A DNA stretch of 64,000 nucleotides from Sneathiella marina (GTDB lineage: Bacteria; Pseudomonadota; Alphaproteobacteria; Sneathiellales; Sneathiellaceae): contig NZ_CP098747.1 of NCBI RefSeq assembly GCF_023746535.1, forward strand, positions 248,001-312,000. The letters are read 5' to 3'. Below are positions 1-64,000 of the stretch, in pieces. Position 1 is the first letter of the stretch. Each line of letters opens with the position of its first letter. The notes under the pieces are model-generated. The model made no database searches. It saw only the letters and a list, made by a program, of their open reading frames with translations, and was not told the origin of the DNA. The position numbers were made by a program, and so were the translations under genes.

Positions 1-1
1 T

Positions 2-265
2 GGGGAAAATATCCTCCGTGTAAAAGGTATTCTCAACACCCGTGAATCTGCTGAGCCGGTTTTTATCAATGGCGTTCAGCATACCATGCACCCACCGATA
101 CATATGGATCGTTGGCCAAACGGCGAGCGAACATCACGCATAATTTTCATAACACGTGGCATAAAAAAGGATATTGTTCAACGGTCACTTCATGCTTTTC
201 TATCTGCGGCAGATAAAGAATATAGACAAAATGAACTTGCTGATCTCACGACTTTCAGGACCTGA
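2..265 (+). CDS. CobW/COG0523 family GTP-dependent metallochaperone, C-terminal part only
   Basis: An open frame enters from the left edge and ends in TGA at 263-265. Its last 87 codons match the CobW C-terminal domain: an RVKGIL stretch, then NGVQHTMHPP, a WP pair, and SRIIFITRG. In COG0523 proteins this domain follows a P-loop GTPase that delivers zinc, cobalt or nickel to client enzymes; the GTPase part lies outside the window. The stop codon directly abuts the ATG of the amidase (TGA then ATG), so the two are almost certainly co-transcribed. P47K-type CobW activators beside amidases are known from nitrile hydratase operons, but no nitrile hydratase is visible here. The family call is firm and the metal or client is unknown. 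Confidence 0.8.
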   Translation, partial: GENILRVKGILNTRESAEPVFINGVQHTMHPPIHMDRWPNGERTSRIIFITRGIKKDIVQRSLHAFLSAADKEYRQNELADLTTFRT

Positions 266-1645
266 ATGATGACCAATATTGAAGAATTATCATGGCGAAG
301 CGCGGCGGATATTGGGCGCGCACTTTCCAATCGCGAGGCTCGATCTGTTGAACTTACGGAATATCTATTGTCCAAAATTCAGGAAAACCTCCATTCGAAC
401 GTGTTTCTGAACGTTACGAGAGACCGGGCCCTTGTTGAAGCACGAGCTGCGGACGATCGACTTGCAAACGGTGCAGCGATTTCAAAACTGGACGGTGTTC
501 CTATTTCCTGGAAGGACTTATTTGATCTTGAGGGAGAAAGTACGACAGCCGGGTCAAAGTTCTATAGAAATGCAGCGCCGGCCACCGAGGATGCGGCGCT
601 GGTCAAAAAGGCGGCGGCGGCCGGTATGGTCACTCTAGGAAAAGTAAATTTAACAGAATTTGCCTATTCTGGTCTTGGTTTAAACCCCCATTTCGGCACT
701 CCAGCTAATCCGAATGATGCAAAGGCATCCAGAGCACCAGGCGGCTCTTCTTCTGGCAGCGGCGTGTCCGTCGCCTGTGGCTATTCACCTTGCAGTATTG
801 GGACAGACACGGGCGGATCCGTCCGAATACCTTCTGCTTTTAACGGTTTAGTGGGATTTAAATCAAGCGAAGGCCGCTATGACAAATCGGGTCTATTTGC
901 CTTGTCCCCGACACTCGATACAGTAGGGCCGCTAGCAAGGTCTGTTGAAGATTGCCAACTGATTGACGCGCTATTTACCGGGGCCGGCCATAGCTCAAAA
1001 CATGCCGCACCTGTTGCTCGGTCTTTGAAGCACACGACATTATTTGTTCCGGAATCTGTCGTTTTGGATGATTTGGATATTGCTGTCGCCGAAAATTTTG
1101 AAACCTCGTTGAGGCACCTTGAAACTGCAGGGGCGAAAATATATCGAAGGAAGCTGAGAATTTTTGACGAGGCGGTACATTTGGCAGAGGAACATGGCAC
1201 CATTACTGCAGCCGAGGCCTATTTTCAACATAAAGAATTGATGGAATCAACGGATATTAAACATGTAGATCGCCGTGTTGTTGCCCGTATATTAAAAGGC
1301 CGTGGTATGACGGCAAATGATTTCATTGCGCTGCGGCAATCTCGAGTGTCGCTGGCAAACAATTTAAGTGAAAAACTAGATGGAGCTATATTGGTAATGC
1401 CGACAACACCGATTACAGCGCCAGAAATTGCACCTCTCGACGCGGATGATGGATACTTCAATTATACTAATTTGAAGACTTTGAGAAACACAATGCTGGG
1501 TAATTTCTTGAACCTTTGCGGACTTGCACTCCCCAACGGAACCGATAAAAATAACCTCCCGACCAGCATCTTGTTCAGTGCCCCTGCCGGATCGGATGAA
1601 TTGCTGTTGGAATGCGGCCCGTCCTTTGAAAATGCGGTATGTTGA
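266..1645 (+). CDS. amidase signature family hydrolase
   Basis: A 459-residue amidase signature enzyme, expected to hydrolyse a carbon-nitrogen amide bond in the cytoplasm. The Ser-cisSer-Lys triad is visible: Lys83 in PISWKD, the serine cluster at 161-163 in the APGGSSSGSG loop, and Ser185 in GTDTGGS. Length is normal for the family, which includes GatA, AtzF and indoleacetamide hydrolases; the substrate cannot be read from sequence. GatA is less likely because no gatB or gatC is adjacent. It follows the CobW-type gene without a gap. A free-standing allophanate hydrolase C-terminal domain lies 2.4 kb downstream on the same strand, which makes an AtzF-like split arrangement worth considering. 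Two ATGs in tandem make the start ambiguous by one codon. Confidence 0.85.
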   Translation: MMTNIEELSWRSAADIGRALSNREARSVELTEYLLSKIQENLHSNVFLNVTRDRALVEARAADDRLANGAAISKLDGVPISWKDLFDLEGESTTAGSKFYRNAAPATEDAALVKKAAAAGMVTLGKVNLTEFAYSGLGLNPHFGTPANPNDAKASRAPGGSSSGSGVSVACGYSPCSIGTDTGGSVRIPSAFNGLVGFKSSEGRYDKSGLFALSPTLDTVGPLARSVEDCQLIDALFTGAGHSSKHAAPVARSLKHTTLFVPESVVLDDLDIAVAENFETSLRHLETAGAKIYRRKLRIFDEAVHLAEEHGTITAAEAYFQHKELMESTDIKHVDRRVVARILKGRGMTANDFIALRQSRVSLANNLSEKLDGAILVMPTTPITAPEIAPLDADDGYFNYTNLKTLRNTMLGNFLNLCGLALPNGTDKNNLPTSILFSAPAGSDELLLECGPSFENAVC

Positions 1646-1673
1646 TTTTTAAGCGTTTGAAATGGATTTGAGA

Positions 1674-2159
1674 TCAAATGCCTGGAGAATGACCGGGAGG
1701 CGAATTGCGCTTGTTCGCAATCCATTCATCGAGTGACCAATGGTCCCGATGGCGCAAAAGCCATAATGCGGCGAAGCCGGCGAGGGCGGCTAACGCTATT
1801 GAGCTGTTCCGATTAACTGGAAAATTATCCTCAATAACAAAGGGCGCTATGAGACTTTGGTAGATAACGGCGACGGTAACCAGATGCATAAGAAACAAGA
1901 GGCCGTATGACCAAAACCGCCACAGGCCCAAAGCTGCAAATATACAAACCACAATTTGAGCGCTTCCCATGAAATAAGGAAGGTTGGCCCCTATGTCGAT
2001 CCCATGAAAATATCCCCAAATTCGAACATATTGTCCCGGTTCGATGATTTTATTGACGGCCCAGACAAAAAGAAACCAGGAAAGCCCCAACCGTAATATT
2101 AGTAAAGCAGCAGCCTCCCGCGTTCGATGATTTTCAGCGCTTTCAACCGGGCGTGCCAT
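1674..2159 (-). CDS. DoxX-like small integral membrane protein
   Basis: A 161-residue protein with four predicted membrane segments, at about residues 17-36, 63-80, 84-104 and 119-135. Size and topology fit the DoxX/DoxD-like superfamily of four-helix inner-membrane proteins. An early Arg/Trp pair (LRLGLSWFLFVWAVNK) and the following glycine-rich turn support the assignment. Members have been linked to quinone-linked or redox-stress functions, but there is no direct evidence of function here. It converges on the amidase gene with only 28 bases between the stops. The proline-rich C-terminal tail is probably cytoplasmic. Confidence 0.55.
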   Translation of the reverse strand: MARPVESAENHRTREAAALLILRLGLSWFLFVWAVNKIIEPGQYVRIWGYFHGIDIGANLPYFMGSAQIVVCIFAALGLWRFWSYGLLFLMHLVTVAVIYQSLIAPFVIEDNFPVNRNSSIALAALAGFAALWLLRHRDHWSLDEWIANKRNSPPGHSPGI

Positions 2160-2281
2160 CTTGCGTTCCTCACCATTTGTGGAAGTGACATGCCCAAGAC
2201 ACTTCCATCAGAGGGGAGGCGGGTCAATGAAAATAGGGTCACAAGCTGTCACTGTTTCGTGACGGATTGGGCCGGCTCCGG

Positions 2282-3286
2282 TTATTCGAACCGGGCCCGG
2301 TTGTGAGGGGCCATAAAATCAAGGAGCGGCCCCTTAGGCACGATGCGGGACGGATTGACATAGTCATGACTGCCGTAATAATGCGTCTTAATCTCATTAA
2401 GTTCGACAGTATCGGCGATCCCTGGAACTTGGTATAAATCCCGCAGATAGTTCGACAGGTCCGGGTAATCGATCAATCGGCGCAGATTGCATTTAAAATG
2501 TCCGTGATAAACCGCGTCAAATCTGACAAGGGTTGTGAAAAGGCGCCAATCGGCTTCACTGATCCCGTATTTCAACAGATACCGCTGATGGGATAGTTTC
2601 TCTTCGAGCCAGTCCAAAGTCTCGAACAGCAAATCGAAGCTTTCGACATAAGGCTCTGCTTGCCGGGCGAAGCCGCATTTATACACCCCGTTGTTCAATG
2701 TGTGATAAATTCGGTCATTGAGGACATCGATTTCGGCGCGATAACCTTGCGGATAAAAATCATAATAGGAATTGGAAAGGTCTTTGAAGCCGTTATTGAG
2801 CATGCGAATGATTTCAGAGGATTCGTTGGATACAATCGTTGCTTTTTGTTTATCCCACAGAACCGGAACACTCGCTTGCCCTGAATAAAAAGGTTCGGCC
2901 GCCTGATAAACATGATACATGAATTTAGCCTCTTCGATCGGGCTGCTCCCCCGGATTTCCCATCCATTTTCAAGCATCATCGGCTCCACATAAGTAACCG
3001 AAATGATATCTTCGAGGCCTAAAAGTTTTCGAAAAATCATGGTTCGATGTGCCCAGGGGCAGGCATGGGAAACAAATAAATGGTATCGATTTTTCTCCGC
3101 CGGAAACTCCGAGGAATTGTCGGCTTGTATCCAATTTCGAAATTGGGTTTCCGTCCGGTTGAATTTCCCACTTGATTTTCGTGGATCTACACCCTTGGCA
3201 ACCCATTCTCCGTCAATTAGGCGTCCCATATTTTTACTCCCGGTTAATTCGGCTTCAGGAAGAATAGGCTGTAAAATCGCTTCCAT
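2282..3286 (-). CDS. glutathione S-transferase of the glutathionyl-hydroquinone reductase type
   Basis: A 334-residue Xi-class glutathione transferase resembling E. coli YqjG, expected to reduce glutathionyl-(hydro)quinones using GSH. The diagnostic catalytic motif CPWAHR is present, with the cysteine at about residue 76 of the chosen start. The long N-terminal region before the thioredoxin fold and the all-helical C-terminal domain match the family's usual length. The frame can be extended to a TTG at 3295, but ATG at 3286 gives the more normal N-terminus. The gene stands alone on the minus strand upstream of the DoxX-like gene. Both have possible quinone or thiol redox roles, which is suggestive only. 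Confidence 0.85.
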   Translation of the reverse strand: MEAILQPILPEAELTGSKNMGRLIDGEWVAKGVDPRKSSGKFNRTETQFRNWIQADNSSEFPAEKNRYHLFVSHACPWAHRTMIFRKLLGLEDIISVTYVEPMMLENGWEIRGSSPIEEAKFMYHVYQAAEPFYSGQASVPVLWDKQKATIVSNESSEIIRMLNNGFKDLSNSYYDFYPQGYRAEIDVLNDRIYHTLNNGVYKCGFARQAEPYVESFDLLFETLDWLEEKLSHQRYLLKYGISEADWRLFTTLVRFDAVYHGHFKCNLRRLIDYPDLSNYLRDLYQVPGIADTVELNEIKTHYYGSHDYVNPSRIVPKGPLLDFMAPHNRARFE

Positions 3287-3473
3287 GGCAACCAAAAAAA
3301 TGAAATTTCAGCCTTTGGGAATTTCACACTTAAATTTTTTTGCAGAATGTGTCATGACGCCATAATGGTGCCACAGTTTCCCTTCAAGAAAGGGCAATCA
3401 ACAGTGTCCTTGTATTTGTTGACAGTCTTGGATGTTTTCGCTTTTTTTGTTTTTTACTCGATGAGGAAGAAAA

Positions 3474-3869
3474 ATGGGATGCCTTCTCTGCGGTAGCGAT
3501 GTCGAACCGCAAATGCGTAGTTATACTATTGAATATAAAGACCTGGAAACGGTTGTCGATTTGCCTGGTCTATTTTGTAGTAATTCTGACTGCGGTGAAG
3601 GAATGATTGAAGAATCCGCCTGGGACCAGGTTGCCAAAATCAAGGCTGAATTGAAAGCCAACTATCTTGGCGTCATGGCGCCCGACCATATTCGGGAAAT
3701 ACGCGTTAATTTGAAATTGTCTCAACGCAGAGCTGGACAGATTTTTGGTGGCGGCCCCAATGCGTTTCAAAAATACGAAACAGGAAAAGTAACCATTTCG
3801 CAGCCAATGAACAACTTGCTCAGGCTGGTCTCGAAATATCCGGAACTGATGGTTGAGCTGCGACGTTAA
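3474..3869 (+). CDS. MqsA/YgiT-type zinc-finger HTH protein, apparently without a toxin partner
   Basis: A 131-residue two-domain protein, the same length as E. coli MqsA. The N-terminal zinc site is Cys3, Cys6, Cys35 and Cys40. The C-terminal Xre-type helix-turn-helix spans roughly residues 70-131 and contains the family signature FGGGPNAFQKYE. Asn96 aligns with a DNA-contacting Asn of MqsA, while the position of the MqsA contact Arg is Lys100. MqsA is the antitoxin and repressor of the MqsR RNase and is normally encoded immediately after mqsR. Only 187 bases separate this ATG from the divergent transferase start, and no MqsR-size frame exists on either side. It is therefore an orphan antitoxin-like regulator, or part of a pair with an unrecognised partner. 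Confidence 0.8.
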   Translation: MGCLLCGSDVEPQMRSYTIEYKDLETVVDLPGLFCSNSDCGEGMIEESAWDQVAKIKAELKANYLGVMAPDHIREIRVNLKLSQRRAGQIFGGGPNAFQKYETGKVTISQPMNNLLRLVSKYPELMVELRR

Positions 3870-4015
3870 GAAAACAAGAAATCCATCTACCTCACTATCC
3901 CGATGCACAATTTTATCCCGGAACTGAACATAAAATACTGTTCAGGCCCTAAATGATTGATCGACTGCGAATTCCTTGATTACAATGATTGTAAAGGTGT
4001 AATGAGGGAAAATTC

Positions 4016-4399
4016 ATGAATACAATATTGCTGGCCGTAAACGGAACGCTGATGAGAGGGCTTGAGCTCAATCAAAATATGTTAGATGCGGGTGCCGAAT
4101 TTGTCGAAGAGGCGACGACAGCGCCAGAATACAGGCTCTGGACAATCAATGACGTCCATCCTGCCATGCAACGTGTCGAAACGGCCGGCCGTGAAATAAT
4201 GCTGGAAGTATGGGAGGTACCGGTGGACGGGGTAAGCCGCATCCTGATGCAAGAGCCGCCCGGCCTTTGTATCGGGAAAGTAAAATTGGCCGATGGTCGG
4301 ATGATTTTAGGTGTTTTGGGCGAAGCAGCTCTTTGTGCAGGGCAAGCTGAAATTACCCAGCATGGCGGTTGGCGGCGCTATTGCGATCAGGCCAGCTGA
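4016..4399 (+). CDS. free-standing allophanate hydrolase C-terminal-like domain protein
   Basis: A 127-residue protein resembling the C-terminal domain of allophanate hydrolase (AtzF/DUR1), which has a gamma-glutamylcyclotransferase-like fold. Recognisable elements are the LAVNGTLMRGLELNQN start, the central EVWEVP strand and PGLCIGKVKLADG. In full-length AtzF this domain follows an amidase domain and takes part in decarboxylation during allophanate breakdown. Here it is encoded alone. An amidase signature gene lies on the same strand at 266-1645, but three unrelated genes intervene, so a functional pair is inference only. The next gene downstream starts 151 bases away. Confidence 0.7.
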   Translation: MNTILLAVNGTLMRGLELNQNMLDAGAEFVEEATTAPEYRLWTINDVHPAMQRVETAGREIMLEVWEVPVDGVSRILMQEPPGLCIGKVKLADGRMILGVLGEAALCAGQAEITQHGGWRRYCDQAS

Positions 4400-4550
4400 A
4401 GCCCCCTTATTTCCTTACGAATTCCTGAGAATATAGAGAATTATTGTAAAATTGTGCTTGTAATTCGGTTTCTTGATCACACATAGTAACGTATGGAAAC
4501 ATTTTCGTGACTAAAAGAGAAAGTTTCCGATAAAACAAGGAGTTAAGACA

Positions 4551-4712
4551 ATGCAAAATATATCGGAAGATGATTTTGTCGCTCCTCAGGACGACAAGGG
4601 AAGTAAAAACCATTCAGCAAATAATCCGGAACCGGAATTTGCAATGGAATGCCTCGAGGAAGCACATGAAGGGCTTTCTTGGTTCGATACTACCGGTAAC
4701 GAATTTGGCTAA
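4551..4712 (+). CDS. small acidic peptide of 53 residues, unknown function
   Basis: A short frame with an ATG at 4551 preceded by AAGGAG at about 4537-4543, a good ribosome-binding site with normal spacing, ending in TAA at 4710-4712. The product starts MQNISEDDF and is strongly acidic, rich in Asp, Glu and Asn. It has one Cys (residue 34), one Trp (residue 44), and ends GLSWFDTTGNEFG. There is no signal peptide, membrane segment or family that I recognise. It converges on the MauG-like gene across a perfect 8-bp inverted repeat. The ribosome-binding site and clean frame make it a real gene candidate. A ribosomally made substrate for the facing oxidative operon is one speculative role. Confidence 0.5.
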   Translation: MQNISEDDFVAPQDDKGSKNHSANNPEPEFAMECLEEAHEGLSWFDTTGNEFG

Positions 4713-4720
4713 CTAAGATT

Positions 4721-4743
4721 GATACTGAACCTGCCTCAGTATC
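4721..4743. terminator. perfect 8-bp inverted repeat between convergent genes, probable bidirectional terminator
   Basis: GATACTGA at 4721-4728 and its exact complement TCAGTATC at 4736-4743 flank a 7-base loop. The repeat sits in the 35-base gap between the stop of the 53-residue gene and the stop of the MauG-like gene. Neither side has a long T-run, so the terminator call rests on position and symmetry. Confidence 0.4.
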
Positions 4744-4747
4744 TTCC

Positions 4748-5944
4748 TTACTCCTCACAACTCTCTATTTCCAACTCAGTCTCATCCGTCACCCTAATGG
4801 GTGCAGAAAGCGTCTGTAAAAAGGCGATCAGATCTCCTTTTTCTGAAACCGTCAAGTTCAGGGGCCTTAAAATTTTCTCACCGTCTGAATGGAGCCTATC
4901 TTCATTTATCTCTGAATAGTGATCAATCACATCTTCCAGAGTTGCCAGGCTTCCATTATGCATATAAGGGCCCGTGTCAGCCACGTTCCGAAGGGACGGC
5001 ACTTTAAACTCTCCGAAGTTTCGAAATTGTGATTTTACATGTTGTGTTCTAATGGCATCCCGCGGGGAACCATCGGAGTAGCGGCCAAGCAAATTGTATG
5101 GAGTGTTGCTTAATTGAGCGATGCCGCCAAACCGTCCCTTATCAACCTTTCCCTTGCCGACGAAATGGGGGATTCCGATGTCCCCAAATTCGCCATTTGT
5201 AAAAAGCGGACCAAAATGGCATAGATTGCATCGACCTTTGCCAATGAATATTTTTAATCCACGCTGTGCTGAGGCTGGATAGGCTGCCATTCCGGTGCGA
5301 TTATTTTGGCTCAAAGCTGAAACGAATGTATCGAATTCTGTCGGCGCGGTAACCAATGTCTCCTGATAGGCGGATAAAGCTTTGCCGACAAGGATGAGAA
5401 GTTCTTCCGGGTCGGTGTCGGCTGCGGAGACGCTAAATGTTGTCTCAAACCCGCAGGAAAGAGCCAGATCATTCGCGATCAGGTTCTTAACATGTGCCGC
5501 GGAGCTGTCCATTTCGGCGGGTGTCAATATGGGCCGAATACTTTGCGCCCAAAGGTTATCACTGGCGCCATCCCATCCGAACCAAGTCGCCCATCTCAAG
5601 TTAGCCAGGCTTGGCGTATGTCGAACCAGCAGTTGGTGGCCACGGTTCAGTGATACACCATCCATAAAGAGACGATCGGGCTGATGACAACTGGCACAAG
5701 CGAGAATATTGCCCCGCGACAAGCGCTGATCTTTAAACAACAAGTTGCCGAATTTGATCGCATTATGATCGCCTGAGAACCGATTGGAGGGATCCGGAGA
5801 TATTGAGGGCGGCCATGGCCCGTGGCTCAGGATACTCGAAATTTCAACCGTGTTGTAGATCGGGCCCGTGTCGGAAGCCGAAGCGAATCCAACCAGTCCG
5901 AAATACGCGAGAATGAGGGCGGCACACTTGAAGGTTCGGGGCAT
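4748..5944 (-). CDS. periplasmic di-heme c-type enzyme of the MauG/cytochrome c peroxidase family
   Basis: A 398-residue protein with a signal peptide (residues 1 to about 23, ending FASAS) and two c-heme sites, CASCH at 83-87 and CNLCH at 239-243. The PDPSNRFSGD segment and the heme-proximal WFGWDG and LWAQ stretches are typical of the MauG branch. In the C-terminal half, PSLRNVADTGPYMHNGS is followed by TLEDVIDHY. Tyr343 falls where bacterial cytochrome c peroxidases have the axial Met and MauG has Tyr, which points to a MauG-like bis-Fe(IV) oxidase rather than a plain peroxidase. The alignment is by eye. It is the last gene of a coupled operon: its ATG shares one base with the upstream stop. 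The protein substrate is unknown. Confidence 0.85.
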   Translation of the reverse strand: MPRTFKCAALILAYFGLVGFASASDTGPIYNTVEISSILSHGPWPPSISPDPSNRFSGDHNAIKFGNLLFKDQRLSRGNILACASCHQPDRLFMDGVSLNRGHQLLVRHTPSLANLRWATWFGWDGASDNLWAQSIRPILTPAEMDSSAAHVKNLIANDLALSCGFETTFSVSAADTDPEELLILVGKALSAYQETLVTAPTEFDTFVSALSQNNRTGMAAYPASAQRGLKIFIGKGRCNLCHFGPLFTNGEFGDIGIPHFVGKGKVDKGRFGGIAQLSNTPYNLLGRYSDGSPRDAIRTQHVKSQFRNFGEFKVPSLRNVADTGPYMHNGSLATLEDVIDHYSEINEDRLHSDGEKILRPLNLTVSEKGDLIAFLQTLSAPIRVTDETELEIESCEE

Positions 5945-6360
5945 TATTCTAGGATGTGATCCAGGGAAACGGTTTCCGTTTGCCCGTCCTTTCTAAGAGC
6001 GACAAGGAATTGCCAATTGCCTTGCATATGGAAAACAAAACCGTCCATATGGTATGCGCCCATGTCTGAAGCAATTATACTGGGTTCATAGTTCATTCCG
6101 TGTTTATGCAAGGGCATTGTGGCATTTACCCTCACATCTCCGTCAAACGGAGAGCCCGACTTATGGCAGATCCGCAGATCAACCGCAAAGGGTTCACCGA
6201 CGACGATTTCCTCCGGTGTTGTCTGTAGAGCAATATTGTAAGATTCTGTACCCAACAGGGTGAGGGACGGGTCTTGCAATATAGGGCAGGCAAAAGCAGT
6301 TATCGGCATTATCGCTAGCAATGACACCATGCCATATAGCAGGTTTAACAAGGGTTTCAT
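5944..6360 (-). CDS. secreted YtkA-like domain protein
   Basis: A 138-residue exported protein. The N-terminus has a hydrophobic signal segment ending AFA before Cys25, so cleavage by signal peptidase I is likely and lipidation is possible but not canonical. The mature part resembles the YtkA-like/FixH-like immunoglobulin-type fold, with a VGEPFAVDLRIC strand and the characteristic MPLHKHGMNYEP motif, whose His and Met residues could bind metal. The ATG overlaps the amidohydrolase stop by four bases (ATGA) and its TAA overlaps the ATG of the di-heme gene by one, so the three proteins are made together. It could be a metal or heme accessory protein or the substrate of the di-heme enzyme. Neither is shown. 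Confidence 0.65.
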   Translation of the reverse strand: MKPLLNLLYGMVSLLAIMPITAFACPILQDPSLTLLGTESYNIALQTTPEEIVVGEPFAVDLRICHKSGSPFDGDVRVNATMPLHKHGMNYEPSIIASDMGAYHMDGFVFHMQGNWQFLVALRKDGQTETVSLDHILE

Positions 6361-7172
6361 TTCTTTAAAGCCCAGTTGGATAAACTGATGGCGTTCTGCC
6401 GGGCGATTTTAGTGGCGACTTCAGGTGGCAGATCCGCCAGCCATTCACGTGTCCAATTTGCGTTATCCTGAACAAAATACCAGCGTTCCGGCGTATAGGT
6501 ATCTGTACCAAGCATAATCCTCTCCGGATATTCGAGGAAGAGTTTTCGCCACTCCGTGTCAACCTTTCCGCCGTTTGCCTGATCACTTCGAAAGGCAAGA
6601 TCTGCCGTTAGGTTCGGGTATTTCTTGAGCATAAAAGCGACCTTTTCCGGCGGTTCAAACCCGGAATGCGCCCATAGGATGCGCACATCCGGATTTTGTG
6701 CAAACAAGAATTCGACCGCTTCCGCATCGGAATGGGCATGAAGGAAAATTTTATATTGATCTGCAAGCTCAACAACTCGGCGCATCACCGGCAAATTGGC
6801 ATCTTCACCAAAGATATGAAACTCGCCAATACCGGCGTATGTGTTGGCTTTTAGCCTTTCCTCAAGTAGATCAATGACAGTCTCGTCGCGGAACCAGGTT
6901 CCCAATTCACCGCGCCGGCGGTAGGGGCGCAGGACAGGAACGATAAGATCCGGTGCGGCGTCATATAGCATTTGTGTCCCGTCATCACTGGAACTGGAGA
7001 CAAAGGCTTTTTTCAACCCGGCATCGCGTAATACTTTGACGGCGTCATCAGGTGGCAGCATGTCCCAGGCGTCGTGGCTGTAGTGAATATGGACATCCAC
7101 CAGTTGTTCGGCCGCAGAGACAATTTGGGGGGTGACCACAAAAACAATTAGGGTGGTAATGATCTTGAGCAT
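6357..7172 (-). CDS. exported amidohydrolase-family (TIM-barrel) metal-dependent hydrolase
   Basis: A 271-residue protein with a signal peptide (residues 1 to about 20, ending VSAAE) and an amidohydrolase-2-like barrel. Metal-binding elements visible are VDVHIHY near the mature N-terminus, GEFHIFG in the middle, HAHSDAEA, WAHSGF, and GTDTYTPE near the C-terminus. Family members hydrolyse amide or ester bonds or decarboxylate small acids; an exported one is less usual. It is the first gene of the operon with the YtkA-like and di-heme genes, and it is divergent from the carboxypeptidase gene. Function within the operon is unknown. Confidence 0.75.
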   Translation of the reverse strand: MLKIITTLIVFVVTPQIVSAAEQLVDVHIHYSHDAWDMLPPDDAVKVLRDAGLKKAFVSSSSDDGTQMLYDAAPDLIVPVLRPYRRRGELGTWFRDETVIDLLEERLKANTYAGIGEFHIFGEDANLPVMRRVVELADQYKIFLHAHSDAEAVEFLFAQNPDVRILWAHSGFEPPEKVAFMLKKYPNLTADLAFRSDQANGGKVDTEWRKLFLEYPERIMLGTDTYTPERWYFVQDNANWTREWLADLPPEVATKIARQNAISLSNWALKK

Positions 7173-7306
7173 TAATTATATCTCCCCTATCACCGGACGA
7201 TTAAGTCGATTGTTATCGCAATTTAAGTCTATCAATATTCCGGTAAATGCCTGATCCTGTCAAAAGCTCTATGCCTGGGGTTTACTTTTTAATTGGGAAT
7301 TCATTA

Positions 7307-8449
7307 ATGATACGTATCTCCAGTAGTTTTGACGGCGGTAATATACGCTGCCTCACATGTACCGATTCTTCTGACATTCGATTGCAGATCAAGGCGGATG
7401 CCGCCGCGGATTTTTTTCAATGGTTCCATTTTCGCTTAACCGGTGGACAGGGTCTGGCGTGTGAGATGAAAATCACCAATGCGGATCAGGCTTCGTATAC
7501 AAAAGGATGGGAAGGTTATCAGGCTGTCGCCTCTTATGACCGGGAAAACTGGTTCCGCGTGGAGACTGTTTATGAGAACGGCCATCTTGTTATTCGCCAT
7601 ACACCCGACGTCAACGCCGTGTATTACGCCTATTTTTCGCCCTATTCCATGGAACGGCATTCAGATCTTATTGCAGATGCCGGGCAATCGCCCGACGTTT
7701 CATTGAGCGTGCTTGGAGAAACTCTGGATGGTCAGGACATGGATCTATTGACCATAGGAGAGGCCGCGCCCGACAAAGAGGCCTTCTGGCTTATTGCGCG
7801 CCAACATCCTGGCGAAACCATGGCGGAATGGTGGATGGAAGGATTTTTGTCGCGGTTGCTTGATGAAGAGGATGCCGTCTCCAGGGCGCTGCTGGAGAAA
7901 ATCTGCTTCTATGTCGTTCCGAATATGAATCCCGATGGCAGCCGTCGCGGCCATTTGCGGACAAATGCCGCAGGTGCAAATTTAAACCGCGAATGGTCAG
8001 AGCCGGATATGAAGAGAAGCCCGGAAGTCTATCTGGTCCGGGAAAAGATGATTTCAACGGGTGTTGATTTTTGCCTGGATGTTCATGGCGACGAAGGGTT
8101 GCCGTATAACTTTATCGCGGGGACGCAAGGGATTCCCAGCTGGACGGCCGAGAAGGACAGGCAGCTAACCGACTTTAAACGTCTTTGGCAACAGGTAAAC
8201 CCGGATTTTCAGACAACCCACGGATATCCCGTTGCGGCAAAGGGAAAAGGCAACCTGGCGATGTGTGGAAATTACATCGCAGAAAGATTTGGCTGCCTTG
8301 CCATGACGCTGGAGATGCCGTTTAAGGACACTGCAGACACCCCAAATGATCTGTGGGGCTGGTCACCGGAACGGTCAAAAAAACTCGGAGCCTCACTGAT
8401 TGATGTTCTGCAGCAAATGGGCGACCGTCTTATCCCGCCATCCGAATAA
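7307..8449 (+). CDS. M14-family zinc carboxypeptidase (cytosolic carboxypeptidase-like)
   Basis: A roughly 380-residue M14 metallopeptidase of the bacterial cytosolic carboxypeptidase type. Zinc ligands visible are His167 and Glu170 in QHPGE and His260 in DVHGDEG. NPDG at 208-211 and NLNREW from 226 are substrate-binding signatures, and the LEMPF near the C-terminus carries the likely catalytic Glu. The frame extends upstream to 7247, but homologous proteins begin with a short ISSxFDxGNI strand, so the ATG at 7307 (MIRISSSFDG) is preferred. It has no signal peptide. It is divergent from the amidohydrolase operon and convergent with the DUF2855 gene (18-base gap). The physiological peptide substrate is unknown. 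Confidence 0.85.
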   Translation: MIRISSSFDGGNIRCLTCTDSSDIRLQIKADAAADFFQWFHFRLTGGQGLACEMKITNADQASYTKGWEGYQAVASYDRENWFRVETVYENGHLVIRHTPDVNAVYYAYFSPYSMERHSDLIADAGQSPDVSLSVLGETLDGQDMDLLTIGEAAPDKEAFWLIARQHPGETMAEWWMEGFLSRLLDEEDAVSRALLEKICFYVVPNMNPDGSRRGHLRTNAAGANLNREWSEPDMKRSPEVYLVREKMISTGVDFCLDVHGDEGLPYNFIAGTQGIPSWTAEKDRQLTDFKRLWQQVNPDFQTTHGYPVAAKGKGNLAMCGNYIAERFGCLAMTLEMPFKDTADTPNDLWGWSPERSKKLGASLIDVLQQMGDRLIPPSE

Positions 8450-8467
8450 CCTGGGCAGGGGCAAGTG

Positions 8468-9547
8468 TCACCCCGTTCTTATGACGTGACCCTCTGTCGG
8501 TAAGGATTTGCCGGAAAGAAGTTCTTGATAGGCGGTGATGCCATCATCGAGGTTTTTGCCTTCTTTGACCGTCAGCCACGATTTGCTTTTGATTGCAAGG
8601 TCTCGCCATGCGGCCAGGGTCTTGCCCTGGATAACACCCGGGCCCCATTCATCGTGACGTTTCATTATTTGAGCGGGAGCGAAGAACATTTGCGGTTTTG
8701 CGCCAGGCAAATCATTTGTCGGGCGAAATTTATCCCAATGACTGACACCGACAGAGCTGCTGACCAGAAGTTGTGCTTGCAGATGTGTGTGAACCTGAAC
8801 GCGGACATCGGCGTTGCCTGACATATCCACATAAACCGACGGAATCTTCTCGATATCTTCCTCAATGCTGTCATATGTCACAACCTGATCACATGCCTCC
8901 AGGCCTAAGACGAAATCTCGATTTCGATTAGACGTCAATCCGACAATTTTTGGGGTGACGGTATCGTCATCAGACAGCAATTGGAGCAGCCCAATAGCTG
9001 TTTTGCTGGACGCGCTGCCAATCAGAATTTGCTGTGCACCAAAATAATCGTTGTCCAGGAGATAATCATAAATCATGTAAGAGGTGGCGTATAACGGGTA
9101 GAGGATTGACTGTAAATCCTCCAACCCGATGTCGTGATTTTGTGAATTATTCAATCTCAGATATTCATTATAAACAGCCGGTAATTGTGACCGGTGATCG
9201 GAGCCATCCGTAAAAGCATTTTGCCGGACCCGTGTCGGATGAACGATGAGTTCCTCCGCCATTGGGAAATACCCGTACAGTCTTTCTCCCAAATCCACTC
9301 CTTCACAGGCTGTTTCAATAACAACCGCATGCCCCCAAACAGGGACAATACCCCAGCCATCCTCGGCAACAGGGAAAAATTTCCAATATCCGATGAGATC
9401 GCCGGTGACCGCATAGGTGATATTGTTTGCCGTGAGGGCGAAGCTTTCCACCCGCAACCGCACATCTCCTTCGTTTAAAGTAAGGGAGGGTGTGTCCACG
9501 TTTCGTATTTGACTGATGTCGCTTTTCTTGACGAGAAGTTGCTGCAT
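8468..9547 (-). CDS. DUF2855 family protein
   Basis: A 359-residue protein matching the DUF2855 family, distant relatives of medium-chain dehydrogenases/reductases. The start region has the GroES-like VESFALTANNITYAVTG and IGYWKFFP segments typical of the family. A nucleotide-fold-like segment (QQILIGSASSKTAIGLLQLL) follows around residues 175-195. No zinc-ligand set typical of alcohol dehydrogenases is apparent. The biochemical role is not known to me. Upstream lies a perfect 21-bp inverted repeat, followed in the direction of transcription by a TTGACC -35-like box, so the gene may have its own regulated promoter. Confidence 0.75.
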   Translation of the reverse strand: MQQLLVKKSDISQIRNVDTPSLTLNEGDVRLRVESFALTANNITYAVTGDLIGYWKFFPVAEDGWGIVPVWGHAVVIETACEGVDLGERLYGYFPMAEELIVHPTRVRQNAFTDGSDHRSQLPAVYNEYLRLNNSQNHDIGLEDLQSILYPLYATSYMIYDYLLDNDYFGAQQILIGSASSKTAIGLLQLLSDDDTVTPKIVGLTSNRNRDFVLGLEACDQVVTYDSIEEDIEKIPSVYVDMSGNADVRVQVHTHLQAQLLVSSSVGVSHWDKFRPTNDLPGAKPQMFFAPAQIMKRHDEWGPGVIQGKTLAAWRDLAIKSKSWLTVKEGKNLDDGITAYQELLSGKSLPTEGHVIRTG

Positions 9548-9621
9548 TTTACTTCCTGAGCTCTTTGCCTAAGTCTTGGGAGGAATGATCTCAGTAAAGA
9601 CAAAAGACGTTGCCAAGGTCA

Positions 9622-9674
9622 ATCGCAATAGCACGCAAAAGCGGGATAAAATTGCTTTTGCGTGCTATTGCGAT
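9622..9674. repeat. perfect 21-bp inverted repeat with 11-base spacer
   Basis: The arm at 9622-9642 is exactly complementary to the arm at 9654-9674. The arms begin ATCGCAATAGC and end GCAAAAGC; the spacer 9643-9653 is GGGATAAAATT. The repeat lies between a small minus-strand gene and the DUF2855 gene. On the minus strand it is followed immediately by TTGACC, a plausible -35 box. A TCAA direct repeat borders a 20-bp version of the palindrome on both sides. A terminator for the small gene, an operator for DUF2855 and a miniature mobile repeat are all possible. There is no T-run to favour a terminator. Confidence 0.85.
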
Positions 9675-9739
9675 CAATTGAGGAAAATGCAGGCCACAAA
9701 TATTTTTTGCTGTTTCAATAGAGAGAGCTCAAACTTTTT

Positions 9740-9910
9740 CTAGTGATGAGCGGTCGTGTATTTCTGGGACGCAGTAATTGGTTTCAGGATCAAGCTTCTA
9801 ATTTTACTAAAAGAAATTTTGACAATTGCATGAAACATTTCCGACCGTTCAATATGTGCTTTGTTGATTGCGATTTTGATTTTATCATCGCTTAGGATAC
9901 TGTTTTCCAT
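9740..9910 (-). CDS. small hypothetical protein of 56 residues
   Basis: A short frame with an ATG at 9910 preceded by GAAAGG nine bases upstream on the minus strand; an upstream TTG at 9925 is a worse start. The product, beginning MENSILSDDK, is basic, with a central IERSEMFHAIV segment and Ser/Lys/Ile-rich helical character. The arrangement is reminiscent of small alphaproteobacterial helical proteins carrying an RSExF-like motif, but I cannot assign a family. It is divergent from the LysR gene. The ribosome-binding site and isolated position argue that it is real; function is unknown. Confidence 0.45.
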   Translation of the reverse strand: MENSILSDDKIKIAINKAHIERSEMFHAIVKISFSKIRSLILKPITASQKYTTAHH

Positions 9911-10050
9911 AATTATACCTTTCAAAACAACAGAAGCGTTAACAATTTAAGACTGCTTCCTATAACTCTTGAATGATAGTTAGGTCGTTGCATAAGTATC
10001 TGCAAACGAGTTATATTAGCTTTCAGTTAGAATTATTTTAAGTGTGGAAA

Positions 10051-10986
10051 ATGCAAAGACTACCTTCCCTGAATGCATTGAGAGCCTTCGATTGCGCTGT
10101 TCGTCATATGAGTTTTCAAAAAGCGGCCGAAGAACTTTTTGTAACGCCGGCGGCGTTGAGCTACCAGATCAGGCAATTGGAAGAGCATCTGGATTTAAAA
10201 CTTTTTGATCGTCTCAATCGTGCGGTCAGGCTGACCGCCGAAGGTGAGTTGTTGGCACCTGGCATTCGCGATGGCTTTATCGAATTTGAAAATGCTTTGC
10301 GACAACTCAATCGGCGGCGAGCAGACAATGTCTTGGTTATTTCCGCCGGGCCGGCCTTTACCGCGAAGTGGCTCGCGCCTCGATTATACCGCTTTATGTT
10401 ACGGCACCCCGAAATAGATGCGCGCATATCCGCTAACTTGAAAGTCGTGGATATGCAGCGCGACGATGTTGATGTCGCCATTCGGTTTGGCCGTGGGAAG
10501 TACGATGGATGTGAGTCAATATTACTGTTCGATGAATATGTGACACCGATGTGCAGTCCGCAGGTTGCCGACGGCGAAAACGCGTTGAAGCAGCCATCTG
10601 ATCTTGCACATCATACATTGATCCATGATGAAACCCATTTAGGTGTCTTCGATTTGGCCGACTGGCAAAGATGGCTGGAAGTTGCCGGGGCAGCCGATGT
10701 GAACCCGAAAAGAAGTGGACTGCATTTTAATATCGCTGACCATGCATTGAATGCAGCGGTTGCTGGCGCCGGTGTTGTGCTCGGTCGTTGGGTTTTGGCT
10801 CAAAATGATGTGGAAGCAGGGCGACTGGTTACGCCTTTTGATCTAAAAATAAAAGCAGATTTTTCGTTCTTTGCGGTTATTCACAAAAGTCGGTCGGACG
10901 ACAAGAATATCCAAGCCTTCTGCACATGGTTGCAAGATGAGATCAGCGGGAATGTTGACGCAAGCGGAGCAGGTCCGGCTGTCTAG
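10051..10986 (+). CDS. LysR-family transcriptional regulator, GcvA-like
   Basis: A 311-residue LysR-type regulator. The N-terminus LPSLNALRAFDCAVRHMSF followed by KAAEELFVTPAALSYQI is the winged helix of the GcvA subgroup, and the LysR substrate domain fills residues from about 90 onward. GcvA controls glycine cleavage genes in enterobacteria, but many alphaproteobacterial relatives control other nearby genes. The frame opens with GTG at 10042; ATG at 10051 gives the usual MQRLPSLNAL start. It is divergent from the 56-residue gene and overlaps the convergent ACT-domain gene by four bases at the stops. Its target may be that small gene or DUF2855, by position only. Confidence 0.85.
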   Translation: MQRLPSLNALRAFDCAVRHMSFQKAAEELFVTPAALSYQIRQLEEHLDLKLFDRLNRAVRLTAEGELLAPGIRDGFIEFENALRQLNRRRADNVLVISAGPAFTAKWLAPRLYRFMLRHPEIDARISANLKVVDMQRDDVDVAIRFGRGKYDGCESILLFDEYVTPMCSPQVADGENALKQPSDLAHHTLIHDETHLGVFDLADWQRWLEVAGAADVNPKRSGLHFNIADHALNAAVAGAGVVLGRWVLAQNDVEAGRLVTPFDLKIKADFSFFAVIHKSRSDDKNIQAFCTWLQDEISGNVDASGAGPAV

Positions 10987-11516
10987 CTTTCAGCAGTTTC
11001 CGACGTCAGGCTTTGTCGAAGCTCTCCGGCTGTATTGCTGAGTGCGGCTAAGCAGGAATTCGTGCGCGATTTAGGGATATTGACAGAAAAATGGGTAATA
11101 AAAATATTTCCGCTTGTCGTCTGAACCTGATCTGATTTCAATCCGACAATATTAGCGTCATAGTCGATAAATACCTCAGACAGGCGCGCCAGCAATCCAG
11201 GTTGATCCTCCCCTTCACAGTGAATGTGATGTGTCACTTTTGTAGAAGGTGTTTTGGAGTTTGCTAAATCAATCTTTTTTACTTGAACAATTGCATCCTT
11301 CAGTCCGTCCAGTGAATTAATCTCATTTGACAAAGTTTCTTCTGTCAAATCCGAAGGAATTTCTATGATGCTCGTAAATACCCCATTTTTATCGAGGATA
11401 GCAAAGGATGTGTCACCGAGATTAATATTTCTATCAAACAGATGACCGGTAACTAAAGAGATCAGTCCAACCCGATCACTGGAATGCACCTTCAGTAGCG
11501 CTTTAAATGTTCCCAT
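10983..11516 (-). CDS. two-ACT-domain protein resembling GcvR
   Basis: A 177-residue protein made of two ACT-type regulatory domains, at about residues 5-80 (starting KALLKVHSSDRVGLISLV) and 95-170 (starting HHIHCEGEDQPGLLARL). This is the architecture of GcvR, the glycine-cleavage repressor partner of GcvA. ACT domains bind amino acids, often glycine or serine. The ATG at 11516 has a G-rich ribosome-binding site just upstream. It converges with the GcvA-like gene, sharing the last four bases. No gcvTHP genes are in the window, so its effector and target are open. Confidence 0.7.
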   Translation of the reverse strand: MGTFKALLKVHSSDRVGLISLVTGHLFDRNINLGDTSFAILDKNGVFTSIIEIPSDLTEETLSNEINSLDGLKDAIVQVKKIDLANSKTPSTKVTHHIHCEGEDQPGLLARLSEVFIDYDANIVGLKSDQVQTTSGNIFITHFSVNIPKSRTNSCLAALSNTAGELRQSLTSETAES

Positions 11517-11815
11517 GTTTCCCCCCGTTATTTACTGCTGCACAGGATGCGGCGGAGTTCACTGCTATGCTAGCAATATGATCCCATATTCGGAATTGGG
11601 CAATATGTTCGTTCAAGACCCATGAATAATTTTCATGTATTTCCAAAACCGCACTCCGCAATGACTGCGAAAATTTAGCAGTTTTTGTTTGATTATAACG
11701 ATGCGTTAACGAAAAGAGCGTAAAAAGTAGTCTACTAATTTTCTGGCCATGGACAGGTTGTCTATGATTTCCCGCAGAAATTGAGTGTTGTCGGGAACAA
11801 AAACGGAGATAATGG
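11517..11815. promoter_or_regulatory. divergent intergenic region with a CAATATG dyad
   Basis: This 299-base region separates the divergent ACT-domain and AAA-ATPase genes, so it must hold two promoters. AATATG at 11575-11580 and CATATT at 11585-11590 form a 6-bp dyad, and CAATATG recurs at 11611-11617, as if a regulator site were repeated. No RNA gene or further reading frame with a convincing ribosome-binding site was seen. Confidence 0.3.
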
Positions 11816-13321
11816 ATGCTTATCGGTGATATCTTATTGGCGCAAAATCTGGTAACGCCTGAGGATATAAAAATTGCGTTTCATCGGCAAAAAGAAAATG
11901 GTGGGCGTCTTGGTGAAAACCTTGTTGCTCTTGGTGCGTTAACCCAGGAACAACTTGATAGAGCCATCTATGAGGCGCCGCAAGCTCCTAAATCAATTGA
12001 AAATTCAGGTATTCCATCTGCCAATCTCTTACGCATCCTTTTCAAGCTTGTCTATGTGAACAGCCTGGATACGGCGTCGTCAATTTCCAATGCCATTAAA
12101 CTGCCCATTGGGGTTGTGAACCGGCTTATTCAGGAAGCCGGCGATCGCAAGTTCCTGGAATCCCTTGGGACGGCTGATCAATCGACATTTTCGGAAACCC
12201 GATATGTCATGACGGAAGCTGGTAAACGGTATGCGATTGAATCTCTGGATCAGAACCAGTATGTCGGACCCGCTCCTGTTTCCCTGCAGGCTTATCAGGC
12301 TCGCATCAGTTTACAGAAAATAACGAACGAGCGCGTTGAACAGGAAAAAATTGAAGAGAGTTTTGAAAACCTCGTGATTGCGGATGACTTTGTCCGGCGT
12401 TTGGGGCCAGGTGTCAATGCAGGCAAAAGCATTCTGTTATACGGTCCTCCAGGGAACGGGAAAACAACCGTTGCGGAAAAAGTCGCCGAGATTTTTGCCA
12501 ATGTCATTTACATCCCGTACTGTTTCGAAGTCGATGGTCAAATCATTAAGGTATTCGATCCGAGTATTCACAAACCAATTTTGGGTGATGGCCAGAAAAA
12601 AGTCTCTAATGCCGGTTTGCGGCGTGAGGAATTTGATGGACGCTGGGTACCGTGCGAACGTCCGGTCATCATTACTGGCGGCGAATTGACGCTGGAAATG
12701 CTCGATCTGAGTTTCAATGCGCATGCAAAATATTATGAGGCGCCACTTCACGTGAAGGCGTCCAATGGCACATTTATTATTGATGATTTTGGTCGTCAGT
12801 TGGTGAGCCCGGAAGATCTTCTCAATCGGTGGATTGTTCCGCTTGAAAGCCGGGTCGACTATTTGAAACTGCATACCGGGAAAAGTTTTTCATTGCCTTT
12901 CGACGAGTTGGTAATTTTCTCGACGAACCTGTCTCCGGATGACCTGATGGATCCGGCGTTCCTGCGGAGAATTCCCTACAAACTTGAAACTGTAGGACCT
13001 TCAAAAGATCAGTATTTCGAGATTTTTAAAATGGTCGGAAATGCGCGCGGTCTCGAAATTACAGAGGATGTTCTGGAAATTGTGATTGAAGAATTGCAAG
13101 TCAAAAACAAGTTTGATTTAGCTTGTTATCAGCCCAAATTTATCATCGATCAAATCATTGCGGCCTGTAAGTATCGTGGTACCGAGCCACATATCGATGA
13201 GCAGCTGGTTGTCGATGCCCTTCGAAACCTCTATACCAGCAACGCAAAAGGCGCCAAGAAGACAGCCGCAAAAAGCCCGATGATTGATGACACTCGCGAT
13301 GTCATGGCTGAAGCAGTGTAG
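11816..13321 (+). CDS. AAA ATPase with an N-terminal GspE-N-like domain
   Basis: A 501-residue cytoplasmic protein. Residues 1-55 (MLIGDILLAQNLVTPEDI to the AIYEAP) resemble the GspE/PilB N-terminal domain (MshEN/GspEII-N), which binds c-di-GMP or partner proteins in secretion ATPases. A middle region of about 65-190 looks helical and winged-helix-like. The AAA core has Walker A GPPGNGKTT at 210-218, Walker B TFIIDDFG, sensor-1 like IFSTNL and an Arg finger candidate in FLRRIPYK. This is not a GspE secretion ATPase, since the AAA core is of a different class. Proteins with this layout recur in Proteobacteria without an assigned role as far as I know. It stands alone between divergent and convergent neighbours. 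Confidence 0.75.
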   Translation: MLIGDILLAQNLVTPEDIKIAFHRQKENGGRLGENLVALGALTQEQLDRAIYEAPQAPKSIENSGIPSANLLRILFKLVYVNSLDTASSISNAIKLPIGVVNRLIQEAGDRKFLESLGTADQSTFSETRYVMTEAGKRYAIESLDQNQYVGPAPVSLQAYQARISLQKITNERVEQEKIEESFENLVIADDFVRRLGPGVNAGKSILLYGPPGNGKTTVAEKVAEIFANVIYIPYCFEVDGQIIKVFDPSIHKPILGDGQKKVSNAGLRREEFDGRWVPCERPVIITGGELTLEMLDLSFNAHAKYYEAPLHVKASNGTFIIDDFGRQLVSPEDLLNRWIVPLESRVDYLKLHTGKSFSLPFDELVIFSTNLSPDDLMDPAFLRRIPYKLETVGPSKDQYFEIFKMVGNARGLEITEDVLEIVIEELQVKNKFDLACYQPKFIIDQIIAACKYRGTEPHIDEQLVVDALRNLYTSNAKGAKKTAAKSPMIDDTRDVMAEAV

Positions 13322-13365
13322 CTAAGCGTAAAGCCGTCATTTTATTCTGCGAAGATTGGGATTGT

Positions 13366-14094
13366 TTACCCCAGATGATACCGATCACCTGGATAGACCA
13401 TCCTGGCAGTTGATACGATTTTCTCTCCAAACCAGGTACGACAATTAATCACCAGGCATGCGGTTGCAGCATCGAGTGCCAGGAAGTGGGAAATTTCAGC
13501 ATCTGAAACTTTCGCTTGAATATTATGTTCGTGAGATAAAAGGGCAAATCGATTGCTGATACATCTATCTGCCGTTGAGTCATGAAAATCCATCTCAAGA
13601 TACTCAGGAAATAAGGTGGCGCTCACGTGCCTGTCCTCAAGCATAAGGGGAATATCGTTTTCATAATGCACAAAATACGAACGGAAAATCTGATCTCCTT
13701 CGGACACAGCAATTAAATTAGCGGCATCAGTATCTGCAGGTTCCGCCTGCAGGAAATGAATTTTGCAGTGATGCTTTGATCCGCGGGCGCGAATTACCTG
13801 GTCGATATCATTGAGCTCTAGATTTTTCGGCACGGCCTTTATGGGCGCGACAAAAGTCCCTACTCCTTGAATGCGTTCCAAAAATCCGGCCTGAGTCAGT
13901 TCACGAAGAGCACGATGGATCGTCATCCTCGATATTCCCATGTCTTTTACCATGGTATGCTCGGAGGGCAGTCGGCAATATGCCGGCCAATCACCGCTCG
14001 AAATCCTTTTCAGCACATAGGATTTGACCTGTTCATACAATGGCTTTGGCGGCGCATAGGAAACTGTTTTGGATAAGGGCGAGTTTTTTGGCAT
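13366..14094 (-). CDS. GntR-family regulator, HutC subfamily
   Basis: A 242-residue regulator. The N-terminal winged helix carries PLYEQVKSYVLKRI, RLPSEHTMVKDMGISRMTIHRAL and the GVGTFVA wing. The C-terminal half is a UTRA ligand-binding domain (IRARG, then the FRSYFVHYENDIPLMLEDRHV strand). It resembles HutC, the repressor of histidine utilisation, but no hut genes are present. The frame reaches back to a TTG at 14124; ATG at 14094 is preferred because it gives a normal HutC-length N-terminus. It is divergent from htpG. A perfect 10-bp palindrome, TGAACGTTCA at 14196-14205, lies upstream and could be its operator. Confidence 0.8.
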   Translation of the reverse strand: MPKNSPLSKTVSYAPPKPLYEQVKSYVLKRISSGDWPAYCRLPSEHTMVKDMGISRMTIHRALRELTQAGFLERIQGVGTFVAPIKAVPKNLELNDIDQVIRARGSKHHCKIHFLQAEPADTDAANLIAVSEGDQIFRSYFVHYENDIPLMLEDRHVSATLFPEYLEMDFHDSTADRCISNRFALLSHEHNIQAKVSDAEISHFLALDAATACLVINCRTWFGEKIVSTARMVYPGDRYHLG

Positions 14095-14195
14095 TCGGGC
14101 AGTTCCCTTCTTAGTTGGAATCAAGGAGAGGACGCCTGCCTGACGATGGATGTGAACAATTTTCCAATAAAAAGACCATTCGTCAATTTAATACT

Positions 14196-14205
14196 TGAAC
14201 GTTCA
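14196..14205. promoter_or_regulatory. perfect 10-bp palindrome upstream of the GntR gene
   Basis: TGAACGTTCA is fully symmetric and lies in the 324-base region between the divergent GntR and htpG genes, about 100 bases from the GntR start. GntR-type proteins bind dyads and often autoregulate, so this is a candidate operator. It does not match the classic HutC site. The rest of the 14095-14418 region holds a candidate htpG promoter and no further gene that I can see. Confidence 0.25.
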
Positions 14206-14351
14206 TTCCAAATAAATATATAGTAGGGTACTGATCACCTTCATCTACACTTAAATGTTGATGATCTGTGAACGGCCTGCTCCGATTTTCTGCGCCCCTC
14301 GGAGTGGGCCACTTCATCCTCCTGCCTCAAATAAAAATTCGGAACATAAGC

Positions 14352-14380
14352 CTTGATTGACCTCGCGTGGCTCGTCATAT
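14352..14380 (+). promoter_or_regulatory. candidate heat-shock (RpoH-type) promoter for htpG
   Basis: CTTGAT at 14352-14357 is followed 16-17 bases later by GTCATAT at 14374-14380. The -35 half agrees with the RpoH CTTGA consensus and the -10 half only loosely with the C-rich CCATAT type. It lies about 40 bases before the htpG start, and htpG is a classic RpoH target. An overlapping TTGACC could serve the housekeeping sigma factor instead. Confidence 0.3.
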
Positions 14381-14418
14381 AGGTAACTGAATAATCTTGA
14401 ATGAGTCGAAAGAGGAAA

Positions 14419-16299
14419 ATGACAGAACAAACCCATGAATTTCAGGCCGAAGTCGCCAAACTGCTCGATATTGTCGCCCATTCACTTTATAGCGAAAAAG
14501 AAATTTTCTTGCGGGAGTTGGTGTCCAATTCCTCCGACGCATGTGATCGGTTGCGCTACGCGGCTTTGACGAAGCCAGATCTCATCAAAGAAGACCCGGA
14601 ATTCAAAGTCATCTTGAGCGTTGATCAAAAAGCAAAAACATTGACCATTACGGACAATGGCATTGGCATGACTGAACAGGAAATGATTGAGAATCTGGGT
14701 ACAATTGCGAGATCGGGAACATCTCGTTTTTCTGAGGAGCTGACAGGAGATTCCACCAAAGATATCAATCTAATCGGTCAATTTGGTGTTGGCTTTTATT
14801 CTTCTTTCATGGTTGCAGACAAGGTCACTGTCGTAAGCAGAAAAGCCGGAGAGAAGGCTGCAACTGTTTGGTCTTCCAACGGAGGCGGATCTTTTGAAAT
14901 AGCTGAAGGAACCCGGGAAGGTCGCGGCACGACAATTACTCTTCATATGAGGAAAGAGGCCAAGGAATTTCTGGAACCGCTACGACTTCGTAATATTGTC
15001 AAGACTTACGCGGATCATATTGCCCTGCCGGTTATCTTAAAAGCGGAGAAGGAAGGTGATGAAGATGAAGTCCTGAATACCGCCAGTGCTCTTTGGACTC
15101 GTCAGAAGTCTGAAATCAGCGCCGAACAATATACGGAATTTTACCATCATGTAGGACAGGCGTATGATTCCCCCTGGATGACACTTCATAGTAAAGTAGA
15201 GGGCCGTATTGAATATACAATGCTGCTTTTCATCCCAGAGCAACCACCGTTTGACCTCTTCAGTCCGGAACGAAAATCCAAGCTCAAGCTATATGTCAAA
15301 CGCGTCTTTATCACGGATGATTGTGAAGAATTAATTCCGGCATATTTGCGATTCCTGAGGGGTGTTGTGGATTCGGAAGATTTACCTCTTAATGTAAGCC
15401 GTGAGATGCTGCAAAATAACCCTGTTTTGCATAAGATTCGAAGCGGCCTGGTCAAAAAGGTCATCGGAGAGATCGAAAAGAAAGCAAAAAAGGATCCGGA
15501 AAGCTTTGCCAGTTTTTGGGATAATTTTGGCGCTGTGCTCAAAGAAGGTATTTATGAGGATACGGATAACGGGGAACGCATTCTTAAACTGGCGCAATTT
15601 CGAAGTACAAAAGCAGACAATCGGACATACCTAGCCGACTACGTAGAACGCATGAAAGAGGGCCAGGATGCTATTTATTATATCACTGGTGACGATATTG
15701 ATGCCCTAAAATCCAGCCCTCAATTAGAAGGGTTCGCGGCAAAAGGGATAGAAGTCTTGTTGCTTGAAGACGCAGTCGATAATTTTTGGCTTAGCCGAAT
15801 TACCGAATATGAAGGCAAGAGTTTTAAATCTGTCACACGTGGAACAGCCGGTCTCGAGAATTTAGCCGATGAAAAGGACCCCTCTAAGGAACCGGAAACG
15901 AAGGCGGAAAGCGCTGAAATGGATAGCCTGATCGCCTTGTTCAAGCAGGCGCTGGAAGGCAAAGTCAAGGATGTGAAGGAATCCCTGCGCTTGACGGACA
16001 GTCCCGTTTGCCTTGTGGCGGATGATGGTGATATGGACATACATCTTGAAAAAGTACTGAAAGCCCATAAGCAATTTGGTGGTGCGGAAAGCATGCGTAT
16101 TTTGGAGCTTAATCCCACTCATATGCTGATCAAAAAGCTGGCCGCGAATGCGAAGACCAATGGAACATCTGAAGCTTTGGAGGATGCAGCTCTTCTCTTG
16201 CTTGATCAGGCGCATATTGTTGAAGGGGATCCGGTCTCTGACCCCGTCGCATTTTCAAAGCGCATGGCAGATTTCATGGCAAGCGGGATCTCTGCCTGA
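14419..16299 (+). CDS. htpG: molecular chaperone HtpG (bacterial Hsp90)
   Basis: An ATP-dependent homodimeric chaperone of the cytosol, 626 residues from ATG 14419 (an in-frame ATG at 14401 would add six residues). The Bergerat ATPase motifs are intact: LVSNSSDACDRLRY, DNGIGMT and GQFGVGFYSSFMV. The middle domain has RVFITDDCEELIPAYLRFLRGVVDSEDLPLNVSRE split over its conserved segments, and the C-terminal dimerisation domain is complete. The start MTEQTHEFQAEV matches alphaproteobacterial homologues. A HAD-family gene follows 40 bases later, and a heat-shock-like promoter precedes it. Confidence 0.97.
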   Translation: MTEQTHEFQAEVAKLLDIVAHSLYSEKEIFLRELVSNSSDACDRLRYAALTKPDLIKEDPEFKVILSVDQKAKTLTITDNGIGMTEQEMIENLGTIARSGTSRFSEELTGDSTKDINLIGQFGVGFYSSFMVADKVTVVSRKAGEKAATVWSSNGGGSFEIAEGTREGRGTTITLHMRKEAKEFLEPLRLRNIVKTYADHIALPVILKAEKEGDEDEVLNTASALWTRQKSEISAEQYTEFYHHVGQAYDSPWMTLHSKVEGRIEYTMLLFIPEQPPFDLFSPERKSKLKLYVKRVFITDDCEELIPAYLRFLRGVVDSEDLPLNVSREMLQNNPVLHKIRSGLVKKVIGEIEKKAKKDPESFASFWDNFGAVLKEGIYEDTDNGERILKLAQFRSTKADNRTYLADYVERMKEGQDAIYYITGDDIDALKSSPQLEGFAAKGIEVLLLEDAVDNFWLSRITEYEGKSFKSVTRGTAGLENLADEKDPSKEPETKAESAEMDSLIALFKQALEGKVKDVKESLRLTDSPVCLVADDGDMDIHLEKVLKAHKQFGGAESMRILELNPTHMLIKKLAANAKTNGTSEALEDAALLLLDQAHIVEGDPVSDPVAFSKRMADFMASGISA

Positions 16300-16339
16300 T
16301 GAGGTAAGCTTTGCTTGAACTTGATTAATCGAGGCGCCA

Positions 16340-16984
16340 ATGTCCGTAAAGGCAGTTGTTTTTGATGTCGGTGAAACGTTAGTCGATGAGTCACGGTACT
16401 GGAGCGACTGGGCCTCTTATTTCGGGGTGTCCGCCGAAAACTTCATGGACCGGCTTCGTGATGTCATTGCATGCGGACAGCATCATCATGCGGTTTTTAG
16501 GTCCTATGATCCGGATTTTAAGCTGGCCGAGGCATTGCGCGCACGCGAAGAAGCAGGCACTGCCTACTCATTGCGGCCGAGCGATTTATACGCGGACTCT
16601 ATTTCGAGCTTGGAACAACTGCGGCAATCTGGATACAAGATTGGTATCGCTGGAAACCAGCCAGAATCGGTGCAAATAGCGCTAAAGAGCTTGGGGGTAC
16701 CAGCGGATTATGTCGCGTCCTCTGCAGCCTTTCAGGTTGAAAAACCGGATAAACTCTTTTTCGAGAAGGTCCTGGAAATGATGGCGTATGCGCCAGCTGA
16801 AGTTGCTTATGTGGGAGATCGATTGGACAATGATATCTTTCCGGCACAGAATGCCGGTATGAAAGGCATCTTCCTCAAACGCGGTCCTTGGGGGCAGGAT
16901 CATGCCAAACGCTCGGAATGTCAAAATGCAGATTTAGTCGTCAACGACCTGGCGGAAATTCAACCAAGGTTAAAAAGCATCTAG
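16340..16984 (+). CDS. HAD-superfamily hydrolase-like protein with an altered catalytic motif
   Basis: A 214-residue haloacid dehalogenase-fold protein. Motif I reads VVFDVGETL: the nucleophile Asp9 is present, but the second Asp (general acid/base) is Gly11. The motif II region, GIAGNQ, lacks the usual Ser/Thr. The motif III Lys in QVEKPDK and motif IV YVGDRLDND are present. This suggests altered or weak phosphatase activity, though DxG variants are seen in the superfamily. It starts just after htpG with GAGG before the ATG, so the two may be co-transcribed. The substrate is unknown. Confidence 0.75.
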   Translation: MSVKAVVFDVGETLVDESRYWSDWASYFGVSAENFMDRLRDVIACGQHHHAVFRSYDPDFKLAEALRAREEAGTAYSLRPSDLYADSISSLEQLRQSGYKIGIAGNQPESVQIALKSLGVPADYVASSAAFQVEKPDKLFFEKVLEMMAYAPAEVAYVGDRLDNDIFPAQNAGMKGIFLKRGPWGQDHAKRSECQNADLVVNDLAEIQPRLKSI

Positions 16985-17006
16985 ACTAAACCTGATTATC
17001 CCGCAG

Positions 17007-18383
17007 CTATGTCTGCATTTTTTCAGGTTCTTCCGGTTCAATTTTTAAGTACGCCAATATGAAGAGGAATATGGTCAAAGCAGCTGTCATCAAAAAGACC
17101 CCTGTGTAATTCTGAGAGGTTGAAAAGACGGTGCTACATAGCGCCATGCCTATTGTGCCCCCTAACAACTGTGCACAGAGAACTATCCCCCCTGCAAGTC
17201 CCTGTTTGTCTATTGGGACTTCATTCATTATTGCGCGCATTGGCGGTACAAAAAGAAACGGCAACGCTGCGCCCCAGATCAAGAGAGCGGGCAACAGCAA
17301 AAGGTAACTCTCCCAATGAACAGCTATTCCAATCCAGAGAATACTGAGGGCAATACAGAAAATGCCGCCGAGAGCTGGCTTTCGAGAACCAAACCGATCC
17401 GCAGTTTTCCCAGCAATAAAACCGGTTGGTATGGAAGGTGCAGCCCCGGCCACCAAGGCTATTCCGGCTTGTAGGGACGACATTTCAAGTGCGTGCTGTA
17501 GATAAAGAGCGCCAAAGATAAAGACGGCAATTTTTGTAAACTGAGCCATAAAAACCGTAAAGTTGCAGACCGCAAAACTGGAATTTCGAAATAGTGCAAC
17601 ATCGATCAATGGCTGGTTTGTATTAATTTCTACTATTACAAATAAACCAAAAAGGCCAACTCCGGCTATCAACGAGACAATGACGAATGGATCTACCCAC
17701 CCCCAATCCGGACCCTGCATAATAGCGAAGACTGTGAGGCCGACGCCACTGATTAACGTCAGAGTGCCCAGAAAATCAAATCGTTCTTTGGCGTCGGTTC
17801 GCGGTGGATCTATCCATGTCATGAGAACAAGCGCCGCAATGAGCAAAATTATTGGGGGATTGATCCAGAATATCCATCGCCAGGATACGTAATCTGTCAG
17901 TACACCGCCGACCAACGGCCCTAACGCTAGAAAAACGGTTCCAATTGTTCCATATATTCCGATGGCCACTCCGCGTTCTTTCTCGGGAAAGGCAATTGTA
18001 ACCATTGCCATAGAGGCAGGAAATATGATCGCAGCCCCAATTCCCTGCAGGGCACGGGCAAGGATTAAATATGTGCCGCTACTTGCAAATCCGCAGGCCA
18101 GCGAAGCGGCGCCAAACAAAAGAATACCGAAGGTAAAAAGAGTGCGAAGCCCTAAAATATCCCCCAGCCGGCCACCGGCCGCAACAAGACCAGCAAATAC
18201 AAGCAAATAGGAATTTACCACCCAATGGGAGGCGAGTAAGGAAATGCCGAGATCAGACTGAATAGTTGGTAAGGCGACGCCAACAATAGTTTCATCGAGC
18301 AGCACGATCCCAATGACGCCTCCCATGGCTGCGAGCACCCACCATTTTCGTCTGGCGTCGATCAATGTGAACGTTTCCCCCAA
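17007..18383 (-). CDS. MFS drug:H+ antiporter, DHA2 (14-TM) family
   Basis: A 458-residue inner-membrane transporter. The DHA2 signature is clear: LDETIVGVALPTIQSDLG in the first helix region, VVNSYLLVFAGLVAAGGRLGD around helices 2-3, and RALQGIGAAIIFPASMAMV. The hydrophobicity pattern fits 13-14 helices. Relatives (EmrB-like) export drugs or other amphiphilic compounds by proton antiport. The frame begins with TTG at 18383; no ATG lies near the expected N-terminus, so a TTG start is likely but unproven. The upstream gap has ATTTCA/TGAAAT and ATTTCGAAAT symmetric elements that could bind a repressor, though no regulator is adjacent. Confidence 0.85.
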   Translation of the reverse strand: MGETFTLIDARRKWWVLAAMGGVIGIVLLDETIVGVALPTIQSDLGISLLASHWVVNSYLLVFAGLVAAGGRLGDILGLRTLFTFGILLFGAASLACGFASSGTYLILARALQGIGAAIIFPASMAMVTIAFPEKERGVAIGIYGTIGTVFLALGPLVGGVLTDYVSWRWIFWINPPIILLIAALVLMTWIDPPRTDAKERFDFLGTLTLISGVGLTVFAIMQGPDWGWVDPFVIVSLIAGVGLFGLFVIVEINTNQPLIDVALFRNSSFAVCNFTVFMAQFTKIAVFIFGALYLQHALEMSSLQAGIALVAGAAPSIPTGFIAGKTADRFGSRKPALGGIFCIALSILWIGIAVHWESYLLLLPALLIWGAALPFLFVPPMRAIMNEVPIDKQGLAGGIVLCAQLLGGTIGMALCSTVFSTSQNYTGVFLMTAALTIFLFILAYLKIEPEEPEKMQT

Positions 18384-18545
18384 GTCAGAATAATCTACTG
18401 CCTCAATAGTAGCCAGACTGCAGAAAAATAGTCAATTTCAGTTTTAGATTTCGAAATTGAAATACAACTATTGATTTTAAAAGATTGAATTTTTACAATC
18501 TATATCCATCTGTAATCAGATGACCCAAACGAGATCTCCAGCCCT

Positions 18546-19628
18546 ATGAATTGGGTGAGAAAGTTAATCCTTCTCGGCTTTATTCTTAAATCTGCAACCG
18601 GCTGCGCGGCGGTTGACGCTGTCGGTGTTGCTTACGTTGTCGAGGATTTCGCCAAGGGTGTCCTCCTGCTTTCACAAGTCGTAAAAAATGGTTTTGCCAT
18701 GGCGGAGAAAGCCAATTCAAATGCTTTTCGCAATAATTTGAAACTCCAGCTGGAAACAGGCGGTAATTTTGATGTGACTCAGGAGCCGCTTTATTCCAGT
18801 GCCGATTTGGCTGCGCGGGCAGTTCTACTCAACAGTTTGACGCAATATGCACAATCGCTGGCATCGATTGCCTTGAAGGACGATCCGGCCACCTATCTGA
18901 CCCACTCCTCAGTTGAGGGGAATTTGCTGGGTATGACAGACTATGAACAACTGGATCTGTCTCACTCCATAGATCGGCCAGGTGTTCAAAGTTTGTACGA
19001 AGGCCTAGAATTCTTTCGATGGTTTTTCTCACTCCCTGAACGGGAAGCCAAGCTTGCGGCGATTGTCAGTTCCGGCCGGGTCGCTTTCGAAAAGACAGCA
19101 AAATTGCTATATATTGACCTGGGAGAGAAGGCCGATCAAAGTAAAGCCTGTAACCATGCGCCCCCTATAGCCAACCCGCTGCATAAAATTCATAGCTTGA
19201 TATTATGTCGTGGTGGATTGCGGGGGCTACTGGGATCGGTGATAAAGAGAGAACTCGCAACATGGAAAAAACGGCTTCTGCTGACGAAAACTTCAGAGGC
19301 TGCCACATTGACGACAAATCGCCGTCGCCTAATCAACAGGTTAATTTCAGCACAGCAAAATGGGCAACAAGTCGATCAGGTAATTTCGCAAACACAGGCT
19401 GTGCTAAAAAAGATGATATCTTCCCATAATCAAATCGTCCAGATGCTGAAGCATCCTGATATTGACGAAGGCAGCTTTAATTTTTTTGCACCACGGACCT
19501 TTTTGGCTGAAGTTACGGTGTTGGCAGAGAAAGTGAATCGGATAGACAGGTCGCTTGACAGTTTTTCAGGTCAATCGACGGCGGCGATTAGTTTCTCTGA
19601 TTCAAGTATTTCCAAAAGCGCAAAATAG
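18546..19628 (+). CDS. putative lipoprotein of unknown function
   Basis: A 360-residue protein with a signal-like N-terminus (MNWVRKLILLGFIL) followed by SATGC, a slightly degenerate lipobox that predicts lipid attachment at Cys20. The mature part is rich in Leu, Ala, Ser and Lys and looks mainly helical, with a probable coiled-coil or helical bundle in its second half (about residues 230-350). I recognise no domain. It is transcribed away from the MFS gene and converges on the NUDIX gene, so it appears to be a single-gene unit. Confidence 0.55.
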   Translation: MNWVRKLILLGFILKSATGCAAVDAVGVAYVVEDFAKGVLLLSQVVKNGFAMAEKANSNAFRNNLKLQLETGGNFDVTQEPLYSSADLAARAVLLNSLTQYAQSLASIALKDDPATYLTHSSVEGNLLGMTDYEQLDLSHSIDRPGVQSLYEGLEFFRWFFSLPEREAKLAAIVSSGRVAFEKTAKLLYIDLGEKADQSKACNHAPPIANPLHKIHSLILCRGGLRGLLGSVIKRELATWKKRLLLTKTSEAATLTTNRRRLINRLISAQQNGQQVDQVISQTQAVLKKMISSHNQIVQMLKHPDIDEGSFNFFAPRTFLAEVTVLAEKVNRIDRSLDSFSGQSTAAISFSDSSISKSAK

Positions 19629-19693
19629 GGTGCTGGATTGGTCTGTTTTATACAATTTCAGCCGGGGATAACTCCCTGTGGCTATTCTAAAGA

Positions 19694-20503
19694 TCACTTG
19701 TCCATCAAGGGATCAACAGCTCTCCGTGTTACGCTATATCCCGCTTCCTTCGGAATGAGCAAATACCTGCCTTCTTCCGTCACTTCCATTTCTGGTAACA
19801 CTGTAACGGTGTGAGTTGCGTTTGCATCCGCCACCACTGTATCCACAGACGCAAACTTGCCCAGAGCCTCTACATTCATTCTCGTTGGGAAAATTACGGT
19901 ATATTCACCAGCATCGGCCTTTGCTTGAATCTCATTGGGGCCCGCCCAAACTGAATCAACAGATTCCTCGCCATCATGCCGGGCCAACTGATGGGGTGGA
20001 GCTGCGGCAACAAAAAAATGTGTATCAAAACGCTTGGGCATAAATGTTGGGGTTACCCAATGGGCAAAATGCCCGAGGAGATCCGTCGCCAGCTCCAAAT
20101 TTTCATCTTGAACCATTTGCAATATTGTAACTTCGCCATTTTGCAAAGGCATTCTGTACTTTGAGGCGAGTTTTTCCAGCCGTTCATGGGTGACTAGCTT
20201 TCCCGTGTCACGATTTCTGGCCAGCAGAATATTTGCTTCTTCAAAACTTTCGCGAATACAGGCGACTTTGAAGGATCGAAGGGGATCCTCCCGGCGTTCT
20301 GATTCTGGTAGATGACTGACAAGGGCTGCGTCAGTATCTGCATCATCTACTTTGCCGCCAGGGAAGACAAGAGCCCCGGAAGCGAAATCGATTTGGTGAT
20401 GGCGAACAACCATGAAAACTTCAAGTGTATCTTGCTCTTTATCACAGTCGCGTACCAATAAAACGGTTGCGGCAGGTTTTAACGGGGCAATTTCTTTAGT
20501 CAT
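19694..20503 (-). CDS. NUDIX hydrolase, NUDT19-like
   Basis: A 269-residue NUDIX-fold protein. The GGKVDD of the Nudix box is followed by an insertion before CIRESFEEANILL, which supplies the RE and EE metal-binding residues. The usual EExGU glycine is replaced by Ala-Asn. This split box is typical of NUDT7/NUDT19-like enzymes, which cleave CoA and its derivatives, but the substrate is inferred from resemblance only. The ATG at 20503 is clear. It lies upstream of acnA and DUF1223 in map order but is separately transcribed on the same strand downstream of them. Confidence 0.75.
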   Translation of the reverse strand: MTKEIAPLKPAATVLLVRDCDKEQDTLEVFMVVRHHQIDFASGALVFPGGKVDDADTDAALVSHLPESERREDPLRSFKVACIRESFEEANILLARNRDTGKLVTHERLEKLASKYRMPLQNGEVTILQMVQDENLELATDLLGHFAHWVTPTFMPKRFDTHFFVAAAPPHQLARHDGEESVDSVWAGPNEIQAKADAGEYTVIFPTRMNVEALGKFASVDTVVADANATHTVTVLPEMEVTEEGRYLLIPKEAGYSVTRRAVDPLMDK

Positions 20504-20575
20504 GGAAGCTGGGCCATTGTTGTTGTTATTGGCTCCATACTGCCTGACTGCGTCGGCAGTATCAACTTCTCAATC

Positions 20576-21310
20576 TTAAAGTTTTACATTCAATGCCGCG
20601 ATAATGGGTCCATAATCGGCCCGTTGAATTATAAGCGCGCATCCATCTCTCCCGGATTGCCTCATTTCAGCTAAATCAAGGGAGACGGTTTCCGCATTAC
20701 CGTTCCACTCACCAAGAGACCGGATTTGGCGAACAATGTTATGGTAGGTAATTTTGCGGCCTGAATTTTCACCGCGTCCAATATCAACATCCGCTGCATG
20801 GTCAATATCGACAAGCCAAATCGTTGCATTGCCTTCACCGGCAGGTAAATTGACATGCAAACTATCCTCGGAAAAAGACCAGGTTAGCGGAAGCTGTTGG
20901 GCATGTCCGGCTTGGTCTTTGATAAGGGCTTTGACGCCATGACTGTCCGAGCCAACTTTATGCTCCGTGCCGCCGACAATCATTTGTGGTGTATAGACAT
21001 AGCGAGAACTGAATTTCTTTTTATAATTTACCTGCCGGTAGTCATTGTCCTTGCTACCGAAAGTATCTTTCCAACCAATATAATCCCAATAGGTGACGGC
21101 AAACGTCAGGCCCAGAATGTCACTATCCTCGATCAACTCTCCCAGAAATTTATCAGCCGGGGGGCAGGAGCTACAGCCTTGTGATGAGTATAGTTCGACA
21201 ACAGAGGCAGGCTGATGGGCGCTTTGGGCATTTACAAAGGATGATGCGGTTAATGCCAGAATACCAAATGCTGTCCCGACGACGGTGGGAATGAGGTTTA
21301 TTTTTTTCAT
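20576..21310 (-). CDS. exported DUF1223 family thioredoxin-like protein
   Basis: A 244-residue protein with a signal peptide (residues 1 to about 29, ending VNAQS). The mature part starts with VVELYSSQGCSSCPPAD, a thioredoxin-like strand followed by CSSC at 46-49, the DUF1223 hallmark. The Cys pair suggests a periplasmic redox role, but none is established to my knowledge. The gene follows acnA on the same strand, a frequent arrangement in alphaproteobacteria, yet a strong terminator separates the two. Confidence 0.8.
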   Translation of the reverse strand: MKKINLIPTVVGTAFGILALTASSFVNAQSAHQPASVVELYSSQGCSSCPPADKFLGELIEDSDILGLTFAVTYWDYIGWKDTFGSKDNDYRQVNYKKKFSSRYVYTPQMIVGGTEHKVGSDSHGVKALIKDQAGHAQQLPLTWSFSEDSLHVNLPAGEGNATIWLVDIDHAADVDIGRGENSGRKITYHNIVRQIRSLGEWNGNAETVSLDLAEMRQSGRDGCALIIQRADYGPIIAALNVKL

Positions 21311-21373
21311 GCTTTGTTATTTAGTATATTCCGTGTTCACAGACAAATCACCTATCGTTGACATCTTGGTGAA

Positions 21374-21406
21374 CAAAAAACGGCGACTCAACCGAGCCGC
21401 CGTTTC
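21374..21406 (-). terminator. rho-independent terminator of acnA
   Basis: On the minus strand an 11-bp stem (AACGGCGGCTC paired with GAGTCGCCGTT, one G-T wobble) closes a GGTT tetraloop and is followed by six T residues. It lies 24 bases after the acnA stop and 64 bases before the DUF1223 start. This is one of the clearest terminators in the window. Confidence 0.85.
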
Positions 21407-21429
21407 GTCATGGTTTATATGCCCGTACC

Positions 21430-24120
21430 TTAAGCGGCAGATAGATTCCGAAGGACATACTGCAGAATGCCATCATTTCGATAGTATTCAACCTCGTCCA
21501 AAGTATCTATACGGCACAGCAGATCGATGGTTTCGCTGGATCCATCGGACCGTGTAATCTTACAGGCAACATTCATGCGTGGTGTAATGCCAGCACCGAT
21601 TCCGGTCAGATCAATCACCTCGTTGCCATCCAGCTCCAGTGTTTTTCGGGTAACACCTTCTGGAAACTGAAGGGGCAATATACCCATTCCGACAAGATTT
21701 GATCTGTGAATACGTTCAAAACTTTCGGCGATCACAGCCTGGATTCCCAGCAACAATGTTCCTTTGGCAGCCCAATCGCGGCTGGATCCTGTTCCGTATT
21801 CCTTACCGGCAAAAACAACAAGCGGTGTTTGTTCCGCGTGGTACTTTTGAGCCGCATCATATATCCACATTTGCTGACCATCCGGCATATGCCGTGTTAC
21901 GCCGCCTTCTGTGCCTGGCGCGAGTTCGTTACGCAAGCGGATATTTGCGAATGTACCCCGTGTCATCACCTGATCATTTCCGCGACGGGATCCAAAAGAG
22001 TTGAAGTCCTTTGCGCTCACCTGATGGCTTTTGAGATACTCGCCAGCAGGTCCATCCGCTTTGATGGCACCCGCAGGTGAAATATGGTCGGTAGTAACTG
22101 AATCGCCAAGAAGGGCGAGAATACGGGCACCCGTTATGTCCGAAAAGCCGCCGGCTTCTTTTTCCATACCCTGGAAATAGGGTGGATGCTGTACATAAGT
22201 TGACGTGCTATCCCAGGTGTAGGTTTGTCCTTCAGCTGTCTTGATGGACTTCCAGGCATCATCCCCAGAAAATACATCGGCATATTGAGTGACGAACATA
22301 TCTCGCGTAACTGCCTCCCGGACAGTCGCATGTACTTCCGCATTGCTTGGCCAGATATCGCTTAAATAGACCGGGTTGCCGTTTTGATCATTCCCGAGCG
22401 AGTCTTTTGTTATATCTATGTTCATGGAACCAGCGATGGCATAGGCAACGACAAGAGGTGGTGACGCCAGATAGTTCGCTTTTGCCTGCGGGCTTACCCG
22501 GCCTTCGAAATTCCGGTTTCCGGACAGAACTGAACAGGCAACCAGATCACCTTCGGCAATGGCATCGGCGATCGCTGGTGCCACAGGACCGGAGTTTCCG
22601 ATACAAGTCGTGCAGCCATATCCAACCAAATTGAACCCAAGAGCATCCAAATCGTCTTGAAGGCCAGCTTTCGCGAGATAGTCCGTGACCACTTTGGAAC
22701 CGGGTGCCAGGGAGGTCTTAACCCAAGGTTTGACGGTGAGTCCTTTGGCCAGAGCGTTTCGTGCGACCAAGCCGGCAGCAAGCATCACATTGGGATTAGA
22801 TGTGTTCGTACAAGATGTGATTGCAGCAATAATGACGTCACCATGTCCAATCGCATAGTCGGTTCCCTGGACATTAACCTCTGCGCCCAAAGAAGCTCCG
22901 TCAGCAAGTGTCGGTAGTACATCCTTGAAAGCAGGTGCGGCGTCGGACAGCAATACTCTATCCTGCGGGCGTTTTGGGCCAGCCAGGCTTGGCTCAACAG
23001 TCGAAATATCTAACTCCAGAGATGCCGTGAAGACGGGATCTTCCGTCGACTCTTCGCGCCACATGCCTTGTGCCTTGGCATAGGCTTCGACCAGTTTCAC
23101 TCTTTCCGGGTCTCTCGCAGTGAAATTAAGATAGTTGATGGTTTCCGCATCAATTGGGAAAAATCCGCAAGTAGCTCCATATTCCGGAGCCATGTTCGAA
23201 ATTGTCGCGCGGTCCGCCAATGCAAGTTCCGCGATACCAGGTCCGTAGAATTCAACAAATTTTCCAACGACGCCTTGGGCCCGAAGCATCTGAGTAACGG
23301 TCAAAACCAGGTCTGTAGCCGTCGTTCCTTCTTTCAGTTTGCCTGTCAATTTAAAGCCAACAACCTCGGGAATGAGCATTGAGATAGGTTGACCCAACAT
23401 CACAGCCTCGGCTTCAATGCCGCCAACACCCCAGCCTAGAACAGCCAATCCATTGACCATGGTTGTGTGACTATCCGTCCCGACTAAAGTATCGGGATAG
23501 GCTACCTCTGTACCGTTTTGATCATTCGTCGTCCAAACAGTTTGAGCTAGATACTCAAGGTTAACCTGGTGGCATATTCCGGTTCCAGGAGGGACAACAC
23601 GAAAGTTATTAAAGGCTTTCTGGCCCCAGCGGAGGAAAGCATACCGCTCGCCATTTCGTTGCATTTCCAACTCGACATTCTCACCGAAAGACGCAGCCGT
23701 ACCCGATTTATCCACCATAACAGAATGGTCGATTACCAAATCACACTGGGCAAGAGGGTTAATCTTTTCAGGATCTCCGTCCAGGGCAACCATGGCATCC
23801 CGCATGGCGGCAAGATCAACAACAGCGGGAACGCCGGTAAAATCCTGCATCAGCACGCGGGCAGGGCGATAGGCTATTTCCCGATCAGCCTTTTGATTTT
23901 CAAGCCAGCCAGCAACCGCTGTAACATCTTCTGATGTAACCGTGCGGCCGTCTTCATGGCGCAGCAGATTTTCCAGAAGAACTTTGAGAGAAAAGGGAAG
24001 GCGAGAAACATCTCCGAGGCCCGCTTCTTCGGCGGCTGGAATGCTGTAATAATCGTAACTCTTGCCGTCAATATCAAGTGTTCGGCGGGTATTTAGGCTA
24101 TCGTGACCAATTGTTGTCAA
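21430..24120 (-). CDS. acnA: aconitate hydratase A
   Basis: An 896-residue aconitase converting citrate to isocitrate in the TCA cycle. The [4Fe-4S] ligands are visible: the Cys in [10 protein letters not shown] and the pair in YGCTTCIGN. The swivel domain has [12 protein letters not shown]. Full length for the AcnA/IRP type. The start appears to be TTG at 24120: it is preceded by AAGGAG with 7-base spacing on the minus strand and gives the usual [13 protein letters not shown]-terminus. It ends at a strong terminator. Confidence 0.97.
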
Positions 24121-24887
24121 CGCTTCGCTCCTTAATGCAAAGGGAAACGGGAAGGTGTCTGGAAATCGACACCCGTTAATTAATGGCCCGTATGTGCCCT
24201 AATTTTTAAATTTTCTCAAGCCATAAGGTGAAGAAGGGGAAAGATAACCTTAAGAAATTCCAACCTGGACTTAATTTTGTTCTCTATATTTGTTGGATTA
24301 CGTTCTTATCAATTGTCCGGCAGCATTTGATAAGTAATAGGAGCGAAGAAGTTGGGTGTGTTGTTGAGGGGCGATAGAGGATTTAGCTTAATGTGGATAA
24401 AAAATAAAAAATTTAACTAATTGAATGTAAAAATAACAGTACAATTTTTTCACATACTATTAAATACGAATTATTTTACAAAAAACTATTCATATTATCG
24501 ACCACATTGTAATTTTTTTATATTAATATAATGAAGTATATATTTATACTTAAATAACAAACGACTGTTTTATTTTATTATTACTATTTTTCATGGAAAA
24601 TAGCCAAATTTCTCTTTTGTGAATTGCTGTTTTCAGTTTTCCTCTTGACCTCGGTTGGACATATCGACTATTGACGATAGCAAGACTTGCGAAAAGCATA
24701 AAATAGGTAGTGGCCAATAAACTACTTGATCTGGGAGGGTCGTCTCGGCAGCGACAAGTAAAAAGCTGTTGATGACATATTGAAATTACTGTCGCGATAA
24801 ATCTGCGCGGAAAAATTTTGTTTGTTCCCAGAACCCATGAAAACGCAAGTGAAGTTGACATTTTGATAATTGGGATCCGGGCAGCTG
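24121..24887. promoter_or_regulatory. long divergent intergenic region between acnA and the acyl-CoA synthetase gene
   Basis: This 767-base stretch holds no gene I can support. It contains the acnA ribosome-binding site near 24128-24133 and must contain promoters in both directions. Its centre, about 24391-24560, is extremely AT-rich compared with the rest of the window and includes AAGTATA/TATACTT, a 7-bp inverted repeat at 24534-24551. Such stretches are often curved DNA or sites for nucleoid-associated proteins. Confidence 0.4.
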
Positions 24888-26852
24888 ATGACAATAAATG
24901 ACACTGAGTTGGAACGGTACGATACATTTCCAAAACTGTTACTCCGCAACGCGATTCAGCGACCACAGGCCCCTGCATTTCGTGAAAAAGAATATGGTAT
25001 CTGGCAAACCTATAGTTGGCAGGACGTTCGGGATAACGTTAAAGCCCTAGCTTTAGGGTTGGCAAATCTGGGCCTGGTGCGCGGTGATAAAATTGCTATT
25101 GTTGGATCGAATAGACCAAAGCTCTATTGGGCTTTTGCTGCTGCTCAGGCAATTGGGGCAGTTCCTGTACCGATTTATCAAGATGGTGTTGCCGAGGAGG
25201 TTCAGTATGTCTTGGCGCATGCTGAGGTAAAGGCGGTTTTTGCCGAAGATCAGGAACAGGTCGATAAAATAATGTCGATCATGGCGGAATGCCCGGAAAT
25301 CAAGAACATCATATATAAGGAGCCCCGAGGATTACGTTTATATGATCAAGATTATTTACATTTCTACGACGATGTTCAAGAGGCTGGCCGCGCTTATGAA
25401 AAATCACATTCTGATTTTTTTGAATCAGAGATTGCAAAAGGCAACATAGAGGATCTTTCCGTCATCTTATACACCTCTGGAACGACCGGGCGTCCGAAAG
25501 GTGTGATGTTGAGTTTCTCCAATTTATGGGAATCAGCCCGATTGTCCGTGGAATTTGAAGGATTGACGGAGAAAGATGAAGTCCTGTCCTATTTGCCGAT
25601 GGCATGGGTTGGTGATCATTTCTTCGCTTATGCACAAGCGCTGCATGCAGGGTATACGGTAAATTGTCCGGAGAGCGCGGAAACAGTTTTGTCCGATTTG
25701 AGAGAATTGGGCCCGACCTATTATTTCGCACCACCTGCAATTTTCGAAAACTTGCTTACTCAAATGATGATCAGAATTGAAGATGCAAGTGCATTCAAGC
25801 GTAAAATGTTCCACTATTTTATTGGTGTTGCAAAACGGTGCGGTGTGGACATTCTGGAGAGAAAACCGGTGTCCTTGAAAGATCGAATTCTGTATGCTGT
25901 TGGAAATATTCTAGTTTTCGGGCCGCTGAAAAATAGATTGGGATTTAGCAGAATCAGGATCTCCTATACGGCGGGCGCCCCCATTGGTTCAGAAGTGTTC
26001 AATTTTTATCGGTCCCTCGGTATGAACCTCAAACAGCTGTATGGGCAAACAGAATCCTGCGCTTATGTCTGCATCCAGAATAATGATGATGTTCGCTCTG
26101 ATACGGTTGGGCCTCCAGCCCCAGGCTGCGAGGTTATGATTGACGATACCACCGGTGAAGTTCTTTATAAAAGCCCGGGCGCCTTCGTCGGATATTATAA
26201 AAACGAAGAGGCAACTCGCGAAACAAAGCTGGAAAGCGGATGGGTACATACAGGCGATGCCGGTATCATTACAGATGACGGCCAGTTAAAAATTATTGAT
26301 CGCGCCAAAGACGTGGGCAAGTTGGTTGATGGTACGTTGTTTGCGCCACAATATATTGAAAACAAGTTGAAATTTTTCCCGTCGATCAAAGAAGTCGTTT
26401 GCCATGGAGGGGAACGCGAGAGCGTTACTGCTTTCGTCAATATTGATCTGGATGCCGTAGGAAACTGGGCTGAACGGCAGGGTATTTCTTATACAAGCTA
26501 TACGGATCTCGGCAATCGAGACGAAGTCTATGAGCTTGTCAAAGAATGTTTTGAAGAGGTTAATCGTGATTTGGCCGTCGACAGTGATCTGGCAAACGCC
26601 CAGGTTACTCGGTTTCTTATTTTACACAAAGAACTGGACGCGGACGATGGAGAACTAACGCGGACACGAAAGGTGCGACGGCGAATTGTTGCCGAACGCT
26701 ATGCAACGCTAATCGACGCGCTATATTCAGACAAAGACATGATTTCAATTGAATCGCAAATGACATTTGAAGATGGTCGGACAGGTCAGCTAAAAGCAGA
26801 TTTGAAAATCAAAGATTGTGAAACCTATCCGGCCCTCAAGGCCGCATCATAA
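24888..26852 (+). CDS. AMP-forming acyl-CoA synthetase (long-chain type)
   Basis: A 654-residue ANL-superfamily ligase that would adenylate a carboxylic acid and transfer it to CoA. The P-loop reads TSGTTGRPKGV; LKQLYGQTES and GWVHTGDAG are the A5/A7 core motifs, and IIDRAKD is the hinge. Size and motifs are those of the FadD15/FAA long-chain-like group usually found with liv-type transporters. The frame can be extended to TTG at 24870, but ATG 24888 is preferred. It is the first gene of a six-to-seven-gene unit with livGHM, a binding protein, livF and a PaaK-like gene, so its substrate is probably the imported compound. Confidence 0.88.
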   Translation: MTINDTELERYDTFPKLLLRNAIQRPQAPAFREKEYGIWQTYSWQDVRDNVKALALGLANLGLVRGDKIAIVGSNRPKLYWAFAAAQAIGAVPVPIYQDGVAEEVQYVLAHAEVKAVFAEDQEQVDKIMSIMAECPEIKNIIYKEPRGLRLYDQDYLHFYDDVQEAGRAYEKSHSDFFESEIAKGNIEDLSVILYTSGTTGRPKGVMLSFSNLWESARLSVEFEGLTEKDEVLSYLPMAWVGDHFFAYAQALHAGYTVNCPESAETVLSDLRELGPTYYFAPPAIFENLLTQMMIRIEDASAFKRKMFHYFIGVAKRCGVDILERKPVSLKDRILYAVGNILVFGPLKNRLGFSRIRISYTAGAPIGSEVFNFYRSLGMNLKQLYGQTESCAYVCIQNNDDVRSDTVGPPAPGCEVMIDDTTGEVLYKSPGAFVGYYKNEEATRETKLESGWVHTGDAGIITDDGQLKIIDRAKDVGKLVDGTLFAPQYIENKLKFFPSIKEVVCHGGERESVTAFVNIDLDAVGNWAERQGISYTSYTDLGNRDEVYELVKECFEEVNRDLAVDSDLANAQVTRFLILHKELDADDGELTRTRKVRRRIVAERYATLIDALYSDKDMISIESQMTFEDGRTGQLKADLKIKDCETYPALKAAS

Positions 26853-26872
26853 CGGTAAGGACCGGTATTATA

Positions 26873-27664
26873 ATGTTGGAAGATAATCGAAAAATCGGCG
26901 ATACCTTACTTGATGTCAAGGGAATCAGCCTCTCCTTCGGAGCGGTAAAAGCAATTGTAGATGTAAGCTTTGATATTCTTGAGGGTGAAGTTCGTGCGAT
27001 AATTGGGCCCAACGGGGCTGGAAAAACCTCTATGCTGAATTGTATTAACGGTTTTTATCATCCACAGCAGGGAACAATCACATACAAAGGAACAACCCGC
27101 AGTCAGATGAAGCCCTACGAAGCTGCTGCGCAAGGAATTGGTCGCACCTTTCAAAATGTGGCATTGTTTAAGGGTATGTCGACCCTCGATAATATTATGA
27201 CGGGTCGGAACCTGAAAATGAAATCTGGGATCATTTCAGCAATGATCTGGCGCGGTCGCGCCGAGCGTGAAGAACTAGAACATCGTCGCTATGTCGAAGA
27301 CATTATTGATTTTCTTGAAATTGAAGCAATCCGAAAAACACCGGTTGGCCGGCTGCCTTATGGACTGCAAAAACGGGTTGAACTTGGTCGGGCGCTGGCA
27401 GCGGAACCGGACCTTTTGCTATTGGACGAGCCGATGGCTGGTATGAACTTGGAAGAAAAAGAAGATATGTGTCGGTTTATTCTGGATGTGAATCAGGAAT
27501 TCGGCACGACAATTTGTTTGATTGAACATGATATGGGCGTCGTGATGGATATTTCTGACCGTGTGCTCGTCCTTGATTATGGCGGGAAAATCGCGGATGG
27601 CACACCTGACGCTGTTCGTGCCGACCAAAATGTAATTGACGCCTATTTGGGCGGCGGCCACTAA
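26873..27664 (+). CDS. livG: branched-chain amino acid-type ABC transporter ATPase LivG
   Basis: A 263-residue ABC ATPase. Walker A GPNGAGKTS, the Q-loop region in GIGRTFQNVALF, Walker B LLLLDEPMAGM and the switch His in IEHDMG are present. The signature motif is diverged (PYGLQKRVELGRAL instead of LSGGQ), as is usual for LivG-type subunits. It begins 20 bases after the acyl-CoA synthetase. With LivH, LivM and LivF it forms a HAAT-family importer. The association with two CoA ligases suggests an aromatic or aliphatic acid rather than leucine as substrate. Confidence 0.9.
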   Translation: MLEDNRKIGDTLLDVKGISLSFGAVKAIVDVSFDILEGEVRAIIGPNGAGKTSMLNCINGFYHPQQGTITYKGTTRSQMKPYEAAAQGIGRTFQNVALFKGMSTLDNIMTGRNLKMKSGIISAMIWRGRAEREELEHRRYVEDIIDFLEIEAIRKTPVGRLPYGLQKRVELGRALAAEPDLLLLDEPMAGMNLEEKEDMCRFILDVNQEFGTTICLIEHDMGVVMDISDRVLVLDYGGKIADGTPDAVRADQNVIDAYLGGGH

Positions 27665-27684
27665 GCCGGTAGCTGGAGCATACG

Positions 27685-28590
27685 ATGCAGAATTTTCTAG
27701 GTGAATTTTACTTTTTTATCGAAGTGTTGATCAGCGGCCTCCTTACGGGAACGTTGTACTCACTTATCGCGCTCGGATTCGTCTTGATTTTCAAGGCATC
27801 CGGCGTTTTTAACTTTGCTCAAGGCGCCATGATGCTGTTTGCGGCACTAAGCTTTGTAGGTATACAGGAAAAACTCGGAGTGCCCTGGCCGGTGGCGTTT
27901 GTCCTTGCCGTTCTTATTATGGTTATTCTTGCGTATTTGGTTGATAAGCTTGTTCTTGGAAAGCTCGTCAATCAGGAACCCATTATTCTCTTTATGGCGA
28001 CAATCGGGATTACATTCTTTATCGACGGATTTGGGCAAACGGTTTGGGGAAGTGATATTAAGGTGCTTGATATCGGTATTCCAACTGGTCCGCTTTTCAT
28101 CTTTGATATCCTGATCGACAAACTTGAACTGGTTGCGGGGGTTGTCGCGGGTGTCATGGTTGCCGGCCTCGCCATCTTTTTCAGCAAAACGAAAGTTGGT
28201 CGTGCATTGCGCGCTGTTGCAGATGATCATCAGGCAGCCCTTTCTGTTGGCATTTCCCTGCATCACATATGGATTATTGTTTGGTCGGTTGCCGGATTGG
28301 TCGGCTTGATTGCCGGGATTATGTGGGGGACGAAACTTGGTGTTCAATTTAGCCTTAGCCTGGTTGCCCTGAAGGCTCTGCCTGTTCTAATTCTTGGCGG
28401 TTTTACGTCAATCCCGGGCGCAATTGTCGGTGGTCTGATTATTGGCGCCGGAGAGAAGCTGGCAGAAATCTATATTGGCCCCTTTATTGGTGGCGCGATC
28501 GAGAATTGGTTTGCCTATATGCTGGCCATGGTCTTTTTACTCTTCCGACCACAAGGTTTGTTCGGTGAAAAAATTATCGAAAGGGTGTAA
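27685..28590 (+). CDS. livH: branched-chain amino acid-type ABC permease LivH
   Basis: A 301-residue permease with about eight membrane helices. The LIALGFVLIFKASGVFNFAQG segment near the N-terminus and LILGGFTSIPGAIVGGLIIG near the C-terminus are hallmark LivH sequences; the EAA-like loop contains the latter. It is preceded by a GGAG ribosome-binding site and lies between livG and livM with short gaps. Confidence 0.9.
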   Translation: MQNFLGEFYFFIEVLISGLLTGTLYSLIALGFVLIFKASGVFNFAQGAMMLFAALSFVGIQEKLGVPWPVAFVLAVLIMVILAYLVDKLVLGKLVNQEPIILFMATIGITFFIDGFGQTVWGSDIKVLDIGIPTGPLFIFDILIDKLELVAGVVAGVMVAGLAIFFSKTKVGRALRAVADDHQAALSVGISLHHIWIIVWSVAGLVGLIAGIMWGTKLGVQFSLSLVALKALPVLILGGFTSIPGAIVGGLIIGAGEKLAEIYIGPFIGGAIENWFAYMLAMVFLLFRPQGLFGEKIIERV

Positions 28591-28595
28591 GCGGC

Positions 28596-29678
28596 ATGTT
28601 TTATCGTGAATCCGGGCAATTCAGCTCCAGCTACAAACAAGACCAGGCAATTTTTCCCCTTCGGCAGGATCGCATTGGATTGATTTTAATCCTCTTAGTT
28701 GCCTTTTTCGGCGTGCCATTGGTTGCAAGCGATTATCTGATCTCGGCTATTTTTATACCATTTCTGATATTGGCTCTTGCAGCCTTGGGCTTGAATGTGC
28801 TGACGGGATATGCAGGTCAATTGTCGCTTGGGACGGGCGGATTTATGGCGGTCGGTGCTTTTATGGCCTATAAGTTTGCCACGGGTATGCCTGAAATGCC
28901 TATAGTTCTAGTCTTGTTGATGGGCGGCCTAATGTCAGCTGGCGTAGGTATCATGTTTGGTATACCCAGCTTGCGAATTAAGGGCTTTTATTTGGCGGTG
29001 GCCACATTGGCAGCGCAATTCTTTATCGAATGGCTTTTTATTAAAGTTGGTTGGTTCACGAATTACAGTGCGTCAGGTGTTATTACGGCACCACCACTCG
29101 CTATCGGGTTGCCATTTACAAGCCTGGAATATGTTTTTGATACATCAGCGAAAAAGTATATATTCACCCTTTGTTTTGTAGTTGTTTTGGCATTGGCTAC
29201 AAAAAACCTGATTCGCAGCCATATCGGCCGCGGTTGGATGGCGATCCGCGATATGGACATAGCGGCTGAGATTATTGGTTTCAAACCATTGCAGACAAAA
29301 CTGTCCGCTTTTGCCGTAAGTTCGTTTTTGTGTGGTGTTGCAGGTGCTCTCTGGGCTTTCGTACATTTGGGAACGGTTGAGCCAGAGGCTTTCGGTATTA
29401 ACCGATCTTTTTCGATTTTGTTTATGATTATTATTGGCGGCCTGGGTAGTATTATGGGGGCCTTTATCGGCGCGGCTTTTATAACGTTGCTCCCGATTTT
29501 TCTGAATAATGTTCCGCCAATGCTTGGAATGAATTTGGCTGTGGATCTTGTAGTTCACATTGAGTTCATGGTGTTTGGAATCATGATTGTATTCTTTCTT
29601 ATTGTTGAGCCGCATGGGCTTGCAAGACTATGGAGTATTGGTAAGGAGAAATTGCGAACCTGGCCATTTCCATATTGA
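28596..29678 (+). CDS. livM: branched-chain amino acid-type ABC permease LivM
   Basis: A 360-residue permease with about ten helices, starting five bases after livH. LGLNVLTGYAGQLSLGTGGFMAVGA and IIGGLGSIMGAFIGA are the conserved LivM elements. Hydrophilic termini of about 25-30 residues are normal for the family. Together with LivH it forms the membrane pore of the importer. Confidence 0.9.
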   Translation: MFYRESGQFSSSYKQDQAIFPLRQDRIGLILILLVAFFGVPLVASDYLISAIFIPFLILALAALGLNVLTGYAGQLSLGTGGFMAVGAFMAYKFATGMPEMPIVLVLLMGGLMSAGVGIMFGIPSLRIKGFYLAVATLAAQFFIEWLFIKVGWFTNYSASGVITAPPLAIGLPFTSLEYVFDTSAKKYIFTLCFVVVLALATKNLIRSHIGRGWMAIRDMDIAAEIIGFKPLQTKLSAFAVSSFLCGVAGALWAFVHLGTVEPEAFGINRSFSILFMIIIGGLGSIMGAFIGAAFITLLPIFLNNVPPMLGMNLAVDLVVHIEFMVFGIMIVFFLIVEPHGLARLWSIGKEKLRTWPFPY

Positions 29679-29775
29679 ACCGTTGCTTGAAATAGGTAAG
29701 AGCTTGCTTTTTATCTATTGCCTTGCGACGATATATTATCTCGGCGGCTGGAACCGCTTTTTTCGAGATTCATCT

Positions 29776-29781
29776 GGGAGG
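29776..29781 (+). promoter_or_regulatory. ribosome-binding site deciding the start of the binding-protein gene
   Basis: GGGAGG lies six bases before the ATG at 29788 and three before the ATG at 29785. It fixes translation at the MMKFKN start rather than far upstream in the same open frame, which extends back into livM sequence. Confidence 0.8.
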
Positions 29782-29787
29782 AAAATG

Positions 29788-31110
29788 ATGAAATTTAAGA
29801 ATATGTTTTTAAGTGTGGTTGGTGCAGCCGTATTGGCAGCCCCGTTCACAGCTCCGGCACCCGCCGCAGCAGAAGAAAGCCTGTATCTGCCTAGCCTAGT
29901 GTATCGTACAGGACCATTCGCGCCGGGTGGTGTCCCGTTCGCTGATGGGTTTGCGGACTATTGGGCCATGATCAACGAGCGTGATGGCGGCGTCGGCGGC
30001 GCAAAAGTCATCACAGATGAATGTGAATTTGGCTACAATACTGACCGTGGTGTTGAATGTTACGAGCGGACTAAAAACAACAATAAGGGCGCTTTGGTTT
30101 ATCATCCGTTGAGCACAGGTGTGACATATGCGCTGGCGGATCGTGTTGTTTCAGACAAGATCAATATTGTTTCCATGGGCTATGGTCGCTCAGACGCTGG
30201 TGATGGCGCTGCATTTCCATATATCTTCCCAATGTCCACAAACTATTGGGGACAGGCGACAGCAATCTTGAAGTATATGGGTACGATGTCTGGCGGCACA
30301 ATTGAAGATCTTAAGGGTAAAAAAGTTGCCCTTGTTTATCTTGATATAGCCTACGGTAAAGAACCTATTCCGCTTTTTGAAGCAGCAGCCAAGAAATTTG
30401 GTTTCGAAATCCAATTGTATCCAGTATCTTTTCCTGGTATCGAGCAAAAAGCCACATGGCTGCAAATTCGTCGGAATCGTCCAGACTTCATTACCATGTG
30501 GGGTTGGGGTGTAATGAACCAGACGGCTATCAAGGAAGCCTCCAATATTAACTTTCCCAGCGATCATTTTATTGGTAACTGGTGGTCAGGCGCGGAAGTT
30601 GATACCGTTCCTGCAGGTGCAGCAGCAAAGGGCTACAAAAGTGCAGCCTTCTCTGGCTCCGGCAAAGATTTCCCTGTCATTCAGGATATCGAGAAATATG
30701 TCTATGCCAAAGGTAATGGCGCAGGTGCGGATCAAGTAGGTACTGTGCTTTATAACCGTGCAGTTGCCTCTCAAGTATTGGTTCACGAAGGCATTTTGCT
30801 GGCACAAAAGAAATTCGGTGTTGCATCCATCACAGCCGAACAGCTTCGCTGGGGCTTGGAAAATATCGATATGACACCTGAGCGTGCGAAAGCACTTGGT
30901 GCACAAGGTATTGTTCCAAACATTACAGTCACTTGTGAAAACCATGTAGGCGTTGGCGGTGGTGTTAAAATTCAACAGTGGGATGGTTCCAATTGGTCAA
31001 TGATCACAGATTGGATTCAGCCAATTGATGAAATGGTGCAACCTGCGATTAAAGCCTCTGCGGACAAGTATCTGCAGGAAAAAGGTCTTACACGCGCGAC
31101 TTGTAAATAA
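29788..31110 (+). CDS. periplasmic substrate-binding protein of the liv-type ABC transporter
   Basis: A roughly 440-residue solute-binding protein of the type I periplasmic fold. The signal peptide is clear (FKNMFLSVVGAAVLAAPFTAPAP, then AAAEES). The mature start LYLPSLVYRTGPFAPGG is typical of a subgroup found beside acyl-CoA ligases, longer than classic LivK (about 345-370 residues). Conserved elements include DGFADYWAMINE and MGYGRSDAGDG. Expression relative to the other subunits may be boosted by its strong ribosome-binding site. Confidence 0.88.
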   Translation: MKFKNMFLSVVGAAVLAAPFTAPAPAAAEESLYLPSLVYRTGPFAPGGVPFADGFADYWAMINERDGGVGGAKVITDECEFGYNTDRGVECYERTKNNNKGALVYHPLSTGVTYALADRVVSDKINIVSMGYGRSDAGDGAAFPYIFPMSTNYWGQATAILKYMGTMSGGTIEDLKGKKVALVYLDIAYGKEPIPLFEAAAKKFGFEIQLYPVSFPGIEQKATWLQIRRNRPDFITMWGWGVMNQTAIKEASNINFPSDHFIGNWWSGAEVDTVPAGAAAKGYKSAAFSGSGKDFPVIQDIEKYVYAKGNGAGADQVGTVLYNRAVASQVLVHEGILLAQKKFGVASITAEQLRWGLENIDMTPERAKALGAQGIVPNITVTCENHVGVGGGVKIQQWDGSNWSMITDWIQPIDEMVQPAIKASADKYLQEKGLTRATCK

Positions 31111-31139
31111 GACCGACTAAGAAAGAGTGAGCTGAACTT

Positions 31140-31955
31140 ATGAGTACTTCTAAAGAACCGCTTTTGACGGTCAATAATATCGAGGTCATTTATGACCATG
31201 TTATCTTGGTTTTAAAAGGCGTTTCTTTGGAGGTGCAAGAGGGCGCTATCGTCTCTGTTCTCGGCGCTAATGGTGCTGGTAAGACAACCACTCTCAAAGC
31301 CATTTCGAACCTCCTCCGCTCCGAGCGTGGGGAGGTTACGAAAGGCAACATCGAATATAATGGAACTGATATTACCGAAAAGTCGCCATCAGAACTGGTG
31401 ACTGAAGGGGTTATTCAGGTCATGGAAGGACGGCATTGTTTCGAGCATTTGACCGTAGAGGAAAACCTTCTAACCGGCGCTTACACAAGAAAAGGTGGCC
31501 GCGCTGCCATCAATAAGGAACTTGAAAAAGTTTATCATTATTTTCCCCGTCTTAAAGAACGCCGGACATCATTAGCTGGATATATTTCCGGCGGTGAACA
31601 GCAGATGGTCGCCGTTGGCCGCGCTCTAATGGCGGAACCAAATCTGATTCTTCTCGATGAGCCATCAATGGGTCTGGCACCGCAATTGGTTGAGGAAATA
31701 TTCGAAATCGTCAAGCGATTGAATGAAGAAACCGGGGTAAGCTTTTTGGTTGCTGAACAAAATGCAACCATTGCGTTGAAATATGCCCATTACGGTTACA
31801 TCCTCGAAAATGGCAGAGTTGTCATGGACGGAAATGCGTCCGACTTGGCCAGCAATGAAGATGTGAAGGAATTTTATCTAGGCCTGGGCGGAGATGGCCG
31901 GAAAAGTTTTCGGGATGTAAAACATTATCGCCGCCGCAAACGCTGGCTGGCATAA
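31140..31955 (+). CDS. livF: branched-chain amino acid-type ABC transporter ATPase LivF
   Basis: A 271-residue ABC ATPase with Walker A GANGAGKTTT, signature ISGGEQQMVAVGRAL, Walker B LILLDEPSMG and the LivF-typical VAEQNATIAL switch region. The C-terminal tail (FRDVKHYRRRKRWL) is a short basic extension beyond the usual end, seen in the acid-transport subgroup. It starts 29 bases after the binding-protein gene. Confidence 0.9.
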   Translation: MSTSKEPLLTVNNIEVIYDHVILVLKGVSLEVQEGAIVSVLGANGAGKTTTLKAISNLLRSERGEVTKGNIEYNGTDITEKSPSELVTEGVIQVMEGRHCFEHLTVEENLLTGAYTRKGGRAAINKELEKVYHYFPRLKERRTSLAGYISGGEQQMVAVGRALMAEPNLILLDEPSMGLAPQLVEEIFEIVKRLNEETGVSFLVAEQNATIALKYAHYGYILENGRVVMDGNASDLASNEDVKEFYLGLGGDGRKSFRDVKHYRRRKRWLA

Positions 31956-31992
31956 CTTTTTATTCTAAATCCAACTATCCGACAGGTGCCGC

Positions 31993-33243
31993 ATGACTGC
32001 CGCAGACACGTATTACGATTCCCTAGAAACCCGTGATGAAGATCAGCGCAATCAGGAGCAGTTTCACGCTCTTGCGGATCAAATCTCACATGCAAAATCG
32101 AATTCTACATATTTTGCAGAGATACTAGATGGTGTTGACGCGAATTCGATCAACGATTTTAAAGCTTTGTCAGCCCTACCGGTTACAAGAAAGTCAGATT
32201 TGATAGCCCAGCAAAAAAAATCCCCTCCCTTTGGTGGATTGAATGCTGAGCCAGTAGATAAACTTGCGAATATTTTCATGTCCCCGGGCCCGATTTATGA
32301 ACCAGGCCAGGAAGTGAAGGATTATTTTCGCATGGGCCGTGCTATGTGGGCCGCAGGCTTTCGTCCCGGAGATTTAGTGCATAACACTTTTTCTTATCAC
32401 ATGACGCCTGCCGGAATGATGATGGAAAGTGGTGCGCGAGCAGTTGGCTGCCCCGTATTTCCTGCGGGAGTTGGAAATACGGAAATGCAGCTTCAAGCTA
32501 TCAGTGAATTGCGGCCTAAGGCCTATGTTGGAACTCCCTCATTTCTTCGGATTTTGCTTGAAAAAGGGCAGGAGGCAGATCTTGATATGTCCTCCATTAC
32601 GCAAGCAAGCGTTGGCGGTGAAGCTTTACCGCCTTCCCTTCGGTCAACATTAATTGATTTAGGAATGCAATCCGTCGTCCAATCTTATGGAACGGCGGAT
32701 GTCGGCTTAATCGCCTATGAGAGCGATGCCATGGAAGGCATGATTATCGACGAAGGTGTGATAGTGGAAATTGTGCGCCCAGGGACCGGTGATCCTGTTG
32801 CCCCCGGCGAAGTGGGAGAGGTTCTGGTTACCTGCTTTAACAAAACCTATCCTCTCATCAGATTTGCAACTGGTGATATGTCCGCGATACTGGAAGGTCA
32901 AAGCCCATGTGGCCGAACTAACGCCCGAATTAAAGGCTGGATGGGACGGGCGGATCAACGGGCGAAAGTTAAAGGTATGTTTGTTGACCCTTCCCAGGTT
33001 GCTGCGGTTCATAAACGCCATGATGAAATTCAAAAGGTAAGACTTGTCGTGAGCAGTGACAATAACGTGGATGCCATGACGTTAAAATGTGAGATGCGTA
33101 CCGTGGCGAATGACCAGCTCAAGGCCGCCATTGAAGAATCCATACAAAATCTCTGCAAAGTAAGAGGATCTGTGGAATTTGTAGCTGCCGGAAGCCTGGC
33201 GAATGACGGCATGGTCATTGACGACGTTCGAACTTACGAATAA
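31993..33243 (+). CDS. phenylacetate-CoA ligase (PaaK)-like protein with a diverged P-loop
   Basis: A 416-residue member of the PaaK-like ANL group. The N-terminal half has the ALPVTRKSDL start of the domain, and the middle contains VGGEALPPSLRSTL, QSYGTADVGLIAYES and RFATGDMS, which align with PaaK core motifs. Where PaaK has the Ser/Gly/Thr-rich ATP loop, this protein reads MSPGPIYEPGQ at about residues 96-106. The same substitution is familiar from relatives within liv-type operons, so it is probably a functional variant, but adenylation is not assured. The gene closes the transporter/CoA ligase unit 37 bases after livF. Confidence 0.8.
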   Translation: MTAADTYYDSLETRDEDQRNQEQFHALADQISHAKSNSTYFAEILDGVDANSINDFKALSALPVTRKSDLIAQQKKSPPFGGLNAEPVDKLANIFMSPGPIYEPGQEVKDYFRMGRAMWAAGFRPGDLVHNTFSYHMTPAGMMMESGARAVGCPVFPAGVGNTEMQLQAISELRPKAYVGTPSFLRILLEKGQEADLDMSSITQASVGGEALPPSLRSTLIDLGMQSVVQSYGTADVGLIAYESDAMEGMIIDEGVIVEIVRPGTGDPVAPGEVGEVLVTCFNKTYPLIRFATGDMSAILEGQSPCGRTNARIKGWMGRADQRAKVKGMFVDPSQVAAVHKRHDEIQKVRLVVSSDNNVDAMTLKCEMRTVANDQLKAAIEESIQNLCKVRGSVEFVAAGSLANDGMVIDDVRTYE

Positions 33244-33343
33244 CACCTTTATTGACGCTGCGACGCTATGAATTGCGCTATCAGTAGCAATCCTGTAGTC
33301 ATGGCAGAGGATTTCTATTGATTTGGAATGAAGCTGTTACTTT

Positions 33344-33958
33344 ATGAGCTTAAGCGTTGAAAAATTAACCTGTGTCCGTTCGGATCATCTTGTTTTTGAA
33401 GATGTCTCCTTTGATGTACCGGCAGGAGAGGCACTTTGGATCCGGGGACAGAACGGTGCCGGGAAATCTTCACTTTTACGAATTTGTGCGACTTTGTTAA
33501 AGCCCGTCCAAGGGGACTTGAAATGGCAGGGTAAAAGTTGTTTTGATGATCCGGAAAGATATCTTAATCAGCTCCTGTATGTTGGTCATCAAGATGCGTT
33601 GAAATCGGCGCTGACGGTGGCAGAAAACTTGAATTTCTGGGCAGAGTATCTCGGCGAAGGAACTATTGACCATGCGCTTTCCGAATTTGAACTTGGTCCT
33701 TTACGGGAAACACCGACCGGATTTTTGTCAGCTGGTCAAAAAAAGCGGGTAAATCTGGCCCGGCTGCTTATTGTTAAAGCACCGCTTTGGATTTTGGACG
33801 AACCCTTTAGCTCACTAGACCAAACTTACGTAGAACTGATGAAGAATCACATGGACCGTCACTTAGAAGAGGGCGGGACAATTCTTTACTCAACACATCA
33901 ACCTCTTAGTCTGAGCGTATCCTCTACACTTGATCTGGATGCGATGGTGAGCCAATGA
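33344..33958 (+). CDS. ccmA: cytochrome c maturation ATPase CcmA
   Basis: A 204-residue ABC ATPase that, with CcmB, CcmC and CcmD, releases heme-loaded CcmE. Walker A GQNGAGKSS, signature LSAGQKKRVNLARLL and Walker B LWILDEPFSSLD are present. It opens the nine-gene ccm operon and overlaps ccmB by four bases (ATGA). The 100-base gap after the PaaK-like gene probably contains the operon promoter, but I see no strong box. Confidence 0.95.
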   Translation: MSLSVEKLTCVRSDHLVFEDVSFDVPAGEALWIRGQNGAGKSSLLRICATLLKPVQGDLKWQGKSCFDDPERYLNQLLYVGHQDALKSALTVAENLNFWAEYLGEGTIDHALSEFELGPLRETPTGFLSAGQKKRVNLARLLIVKAPLWILDEPFSSLDQTYVELMKNHMDRHLEEGGTILYSTHQPLSLSVSSTLDLDAMVSQ

Positions 33959-34620
33959 GAAGGTTCCATTCCATTCTTCGGAGAGATTTGAAACTGAGCT
34001 ATCGACAGGGTAGCGCCATTTCTCTAAGCCTTAGTTTTTTTGTTATTGTTATCCTTTTGTTTCCGCTAGGTGTCGGTCCGGAACTGAATATTTTATCCAG
34101 GATTTCTGCTGGTGTAGTATGGGTCGGCGCGCTCCTTGCTTGCCTGTTGACACTGGATCGTATTTTTCAAGCGGATTACGAGGATGGTTCTCTTGACTTG
34201 CTAGTTTTGGGCTCTTTGCCTTTAGAAATGCTGATCCTCGGGAAAGTCTGCGCGCACTGGATATCCTCCGTTCTACCTCTTATTGTCATATCGCCCATAT
34301 TGGCTTTGTCCCTGAACATGAATCCCGCAGGGATCTGGGTGATGATGTTGGCGTTACTTATCGGAACGCCGACTTTGAGCTTAATAGGAGCAATTGGTGC
34401 TGCATTGACTGTTGGAATGCGCCGCGGCGGCGTATTATTGTCGCTTTTGGTTTTACCTCTATATATACCTGTACTGATTTTTGGTGTTGCTGCCGTTGAG
34501 GCGGCAATTGCTGTATTACCGGTTTCCTCGCATCTAATGCTATTATCCGGTATTTCATTAGGCGCGTTAGTAGTTGGGCCGGTGGCCGCAGCTGCGGCTT
34601 TGCGACTAACATTTGACTAA
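33955..34620 (+). CDS. ccmB: heme exporter protein CcmB
   Basis: A 221-residue inner-membrane protein with six predicted helices. The start RRFHSILRRDLKLSYRQG, the FPLGVGPE segment and the FQADYEDGSLDLL loop are characteristic of CcmB. It is the membrane partner of CcmA, overlaps ccmA by four bases and is followed by ccmC after 29 bases. Confidence 0.95.
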   Translation: MRRFHSILRRDLKLSYRQGSAISLSLSFFVIVILLFPLGVGPELNILSRISAGVVWVGALLACLLTLDRIFQADYEDGSLDLLVLGSLPLEMLILGKVCAHWISSVLPLIVISPILALSLNMNPAGIWVMMLALLIGTPTLSLIGAIGAALTVGMRRGGVLLSLLVLPLYIPVLIFGVAAVEAAIAVLPVSSHLMLLSGISLGALVVGPVAAAAALRLTFD

Positions 34621-34649
34621 GGACAACCAGAGAAATACTGGCGGATAAA

Positions 34650-35384
34650 ATGGCGATTGATTTACATAAATATGCCAACCCTCGACGGTTCTTGAAGATT
34701 ATCTCGGCGATCTATCCATGGTCTGTTGCGGTGACGGTTATCCTGCTGGTCGCTGGACTATATCTCGGGTTATTCGTTGCTCCACCTGACTATCAACAAG
34801 GCGAAACCGTTCGGATAATGTTTGTACATGTGCCGGCTGCCTGGATGGCATTGTCGATTTACACGATGATGGCGGTATCTTCGGCAGTCGGGCTGATCTG
34901 GAAACATCCCGTCGCTGATTTATCCGCCAAAGCGGCCGCTCCGATTGGGGCTAGCTTCACCTTTCTAGCACTTGTGACAGGATCCCTGTGGGGGCAACCG
35001 ATGTGGGGAACTTACTGGGTATGGGACGCCCGATTAACAAGCATGCTTGTTCTATTATTTTTGTATCTTGGCTATATGGCTATTTGGGAAAGTTTTGAGG
35101 ATCCAAATAAAGCTGCGAAAGCTGCGACTATCCTCATTTTAGTAGGCGCCATAAATGTTCCCATCATTAAATTTTCAGTGGACTGGTGGAATACGTTGCA
35201 TCAACCAGCAAGCGTCGCAACTCTGCAAGGTCCTAAGATACATAGCTCAATTCTGATGCCTTTGTTAATTATGGGCTCAGCCTATACATCTTTCTTCGTG
35301 ATGGTCTGGATAATCCGGGTGAAAGCGGAAATATTGGGGCGTCGGCTGAGAATTTTGCAAATGAATGCCCTGCGGGATAAGTAG
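34650..35384 (+). CDS. ccmC: heme lyase-associated protein CcmC
   Basis: A 244-residue six-helix membrane protein that loads heme onto CcmE. The tryptophan-rich WWD-type motif is visible as WGTYWVWDARLTSMLVL, flanked by His residues expected to bind heme (MFVHVPAAWMA before it and NTLHQPASV after). Full length for the family. Confidence 0.95.
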   Translation: MAIDLHKYANPRRFLKIISAIYPWSVAVTVILLVAGLYLGLFVAPPDYQQGETVRIMFVHVPAAWMALSIYTMMAVSSAVGLIWKHPVADLSAKAAAPIGASFTFLALVTGSLWGQPMWGTYWVWDARLTSMLVLLFLYLGYMAIWESFEDPNKAAKAATILILVGAINVPIIKFSVDWWNTLHQPASVATLQGPKIHSSILMPLLIMGSAYTSFFVMVWIIRVKAEILGRRLRILQMNALRDK

Positions 35385-35501
35385 CGGAATACCGGTCATC
35401 GCGGCATTGTGACGCATAAATGTTGTTGTTGCGTGTATTTTAGATCGATAAGCGATATATGATGGATTGATCAGATCAAGCGAAGATTACAGTGATATTT
35501 G

Positions 35502-35720
35502 ATGGAACCGATGGATAAAATCGACACATTTTTTAATATGGGTGGGTACGCTGTTTTTATATGGCCATCATTTGCCATTTCCGCGATCTGCCTTTTTTCC
35601 CTGTATATCTGGAGCCAATCGAAACTCAAATCTGTTGAGAAAAAACTAAATGCGGCTGAACAACAACATCCGAATCGGCGGCGTGCTACATCAACTCCTT
35701 CATCGAAGGGTACCGTATGA
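35502..35720 (+). CDS. ccmD: heme exporter protein CcmD
   Basis: A 72-residue single-span membrane protein: residues about 13-40 (GYAVFIWPSFAISAICLFSLYIW) form the helix, followed by a charged QSKLKSVEKKL segment typical of CcmD. Position between ccmC and ccmE supports the call. ATGs at 35502 and 35511 are both possible starts. It overlaps ccmE by four bases (ATGA). Confidence 0.85.
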   Translation: MEPMDKIDTFFNMGGYAVFIWPSFAISAICLFSLYIWSQSKLKSVEKKLNAAEQQHPNRRRATSTPSSKGTV

Positions 35721-36157
35721 CACGTAAAAAACAACGATTGTACTTTGTCATTGCGGGAATGAGCATCCTCGCAATTGCGGCGGCATTGGTGTTGACCTCT
35801 TTTGAAGACAGCCTCGTGTTTTTTCATAGCCCGTCTGATCTTGCTGAAAAACCTGTTCCTCCAGGAAGAACCTTTCGTTTGGGTGGGTTGGTCGAAGAGG
35901 GAAGCGTCATCAAGCAGGGGGTAATTGTTCAATTTCGTGTCACTGACATGGCTGAGGCAGTGCCGGTCACCTTCGAAGGGTTGCTGCCTGATTTATTTCG
36001 CGAAGGTCAGGGGGTTGTCACGGAAGGCCAGTTGAATGAGGACGGCGTGTTTGTTGCCTCCAATGTTCTGGCTAAACATGATGAAAATTATATGCCGCCT
36101 GAAGTGGCTGAAAGCCTAAAAAAATCCGGACATTGGCAGCCTGAAGGAAACAAATAA
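35717..36157 (+). CDS. ccmE: cytochrome c-type biogenesis heme chaperone CcmE
   Basis: A 146-residue membrane-anchored heme chaperone. The N-terminal anchor covers about residues 8-27. The OB-fold ends in LAKHDENYMPPEV, where His121 is the residue that forms the covalent heme bond and Tyr125 the axial ligand by correspondence with E. coli His130/Tyr134. Its stop overlaps the ccmF ATG by one base. Confidence 0.95.
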   Translation: MTRKKQRLYFVIAGMSILAIAAALVLTSFEDSLVFFHSPSDLAEKPVPPGRTFRLGGLVEEGSVIKQGVIVQFRVTDMAEAVPVTFEGLLPDLFREGQGVVTEGQLNEDGVFVASNVLAKHDENYMPPEVAESLKKSGHWQPEGNK

Positions 36158-38148
36158 TGGTTGCTGAGCTTGGCCAATTTGTCCTGGTGCTGGCACTGAT
36201 AACGGCTATTTGTCAGGGTGTTTTGCCGCTTGTTGGAGCTCATTATCAGAACATGGCGCTGATGAAGCTTGCTGATAATGCGTCTTTTGTTCAGTTTGCT
36301 GCTTTGACGGGTGCCTTTATTTGTCTGACGATAGGGTATGTGACCAGTGATTTTTCAATTCTAAACGTCGCCAGTAATTCGCATTCCCTCAAACCGTTGC
36401 TCTATAAAATCAGCGGTGTGTGGGGTAATCATGAAGGATCACTTCTTCTCTGGGTTTGGATATTAGCGCTGTTTGGTTTTGCCGTGGCTCTGTTTGGCCG
36501 CAATCTTCCGGACAGTTTGAAGGCACGGGTTCTAGCCATTCAGGGATTGATTGGTGTCGGATTTCTTCTTTTCGTGTTGTTTACATCAAACCCGTTTGAA
36601 CGTCTAAGCCCGGCGCCCTTTGATGGGAACGGGCTCAATCCTCTACTGCAGGACCCGGGTCTCGCCTTTCATCCGCCATTTCTGTATCTGGGTTACGTTG
36701 GTCTTTCCGTTACCTTTTCATTCGCAATAGCCGCATTAATTGAAGGCAAAGTCGACCCGGCCTGGGCGCGGTGGGTCCGCCCCTGGACGTTAGCAGCATG
36801 GGCTTTTCTAACTATTGGTATTGCGCTTGGTTCCTGGTGGGCATATTACGAATTGGGATGGGGAGGTTGGTGGTTCTGGGACCCTGTTGAAAATGCGTCC
36901 TTTATGCCGTGGCTGGCCGCGACCGCGCTTTTGCATTCCGCCATTGTTGTTGAAAAACGCGATACTCTGAAGAACTGGACAATTTTGCTGGCCATTATTG
37001 CGTTTAGCCTGAGTTTACTTGGAACTTTCCTGGTTCGATCCGGTGTATTGAATTCCGTTCATGCGTTCGCGTCGGATCCGGCGCGGGGTGTATTTATATT
37101 GATGTTCCTGATATTTGTCATCGGCGGTTCCCTGGTCCTTTATGCCGTGCGGGCGCCGGCGATGAAAGGTGGCGGATTATTTGCCCCCATAAGTCGGGAA
37201 GGTGCATTGGTTCTGAATAATCTATTGTTATCCACCGCGGCTGCGACAGTCTTACTCGGAACACTTTACCCCATTTTTCTGGATGCGTTTACCGGAGAGA
37301 AGGTTTCTGTTGGGCCGCCCTATTTCAACGCGACCTTTTTACCACTCGCCGTACCGTTGGTAATTGCCATGGCGTTTGGCCCATTCCTTCCCTGGAAAAG
37401 AGCAGATCTTGGAAGTGCTTTGTCGCGATTGAAATTTGCCTTGTTCGCGGCATTAATTGTCCTCGGCCTGACCTGGTGGCTACAAACAGATGGACCTCTA
37501 TTGGCCATGGTCGGTATGGGCCTTTTTGCCTGGTTATTAATCGGTTCTCTTATTGAATGGACGGATCGTATTAAGCTGTTTCGCGCACCACTCAGTTCCA
37601 GTTGGCGGCGTATGGTGAATTTACCGCGCAGCGCCCATGGTATGACAGTTGCCCATATCGGCGTGGCGCTGGTCGTCCTCGGTATCACAGCTTCTGAGGC
37701 GTGGCAGTCCGAAAGACTTGGCATCATGAAGCCCGGAGAAACAGTCATTGTCGGGGGATATGATTTCAGGTTTGAGGGTGCAGAACAGATTACAGGACCT
37801 AATTATAATGCACTTCGTGGCACGTTTACCGCCTCTAGCGGTAGTGGTGCAGGATATCAGATGTTTCCGGAGCAGCGGGTTTATACGGATCCGCCGATGA
37901 TGACGACGGAAGCTGCAATCCGCCCGATGCTGACCGCAGATTTATATGTTGTTATCGGGGATGAAGACGGGACTGGCGGATACGCGACCCGCATTTATCA
38001 CAAACCGTTTATTTCCTGGATCTGGCTTGGGTGTTTGACCATGTTTTTTGGCGGCTTTCTGAGTTTGAGCGATCGACGTTTGCGACTGGGTGCGCCGAAA
38101 AAGAGACAGTTAGAAATCAAGGGCGAAAAAGCGCCCAATCAAATATAA
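36157..38148 (+). CDS. ccmF: heme lyase CcmF
   Basis: A 663-residue multi-spanning membrane protein that ligates heme to apocytochromes. The WWD signature reads WGGWWFWDPVENASFMPW, and the conserved GNHEGSLLLWVW and FHPPFLYLGYVG segments are present. Length is standard. It is translationally linked to ccmE and followed by ccmG after 10 bases. Confidence 0.96.
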   Translation: MVAELGQFVLVLALITAICQGVLPLVGAHYQNMALMKLADNASFVQFAALTGAFICLTIGYVTSDFSILNVASNSHSLKPLLYKISGVWGNHEGSLLLWVWILALFGFAVALFGRNLPDSLKARVLAIQGLIGVGFLLFVLFTSNPFERLSPAPFDGNGLNPLLQDPGLAFHPPFLYLGYVGLSVTFSFAIAALIEGKVDPAWARWVRPWTLAAWAFLTIGIALGSWWAYYELGWGGWWFWDPVENASFMPWLAATALLHSAIVVEKRDTLKNWTILLAIIAFSLSLLGTFLVRSGVLNSVHAFASDPARGVFILMFLIFVIGGSLVLYAVRAPAMKGGGLFAPISREGALVLNNLLLSTAAATVLLGTLYPIFLDAFTGEKVSVGPPYFNATFLPLAVPLVIAMAFGPFLPWKRADLGSALSRLKFALFAALIVLGLTWWLQTDGPLLAMVGMGLFAWLLIGSLIEWTDRIKLFRAPLSSSWRRMVNLPRSAHGMTVAHIGVALVVLGITASEAWQSERLGIMKPGETVIVGGYDFRFEGAEQITGPNYNALRGTFTASSGSGAGYQMFPEQRVYTDPPMMTTEAAIRPMLTADLYVVIGDEDGTGGYATRIYHKPFISWIWLGCLTMFFGGFLSLSDRRLRLGAPKKRQLEIKGEKAPNQI

Positions 38149-38158
38149 GGGTCAACCA

Positions 38159-38692
38159 ATGCGGTTTCGATTTTTGGCACCGGTGTTAACATTTTCGGCC
38201 ATCGCCGTGATTATGTGGTACGCCCTTTTCAATCTGGATCCCTCGGAAATACCCTCTGAATTGGTGAGTAAACCGGTTCCAGAATTTTCGCTGTCCGGAG
38301 TTCCGGGATATGGCCCTGATCTATCATCCACTGACCTTAAAACCGGCAAAATTACGCTTCTCAATGTTTTCGCCTCATGGTGCGTGGCTTGTCTGGCAGA
38401 GCATCCACTTTTCATGGAATTGAAGAAGCAGGGAAATGTCGAAATTTATGGGCTAAACTATAAAGATAAACCCGATGCGGCCGCCAGCTGGCTTAAACGC
38501 AATGGTAATCCTTATGTCCGGACAGGAATGGATGAGAAGGGGCGGGTTGGAATAGATTTTGGTGTGTATGGAGTACCAGAAACCTTTGTCATTGGTCCGG
38601 AGGGAAAAATATTGGATAAGATTATCGGGCCTGTTACCCAGGATATCTACGAACAGCGGATTGCACCACTTCTTCAGGGGAATAATTCTTGA
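38159..38692 (+). CDS. ccmG: thiol:disulfide interchange protein CcmG/DsbE
   Basis: A 177-residue membrane-anchored thioredoxin-like protein. The signal anchor spans about residues 5-25, and the active site WCVAC has Cys75 and Cys78 within FASWCVACLAEHP. YGVPETFVI contains the cis-Pro loop. It reduces the CxxCH cysteines of apocytochromes. Its TGA overlaps the TTG start of ccmH. Confidence 0.94.
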   Translation: MRFRFLAPVLTFSAIAVIMWYALFNLDPSEIPSELVSKPVPEFSLSGVPGYGPDLSSTDLKTGKITLLNVFASWCVACLAEHPLFMELKKQGNVEIYGLNYKDKPDAAASWLKRNGNPYVRTGMDEKGRVGIDFGVYGVPETFVIGPEGKILDKIIGPVTQDIYEQRIAPLLQGNNS

Positions 38693-39183
38693 GGGCGATA
38701 TTTCGATCAGGTTTGGTAGCGACTATATTCGCAGTTCTGGTTATCGCGAGCGCCGGCGCAGTTTTTGTGGAAAAGAGACTGGACGATCCTGCGCAGGAAA
38801 CCCGAGCTCGTGAAATTTCTGAAGGTATCCGCTGTCTCGTCTGTCAAAATCAATCGATTCTGGACAGCAATGCGGATTTGGCACGCGACCTGCGCCAGAT
38901 TATCCGGGAACGTATTGTCGCCGGAGATTCGGATGCGGAGGTCAAGACCTTTCTTGTTGTTCGATATGGAGATTGGGTATTGCTAGATCCACCCTTTAAA
39001 CTCCGTACAGCCATCTTATGGCTGGGGCCGTTGGCATTTTTCCTCCTCGGTGGAACCGCAGTCATCATGTTTCTTCGGGGCCGTGGTAGTGCCGGGGATG
39101 TCGAAACACTCCCGTTGACTGCTGAAGAAGAAGCCAGTTTCAAACAAATTTCGCCTGATGACAAGGATGAGTTGCCGAAATGA
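38689..39183 (+). CDS. ccmH: cytochrome c maturation protein CcmH with a TTG start
   Basis: A 164-residue membrane-bound thiol oxidoreductase. The hallmark RCLVCQNQSI gives Cys49 and Cys52 in the periplasmic domain, and a second helix lies at about residues 104-122. The only start that keeps the signal anchor is TTG at 38689, which forms a TTGA overlap with the ccmG stop, implying coupled translation. Its own stop overlaps ccmI by four bases (ATGA). Confidence 0.93.
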   Translation: MRAIFRSGLVATIFAVLVIASAGAVFVEKRLDDPAQETRAREISEGIRCLVCQNQSILDSNADLARDLRQIIRERIVAGDSDAEVKTFLVVRYGDWVLLDPPFKLRTAILWLGPLAFFLLGGTAVIMFLRGRGSAGDVETLPLTAEEEASFKQISPDDKDELPK

Positions 39184-40553
39184 TCTGGTTCGTGGTGGGC
39201 GTTATATTGGCCGTCTCTGTCGGTATTCTTATCTGGCCTTTTACAAAAAAAGGGTTGGTGTCCGTTTCGAGAACAGATGGCGGTCTGCAGGTTTATGAAC
39301 AACAATTGAATGAACTGCGCCGGGATGTGGATCAAGGAATAATGGGTACCGAGGAAGCAGAGTCCCTTGCTATTGAAATCAAACGCCGGATGCTGCGCGT
39401 CGATCAACATAAAGATCCCAAAAATGCGGGTGGTTCACAAACCAATCGATTGATAATGATTGGTTTGGTGCTGTGCGTCCCATTGGCCAGCCTGTTTATT
39501 TATTTTGATCTTGGATCTCCCGACAATCCCTCTCAACCGTTGGCGTCGCGGGATATTGAGGCGGAAAAAGCGGCGTTCGCCGGTGACAATATTGATCAAT
39601 TGATTGAAACGCTCATCGATCGGCTTAAGTCGCAACCGGACAATCTTGATGGATGGATATTGCTCGCAAGAAGCCTGTCGCGTTCAGAACGTTATAAAGA
39701 AGCGGCAGAAACATTTTTACAAGCGACAGCTCTTGCGCCGAACGACCCTGATTTATATGTCGGGGCAGGTGAGAATTTTTACTTTCACGCAGAGGGCGTA
39801 GTAGATGCCGATGCGGAAAATGCCTTTCTGAAAGCACGTGATCTTGATGCCAGTCACCCCGGCGCACGCTATTATTTGGCCGTTTTACAGGCACAGCGGG
39901 GAAATGTGAAGGAGGCCCTTGATAGTTGGATTGATCTATTCAAGCAGAGCCCGGCGGACGCGCCTTTTATGACAATCTTGGAACGCCGGATCAGAGATGC
40001 CGCCGGGAAAACCGGTATGGAAATTGGAACTCTCTTTGACAGTAAATCCGATTTGATGACCACTGGACCGTCAGAGGAGGATATTGCAGCCGCTGCAGAT
40101 ATGTCCGCTGACGATCGGCAGGCGATGATTACATCTATGGTCGATCGATTGTCGACAAGAATGGCGGAGGCACCAGACTATGACGGTTTGATGCGTTTGG
40201 GTCAGGTTTATGCAACTTTAAAGGAGTTTGATAAATCCGCAGATGCGTATGGAAGAGCGTCAGCCCTGGTGAAAGATGATGTTGCAGCAATGGCGGCAGA
40301 AGCCTTCGCTCTCATCCAGGCTTCAGATAGTTCAGCCAATATTCCCAGCCGTTCCATTGCACTTTACCGCAAAGTTCTGACCCTTGATTCTGAGCAGCCC
40401 CAGGCTTTGTGGTATGTTGGTGTGGCAGAAGCTCAAGCAGGCCGTGACGAAGAGGCCTTGAGGCTATGGACGAAATTGCAGAAACTGGCTGCTGAAGATA
40501 GTCAACTGTATCAAGCTGTTACAAAATCTATCGGCGATCTCGTTGATAAATGA
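39180..40553 (+). CDS. ccmI: cytochrome c maturation protein CcmI (TPR protein)
   Basis: A 457-residue protein with two N-terminal membrane helices, at about residues 2-20 and 92-112, and a periplasmic tetratricopeptide domain. TPR-like repeats are visible as GWILLARSLSRSERYKEAAETF and later DGLMRLGQVYATLKEFDKSA. CcmI escorts apocytochromes to the CcmFH lyase. It is the last ccm gene and is followed by a hairpin. Confidence 0.92.
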   Translation: MIWFVVGVILAVSVGILIWPFTKKGLVSVSRTDGGLQVYEQQLNELRRDVDQGIMGTEEAESLAIEIKRRMLRVDQHKDPKNAGGSQTNRLIMIGLVLCVPLASLFIYFDLGSPDNPSQPLASRDIEAEKAAFAGDNIDQLIETLIDRLKSQPDNLDGWILLARSLSRSERYKEAAETFLQATALAPNDPDLYVGAGENFYFHAEGVVDADAENAFLKARDLDASHPGARYYLAVLQAQRGNVKEALDSWIDLFKQSPADAPFMTILERRIRDAAGKTGMEIGTLFDSKSDLMTTGPSEEDIAAAADMSADDRQAMITSMVDRLSTRMAEAPDYDGLMRLGQVYATLKEFDKSADAYGRASALVKDDVAAMAAEAFALIQASDSSANIPSRSIALYRKVLTLDSEQPQALWYVGVAEAQAGRDEEALRLWTKLQKLAAEDSQLYQAVTKSIGDLVDK

Positions 40554-40579
40554 ACAATAATTTCTTATGCAAATTCTTG

Positions 40580-40611
40580 GCAAGAAGAGTGGAATACCGT
40601 AGCCTTCTTGC
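40580..40611 (+). terminator. hairpin after the ccm operon
   Basis: GCAAGAAG at 40580-40587 pairs perfectly with CTTCTTGC at 40604-40611 across a 16-base loop, 27 bases after the ccmI stop. There is no T-run, so it may stabilise the 3' end or aid termination rather than be a classic intrinsic terminator. Confidence 0.35.
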
Positions 40612-40647
40612 TCCTAAATAAAAAAAAGCGGCGAAAGAACGGTAGAC

Positions 40648-41211
40648 GTGGCGTCACTAGATCCAAATGATTATGCCTTTAAGCGTAAAATTCCCGAAGG
40701 GGATAGCATGGAACGCCATGTCTGTTCCGATTGCGGTTGGGTTCATTATGAAAACCCAAAAATTGTTGTGGGATCTGTTGTTACCTTCGAAGACAAGTTT
40801 TTGCTGTGCAAGCGTGCTATCCATCCGCGAAAAGGATTTTGGACGTTACCTGCAGGGTATATGGAGCAAAATGAAACGACAGCAGAAGGAGCAATACGGG
40901 AGGCGTATGAAGAGGCTCTGGCGAACATTCGTATCCGTGACATGCTGGCCTTGTATAATGTTCCGCATATCAGCCAAGTTCAGGTTATGTATCGGGCAAC
41001 GCTTGATAAGCCGGAATTTTCTGCTGGAGAAGAATCTCTGGATGTTCAGCTCTTTAGCTGGTCTGAAATCCCCTGGGAAAATTTGGCTTTTCCTACCGTT
41101 TACTGGGCCCTACATCAATATGAGGAAATAAAAGATCAGGAAAGCTTTGTTCCCTTTACGAATGCGGAAGGGGATATGCTGAAAAAATCGTTCGAGATGC
41201 TAAAGCGTTAA
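40648..41211 (+). CDS. NUDIX hydrolase with N-terminal Cys-pair motif
   Basis: A 187-residue NUDIX enzyme starting with GTG at 40648. A CSDCGWVHYENPKIVVG segment, a reduced zinc-ribbon-like element with one CxxC, precedes the catalytic domain. The Nudix box GYMEQNETTAEGAIREAYEEA fits GX5EX7REUXEE, with Leu-Ala in place of the final Gly. Relatives act on ADP-ribose or other nucleotide-sugar pyrophosphates; the substrate is not determined. It lies after the ccm operon and before the DUF4197 gene. Confidence 0.85.
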   Translation: MASLDPNDYAFKRKIPEGDSMERHVCSDCGWVHYENPKIVVGSVVTFEDKFLLCKRAIHPRKGFWTLPAGYMEQNETTAEGAIREAYEEALANIRIRDMLALYNVPHISQVQVMYRATLDKPEFSAGEESLDVQLFSWSEIPWENLAFPTVYWALHQYEEIKDQESFVPFTNAEGDMLKKSFEMLKR

Positions 41212-41234
41212 CCGAGTATGGATGGGGCAGGAAA

Positions 41235-42002
41235 ATGCGGAATTTGATCGTAAAAGGTATTGTAGCCGGTATTGTTGGCATTGGCTTTAGTTTGTCTGTC
41301 GAGGCTGCAGGCCTGTTTGACAAAGTGCAAAAATCCATAACCGATACAACAAATTCTGTCACAGGCGGATCGTCTTCATCGTCTTCAACGGTTGGTAACC
41401 TGGACGTTGATCAGATAACAGAGGGCTTGAAAGAGGCCTTACGGGTTGGAACAGATACCGTTGTCGGCCAGGTTGGTGCGAATGACGGGTATAATGGGGA
41501 CCCAAGCATTCATATTCCACTGCCGGAGGAAATGCAGCAAGCGCAAGCGTTACTGAAGAAATTTGGCCTTTCCGACATGGCGGATGACGTGGAGGAGCGG
41601 CTGAACCGGGGCGCAGAAGCCGCGGCACCAAAAACCAAAGAAATATTCTACACAGCGATCACGGAAATGACCCTTGAAGATGCGCAAGGGATTTATAATG
41701 GGCCAGATGACGCGGCGACACAGTATTTTCGAAAAGTCACTACGGCTGATTTAAAGGAAACGGTGCGCCCGATCATGGAGCAATCACTAAAAGACGTGGG
41801 AGCAATTTCTGCTTATGAAAGTTTAACAGCAGAGTATAATGATTACCCTCTGGTACCGGATTTAAAAGGTGATCTGACAGATCATGCGACGGATCAGGCA
41901 TTGGAAGGTCTATTCCATTATCTTGCAATTGAAGAGGCGGCCATTCGAAATGATCCGGTGAAACGCACCACCGAAATTTTAACAACCGTATTTGGAAACT
42001 AG
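41235..42002 (+). CDS. exported DUF4197 domain protein
   Basis: A 255-residue protein with a signal peptide (residues 1 to about 24, ending SVEAAG). A Ser/Thr-rich linker at about 47-57 precedes the DUF4197 domain, which starts near LDVDQITEGLKEALRVGTDTVV and runs to the end. It contains the conserved HIPLPEEMQQAQALLKKFG segment. No function is established for the family. The stop overlaps the stop of the convergent DUF3445 gene (CTAG). Confidence 0.85.
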   Translation: MRNLIVKGIVAGIVGIGFSLSVEAAGLFDKVQKSITDTTNSVTGGSSSSSSTVGNLDVDQITEGLKEALRVGTDTVVGQVGANDGYNGDPSIHIPLPEEMQQAQALLKKFGLSDMADDVEERLNRGAEAAAPKTKEIFYTAITEMTLEDAQGIYNGPDDAATQYFRKVTTADLKETVRPIMEQSLKDVGAISAYESLTAEYNDYPLVPDLKGDLTDHATDQALEGLFHYLAIEEAAIRNDPVKRTTEILTTVFGN

Positions 42003-42847
42003 TTCGAAGCGGCTTTCAAAAATGCCATTAATGGCGCATCGAAACGGTTGATAGATTTATATTTTTTTATGGAATTGGGCATTGTCTGTAAGCTTCGAAG
42101 CAGCTTCGTCGCCCGACTTTTCTCGCTCGTGACTTCAGCCAGGGTATTCGTAAAAATTCGTATGGTGAACAAGATGTCCTTGCCATTGGACAGGCGCTGT
42201 AGAGTTTGCCGTTCCACTCTGAAAAACACCTTGTGACCGATGTTATCAGCATCTATCTGCTTGTTGGGGTGGTGGGTGTCGCGACGCCATGCAGGTTGAA
42301 ACAAATCAGCGCAATCGTATAAACCCCAATTGAAACGCTCAACCTTTTTCCCTCCCTTCAGGTTTTGAAAAAAACGATCAATGGGATTACCGATCCGCTC
42401 ATTGAGGTCAGGAACAGGATCATGGATGGCCATAAGCGGTTTTCCGGCCTTTTCCTGTAAATTCCAGCCCGTCGGAAAACAGACGCAGGCGGCCGACAGG
42501 ATAAACTTGTTGTTGATTTCTTGCATCAAGACGAGATCTTCCTGAACATGCCGAGCTGCAATGACAATTGGTACTTCATCTGCATTGGGAGGCATGGGAA
42601 CATCTGTATTAGGGTAATTTGTCTGAAGCTCGTCGCGCACAAGCTCAAGAATCTCCTGCTGTGCTGTCAGTGACCCCGGGCGTGCCGCCACGACTTGATC
42701 ATAATATTTTGTAAGGATCCGATCTTTTTCTTCCAAATCTGTGCGGTGGTTCTGATCCTCATGTAACCAGGACCGGTTCTTCAGGGCGCGTAGCCCCATG
42801 GTAAACCGAAAATCATTCCCATCCAGAGGAAAATAGGAAAGGCTCAT
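41999..42847 (-). CDS. DUF3445 family protein, heme-dependent oxidative N-demethylase-like
   Basis: A 282-residue protein of the DUF3445 family, whose characterised member is the alpha subunit of a heme-dependent dimethylamine oxidase/demethylase. Recognisable parts are VCFPTGWNLQEKAGKPLMAIHDPVP and the RVERQTLQRL segment. Here it is alone rather than with the ferredoxin and flavin subunits, so demethylase activity is uncertain. Its ATG overlaps the yciB stop by four bases, placing it at the end of the dapF-mtaB-ftsY-yciB unit. Confidence 0.75.
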   Translation of the reverse strand: MSLSYFPLDGNDFRFTMGLRALKNRSWLHEDQNHRTDLEEKDRILTKYYDQVVAARPGSLTAQQEILELVRDELQTNYPNTDVPMPPNADEVPIVIAARHVQEDLVLMQEINNKFILSAACVCFPTGWNLQEKAGKPLMAIHDPVPDLNERIGNPIDRFFQNLKGGKKVERFNWGLYDCADLFQPAWRRDTHHPNKQIDADNIGHKVFFRVERQTLQRLSNGKDILFTIRIFTNTLAEVTSEKSRATKLLRSLQTMPNSIKKYKSINRFDAPLMAFLKAASN

Positions 42848-43416
42848 TCGTCAGTTTCTGCGGTTTTTTCGACAGTATGTTTGGTGATAAAGGGGACTTG
42901 CGCCATGAAAAACACGAAGGTTAGCGCCGGTGACGCAAAAACCTTAACATTGACCCAGATATCTGTGGAGAAATTGCGCCAGACAATTTCATTTAGAACG
43001 GCCATTAGCAAAAAGAAGACTGCCAGTCGGACTGTCAGCTTTTTCCAGCCAATATCGTCCAGGTTCCAGAAATTATCAAACAGGATCTTGATGAAGGATT
43101 TCCCGAAGAGGAGGCCAGTAAACAATATTGCGGAAAACATCGTGTTGACGATTGTCGGCTTCATCTTGATGAAAGTTTCGTCTTCCAAATACAGGGTCAA
43201 TCCGCCAAATATCATAACCACAACTGCAGTGACCAATGGCATGGCCGGGAGCGTTTTGGTATAATAGTAGGAGATCGCAAGGGAGATCAGTGTGGTTACC
43301 ATAATGGCACCGGTTGCCACATATAGATCCCCGAAATAATAGGCCGCGAAGAAAATCAGCAGAGGTCCAAATTCAGTTGCCGGTTTCAGGCCAGTGGGCA
43401 TTCTACGGGTTGCCAT
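42844..43416 (-). CDS. yciB: intracellular septation protein A (YciB family)
   Basis: A 190-residue inner-membrane protein with about five helices. KPATEFGPLLIFFAAYY at the N-terminus and the LYLEDETFIKMKPTIVN loop are diagnostic of YciB/IspA. Proposed roles are in septation and envelope integrity. It follows ftsY after 18 bases on the same strand, an arrangement common in alphaproteobacteria. Confidence 0.9.
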   Translation of the reverse strand: MATRRMPTGLKPATEFGPLLIFFAAYYFGDLYVATGAIMVTTLISLAISYYYTKTLPAMPLVTAVVVMIFGGLTLYLEDETFIKMKPTIVNTMFSAILFTGLLFGKSFIKILFDNFWNLDDIGWKKLTVRLAVFFLLMAVLNEIVWRNFSTDIWVNVKVFASPALTFVFFMAQVPFITKHTVEKTAETDE

Positions 43417-43434
43417 AATCGCAGATCAATCCTT

Positions 43435-44376
43435 CTAATTATTATTGGTACCGGAAAGCGCCCGGGCAAAATCGCTTGCTTCAAATGGCTGCAGGTTTTC
43501 CACGCCTTCACCAACACCGATTGCATGGACGGGCAGACCAAATTTATCCGCTATGGCGACCAGCACGCCACCGCGCGCCGTACCGTCGAGCTTCGTCATT
43601 ACCAGCCCTGTGACTTCACAAACCTTGCCAAAGATTTCTGTCTGGTTCAGGGCATTTTGTCCAGTTGTCGCATCCAGTACCAGGAGGCAGGAATGAGGGG
43701 CGTCGGCATCGAGTTTTTGAATAACCCGAATAACTTTCTCAAGTTCCGCCATCAGATCACTTTTATTCTGTAATCTCCCCGCCGTATCGATAAGGAGCAA
43801 GTCGGCGTTATCAGCTTTTGCTTTTTCAATCGCCGAATAGGCAAGACCGGCGGCATCACCACCGACTTTCGTTGTAACAACGTCGCATCCGGTCCGCTCT
43901 CCCCAGATTTGAAGCTGTTCAATTGCGGCTGCGCGAAAGGTATCTCCTGCGGCGAGCACCACTTTTTTACCGGTTTGGCGGAATTGATGGGCAAGCTTGC
44001 CGATCGTTGTCGTTTTACCGGATCCATTTACACCAACAACCAGCACCACATGCGGCTTTCGGTCTTCCATAAGGATAAATGGTTGCGCAACAGGCGCAAG
44101 TATAGCTGTTACTTCGTCGGCCAGGGCCTGGCGAATTTCATCGGGCTCGATTTCCTTGTCATACCGGGTCTTGGCAATATTGGTTGTAATGCGAGCCGCT
44201 GTGGATACGCCGAGATCCGAAGTAATGAGCAGCTCTTCCAGCTCTTCCAGAACATCATCATCCAGCTTGCGTTTGGTGAAGATATCCGTAATACCGGTGG
44301 AGATTGCACTGGAAGACCGTTTCAGGCCATCTTGTAAACGGCGAAACCAGCCTTTTTTTTCTTCTTTATCACTCAT
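43435..44376 (-). CDS. ftsY: signal recognition particle receptor FtsY
   Basis: A 313-residue SRP GTPase that receives Ffh-bound nascent chains at the membrane. The NG domain has VVLVVGVNGSGKTTTIGKLA (G1), DTFRAAAIEQL, LIDTAGRLQN and TKLDGTARGG. The N-terminal acidic A-domain of E. coli FtsY is absent, leaving a short basic/amphipathic start (KEEKKGWFRRLQDGLKR) that could bind lipid; this short form is usual in alphaproteobacteria. It starts nine bases after mtaB. Confidence 0.96.
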   Translation of the reverse strand: MSDKEEKKGWFRRLQDGLKRSSSAISTGITDIFTKRKLDDDVLEELEELLITSDLGVSTAARITTNIAKTRYDKEIEPDEIRQALADEVTAILAPVAQPFILMEDRKPHVVLVVGVNGSGKTTTIGKLAHQFRQTGKKVVLAAGDTFRAAAIEQLQIWGERTGCDVVTTKVGGDAAGLAYSAIEKAKADNADLLLIDTAGRLQNKSDLMAELEKVIRVIQKLDADAPHSCLLVLDATTGQNALNQTEIFGKVCEVTGLVMTKLDGTARGGVLVAIADKFGLPVHAIGVGEGVENLQPFEASDFARALSGTNNN

Positions 44377-44385
44377 ATTAAATAT

Positions 44386-45651
44386 TCAACTAACTGCGCT
44401 GGCGGAAAGCTTCTTGCCGTCCGTTTTATTGATGGTGACGTTGATGATATCTCCGGGGTGAGCCTTGAAATCGAAGACAACAGGGGCATAATGGGTTGTA
44501 CGACCGGTCTCTTCATTTTCAACAAGAACAGCTTGCTCAGACCCAACTAGTGTTTCCAGAAAAGAGGCCAAATTTTTATCGCCTGCAGCCCGAAGATCTG
44601 CGGCGCGGTCTTTTCGGAGATTTCCCGGAACCTGCGGCATTTTTGCAGCTGGTGTGCCCGGGCGAGCGGAATAAGGAAACACATGCATATATGCGATGTC
44701 GCAGTCTCTGATCAGGTTAAGGCTATTGGCTGCCATTTCTTCAGTTTCCGTGGGAAATCCAGCGATAATATCGGCACCAAAAACCACATTGGGGCGCAGA
44801 CGCCGGGCTTTTTCAACAAATTCATATACATCTGCGCGGAGATGACGCCGTTTCATCCGTTTTAGAACCATATCGTCGCCCGCTTGCAAACTGATATGCA
44901 AATGCGGCATTAGGCGAGGCTCATGTTCGATAAGGCGCCACAAATCATCATCCACCTCCACGGGATCAAGAGACGATAAACGCAGGCGCTGAATCTCGGG
45001 AACTGCGGCAAGTAATCGGCGGCACATCTGACCCAAAGTGGGTGCGCCGGGTAAATCCTCTCCGTATGCGGTAATATCAACACCGGTCAGGACAAATTCT
45101 TTATAACCGTTTTTTGAAAGCGTTCTGGCCTGATCCACGATTGCACCGAGCGGAACCGATCGGCTATTCCCACGGCCAAAAGGAATGATGCAGAACGTAC
45201 AGCGATGATTACATCCATTTTGAATTTGAAGAAAGGCCCGCGCACGACCTTCAAAGCCTTCGATCAAATGCCCAGCGGTTTCTTCTGCTGACATGATGTC
45301 GTTTACCTGAACGCGCTCCGTCTTTTCCAGGCCAAAAGCCGCGGGTTCCAGTTTCTCTAGATTTCCGAGGATGCGATCCACCTCAGGCATTTCAGAAAAT
45401 TGCTCGGGATTAGTTTGGGCGGCACAACCGGTGACAACAATTTGTGAATTCGGGTGGTCACGGCGCGCTTTACGAATAGCCTGGCGCGCCTGACGCTCCG
45501 CTTCATTGGTAACCGCACATGTGTTCACAATCACGGCGTCCGACAGCCCGCTTGCAATGGCGTGCCCGCGCATAACCTCTGATTCATAGGTATTCAACCG
45601 GCAGCCGAAAGTGATTAGTTCAGGCGACTTGAGAGGCTTATTCTCACCCAT
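44386..45651 (-). CDS. mtaB: tRNA t6A37 C2-methylthiotransferase MtaB
   Basis: A roughly 421-residue radical-SAM methylthiotransferase that converts t6A to ms2t6A at tRNA position 37. The N-terminal cluster ligands are in FGCRLN, NTCAVTNEA and TGCAAQ. The radical SAM motif is CNHRCTFC in QNGCNHRCTFCIIPFGRG, and a TRAM domain closes the protein. The open frame runs back to 45765 inside dapF, but the ATG at 45651 gives the family start, overlapping the dapF stop by eight bases (ATGGGTGA). Confidence 0.94.
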   Translation of the reverse strand: MGENKPLKSPELITFGCRLNTYESEVMRGHAIASGLSDAVIVNTCAVTNEAERQARQAIRKARRDHPNSQIVVTGCAAQTNPEQFSEMPEVDRILGNLEKLEPAAFGLEKTERVQVNDIMSAEETAGHLIEGFEGRARAFLQIQNGCNHRCTFCIIPFGRGNSRSVPLGAIVDQARTLSKNGYKEFVLTGVDITAYGEDLPGAPTLGQMCRRLLAAVPEIQRLRLSSLDPVEVDDDLWRLIEHEPRLMPHLHISLQAGDDMVLKRMKRRHLRADVYEFVEKARRLRPNVVFGADIIAGFPTETEEMAANSLNLIRDCDIAYMHVFPYSARPGTPAAKMPQVPGNLRKDRAADLRAAGDKNLASFLETLVGSEQAVLVENEETGRTTHYAPVVFDFKAHPGDIINVTINKTDGKKLSASAVS

Positions 45652-46489
45652 TAGCAGGCCCCCGCAGGAGAGTTGGATCCAGATATCCACGAAAGGCTGT
45701 GGCAATGGCGCCACCCATGAAGACATTTCCTGATTCGCCAATCCGCATATCAAGCGGACCGCCATTCAGATGTAGGCGCGCAGACGGGCCGCTCAAACCC
45801 CGGATATTCGCAGCGACAATTGTCGCGCATGCTGCTGAACCACAGGCGAGCGTAATTCCAACGCCGCGCTCCCATACGCGAAGCCGAAAATCACCATTTG
45901 GCATTTTACTGGCGACACTGATATTTGCCCGTTCAGGGAAAATCCGGTCATTTTCGAGGATTGGCCCCCATTTTTCCAAATTGATTTGCTCAGCATCATC
46001 CACGAAAAATACGGCATGGGGGTTGCCCATATTTACGGCGACCGGATCGTTAAGCGGGCCTGCCACAAGATCAACATGTGCGGTATCCTGAGCATTTGAT
46101 AGCGGGATTTGCTGCCAGTCGAGTGCGGGCTTTCCCATATCAACAACAATGACACCAGAACTGTCCTTTGTACCCGCGAGGAGGCCGGCAAGGGTTTCAA
46201 CGACCACCGCCTCTTTGGACATTTCGTCCATCAGCATATTAACGACGCAGCGGGTAGCATTGCCGCAAGCTTCGGATTCAGAGCCATCCGCATTATATAT
46301 CCGCATAAAGACATCCGCTTGAGCCGTTGTCGGCTCCAAAACGATGAGCTGATCATACCCGACACCACGGTGCCGGTCCGCGATAGCCTGCAAGGCTGCC
46401 ACAGATAAATCCGGCTTGCTGTCACGACCGTCAACAATAACAAAATCGTTGCCAAGACCGTGCATCTTTATGAAAGGTATTTGTTCCAT
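45644..46489 (-). CDS. dapF: diaminopimelate epimerase
   Basis: A 281-residue epimerase making meso-diaminopimelate for lysine and peptidoglycan. Both catalytic cysteines are in place: SEACGNATRC and LACGSAACA. The start IPFIKMHGLGNDFVIVDGR is typical. It is the first gene of the minus-strand unit dapF-mtaB-ftsY-yciB-DUF3445 and is divergent from ffh. Confidence 0.96.
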   Translation of the reverse strand: MEQIPFIKMHGLGNDFVIVDGRDSKPDLSVAALQAIADRHRGVGYDQLIVLEPTTAQADVFMRIYNADGSESEACGNATRCVVNMLMDEMSKEAVVVETLAGLLAGTKDSSGVIVVDMGKPALDWQQIPLSNAQDTAHVDLVAGPLNDPVAVNMGNPHAVFFVDDAEQINLEKWGPILENDRIFPERANISVASKMPNGDFRLRVWERGVGITLACGSAACATIVAANIRGLSGPSARLHLNGGPLDMRIGESGNVFMGGAIATAFRGYLDPTLLRGPANG

Positions 46490-46556
46490 ACTCCGCGATA
46501 TAGGCGTTTGTGCGCGCGCGGTCTAGTATTTCCTCATACAAGTAACTACATAATTC

Positions 46557-46672
46557 TTGACTTATTCGGGATGCTATGGCTAATTCCGGGCACTCAAGAC
46601 AATCGAGTCGCAACATAAAGTACCCATATTGGTATCCGTCAGCCCGCGAGTTTCGCGCCCTGGCGTTTTTTT
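46557..46672 (+). ncRNA. possible small RNA or leader ending in a terminator-like hairpin upstream of ffh
   Basis: TTGACT at 46557-46562 and TAATTC at 46581-46586 form a weak promoter with 18-base spacing. Downstream are ACTC/GAGT and TACC/GGTA small stems. A hairpin follows (CGCGA at 46645-46649 paired with TCGCG at 46653-46657, flanked by GCC/GGC with a bulge) and then seven T residues. No plus-strand gene lies upstream, so the hairpin would end a short transcript of about 80 bases or act as an ffh attenuator. No known RNA family is recognised. Confidence 0.25.
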
Positions 46673-46735
46673 CGTTGTTGAAATCCGGTGTTTTGAAAAT
46701 GTATTTGATGTGAGCTTGGACGGGTTTGTAACCAT

Positions 46736-48097
46736 ATGTTCGAAAATTTAACAGGCAGACTAGGCGATGTTCTTGGCAATCTGACCAAGCGCGGTGCCCT
46801 CAGTGAAGCAGATGTCTCGGAAGCGATGCGCGAAGTTCGCGTGGCTCTTCTTGAAGCAGATGTAGCGCTGCCTGTTGTTAAAGGCTTCATTAAACGCGTT
46901 AAATCCCGGGCGATTGGCACGGAAGTGCTGAAGTCTGTAAATCCCGCGCAGATGGTTATCAAGGTTGTTCACGACCAGCTGATCGAAATGCTGGGATCAG
47001 AACAGCAGGAACTCAATCTCGTCGCGGTGCCACCGGTTGTCTATATGATGGTCGGCCTGCAAGGGTCTGGTAAAACGACCTCGACGGCGAAGATTGCCAA
47101 ATGGCTGACGGAAAAACATGACAAAAAGGTCATGATGGCGTCACTCGATGTACAACGACCCGCCGCGCAGGAGCAGCTTCGGGTTCTGGGTGAGCAAACC
47201 CAAATTGCAACTTTGCCAATTGTCGCCGGGCAGATGCCGGTGGAAATTGCGAATCGTGCTTTGCAGTCCGCAAAATTACAGGGCATTGATGTAATCCTGC
47301 TTGATACGGCCGGCCGGTTGCATGTGGACGAGCAGTTGATGGCCGAGATGGAAGCTGTCCATAAAAATTCAGCGCCGACAGAAACATTGCTGGTGGTTGA
47401 TAGTCTGACAGGCCAGGATGCGGTTAATGTCGCCGAACAATTTAAGGCTCGCGTTGATGTAACCGGTATCGTCATGACCCGGATAGACGGCGATGGACGC
47501 GGTGGTGCCGCCCTTTCCATGCGCGAAGTGACCGGCTGCCCCATTAAGCTATTGGGTACGGGCGAAAAGCTGGATGCCCTCGAAGCATTCCATCCGGATC
47601 GTATCGCAAATCGTATTCTCGGCATGGGAGATATTGTCTCTCTTGTTGAAAAGGCGGCGGAGACTATTGAGCAGGACGAAGCTGAGAAACTTGCCCTTAA
47701 AATGCAAAAGGGTATTTTTGACCTGGATGATCTTGCCAGCCAGCTTCGGCAAATGCGTAAAATGGGCGGCATGAGCGGCCTGGTTGGCATGTTGCCCGGT
47801 ATGGGTAAAATGAAGAAACAGCTGGATGGTGCAAATCTTGACGATAAGCTCCTGATCCGTCAGGAAGCGATGATCCAGTCTATGACGCCGAAAGAACGAC
47901 GTAATCCACAAATTATTGCTGCGTCCCGTAAGAAAAGAATTGCTGCGGGTTCCGGTATGAGTGTTCAGGATGTCAATCGTTTGCTGAAACAACATAAGCA
48001 GATGTCAGGCATGATGAAGAAAGTGAAGAAACTTGGCAAAAAAGGTATTGCACGCGGAGGCATGCAAGGACTTTTACCGCCGGGAATGAAATTTTAA
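46736..48097 (+). CDS. ffh: signal recognition particle protein Ffh
   Basis: A 453-residue SRP GTPase that binds signal sequences and 4.5S RNA. G-domain motifs: GLQGSGKTTS, DVQRPAAQEQL, LLDTAGRLH and TRIDGDGRGG. The methionine-rich M domain (about 300-453) includes KMGGMSGLVGMLPGMGKM and a C-terminal MQGLLPPGMKF. It heads the plus-strand block ffh-rpsP-rimM-trmD-rplS, divergent from dapF-mtaB-ftsY. Confidence 0.97.
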   Translation: MFENLTGRLGDVLGNLTKRGALSEADVSEAMREVRVALLEADVALPVVKGFIKRVKSRAIGTEVLKSVNPAQMVIKVVHDQLIEMLGSEQQELNLVAVPPVVYMMVGLQGSGKTTSTAKIAKWLTEKHDKKVMMASLDVQRPAAQEQLRVLGEQTQIATLPIVAGQMPVEIANRALQSAKLQGIDVILLDTAGRLHVDEQLMAEMEAVHKNSAPTETLLVVDSLTGQDAVNVAEQFKARVDVTGIVMTRIDGDGRGGAALSMREVTGCPIKLLGTGEKLDALEAFHPDRIANRILGMGDIVSLVEKAAETIEQDEAEKLALKMQKGIFDLDDLASQLRQMRKMGGMSGLVGMLPGMGKMKKQLDGANLDDKLLIRQEAMIQSMTPKERRNPQIIAASRKKRIAAGSGMSVQDVNRLLKQHKQMSGMMKKVKKLGKKGIARGGMQGLLPPGMKF

Positions 48098-48131
48098 TCG
48101 AAAATGAGTTTGTTTAAGGAAAGAAACTAAT

Positions 48132-48599
48132 ATGGCTTTGAAAATTCGCCTAACACGCCAGGGTGCTAAGAAACGCCCTTTTTACCGTGTCGTAGTTGCT
48201 GAAGCCAGCAGCCCAAGAGACGGACGGTATATTGAGATTCTAGGTACATACAATCCTATGTTGCCGAAAGAAGATGGAAATCGCGTCAATCTGAATGTTG
48301 AGCGTATCCAGCATTGGGTTGGCCATGGCGCGCAGCCAAGTGACCGGGTCGCCGGGTTCATGGCTGCTGTGGGTATTGGTGAAAAACCTGTCCGTAACAA
48401 TCCTGAGAAAGCGAAGCCGAAAGCGAAGGCACAAGAACGCTTACGTGAATTGGAAGAAGCTAAGCAGGCTGCTGCAGACGCAGCTGCGGAAGCGAAAGCA
48501 GCAGAAGCCGAAGCGAAAGCAGCACCGGCCGAAGAAGCACCAGTTGAAGAAGCTGCTGCAGAAGAGGCGGCTGCTCCTGAAGAAAAAGCTGAAGCTTAA
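48132..48599 (+). CDS. rpsP: 30S ribosomal protein S16 with a long Ala/Glu/Lys tail
   Basis: A 155-residue S16. The conserved core ([20 protein letters not shown] through the DRVAGFM region) takes residues 1-80. A low-complexity tail rich in Ala, Glu and Lys extends it well beyond the 82 residues of E. coli S16. Extensions of this kind are common in alphaproteobacterial S16 and are probably solvent-exposed. It starts 34 bases after ffh and 11 bases before rimM. Confidence 0.97.
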
Positions 48600-48610
48600 G
48601 GCAACTGAAA

Positions 48611-49165
48611 ATGCCGCAGGAAGACAGATTGCTCCTAGGTGTAATCGTCGGAGCTAAGGGAATAAAAGGTGAGGTAAGGGTCAAATCCTTTACTGAACGA
48701 CCCGAAGATATAGCGGCATATGGCAGCTTGAAAGATGCGACGGGCCAGACGACCTACAAGTTGAAGGTTATTGGTCTTAGCAAAGGTTTGCCGGTTGTTC
48801 GGATAAAGGGTATATCAGATCGCAATCAAGCCGAGGCCCTGAAAGGTACGGAGCTATATATATCGCGAAGTGAATTGCCAGAGATAAGTGACGAAGATGA
48901 ATTTTACTATGCAGACCTGGTCGGTATGCAGGCTATCTTTAAAGACGGTAAAAGTTTCGGTATAATTGCCCGCGTTCATGATTTCGGGGCCGGAGATATG
49001 CTGGAAATCACACCGAAAGGGAAAGCTGATAGTTCATCGGTGCTGGTACCGTTCACGATGGAAATGGTACCGGAAGTTAATATGGCGGCGGGACAGGTTG
49101 TTCTGGAATTAAGTGATGATTTTTTTGATGTGCCAAAAGATTCACAAATTCAGGAACAGAAATAG
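48611..49165 (+). CDS. rimM: 16S rRNA processing protein RimM
   Basis: A 184-residue ribosome maturation factor that binds S19 and helps form the 30S head. The N-terminal RimM domain begins LLLGVIVGAKGIKGEVRVKSFTE (read in two parts) and the PRC-barrel has EFYYADLVGMQ. Order rpsP-rimM-trmD-rplS is the standard operon. Confidence 0.95.
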   Translation: MPQEDRLLLGVIVGAKGIKGEVRVKSFTERPEDIAAYGSLKDATGQTTYKLKVIGLSKGLPVVRIKGISDRNQAEALKGTELYISRSELPEISDEDEFYYADLVGMQAIFKDGKSFGIIARVHDFGAGDMLEITPKGKADSSSVLVPFTMEMVPEVNMAAGQVVLELSDDFFDVPKDSQIQEQK

Positions 49166-49205
49166 CGCCACTTTAAAGGAGAAATGATGTAAGCGCCGGT
49201 GGCGC
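49165..49205 (+). promoter_or_regulatory. alternative hairpins with a two-codon start-stop frame between rimM and trmD
   Basis: GCGCCAC (49165-49171) can pair with GTGGCGC (49199-49205). Alternatively GCGCC (49193-49197) can pair with GGCGC (49201-49205) around a GGT loop, and the two structures exclude each other. Between them AGGAG (49177-49181) precedes ATGATGTAA (49184-49192), a minimal reading frame of Met or Met-Met followed by stop. Ribosomes held there could choose between the hairpins and set trmD/rplS expression. This is inference from sequence symmetry. Confidence 0.4.
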
Positions 49206-49230
49206 AGCAGAGGAGTGAAAAACCGATAAG

Positions 49231-49935
49231 ATGACGATTTGGACTGCCCATATTCTCAGTCTGTATCCGGAAATGTTCCCGGGACCATTGGGAGCAAGCC
49301 TGGCAGGAAAAGGGCTAAGTGAAAATGCCTGGAATCTGAACGTCACCAATATCCGGGATTTTGCCTCTGGAAAGCATCGGAATGTTGACGATAGCCCTTT
49401 CGGTGGTGGTGCGGGGATGGTCATGCGGCCAGATGTTCTTGGCGCTGCCATTGATGCCACGGTAGAGGCGTCGAAAGGTATTGAACGACTGATATATTTC
49501 AGTCCTCGCGGGCGGACCCTGGATCAGGCGTTTGTTCGGGAATTGGCTGAAGAGCCGGGCGCTGTCATGATTTGCGGCCGGTTTGAAGGAATAGATCAGC
49601 GGGTTTTGGAAGCCCGCGAGGTGGAAGAAGTAAGTCTTGGCGATTTCATTATGTCAGGCGGTGAGATAGCGGCGCTGGCATTATTGGATGCTGTGGTGCG
49701 TTTGCTACCAGGCGTAACTGGCAACAGTTTGTCGCTGGAAGAGGAGAGTTTTTCGGACGGGTTATTGGAATATCCCCATTACACCCGTCCACCGGTTTGG
49801 GAAGACCGGGCGGTGCCGGAAATTTTGCTTTCCGGGCATCACGAGAAAATAAAGGAGTGGCGGCAACGCCAGTCTGAAGAGCTAACGAAACAACGTCGAC
49901 GTGACCTGTGGGATCTTCGACAGAGTAAATTTTGA
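49231..49935 (+). CDS. trmD: tRNA (guanine-N1-)-methyltransferase TrmD
   Basis: A 234-residue SPOUT methyltransferase making m1G37 in tRNA. The SAM knot contains [26 protein letters not shown] (read in parts), LSGGE-like MSGGEIAAL and [14 protein letters not shown]. Start [17 protein letters not shown] is canonical. GAGGAG precedes the ATG, though at wide spacing. Confidence 0.96.
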
Positions 49936-49951
49936 TAAAAGGGTGAAAGCT

Positions 49952-50338
49952 ATGAATACAGTTCAAAAGCTAGAGCAAGAACATATTGATAAACTAACGT
50001 CAGAACGTCCGGTTCCTGAATTTCGGTCAGGTGACACGGTACGGGTCCATGTGAAAGTTGTTGAAGGCACGCGTGAGCGGATTCAGGCCTTTGAAGGTGT
50101 TTGTATTGCCCGCAAAGGCGGCGGTATCAACTCAAACTTCACAGTTCGTAAAATTTCCTACGGTGAAGGCGTGGAACGTATTTTCCCGCTTTATTCGCCT
50201 CGGATCGACAAGATTGAAGTCGTTCGTCAAGGTGTCGTTCGGCGCGCCAAGCTTTACTACCTCCGCGAACTGCGTGGTAAGAAGGCTCGTATTCGCGAAC
50301 GCCGTGATGACCGGTATACTAAATCTGATAAAGAGTAG
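49952..50338 (+). CDS. rplS: 50S ribosomal protein L19
   Basis: A 128-residue L19. [27 protein letters not shown] split over its core, then [18 protein letters not shown] and [17 protein letters not shown], are conserved L19 sequences. The open frame extends to 49901 inside trmD, but ATG at 49952 gives the normal N-terminus [12 protein letters not shown] and lies 16 bases after trmD. Confidence 0.97.
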
Positions 50339-50365
50339 GTCACTGAATAACGTCAATATGTGACG

Positions 50366-50445
50366 CGACGTAAGTCGTCGAAACCATAGCGTTATCTGGC
50401 TGCCGGTATTTTCGCTTCTCGATGAAGAGGAACGAAAAACCGGCA
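50366..50445 (+). promoter_or_regulatory. two hairpins between rplS and leuC
   Basis: CGACG (50366-50370) pairs with CGTCG (50376-50380). A longer structure pairs TGCCGGT (50401-50407) with ACCGGCA (50439-50445), with internal TTTTCG/CGAAAA and TTC/GAA pairs. No T-run follows, and no leucine-rich leader peptide is visible, so neither a classic terminator nor classic leucine attenuation is supported. It may cap the ribosomal transcript or shape the leuC 5' end. Confidence 0.35.
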
Positions 50446-50501
50446 AGATCGGAATAAAACGATCAGATACACAAACGAAGAAATGCTGAAAGAGGAATGT
50501 G

Positions 50502-51908
50502 ATGGGAACGCCAAGAACCCTGTATGACAAAATTTGGGATAGTCATATCGTCGATCAATTGGAGGGAGAAGCCTATATTCTCTACATTGATCGGCATCTG
50601 GTGCATGAAGTCACAAGTCCGCAAGCGTTTGAAGGATTAAGAACATCCGGCCGCAAGGTCAGACGGCCGAATTCCACATTTGCTGTTGCCGACCACAATG
50701 TTCCGACTAAAGATCTGGATAAAGGCATTACGGATCCGGAAAGCAAGCTACAGATTGATACCTTGGAAGCCAACACGGCCGAGTTTGAAATTCCCTATTT
50801 CTCTATGACGGATGATCGTCGCGGGATTGTACATATCATTGGGCCTGAGCAGGGGTTGACTTTGCCCGGCATGACAATTGTTTGTGGCGACTCCCATACA
50901 TCTACTCATGGTGCGTTTGGTGCCCTTGCACATGGCATTGGGACATCCGAAGTCGAGCATGTTCTCGCCACCCAGACACTGGTTCAGGAAAAAGCCAAAA
51001 ACATGCGGGTTTTGGTTGAAGGGGATATTCCGGTTGGTGTAACAGCCAAAGATCTTGCCTTGGCCATTATCGGTCAAATAGGGACTGCCGGCGGTACCGG
51101 TCATGTGATTGAGTATGCGGGCGAAGCTGTTCGCGCTTTGTCCATGGAAGGCCGGATGACCCTTTGCAACATGACCATTGAAGCGGGCGCACGTGCGGGC
51201 CTTATCGCGCCGGATGAAACGACGTTCAAATATGTTCAAGGGCGCCCCTATGCACCAAAAGCAGGCGCGTATGAGCAGGCGGTTGCCTACTGGAAATCGC
51301 TTCAAACCGATGACGGAGCTCATTTCGATACAGAAATTATTCTCAAAGCAGATGATTTGGTACCTTATGTGACCTGGGGTACCAGCCCTGAAGATGCATT
51401 GCCTATTACAGGCAATGTTCCGGGTCCGGCGGATTTTGAGGACGAGGGTAAACAGATTGCAGCGGAGCGAGCTCTTCATTACATGGGCCTTACGGCTGGT
51501 ATGAAACTGACCGATATAGAGGTCGACCATGTTTTCGTTGGCTCTTGCACCAATGGCAGGATAGAAGATTTGCGGGCAGTGGCAGATGTTGTCAAAGGAC
51601 GTCAGGTTAAAGACAGCGTTAATGCCATCATTGTTCCGGGATCAGGGTTGGTCAAAATTCAAGCTGAAGAAGAAGGCCTTGATGTTATTTTTGAAGAAGC
51701 CGGATTTGAATGGCGCCAACCGGGTTGTTCCATGTGTCTGGCGATGAATGCGGATCGGCTTGATGAGGGCGATCGGTGTGCGTCGACATCCAACCGAAAT
51801 TTTGAAGGCCGTCAGGGCCGCGGTGGACGGACACATCTAGTTAGCCCGGCCATGGCAGCTGCGGCAGCCATCACCGGCCGATTAACTGATATTCGCGATT
51901 TGACGTAA
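50502..51908 (+). CDS. leuC: 3-isopropylmalate dehydratase large subunit
   Basis: A 468-residue aconitase-family subunit converting 2- to 3-isopropylmalate in leucine synthesis. [4Fe-4S] ligands: Cys in [11 protein letters not shown] and the pair in [22 protein letters not shown] is the family N-terminus. AGAGGA ends five bases before the ATG at 50502; a GTG at 50499 is less likely. Confidence 0.96.
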
Positions 51909-51920
51909 AGGGGTAGGGAT

Positions 51921-52532
51921 ATGGATAAATTTGATAAACTAACCGCTGTTGCGGCACCAATGCCCCTGGTCAATATTGACACGGACATGATTATTCCAAA
52001 GCAGTATCTGAAAACAATTCAGCGCGCTGGCCTTGGCAAGAATTTGTTTGCTGAAATGCGATATGATAACGATGGCAATGAAAATGAGGATTTTGTACTG
52101 AACAAGCCGGCTTATCGGAATGCGCAGATCCTGGTTGCCGGCGACAATTTCGGATGTGGCTCCAGCCGTGAACATGCGCCATGGTCTTTAAAAGATTTTG
52201 GAATTCGGTGTGTTATTTCCACGAGTTTTGCTGATATTTTTCATAATAACTGTTTTCGCAATGGTATTTTGCCGATCGAAGTCACCCACGAGCAGTTGGA
52301 AAAGCTCATGGATGACGCTGAGCGCGGGGCAAATGCCACACTTTCTGTAGATCTGGTTGCGCAGGAAATTCATGGTCCGGATGGCGGTGTCATTAAATTC
52401 GATATAGATCATTTCAATAAACATTGTCTTTTGGAAGGGCTCGATGAGATCGGTTTGACCATGAAGAAAGAAGACAAAGTGACGGATTTCGAAGAAACCC
52501 GTAAAATTGACCAACCCTGGTTGCACCTTTAG
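51921..52532 (+). CDS. leuD: 3-isopropylmalate dehydratase small subunit
   Basis: A 203-residue swivel-domain partner of Leu[18 protein letters not shown] and [14 protein letters not shown] are the conserved substrate-binding segments. It starts 12 bases after leuC with GGGGTAGGGA as ribosome-binding sequence. Confidence 0.96.
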
Positions 52533-52557
52533 TCCTGTTATTTGAGAGTAAACTGCT

Positions 52558-53673
52558 ATGACATCGAACAAGTCTCTATTGATACTGCCAGGTGATGGCA
52601 TCGGGCCTGAAGCTATGGCCGAAGTGCGCCGTATTGTTGGCTGGATGGAAGAAAACCGTGCTGTCGCCTTCGATGTGGACGAAGACCTGGTTGGTGGGGC
52701 TTCCATTGATGAGCATGGCATTCCGATTACCGATGCGGTTGTGGAAAAAGCGCAGAATGTTGACGCCGTACTGCTTGGCGCCGTCGGCGGACCGAAATGG
52801 GATGATTTGGATTTCTCCATCAAGCCTGAGAGGGGCCTGTTGCGTCTTCGCAAGGATTTACAGCTCTTTGCCAATTTACGGCCGGCAGTTTGTTTCGATG
52901 CGCTCGTCGACGCCTCCAGCCTCAAGCCGGAGCTTGTCAGCGGCTTGGACATTATGATTGTTCGTGAATTGACCGGAGGTGTGTATTTCGGGGAGCCCCG
53001 TGGTATCGAAGATTTGGGTAATGGCGTTCGTCGTGGGATTAACACGCAAGTTTATACGACACCTGAAATTCATCGTGTTGCACGTGTTGCCTTCGAGCTG
53101 GCGAAGAAACGTGGCAATAGGGTTTGTTCCAGTGAAAAAGCGAATGTCATGGAATCCGGTGTTCTATGGCGCGAGGAAGTCACCCATATTCAGCAAACAG
53201 AATTTCCGGATGTTGAGTTGAGCCATATGTATGCAGATAATGCCGCCATGCAGTTGGTGCGGGCACCGAAACAGTTCGATGTTATCGTAACGGACAATTT
53301 GTTTGGTGACATTTTATCCGATTGCGCGGCGATGCTAACCGGATCATTGGGAATGCTTCCCTCAGCGTCCTTGGGGGATGTGGATGAAACCGGCCGGAGG
53401 AAAGCTCTTTACGAACCCGTTCATGGCTCTGCACCAGATATTTCTGGCCAGAATTTGGCTAACCCAATCGCAACTATTTTATCTTACGCTATGGCACTGC
53501 GTTATAGCTTTGATATGGGGGATGAAGCTGACCTTGTTGAAGGCGCCGTTGAAAAAGTGCTTGCAAGTGGCGTTCGGACTGGCGATATCATGGCAACAGG
53601 CATGACGCAGGTATCGACGACTGAGATGGGTGACGCCATTTTAAAAGAACTGAATAAAGCCAACGCGCAATAG
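52558..53673 (+). CDS. leuB: 3-isopropylmalate dehydrogenase
   Basis: A 371-residue NAD-dependent beta-decarboxylating dehydrogenase completing the isopropylmalate step. [17 protein letters not shown], the Arg-rich [27 protein letters not shown] and [18 protein letters not shown] are diagnostic. No leuA is in the window. Confidence 0.96.
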
Positions 53674-53740
53674 CCAGTTAATATTAGTTTGAAGTATACC
53701 CCGGGAATGGAAAATCCGGGAAAAAGAAGAGATTAAGTTC

Positions 53741-54763
53741 ATGGGATATAGAGTAGCTGTTGTCGGCGCCACAGGTAATGTGGGCCGCGAAATGATGAAC
53801 ATACTGGACGAAAGACAGTTTCCTGTCACAGAAGTCATTGCTCTGGCCTCAAAACGGTCAGTAGGACGGGAAGTCACCTTCGGTGAAAAAACGCTGAAAG
53901 TGCAGGCTCTGGATGATTTTAATTTCACGGGCATAGATTTTGCCTTGTTTTCCGCAGGTGGATCGGTTTCCGCTAAGTTCGGCCCAATTGCCGCGGCGCA
54001 AGGGTGCATCGTGATTGATAACTCGTCTCATTTTCGGATGGACCCGGACGTTCCGTTGATTGTTCCGGAAGTTAATCCTCAAGATGCCGCTGGCTATGTA
54101 AAAAAGAACATCATTGCCAATCCGAATTGCTCGACTGCCCAGCTTGTTGTGACGTTGAAGCCGTTGCATGATATCGCTAAAATTAAGCGCGTTGTGGTGT
54201 CTACCTATCAATCCACCTCTGGCGCTGGCAATGAGGCGATGGATGAGTTGTTTTCGCAAACCAAAGGTATCTTTGTAAATGATGAGCCAACGCCGTCTAA
54301 GTTCACCAAGCAGATAGCCTTTAACGTAATTCCGCATATCGATGTTTTTATGGATGATCGTTATACAAAGGAAGAGTGGAAAATGGTGGTGGAGACAAAA
54401 AAAATCGTCGACCCGACCATCAAGCTGACCGCAACCTGTGTCCGCGTACCGACGTTTGTTGGCCATGCGGAGAGTGTCAATATTGAGTTTGAGAATGAGC
54501 TTAGCGCGGACGATGCACGCCGTATACTTCGGGAGGCACCGGGTATACTGGTCGTCGATAATCCGGAAGAGAATGGATATGTGACGCCTGTGGAATGTGT
54601 TGGTGACTATGCAACATTCGTCTCTCGTATTCGCGATGATGCGACCGCAGAACACGGCATCAATCTATGGTGCGTCTCTGATAACTTGCGCAAGGGTGCG
54701 GCGTTAAATACGGTTCAAATTGCCGAACTTGTTGGCCGGGAATATCTTAAAAAGGCAGCGTAG
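53741..54763 (+). CDS. asd: aspartate-semialdehyde dehydrogenase
   Basis: A 340-residue enzyme of the aspartate pathway, feeding lysine/DAP, threonine and methionine. GATGNVGREMM binds NADP, the catalytic Cys130 lies in ANPNCSTAQ, and STYQSTSGAGNEAM and VPTFVGHAES are conserved. It follows leuB by 67 bases, with a small CCCGG/CCGGG stem in the gap, and ends at a strong terminator. Confidence 0.96.
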   Translation: MGYRVAVVGATGNVGREMMNILDERQFPVTEVIALASKRSVGREVTFGEKTLKVQALDDFNFTGIDFALFSAGGSVSAKFGPIAAAQGCIVIDNSSHFRMDPDVPLIVPEVNPQDAAGYVKKNIIANPNCSTAQLVVTLKPLHDIAKIKRVVVSTYQSTSGAGNEAMDELFSQTKGIFVNDEPTPSKFTKQIAFNVIPHIDVFMDDRYTKEEWKMVVETKKIVDPTIKLTATCVRVPTFVGHAESVNIEFENELSADDARRILREAPGILVVDNPEENGYVTPVECVGDYATFVSRIRDDATAEHGINLWCVSDNLRKGAALNTVQIAELVGREYLKKAA

Positions 54764-54784
54764 CAAGCTAATAATTTCTCTATT

Positions 54785-54819
54785 AAAGCCGGTTCAGGGT
54801 TTCTGCGCCGGCTTTTTTG
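54785..54819 (+). terminator. rho-independent terminator after asd
   Basis: AAAGCCGG (54785-54792) pairs with CCGGCTTT (54808-54815), followed by three further T residues. It lies 21 bases after the asd stop and ends the leuCDB-asd unit. Confidence 0.85.
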
Positions 54820-54952
54820 TTGCGTGAGCGAGAAAACAGCCGCAACTTTATTGCGTCGCAGCAAAAACTGATTATGATGTCGGCGAACTTTCTGGTAAAT
54901 CAGGTATAAATAAAATCAACAGAGGCGAAACCAAACGTCCGAGGGATCTATT

Positions 54953-55828
54953 ATGACGAAAACCATACGTCCGCGTCGTTCTGTGCTTTATATGCCAGGA
55001 TCGAATGCCCGCGCACAGGAAAAAGCGAAATCACTTGCCGCTGATGGCCTGATTCTGGATTTGGAAGATGCGGTTGCCCCGGATGCAAAAGAAGAAGCTC
55101 GTGCAATAGTTTGCGCCAATGCAGCTTCCGGTGAGTACGGAAATCGTGAGCTTATCATTAGAGTAAACGGGTTGGATACACCGTGGGGGCGGGATGATAT
55201 CGTTGCCGCAGCGGCAGCCCAGCCAGATGCCATTTTATTGCCAAAAGTAGAAAGCGCTGGTCAGGTAATGGAAATGGAAGGGATTATGAGTGCTGCGGGT
55301 GCCGGCCCGGATGTCTCGATCTGGTGTATGATGGAAACGCCGCTCGGTATTCTGAAAGCGGAAGAAGTAGCTGCCTCCAGCCCACGGGTCGACTGTTTCG
55401 TTATGGGAACTTCTGATCTTGTAAAGGATTTGCAGGCGCAGCACACGACCATGCGCCTTCCGGTTATTACCTCGTTGGGCCTGTGCCTATTGGCGGGGCG
55501 TGCATATGGCCTCACAGTTCTCGACGGTGTTTATCTTGATCTGGCAGATGAAGATGGATTTGTGGCATCATGCGTTCAGGGTCTTGAACTTGGCTTCGAT
55601 GGCAAAACACTTATTCATCCCAAGCAACTCGCACCAACCAATGAAGTATTTGCACCTTCCGAAGAGGACGTTACTCACGCACGAACTGTGATTAAGGCGT
55701 TTGAAGAAGCGGAGGCCCAAGGGAAAGGTGTTGTCCTTGTCGATGGCAAGCTGATTGAAAACCTTCATGTGGAAATTGCCAAATCAAAAGTCGCCATGGC
55801 AGATGCCATCCAGGCAATGACAGAATAG
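54953..55828 (+). CDS. HpcH/HpaI-CitE family CoA ester lyase, malyl-CoA lyase/thioesterase-like
   Basis: A 291-residue CitE-like TIM-barrel enzyme. RRSVLYMPGSNARAQEKAKSL, LILDLEDAVAPDAK and LLPKVESAGQV supply the substrate and Mg2+ sites, and WCMMETPLGIL follows. Relatives include L-malyl-CoA/beta-methylmalyl-CoA lyase and (3S)-malyl-CoA thioesterase of the ethylmalonyl-CoA pathway. Pairing with the mesaconyl-CoA hydratase gene 11 bases downstream supports that pathway, though lyase and thioesterase cannot be told apart here. GAGGGA precedes the ATG at good spacing, and a TATAAATA element about 45 bases upstream may be the -10 box. Confidence 0.82.
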   Translation: MTKTIRPRRSVLYMPGSNARAQEKAKSLAADGLILDLEDAVAPDAKEEARAIVCANAASGEYGNRELIIRVNGLDTPWGRDDIVAAAAAQPDAILLPKVESAGQVMEMEGIMSAAGAGPDVSIWCMMETPLGILKAEEVAASSPRVDCFVMGTSDLVKDLQAQHTTMRLPVITSLGLCLLAGRAYGLTVLDGVYLDLADEDGFVASCVQGLELGFDGKTLIHPKQLAPTNEVFAPSEEDVTHARTVIKAFEEAEAQGKGVVLVDGKLIENLHVEIAKSKVAMADAIQAMTE

Positions 55829-55839
55829 GGATACCCCGG

Positions 55840-56907
55840 ATGATGACGAAAACTAATCCCGGCAATTTTTTTGAGGACTTTGCCATTGGCCAGGTTCTTG
55901 ATCATGCAACTCCGCGCACAGTAACTGAAGGAGACGCCTCTCTATATACAGCGTTATATGGCAGTCGTTTTGCACTTCAATCTGCCGACAGCTTTGCTAT
56001 GGATTGCGGACTGGAGGCCGCCCCAATAGATAATATGCTGGTTTTTCATATTGTCTTTGGAAAAACAGTTCCGGATGTTTCCCTCAATGCGGTTGCCAAT
56101 CTGGGTTATGCTGATGTCCAGTTTCGGGCGCCTGTATATCCTGGCGATAGTTTGCAGACCTCATCAGAGGTAATTGGCTTAAAAGAGAATTCCAACGGCA
56201 AGACAGGCGTTGTCTATGTCCGTTCCGTTGGCAAAAATCAAATGGATGAAGTTGTTCTTGACTATGTCCGTTGGGTGATGGTGCGGAAAAAAGATGAAAC
56301 GGCCGCGGCTCCATCGCCCGTTGTTCCGCAATTGACGGATCGAGTTGATCCTGCAGATTTTACGATCTCGCCGGATCTGAATTTTTCGGCATATAACGCT
56401 ACGTTGGCTGGTTCGCCTCACTTTTTTGAAGATTATGAAGTCGGCGAAAAAATTGATCATGTCGACGGGATGACAATCGAAGAGGCTGAGCACATGATGG
56501 CGACGCGTCTTTACCAGAACACAGCAAAGGTTCATTTTAACCAACATCAAATGCAAAATGATCGATTTGGACGCCGCCTGATTTACGGTGGTCATATTAT
56601 CAGTCTTGCCCGCGCGCTTACTTTCAATGGATTGGGAAATGCTCAGTTAATTGCCGCGATTAATGGCGGATCGCATACCGCGCCGACTTTTGCGGGTCAT
56701 ACAATTTATGCCTGGAGCGAGGTCCTTGAAAAAGTGGATTTACCGGGCCGGTCCGACGCGGGTGCCCTTAGAATAAGAACTTTAGCTGCAAAGGACCTGC
56801 CCTGTGACAGTTTTCCGGACAAATCAGAAGACGGAAAACGGGATCCGGCTGTGGTTCTGGATCTCGACTACTGGGTGATTATACCCAAAATACAACAAGT
56901 TTCATAA
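55840..56907 (+). CDS. mch: mesaconyl-CoA hydratase (MaoC-like double hotdog)
   Basis: A 355-residue double-hotdog hydratase interconverting mesaconyl-C1-CoA and beta-methylmalyl-CoA in the ethylmalonyl-CoA pathway. NPGNFFEDFAIGQ, FGKTVPDVSLNAVANLGYAD and GLKENSNGKTGVVYVRS in the first half, and VGEKIDHVDGMT, NTAKVHFNQH and YGGHIISLARAL in the second, match the family from memory of the Rhodobacter enzyme. The tandem ATGATG leaves one codon of start ambiguity. It is co-directional with the lyase gene and upstream of sdhC. Confidence 0.85.
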   Translation: MMTKTNPGNFFEDFAIGQVLDHATPRTVTEGDASLYTALYGSRFALQSADSFAMDCGLEAAPIDNMLVFHIVFGKTVPDVSLNAVANLGYADVQFRAPVYPGDSLQTSSEVIGLKENSNGKTGVVYVRSVGKNQMDEVVLDYVRWVMVRKKDETAAAPSPVVPQLTDRVDPADFTISPDLNFSAYNATLAGSPHFFEDYEVGEKIDHVDGMTIEEAEHMMATRLYQNTAKVHFNQHQMQNDRFGRRLIYGGHIISLARALTFNGLGNAQLIAAINGGSHTAPTFAGHTIYAWSEVLEKVDLPGRSDAGALRIRTLAAKDLPCDSFPDKSEDGKRDPAVVLDLDYWVIIPKIQQVS

Positions 56908-56923
56908 ATAAGGCAGGGTTTGG

Positions 56924-56951
56924 TTGACTTCGGGTAGTGGAGGATTAAAAT
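56924..56951 (+). promoter_or_regulatory. candidate sigma-70 promoter for sdhCDAB
   Basis: TTGACT at 56924-56929 and TAAAAT at 56946-56951 are spaced by 16 bases, matching consensus at five positions each. They lie in the 104-base gap between mch and sdhC, about 60 bases before the sdhC ATG. Confidence 0.45.
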
Positions 56952-57011
56952 CCACCCCTGTTAAAGACAATCAATAACATATGACATATTTACAGCGAGA
57001 AAGACTTTCCC

Positions 57012-57401
57012 ATGGCGAATATTGAAAGACCGCTATCGCCGCATCTGCAGATATACAAGCCTCAGATTACGATGGTGACCTCTATCACGCACCGCGCGAC
57101 CGGCATTGCTCTGGGTGTTGGTACGTTACTGCTTACCTGGTGGTTGATCGCTGCAGCAAGCGGTCCGGACGCATTCGCAACCGTCAGCGGTTTTATTTCG
57201 TCCTGGTTCGGTCAATTGGTCATGTTCGGATTTACCTGGGCGCTTTTTTATCATCTTTGTAACGGGATACGTCATTTATTCTGGGATATGGGCAAGGGGT
57301 TTGAGCTGCCGACGATGCGTAAAAGTGGCATGGCCGCGATTATCGCATCCGTCGTATTGACGCTCTTGACCTGGATCTTGGCGTATGGATTGGGGAGCTG
57401 A
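57012..57401 (+). CDS. sdhC: succinate dehydrogenase cytochrome b556 subunit
   Basis: A 129-residue three-helix membrane anchor of complex II. RPLSPHLQIYKPQITMVTSI with SITHRATGIAL is the SdhC signature, and the heme-ligand His lies in FYHLCNGIRHLFWD. It begins the sdhCDAB operon. Confidence 0.95.
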   Translation: MANIERPLSPHLQIYKPQITMVTSITHRATGIALGVGTLLLTWWLIAAASGPDAFATVSGFISSWFGQLVMFGFTWALFYHLCNGIRHLFWDMGKGFELPTMRKSGMAAIIASVVLTLLTWILAYGLGS

Positions 57402-57403
57402 TC

Positions 57404-57784
57404 ATGGGAATGAGAGCACCACTTAAAAAGGTTCGTGGACTGGGTTCCGCGAAAGAAGGAACAACGCATTGGTGGCATCAAAAAGTGACGGCGCTTGCCT
57501 TGATACCGTTGTTTATCATCGCGCTGGCCTATGCCATAAGCCTGACAGGTTCGAGCTATGACCGCGTTGTCTATATCCTAAGTCTGCCATTTTCCTCTCT
57601 GGTTATGCTCCTTCTCATCGGCGCCATGTTTTATCATATGAAGCTCGGTTTGCAGGTCGTCATAGAAGACTATATCCATACCGAGAAAACGAAAATTGCT
57701 TTGCTGTTGTTGAATAGTTTTATATGTACGGTCATTGGGTTGGCTGCCGCGCTTGCTGTTTTAAAGCTCGCGCTAGGAGGATAA
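57404..57784 (+). CDS. sdhD: succinate dehydrogenase membrane anchor subunit
   Basis: A 126-residue three-helix anchor. [24 protein letters not shown] is the typical start of alphaproteobacterial SdhD (read in parts), and [18 protein letters not shown] provides the heme/quinone-side residues. It starts two bases after sdhC; its last codons contain the ribosome-binding site of sdhA. Confidence 0.93.
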
Positions 57785-57791
57785 AGTAAGA

Positions 57792-59585
57792 ATGTCGGAT
57801 GCCTATCCAATCACAGAACATAAATTTGATGTCGTCGTTGTCGGTGCCGGGGGCGCGGGTTTGCGGGCGACCATGGGCATGGCCGCAGCTGGTTTAAAAA
57901 CAGCGGCAATTACCAAAGTTTTCCCGACCCGGAGCCATACCGTTGCCGCACAAGGCGGGATTTCTGCCTCGCTCGGGAATATGGGGGAGGATAATTGGCA
58001 ATGGCATATGTATGACACTGTCAAGGGATCCGACTGGCTCGGTGATCAGGACGCGATCGAATATATGTGCCGTGAAGCCCCTGCTGCTGTTCTTGAGCTC
58101 GAACAGTTTGGCATGCCGTTTAGCCGGACGGAAGAAGGCAAGATTTATCAGCGAGCATTTGGCGGCATGACAACCCAGTTTGGGGAAGGACCGGCAGCCC
58201 AAAGAACCTGCGCCGCTGCCGATCGGACTGGCCATGCGATGCTGCACACGCTTTACAGTCAATCCCTGAAGCATGATACGGAATTCTTTATCGAGTATTT
58301 CGCGCTGGATTTGATTATGGATAAGGACGGTTCCTGTAAGGGCGTTCTTTGCTTGTGCCTGGAAGATGGTACATTGCACTTATTCCGGGCCCATATGGTG
58401 GTTCTCGCAACTGGCGGATTTGGCCGGGCTTATTTCAGCTGTACTTCTGCCCATACCTGCACAGGAGATGGCGGTGGTATGGTTCTACGCGCCGGGTTGC
58501 CACTTCAGGACATGGAGTTCACACAGTTCCATCCGACGGGAATTTATGGTGCAGGATGTCTTATCACAGAAGGTGTTCGCGGCGAGGGTGGTTTCCTGGT
58601 CAATGGCGAAGGTGAGCGATTCATGGAGCGTTATGCGCCCCATGCAAAAGACCTAGCTAGTCGCGATGTGGTAAGCCGGTCCATGACGCTGGAAATTCGC
58701 GAAGGACGGGGTGTTGGCCCACGAAATGACCATATCTATTTGCATCTTGATCACCTCGATCCTACGATGATCGATGAACGGTTGCCGGGTATTTCAGAAA
58801 GCGCCCGCATTTTTGCCGGGGTCGATGTGCATAAAGAACCCATTCCGGTTTTGCCAACCGTGCATTACAACATGGGGGGTATCCCGACAAATTATCATGC
58901 GGAAGTCGTGGATCTAAAACAGGGTGACCCAAACGCAATTGTTCCCGGACTTATGGCAGTTGGTGAAGCAGCCTGTGTTTCTGTTCATGGTGCGAACCGT
59001 TTGGGATCAAACTCGTTGATTGACCTTGTTGTGTTTGGCCGGGCTGCTGCATTACGCGCCAAAGATGTCGTCAAGACCGGTGAAGCGCATTCCCCTCTGC
59101 CAGCAGATGCCTGTGATGAGGCGCTGGCCCATCTTGATAAGTATCGTTACGCCAGTGGGCAAAGCTCAACTGCCTCTATTCGCGATAATATGCAACGGGT
59201 AATGCAAGAAGATTGTGCGGTTTTCCGGACCAGTAAGACCTTGCTGGAAGGTAAGGACAAAATCGGTGCCGTTTGGGATCAAATGCCGGATATCAAAACG
59301 ACAGACCGCTCCTTGGTTTGGAATTCTGATTTGGTTGAAACACTCGAGCTGGATAATCTGATCCGTCAAGCTGTTGTTTCCATGACGGCAGCTGAGAACA
59401 GAAAAGAAAGTCGCGGGGCACATGCCCATGAAGACTTCCCGGATCGCGACGATGACAACTGGATGAAGCACACCCTCACTTATTTCAATGATAAAGAGGG
59501 CGTGAAGCTCGATTATCGGCCAGTCCATGACTATACGCTTACGGATGAAGTCGAATATATTAAACCCAAAGCACGTGTTTACTAG
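57792..59585 (+). CDS. sdhA: succinate dehydrogenase flavoprotein subunit
   Basis: A 597-residue FAD subunit oxidising succinate to fumarate. [15 protein letters not shown] binds FAD, the His of [10 protein letters not shown] carries the covalent flavin, and [21 protein letters not shown] and the [10 protein letters not shown] loop form the active site. AGGAGG at the end of sdhD is its ribosome-binding site. Confidence 0.97.
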
Positions 59586-59603
59586 GAGTTAGGGACGTTA
59601 GAT

Positions 59604-60380
59604 ATGGTTGAACTGACATTACCCAAGAATTCAAAAGTCGGCACGGGCAAAACGCATGCTAAGCCGGACGGGGCAACAAACACCAAGACATTTAATGTCT
59701 ATCGCTGGTCGCCGGATGATGACGCCAATCCGGCAATAGATTCCTATGAAGTTGATCTGGATACTTGCGGACCAATGATTTTGGATGGCCTGATCAAAAT
59801 TAAGAATGAAATAGATCCAACCCTGACTTTTCGCAGATCTTGCCGAGAGGGTATCTGTGGGTCATGTGCGATGAATATAAATGGCACCAATACGTTGGCC
59901 TGCACGACAGGTATGGACGAATTGGATGGCGACATTAATATTTATCCGCTGCCACATCAACCGGTCGTGAAAGATCTTGTCCCGGATTTGACGAATTTTT
60001 ATGCGCAATATGCGTCAATCAAACCCTGGCTGCAGGCGGAAACACCACAGCCATCACATGAACGTCTTCAATCGAAAGAAGACCGCGAGAAGCTGGATGG
60101 GCTGTATGAATGTATTCTATGTGCCTGCTGCTCGACATCTTGCCCGAGCTACTGGTGGAATTCTGATCGGTTTTTAGGCCCCGCTATTCTTTTACAAGCC
60201 TACCGTTGGATAGTTGATAGCCGGGATGAGCACACCGGTGAACGTTTGGATAACCTCGAAGATCCCTTCAGGCTATATCGCTGTCACACGATTATGAACT
60301 GTGCGAATACCTGTCCTAAGGGATTGAATCCCGCGAAGGCAATTGCCGAAATCAAGAAGATGATGGTTGAGCGGCGCTAA
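59604..60380 (+). CDS. sdhB: succinate dehydrogenase iron-sulfur subunit
   Basis: A 258-residue subunit with three clusters: [21 protein letters not shown] ligands for [2Fe-2S] (read in two parts), [12 protein letters not shown] for [4Fe-4S], and the later [11 protein letters not shown] for [3Fe-4S]. It is the last sdh gene, followed by a strong terminator. Confidence 0.97.
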
Positions 60381-60438
60381 TTGGCCCTTTCATTTTGCTG
60401 AAAATGGCGCTGGCCATGGACCAATTATAAGTTAAATT

Positions 60439-60466
60439 AGACCGCTCCTATAAGCGGTCTTTTTTA
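60439..60466 (+). terminator. rho-independent terminator after sdhB
   Basis: AGACCGCT (60439-60446) pairs with AGCGGTCT (60453-60460) across a six-base loop and is followed by a run of T residues. It lies about 60 bases after the sdhB stop and just before the PaiB start. Confidence 0.9.
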
Positions 60467-60478
60467 TGGACAAGAAAA

Positions 60479-61057
60479 ATGTACATTCCTCCTCATTTTG
60501 CAGTGCCTGGCAAAGAAACGCTGCAGAAGATATTGCCAGCAGCAAGCTTCGCGACACTTATTACATCGTCGACGCGCGGTATCCCGGTCGCGTCACATCT
60601 TCCGGTATCCTATGATCCGGACATGAGTGAGTTTGGTACAATCTACGCCCATATGGCGCGCGCGAATACCCACTGGCAGGAATTTGATGACGCTGAGGTA
60701 CTTACTATTTTTCAAGGGCAACATGCGTATATCTCACCAAGTTTTTATGCGACCGACATAAATGTACCTACGTGGAATTATGTTGCAGTTCATGCTTATG
60801 GAGTCCCGAAAATATTGTCGGATCCGGAAGAAACACTAAAGGTGCTGCAGCTCCTAACTGCCGAAAACGAGCAGGGCATGGCTGCTCCTTGGACAACGGA
60901 CAACATGTCGAGTAAACGTCTTCAAGGGCTCATGCGGGCTATTGTCGCGTTTGAAATACCTATTACCCGGCTGGAGGGGAAAGCAAAGTTGGGTCAGAAT
61001 AAATTACCGGAAGATCAGGCTTCTGTGAAATCTGCGGTTGGCGATTTGTTGGAATAG
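60479..61057 (+). CDS. FMN-binding negative transcriptional regulator, PaiB family
   Basis: A 192-residue PaiB-like split-barrel protein. The start MYIPPHF, SHLPVSYD, GTIYAHMARANTHW, GQHAYISPSFY and VPTWNYVAVHAYG are hallmark segments. Bacillus PaiB represses sporulation and protease genes; in proteobacteria the role is less clear. It begins right after the sdhB terminator. Confidence 0.88.
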   Translation: MYIPPHFAVPGKETLQKILPAASFATLITSSTRGIPVASHLPVSYDPDMSEFGTIYAHMARANTHWQEFDDAEVLTIFQGQHAYISPSFYATDINVPTWNYVAVHAYGVPKILSDPEETLKVLQLLTAENEQGMAAPWTTDNMSSKRLQGLMRAIVAFEIPITRLEGKAKLGQNKLPEDQASVKSAVGDLLE

Positions 61058-61109
61058 TTTTTCTTGACGTCGGTTGATTTATTTCAAATACTAATACTCG
61101 CAAAAGTTA

Positions 61110-62417
61110 ATGAAGCGGGGAATGATGTCCAGTAGCAGTGACATACAAGATGCCGGGTCCGAGATTAATAAATCTGGACGCACAAGGACCATTTTAGCGG
61201 GCCTAGTTGGCAATATCATGGAATGGTATGATTTCGCGATTTACGGATATTTCGCGGCCACTATCGGGAAGCAATTTTTCCCCTCCGAAGATCCTTCTAT
61301 CTCCTTAATCGCTTCGTTTGGGGCCTTCGCAGCCGGATTTTTAGCCCGCCCCTTAGGCGGCATTGTTTTCGGTCGTATTGGTGACATTGTCGGACGAAAA
61401 CGCGTTTTGATGTTGTCAGTTTTGGCGATGGCTGTTCCGACAACGCTCATTGCCTTCCTGCCGGGCTTCGAGACCATTGGTATACTGGCCCCAATTATTC
61501 TTGTGCTTCTTCGGATTATACAGGGTTTATCTGTTGGCGGTGAATATACAAGCTCCATTGTTTTTTTGGTGGAACAGGCACCAGTGAAACGCCGTTCCTT
61601 CTTTGCAGTCTGGGGAATGTGGGGTGCGGTTCTTGGGATATTGGCTGGATCCGCAATTGGGGACGTTGTTGCGACGGTTTTAACCGAAGAGCAGATTGCC
61701 GATTGGGGGTGGCGCGTACCCTTCCTGTTGGGATCGCTTGTGGCTGTAAGCTGTATTCTAGTGCGGCGATCTATTACTAAAGATGCCCCGTCGCCAGAAG
61801 TATCTAGTCCGGTTAAGCATACATTCATGGTTCATTATCCAACCGTCATCAAGGTCATATTACTGAACATCGGAACAGCGGTGTCCTTCTACGCCGCCTT
61901 TGTTTACGTCGTGACATACGTCAAAGAGGTCGATGGACTACCGGAAGAAATAGCATTGAATTTGAACACGGGCAGTATGGTATTGTTGCTATTATTTATG
62001 CCAATTGCCGCTTGGATGGCCGATCAGTTAGGTAGAAAACCTATGATGCTTGCAGGATCCTTTTTGTTAGCATTTGGCGCTATTCCCTTTTTCCATCTCA
62101 TCCATACTACGGAACCAATGTATATCTTATTGGGGGAAATCGGGTTTGCCATCGGGATCTCGATTTTCAGCGGGGGTTTAAATGCTGCCAATGTTGAACT
62201 GATGCCGACATCCGTCCGCTGCACCGGATTGGCTTTTTCCTATAATGCCTCGGTTGGAATATTTGGTGGTCTGACACCTTTAATCGTTACATGGCTACTC
62301 ACAACAACAGGTGACCCTATTGCACCGGCGTACTGGATCGCTTTTGCCGGTGGTTTGTCATTGATTGCCACTTTGTTTTTATACCGCGAAACACAGCACA
62401 AAGTGCTTTCACCTTAA
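61110..62417 (+). CDS. MFS transporter, metabolite:H+ symporter (MHS) family
   Basis: A 435-residue, 12-helix transporter. GNIMEWYDFAIYGYFA in the first helix, FLARPLGGIVFGRIGDIVGRK in the 2-3 loop and QGLSVGGEYTSSIVF are diagnostic of the MHS group (proline/betaine ProP, citrate, ketoglutarate carriers). The substrate is probably a compatible solute or organic acid. Starts at 61110, 61122 and 61125 are all possible; GGGG just before the latter two makes 61125 attractive. Confidence 0.85.
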   Translation: MKRGMMSSSSDIQDAGSEINKSGRTRTILAGLVGNIMEWYDFAIYGYFAATIGKQFFPSEDPSISLIASFGAFAAGFLARPLGGIVFGRIGDIVGRKRVLMLSVLAMAVPTTLIAFLPGFETIGILAPIILVLLRIIQGLSVGGEYTSSIVFLVEQAPVKRRSFFAVWGMWGAVLGILAGSAIGDVVATVLTEEQIADWGWRVPFLLGSLVAVSCILVRRSITKDAPSPEVSSPVKHTFMVHYPTVIKVILLNIGTAVSFYAAFVYVVTYVKEVDGLPEEIALNLNTGSMVLLLLFMPIAAWMADQLGRKPMMLAGSFLLAFGAIPFFHLIHTTEPMYILLGEIGFAIGISIFSGGLNAANVELMPTSVRCTGLAFSYNASVGIFGGLTPLIVTWLLTTTGDPIAPAYWIAFAGGLSLIATLFLYRETQHKVLSP

Positions 62418-62453
62418 TAACGGTATTGTTCCGGTACCACTTGGTGAATTACA

Positions 62454-63614
62454 CTAGTTGGCCAAAGCAAGTATCCTAGATACTTCTGCAGTCGTCGTTA
62501 TTGCTCTGGCGTTAGACTGGACGACTGGATGTGTCAGGGCGGCTTCCTTAATTTCCGTGAGGGCAGCGGCGGATACATCAATTTCGGATAATCTGTTTGG
62601 AAGTCCGAGAAAGCCGATAAACTCCCGTAACGCCGGCCCAGCCTGTTGTGCAGTTTCAACGCCCAGAATTCTAGCTATCCTGCTTTGCGGACCTTCCGTT
62701 GCCGGTAAATTATAATCCATTACAGCCGGAAGAAGTACGCAGGATGTCAATCCATGCGGGACGTGACCTATAACGCCAAGAAGATACCCCAAGCCATGGC
62801 TTGCCCCCATTCTATATCTGGAAAGACCGGCAGTTGCGTAGTAAACACCCATTTGACTTTCAGCGCGGTCATCGAGATTTTGTCCGTCGCGACGTGAACC
62901 TGACATACCGGAATGTAATAATTTAAGTCCTTCTGCGCAGGCATCGGCGATATCGGCATCAACCGCCGGTGCGCAAATAGTCTCAATAGCATGATCAATG
63001 GAGCGGACGCCCGAAGATAACCAAAGGCGCTCAGGTGTCTGCAGGCTCAATGTTGAACTGAGAATTATATGATCAGGTACGAGATGGTGATTTAGAAACC
63101 CTTCCTTACGTCCTGTTATGCTGCTTGTCGCACCGGCAAGAGGCGTAAATTCAGCTCCGGATAAAGTTGTTGGTACCGCGATATGCCTTAGGGGCCAATT
63201 TTCGATAACGGTTCCTTCTTTCGTTGCATAAGTATTTGCATCCAGTTCTTCGGGGCTGGTAATTTCCTTTGTTGCTACGATGAGTGCTATTTTTGTACCG
63301 TCTATGACGCTTCCGCCGCCAATGGACAAAATATGGGTTGCATTGTGACGTGTAATTTCTGCCGCCAATTCGAAAATGTTTTCATAGGGTGAATGTTCAC
63401 TCAGCAAACTGGTGACTGCGACAATTTTCTCACCTAGTGAGTTTCGCAGTTCAGAAACAACTTCCGAAGACATGTTGAGCGATCGGGATATTGAGACGAG
63501 AATTCGAGCGTCGGCGGTGTTGACAACAATATCAGAAACAGCGCGCGAGACATCTTGCTCCACGATCAGTCGGTTCTTCATTTCTGCTAAATCTGGAAAA
63601 GGCGTATCAGTCAT
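62454..63614 (-). CDS. iron-containing alcohol dehydrogenase family protein
   Basis: A 386-residue group III dehydrogenase. NAD-binding ILSIGGGSVIDGTKI, then PTTLSGAEFTP, and metal-ligand segments VRSIDHAIE, GASHGLGY and HVPHGLTSC are present. The TTxxGxE pattern resembles maleylacetate reductases as well as alcohol dehydrogenases, so the substrate is open. The frame extends to 63650, but ATG 63614 has GGGGAG four to five bases upstream. Confidence 0.85.
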   Translation of the reverse strand: MTDTPFPDLAEMKNRLIVEQDVSRAVSDIVVNTADARILVSISRSLNMSSEVVSELRNSLGEKIVAVTSLLSEHSPYENIFELAAEITRHNATHILSIGGGSVIDGTKIALIVATKEITSPEELDANTYATKEGTVIENWPLRHIAVPTTLSGAEFTPLAGATSSITGRKEGFLNHHLVPDHIILSSTLSLQTPERLWLSSGVRSIDHAIETICAPAVDADIADACAEGLKLLHSGMSGSRRDGQNLDDRAESQMGVYYATAGLSRYRMGASHGLGYLLGVIGHVPHGLTSCVLLPAVMDYNLPATEGPQSRIARILGVETAQQAGPALREFIGFLGLPNRLSEIDVSAAALTEIKEAALTHPVVQSNARAITTTAEVSRILALAN

Positions 63615-63692
63615 TGGACTCCCCATTTTCTGGATGTTGTTTTTACCCAAATATCAATATAACGCGTTCGTAGAATTATGTATGCCGATTTT

Positions 63693-64000
63693 CTAATGCC
63701 GAAAGGAAACGTCTTTTAAGTAATCCTGGGATCTCATCTCCATCAACCGAGACACCGTTCTGGCAAACTCAAAATTTCCATCGCCTTGAAGATAAAGGTC
63801 TTCGGCATTAACTTCAGCCGAGATTACTAAATTCGCCCCCGCTTCATACAATATGTCGACCAACGTGACGAAACGTTTGGATTCGTTTCTTCTGGCGGGG
63901 CTTAACTGCGGTACGTTGGCGAGTAATACAGAATGAAAATGTTCGACCAAAGTCAGATAGTCAGAAGCACCAAGCGGGCGACTGCACAGTTCTTCGAATT
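63693..64000 (-). CDS. zapE: cell division protein ZapE (AFG1-type ATPase), C-terminal part
   Basis: The frame runs off the right edge. The visible 102 residues begin FEELCSRPLGASDYL and continue HFHSVLLANVPQLSPARRNESKRF, FVTLVDILYEAG and SAEVNAEDLY, which are the conserved C-terminal sequences of ZapE/AFG1. ZapE is a Z-ring-associated ATPase in E. coli. The Walker motifs lie beyond the window. It has its own stop 79 bases before the dehydrogenase start on the same strand. Confidence 0.88.
   Translation of the reverse strand, partial: FEELCSRPLGASDYLTLVEHFHSVLLANVPQLSPARRNESKRFVTLVDILYEAGANLVISAEVNAEDLYLQGDGNFEFARTVSRLMEMRSQDYLKDVSFRH

Follow-up and report, generated by a model that had tools for sequence, protein, structure and literature searches.

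The operon examined here raises the question of why a MauG-like di-heme enzyme is encoded together with a hydrolase and a small YtkA-like protein in Sneathiella marina, and on which partner the enzyme acts. To our knowledge, few protein substrates have been established for MauG-type enzymes, and we know of none assigned to most of the large bCcP/MauG superfamily. A preliminary description of this DNA had proposed a protein- or peptide-modifying system, with either the YtkA-like protein or a short neighboring peptide as substrate. We found that the three genes stay side by side in many bacteria. This suggests that the heme enzyme chemically modifies the YtkA-like protein, which is of a copper-binding type, as has been suggested for known pairs from methane-eating bacteria.

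Organization of the operon

The three exported proteins are encoded on the minus strand in the order Amidohydro_2 hydrolase, YtkA-like protein, MauG-like enzyme. Inspection of the junctions agreed with the preliminary description: the hydrolase and YtkA-like genes overlap in ATGA (6357–6360), and the YtkA-like and MauG-like genes in TAATG at 5944. A hydrophobic, signal-like leader was seen by eye at the N-terminus of all three proteins. The features are listed below in positions of the window, which is the whole analysed stretch of 64,000 nucleotides.

6357..7172, minus strand: gene 1, Amidohydro_2 exported TIM-barrel metal-dependent hydrolase (PF04909, kept ligand set, model)
5944..6360, minus strand: gene 2, YtkA-like exported protein of predicted copper-binding type (PF13115 marginal, fold match CrdA)
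6088..6117, minus strand: putative copper loop MPxHxHGMNY, YtkA residues 82–91 (conservation, alignment with the CrdA loop)
6013..6030, minus strand: HMxGxW, YtkA residues 111–116, putative copper ligand(s) and invariant Trp116 (conservation)
4748..5944, minus strand: gene 3, MauG-like di-heme c-type enzyme (PF03150)
5684..5698, minus strand: first heme motif CXXCH, residues 83–87 (His87 in 69/69 aligned rows)
5216..5230, minus strand: second heme motif CXXCH, residues 239–243 (His243, equivalent to MauG His205, in 69/69 aligned rows)
5549..5584, minus strand: segment with Trp121, Trp124 and Trp132, enzyme residues 121–132 (residue counts, alignment)
4916..4918, minus strand: codon of Tyr343, aligned to the heme-ligand Tyr294 of MauG
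4721..4743: hairpin in the gap separating the convergent genes, a possible terminator that may act in both directions (terminator scan, fold energy)
4551..4712, plus strand: convergent 53-residue open frame, judged to lie outside the module (no homologue)

Conservation of the three-gene module and of the YtkA–MauG pair

The loci compared were the best 80 of 153 matches to two conserved hydrolase peptides, which is a biased choice; among these 80 named loci, 67 had the order hydrolase–YtkA–MauG, 4 more were cut by contig ends and 9 lacked it. Close orthologues of YtkA (E <= 3e-28) and MauG (E <= 1e-140) were found in the identical 26 of 385 genomes of the class, where they adjoin each other and the hydrolase; a strong hydrolase match was present in 28 of the 385. 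Chance is far from explaining this gene order, and the trio forms a conserved module; the co-occurrence of the three genes, which the preliminary description had named as a check, was borne out.

In a sister group, the YtkA and MauG genes also occur as a pair. In all 12 genomes of the phylum that were found by the enzyme alone, a YtkA-like gene lies directly upstream, as it does in two genomes of the class and in the congener G004. The module-type hydrolase was detected in 0/15 of these pair-class genomes and in the positive control G009; no hydrolase was located at the pair loci, and genome-wide only a distant one was found, in G634 (E 6.7e-51, ~890 kb away). Among 12 searched genomes with a solo hydrolase, the module-type YtkA was present in 0/12 and the module-type MauG in none (best match 4.7e-48), with queries that do give matches in other genomes. 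Genomes with the pair alone and genomes with the hydrolase alone thus both occur. The expectation that homologues of the di-heme gene keep these neighbors held for the orthologues but not for more distant di-heme genes, since no such YtkA was encoded at 24 control loci of other di-heme enzymes (flanks ~1.5 kb).

The YtkA-like protein, one of the two substrates considered in the preliminary description, is the most likely partner of the MauG-like enzyme, because the same 26 class genomes and 12/12 pair genomes found by the enzyme carry it. The pairing is tested only by these pair-class and class-sample counts, since the enzyme tree described below took its 27 module rows from loci already known to carry YtkA or all three genes.

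In the flanks of the module, the two largest gene clusters covered 17 and 14 of the same 80 loci (best 80 of 153 matches). The former was antisense over the hydrolase or the enzyme in the rows compared, and the latter was an ABC ATPase. Seven further cluster representatives were an SDR, an acyl-CoA dehydrogenase, a histidine kinase, an EamA protein, a P450, a DUF protein and an ABC-3 permease; no copper gene was present among the 8 annotated recurring clusters.

Features of the three proteins

The enzyme belongs to the CCP_MauG superfamily (PF03150, 109.2 bits against a cut-off of 25.6) and has two CXXCH motifs. In the HMMER alignment to the solved MauG structure 3rn0, Tyr343 falls on the MauG ligand Tyr294, a correspondence of position only, and thus the two-heme enzyme with a MauG-type Tyr of the preliminary description was recovered. 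Conservation of this residue, whose lack would have spoken against that description, was seen in 28 of the 29 rows of alignment A3, the exception being L067, which runs out of frame. As in MauG, the His/Tyr heme ligation position and counterparts of Glu113, Pro107 and Trp93 are present, Trp124 being the counterpart of Trp93; Tyr343, Glu144 (MauG Glu113) and Pro138 are kept in 42/42 YtkA-linked enzymes. Unlike MauG, the enzyme scores far under the TIGR03791 cut-off (157.4 of 443.85 bits), and the counterpart of MauG Trp199 is Gly in 22 and Ala in 5 of the 27 module rows. Trp199 is a surface residue of MauG and serves in hole transfer to the substrate. The closest solved sequence is 6e1c, named 'Di-heme enzyme', which we take to be MbnH. 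As with MauG, the MbnH profile TIGR04039 was matched far under its cut-off (134.8 of 362.85 bits).

On the phylogenetic tree, from which L067 (out of frame) and L086 (masked stretch) were left out, the module and pair enzymes formed one clade with support of 97/99, apart from the four true MbnH sequences. Residues were counted in 69 enzyme rows without L169_pair0, an unrelated di-heme gene. Trp121 was present in 42/42 and Trp132 in 41/42 enzymes of the YtkA-linked clade (module and pair), whereas in the 27 rows outside it position 121 was Ser, Thr or Ala in 15 and position 132 was Glu in 22. Both Trp residues are specific to the YtkA-linked clade. Tyr at position 343 is more widespread, in 27/27 module, 15/15 pair, 4/4 MbnH and 18/23 other di-heme rows. 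In classical bacterial cytochrome c peroxidases (bCcP), the high-potential heme has His/Met ligation; the enzyme differs from them by its Tyr at the ligand position in all 27 module rows, again judged by position only. This Tyr is no proof of protein modification, since 18 of the 23 other di-heme enzymes share it, as does BthA, which reduces H2O2 with an external donor (PMC6405878).

The gene 2 product matched PF13115 marginally (26.4 bits against a gathering cut-off of 25.9) and was absent from the results of the six-frame YtkA search of its own genome at E 0.001. Its model (pLDDT 87.8) had CrdA as best fold match (Z 12.8, rmsd 2.0, 99 aligned residues), giving a CopC-like/CrdA-like beta sandwich; a DUF4426 protein and then copper proteins of the FetP/P19/FtrA group followed. 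CrdA was also the single, weak match in the sequence search of solved structures (E 0.12). Met82, Pro83, His85, His87 and Asn90, as well as His111, Met112, Gly114 and Trp116, were invariant in 86/86 distinct rows, with Met89 in 84 and Tyr91 in 82. In the pair class, 14 of the 15 YtkA sequences were aligned (L132 was missed by the motif pattern), and all 14 keep Met112, Gly114 and Trp116; Met82, His85, His87, Met112 and Trp116 were found in 100/100 aligned rows of both classes. Asn90, Tyr91, His111 and the Cys pair do not recur in the pair class. In alignment, the 82–91 loop corresponds to the Met-rich copper loop of CrdA, and from fold and motif we infer that the product is a copper protein. 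It resembles CtaK/YtkA and CrdA in fold, metal-loop position and Gly-x-Trp, but differs from CrdA in having His85 and His87 where the CrdA loop is Met-rich, and in its tie to a di-heme enzyme.

The invariance of Trp116 was rejected as proof of a kynurenine site, because Gly-x-Trp is generic in the wider family. It was seen in CrdA and, in a by-eye list that gave no count and in which rows L140, L147, L151 and L155 show no YtkA-like sequence, in most YtkA/FixH-like proteins without MauG; L134, a degenerate stand-alone YtkA copy without the His motif, retains it as well. Trp116 may therefore be structural.

The hydrolase matched PF04909 with 51.7 bits (cut-off 26.4). His28, His30, Glu117, His145, His147, His169 and Asp224 were invariant in 83/83 module, 11/11 solo and 2/2 divergent solo rows of an alignment without L023, L038, L061, L063, L089 and L105, and the metal-ligand set HxH/Glu/His/His/Asp of TIM-barrel hydrolases was complete in 96/96 rows. 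By analogy with TatD, we take His28, His30, Glu117, His145/His147, His169 and Asp224 to be the ligands. The best fold matches of the model (pLDDT 90.4) were the uncharacterised amidohydrolase 3cjp (Z 22.1) and 3irs (Z 21.0), followed by the best rows of TatD, phosphotriesterase and dihydroxybenzoate decarboxylase (Z 18.4–19.6); the sequence search with the hydrolase profile returned no solved structure at E 0.001. The conserved Trp, Tyr, His and Asp residues were identical in the 83 module and 11 solo rows, except that one solo row had Glu for Asp191. Hydrolase and YtkA form a single open frame in 8 of the 80 named loci (best 80 of 153 matches), and a quick tree spreads these fusions over separate branches (5 label changes, of which at least 2 are forced). 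The hydrolase is probably a client or an accessory of the copper protein.

Proposed function and alternative explanations

Since fold and motif mark the partner as a copper protein, the closest functional models would be MbnH–MbnP and CorB–CorA rather than MauG; our best reading is that the YtkA–MauG unit may work like one of these pairs while belonging to neither. MbnP contains kynurenine and binds copper. In MbnH–MbnP, a di-heme MauG-like enzyme is paired with a neighboring partner protein (PMC3621798), as it is here. The differences are that the partner here has the YtkA/CrdA rather than the MbnP fold family and that the enzyme forms a separate clade with the additional Trp121 and Trp132 and with the hydrolase; no MbnP-type partner (WxW family TIGR04052) was matched in the own genome at E 1. 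The copper protein CorA/MopE shares a transcript with a di-heme peroxidase-like gene, and its Cu(I) site includes a kynurenine derived from Trp, of which the di-heme partner was suggested to be the maker (PMC3912023). The CorA–CorB and MopE–SACCP pairs thus share with our locus the combination of a copper protein (predicted here) and a di-heme peroxidase-like gene. By description, CorA is set apart by its two His plus kynurenine and its other fold, in contrast to the Met/His/His/Met set in a small sandwich here. No mau gene was present among the 10 window proteins scanned.

With gene coupling, fusions, conservation, families and fold as direct observations, we propose, with a probability of about 0.45, that the MauG-type enzyme oxidises the CrdA/CtaK-fold copper protein and that the hydrolase is accessory. 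The core would be a two-protein unit of the exported YtkA/CtaK/CrdA-fold copper protein and its dedicated di-heme enzyme. The latter would react with H2O2 at the open heme and store two oxidising equivalents across the heme pair, in which one heme has His/Tyr ligands; the holes may leave via Trp124 and the clade-specific Trp121 and Trp132. A YtkA residue at or near the Met/His copper site would then be oxidised; Trp116 is the only invariant aromatic candidate, with Tyr91 and the ligand Met/His as alternatives. The modification could set the copper binding or redox state of YtkA, comparable to the conversion of Trp to kynurenine in MbnP and CorA/MopE. Against this reading speak the generic nature of Gly-x-Trp, the missing counterpart of MauG Trp199 and the lack of a copper gene among the 8 annotated flank clusters. 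In the three-gene subfamily, this unit is joined by a metal-dependent TIM-barrel hydrolase whose synthesis would be coupled to that of YtkA and which is sometimes fused to it. A still tentative idea, with the odds rather against it, is that this is a separate route to an oxidised-residue copper site, in which the enzyme's own Trp relay 121/124/132 post-translationally activates a CtaK/CrdA-fold copper chaperone. Where all three genes are present, the mature chaperone would then bind to the hydrolase, or be fused to it, and the hydrolase would be a user or recipient of the copper.

The enzyme's membership in the bCcP/MauG superfamily also fits a periplasmic H2O2 peroxidase that detoxifies peroxide with the YtkA copper protein as electron donor. 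BthA provides a precedent, having the Tyr ligand and yet reducing H2O2 with an external donor (PMC6405878), and Trp121 and Trp132 might be a route for electrons in as well as for holes out. However, the YtkA motif reads as Met/His and not as type-1 copper, and Tyr343 stands in place of the classical Met ligand, so we regard this explanation as unlikely, if deserving some weight. Another arrangement is suggested by the mtoX–SCO1/senC–mauG operon, in which an enzyme, a copper chaperone and MauG are encoded together and fusions occur (PMC5739008). Order and logic are alike, the hydrolase standing where MtoX is and YtkA where SCO1 is, with other proteins fused. By the scheme proposed for that operon, YtkA would supply the amidohydrolase with metal, and modification of the amidohydrolase would fall to the MauG-like enzyme. 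The scattered hydrolase–YtkA fusions agree with such maturation. Against it stand the 12 searched genomes with the hydrolase but not the pair, and the 15 with the pair but not the module hydrolase. Modification of the hydrolase is further weakened by its aromatic residues being the same in module and solo forms, and we consider this explanation quite unlikely.

There is likewise only a small chance that the genes handle copper independently and share the operon for regulation, their products having no direct contact. Operons often group functions loosely, but the finding of YtkA and MauG together in an identical set of 26 of 385 genomes, the 12/12 pairing in genomes found by the enzyme and the repeated fusions argue for a closer relation. 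A three-step modification, in which the enzyme would convert Trp116 to N-formylkynurenine for deformylation by the hydrolase, appears very improbable. Its complete metal-ligand set, its first place in the operon and its occasional fusion to YtkA would suit the hydrolase to this step, whereas the pair class is without a module-type hydrolase, hydrolases occur without the pair, and its closest fold matches belong to several groups (uncharacterised amidohydrolases, phosphotriesterase-like proteins, TatD and dihydroxybenzoate decarboxylase).

Under the preferred reading, oxidation of YtkA by the di-heme enzyme, the YtkA-adjoining clade names a candidate partner for this clade of MauG-type enzymes. 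If it is true, a step of oxidative maturation would be linked to the YtkA/CtaK copper proteins, which are implicated in cytochrome oxidase assembly, and the exported hydrolases, a family so far uncharacterised, would gain a first context. CtaK/YtkA is implicated in CuA assembly (PMC13344008). Neither the YtkA–MauG pair nor the trio was recognised among the matches listed from the open-licence literature, as judged by titles and abstract starts.

The second substrate considered in the preliminary description, the convergent 53-residue peptide, contains a single Trp and a single Cys, with its end 35 bases away from the stop of the MauG-like gene, as had been noted. A conserved co-occurrence with the module, named there as a check, did not hold up: a search of 23 other genomes, including 14 congeneric ones, gave no homologue at E <= 0.01 (one match had E 0.098), and plasmids and the module loci of other genomes gave none either. 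The peptide was therefore rejected as the substrate and is judged to be an orphan outside the module. Between the two convergent stops, the hairpin at 4721..4743 has a 9-pair stem on the minus strand and is one of 5 terminator-like sites, against 3.6 (sd 1.9) in shuffles; its fold energy is -11.2 kcal/mol (z -4.22). Its position between the stops may explain the convergent layout of the frame.

Organization and conservation of the three-gene module

The genome holding the window is a single contig of 4.07 Mb. The features of the locus are as follows:

7172-6357, minus strand: Amidohydro_2 protein (hydrolase), 271 residues, first module gene
6360-5944, minus strand: YtkA-like protein, 138 residues, second module gene
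5944-4748, minus strand: CCP_MauG protein, 398 residues, third module gene
7247-8449, divergent, pointing away from the module: carboxypeptidase gene, upstream neighbour

The overlapping stops and starts noted in the preliminary description were confirmed, with the hydrolase and YtkA-like genes sharing ATGA and the YtkA-like and MauG-like genes TAATG. All three proteins have a hydrophobic N-terminal leader, as judged by eye.

The three-gene module is real, and the conserved co-occurrence that had been put forward as a check was borne out. Of 153 matches to the hydrolase, the best 80 were compared as named loci; by record title they belong to Alpha-, Beta- and Gammaproteobacteria, with SAR324 contributing a single genome. 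In 67 of them the YtkA-like and then the MauG-like gene follow in the same order and strand; four loci end at a contig edge within 1.2 kb, and nine are without the pair. Across 385 genomes of the class, the hydrolase was found in 28 (E <= 1e-100), the MauG-like gene in 26 (E <= 1e-140) and the YtkA-like gene in 26 (E <= 3e-28). The latter two sets are identical and lie entirely within the first, and in all 26 genomes the three matches adjoin on one contig and strand, their coordinates having been checked individually. The hydrolase stands without the pair in genomes G129 and G232. Below the cut-offs were two genomes with a related YtkA-MauG pair lacking the module hydrolase (G378 and G229; hereafter the pair class), the enzyme-less, degenerate YtkA of G088, two weak YtkA matches (G204, G223) and numerous di-heme genes from different subfamilies (66 class genomes in total at E <= 1e-30).

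Hydrolase and YtkA are joined in one open frame in 8 of the best 80 of 153 loci; the stretch between the two matched regions is roughly 10 to 65 residues long, and inspection by eye showed no further leader. Since the fused rows required five label changes on a quick tree, at least two of them forced by well-supported branches, the fusion probably arose more than once.

Two incomplete loci were also observed. Locus L134 (G088, 6520-6927) holds a lone module-type YtkA with no enzyme, which has lost MPxHxH and kept Gly-x-Trp; it looks like decay, and two genomes of the same genus (G300, G377) have the whole module. Locus L023 (3298-4258), a hydrolase followed by a short MauG-like remnant with YtkA absent, is a probable relic. 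Apart from these, tandem di-heme MauG-like genes of a different subfamily, about 1.2 kb apart, occur on contigs G205:C82, G307:C119, G024:C113, G301:C98 and others.

The YtkA-MauG pair as the tight unit

The tight unit is the YtkA-like protein together with the MauG-like enzyme. In 12 genomes whose hydrolase is without the pair (the L023 genome with its remnant included), neither module-type YtkA (0/12) nor module-type enzyme was found, the best enzyme match (E 4.7e-48) belonging to another subfamily; the same queries do match in other genomes. Conversely, all 12 pair-class enzymes found through the enzyme alone in 299 phylum genomes adjoin a YtkA-like gene, and further pair-class loci were found in the class sample (two) and in congener G004 (one). 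The pair loci are L132, L133, L158-L169 and L021. A module-type hydrolase was found in 0 of 15 pair-class genomes, with positive control G009 matching at 3.9e-159; G634 has a distant hydrolase (E 6.7e-51) far from its pair.

When 70 di-heme enzymes were placed on a tree, those of the module (27) grouped in a single clade (100/99), itself within a clade of all 42 module and pair enzymes (97/99); four bona fide MbnH, which exceed the TIGR04039 cut-off, and the remaining enzymes fell outside it. A YtkA-like gene lies directly upstream of all 42; since the 27 module loci were selected for having YtkA, it is the class sample and the pair class that test the pairing. No such gene was found in the flanks (about 1.5 kb) of 24 other di-heme enzyme loci. 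The pairing is real and conserved, and searches of an open-licence library brought up no description of it.

Predicted properties and possible function

The YtkA model (pLDDT 87.8) matched best Helicobacter pylori CrdA (Z 12.8, rmsd 2.0, 99 residues), with a DUF4426 protein next (9.8), ahead of copper proteins of the FetP/P19/FtrA group, which scored 9.6 or less. In a profile alignment, module MPxHxHGMNY falls on CrdA MPEMPGM and HMxGxW on CrdA SMNGTW. The copper loop of CrdA is described as a Met cluster, with Met99 further along (PMC9182242), whereas the module protein has His85 and His87 within a Met/His motif. C65, M82, P83, H85, H87, N90, H111, M112, G114 and W116 are invariant in 86 distinct module sequences, with C25 lost once through a gap, M89 present in 84 and Y91 in 82. 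M82, H85, H87, M112, G114 and W116 are invariant also in 14 aligned pair-class sequences; in these, other residues stand in for Y91, N90 and both Cys, and mostly for H111 as well. Most pair-class proteins carry GGMPxHxHGLPT ... FxMxGWW, and some (L132, L133, L160) have a His-rich N-terminal stretch.

The MauG-like enzyme has two CXXCH motifs and scores far under the TIGR03791 and TIGR04039 cut-offs; among solved enzymes, 6e1c (E 1.6e-27), an MbnH, is nearest in sequence. All 42 YtkA-linked rows retain counterparts of MauG His205, Glu113, Pro107 and Tyr294, and 40 retain that of Trp93. The Tyr reported at the ligand position is upheld (Tyr343 aligns with Tyr294), and it is not special to this clade (4/4 MbnH, 18/23 other rows). 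The MauG Trp199 counterpart is Gly or Ala in 27/27 module rows. Specific to the YtkA-linked clade are Trp121 (42/42) and Trp132 (41/42), the other 27 rows having Ser/Thr/Ala at position 121 in 15 and Glu at 132 in 22; these residues might form a hole-transfer path toward the partner.

In the copper protein MbnP, a Trp becomes kynurenine via MbnH; no MbnP-type partner was found in the S. marina genome. The genes of MbnH and MbnP are paired (PMC3621798). For MopE/SACCP and CorA/CorB, co-encoding of a di-heme enzyme with a copper protein whose Trp is converted to kynurenine is described, the enzyme's role being likewise deduced there from co-transcription (PMC3912023). These systems are the closest functional precedents, and because they share with the module the logic of pairing and not the protein families, we propose by analogy that the enzyme may oxidise YtkA close to its putative Met/His site. 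Trp116, its sole invariant aromatic residue, would be no more than a candidate for the oxidised residue, since Gly-x-Trp is generic to the fold.

Electron flow from YtkA to an enzyme acting as a peroxidase is unlikely; a point in its favour is that BthA, Tyr-ligated, is reported to be able to reduce H2O2 (PMC6405878). Maturation of the hydrolase, for which the mtoX operon offers a proposed precedent (PMC5739008), seems rather improbable: solo and module hydrolases keep the same aromatic residues, so there is no sign of the hydrolase being the target of the di-heme enzyme. Mere joint regulation of the genes is a similarly doubtful explanation, slightly behind maturation. In the hydrolase itself, none of HxH, Glu117, His145/147, His169 and Asp224 is missing from any of the 83 module, 11 solo or 2 divergent rows, and its model (pLDDT 90.4) is nearest to the uncharacterised structures 3cjp (Z 22.1) and 3irs (21.0), with phosphotriesterase-like, TatD and decarboxylase folds following; that it acts as a deformylase is very improbable.

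Neighbouring frames

The convergent acidic 53-residue frame (4551-4712), previously suggested as a possible substrate, had no homologue at E 0.01 in 14 congeners and 9 other genomes, nor any in plasmids, and it lies outside the module. It has a plausible ribosome site, as read from the sequence, and a hairpin behind it, between its stop and that of the MauG-like gene, and it may encode a genuine small protein of S. marina. Further along, an MqsA-like antitoxin gene (3474-3869; PF15731, 86.1 bits) was seen, no adjoining toxin being noticed, and an allophanate hydrolase C-terminal domain (4016-4399; PF21986) stands alone as a separate 127-residue gene.
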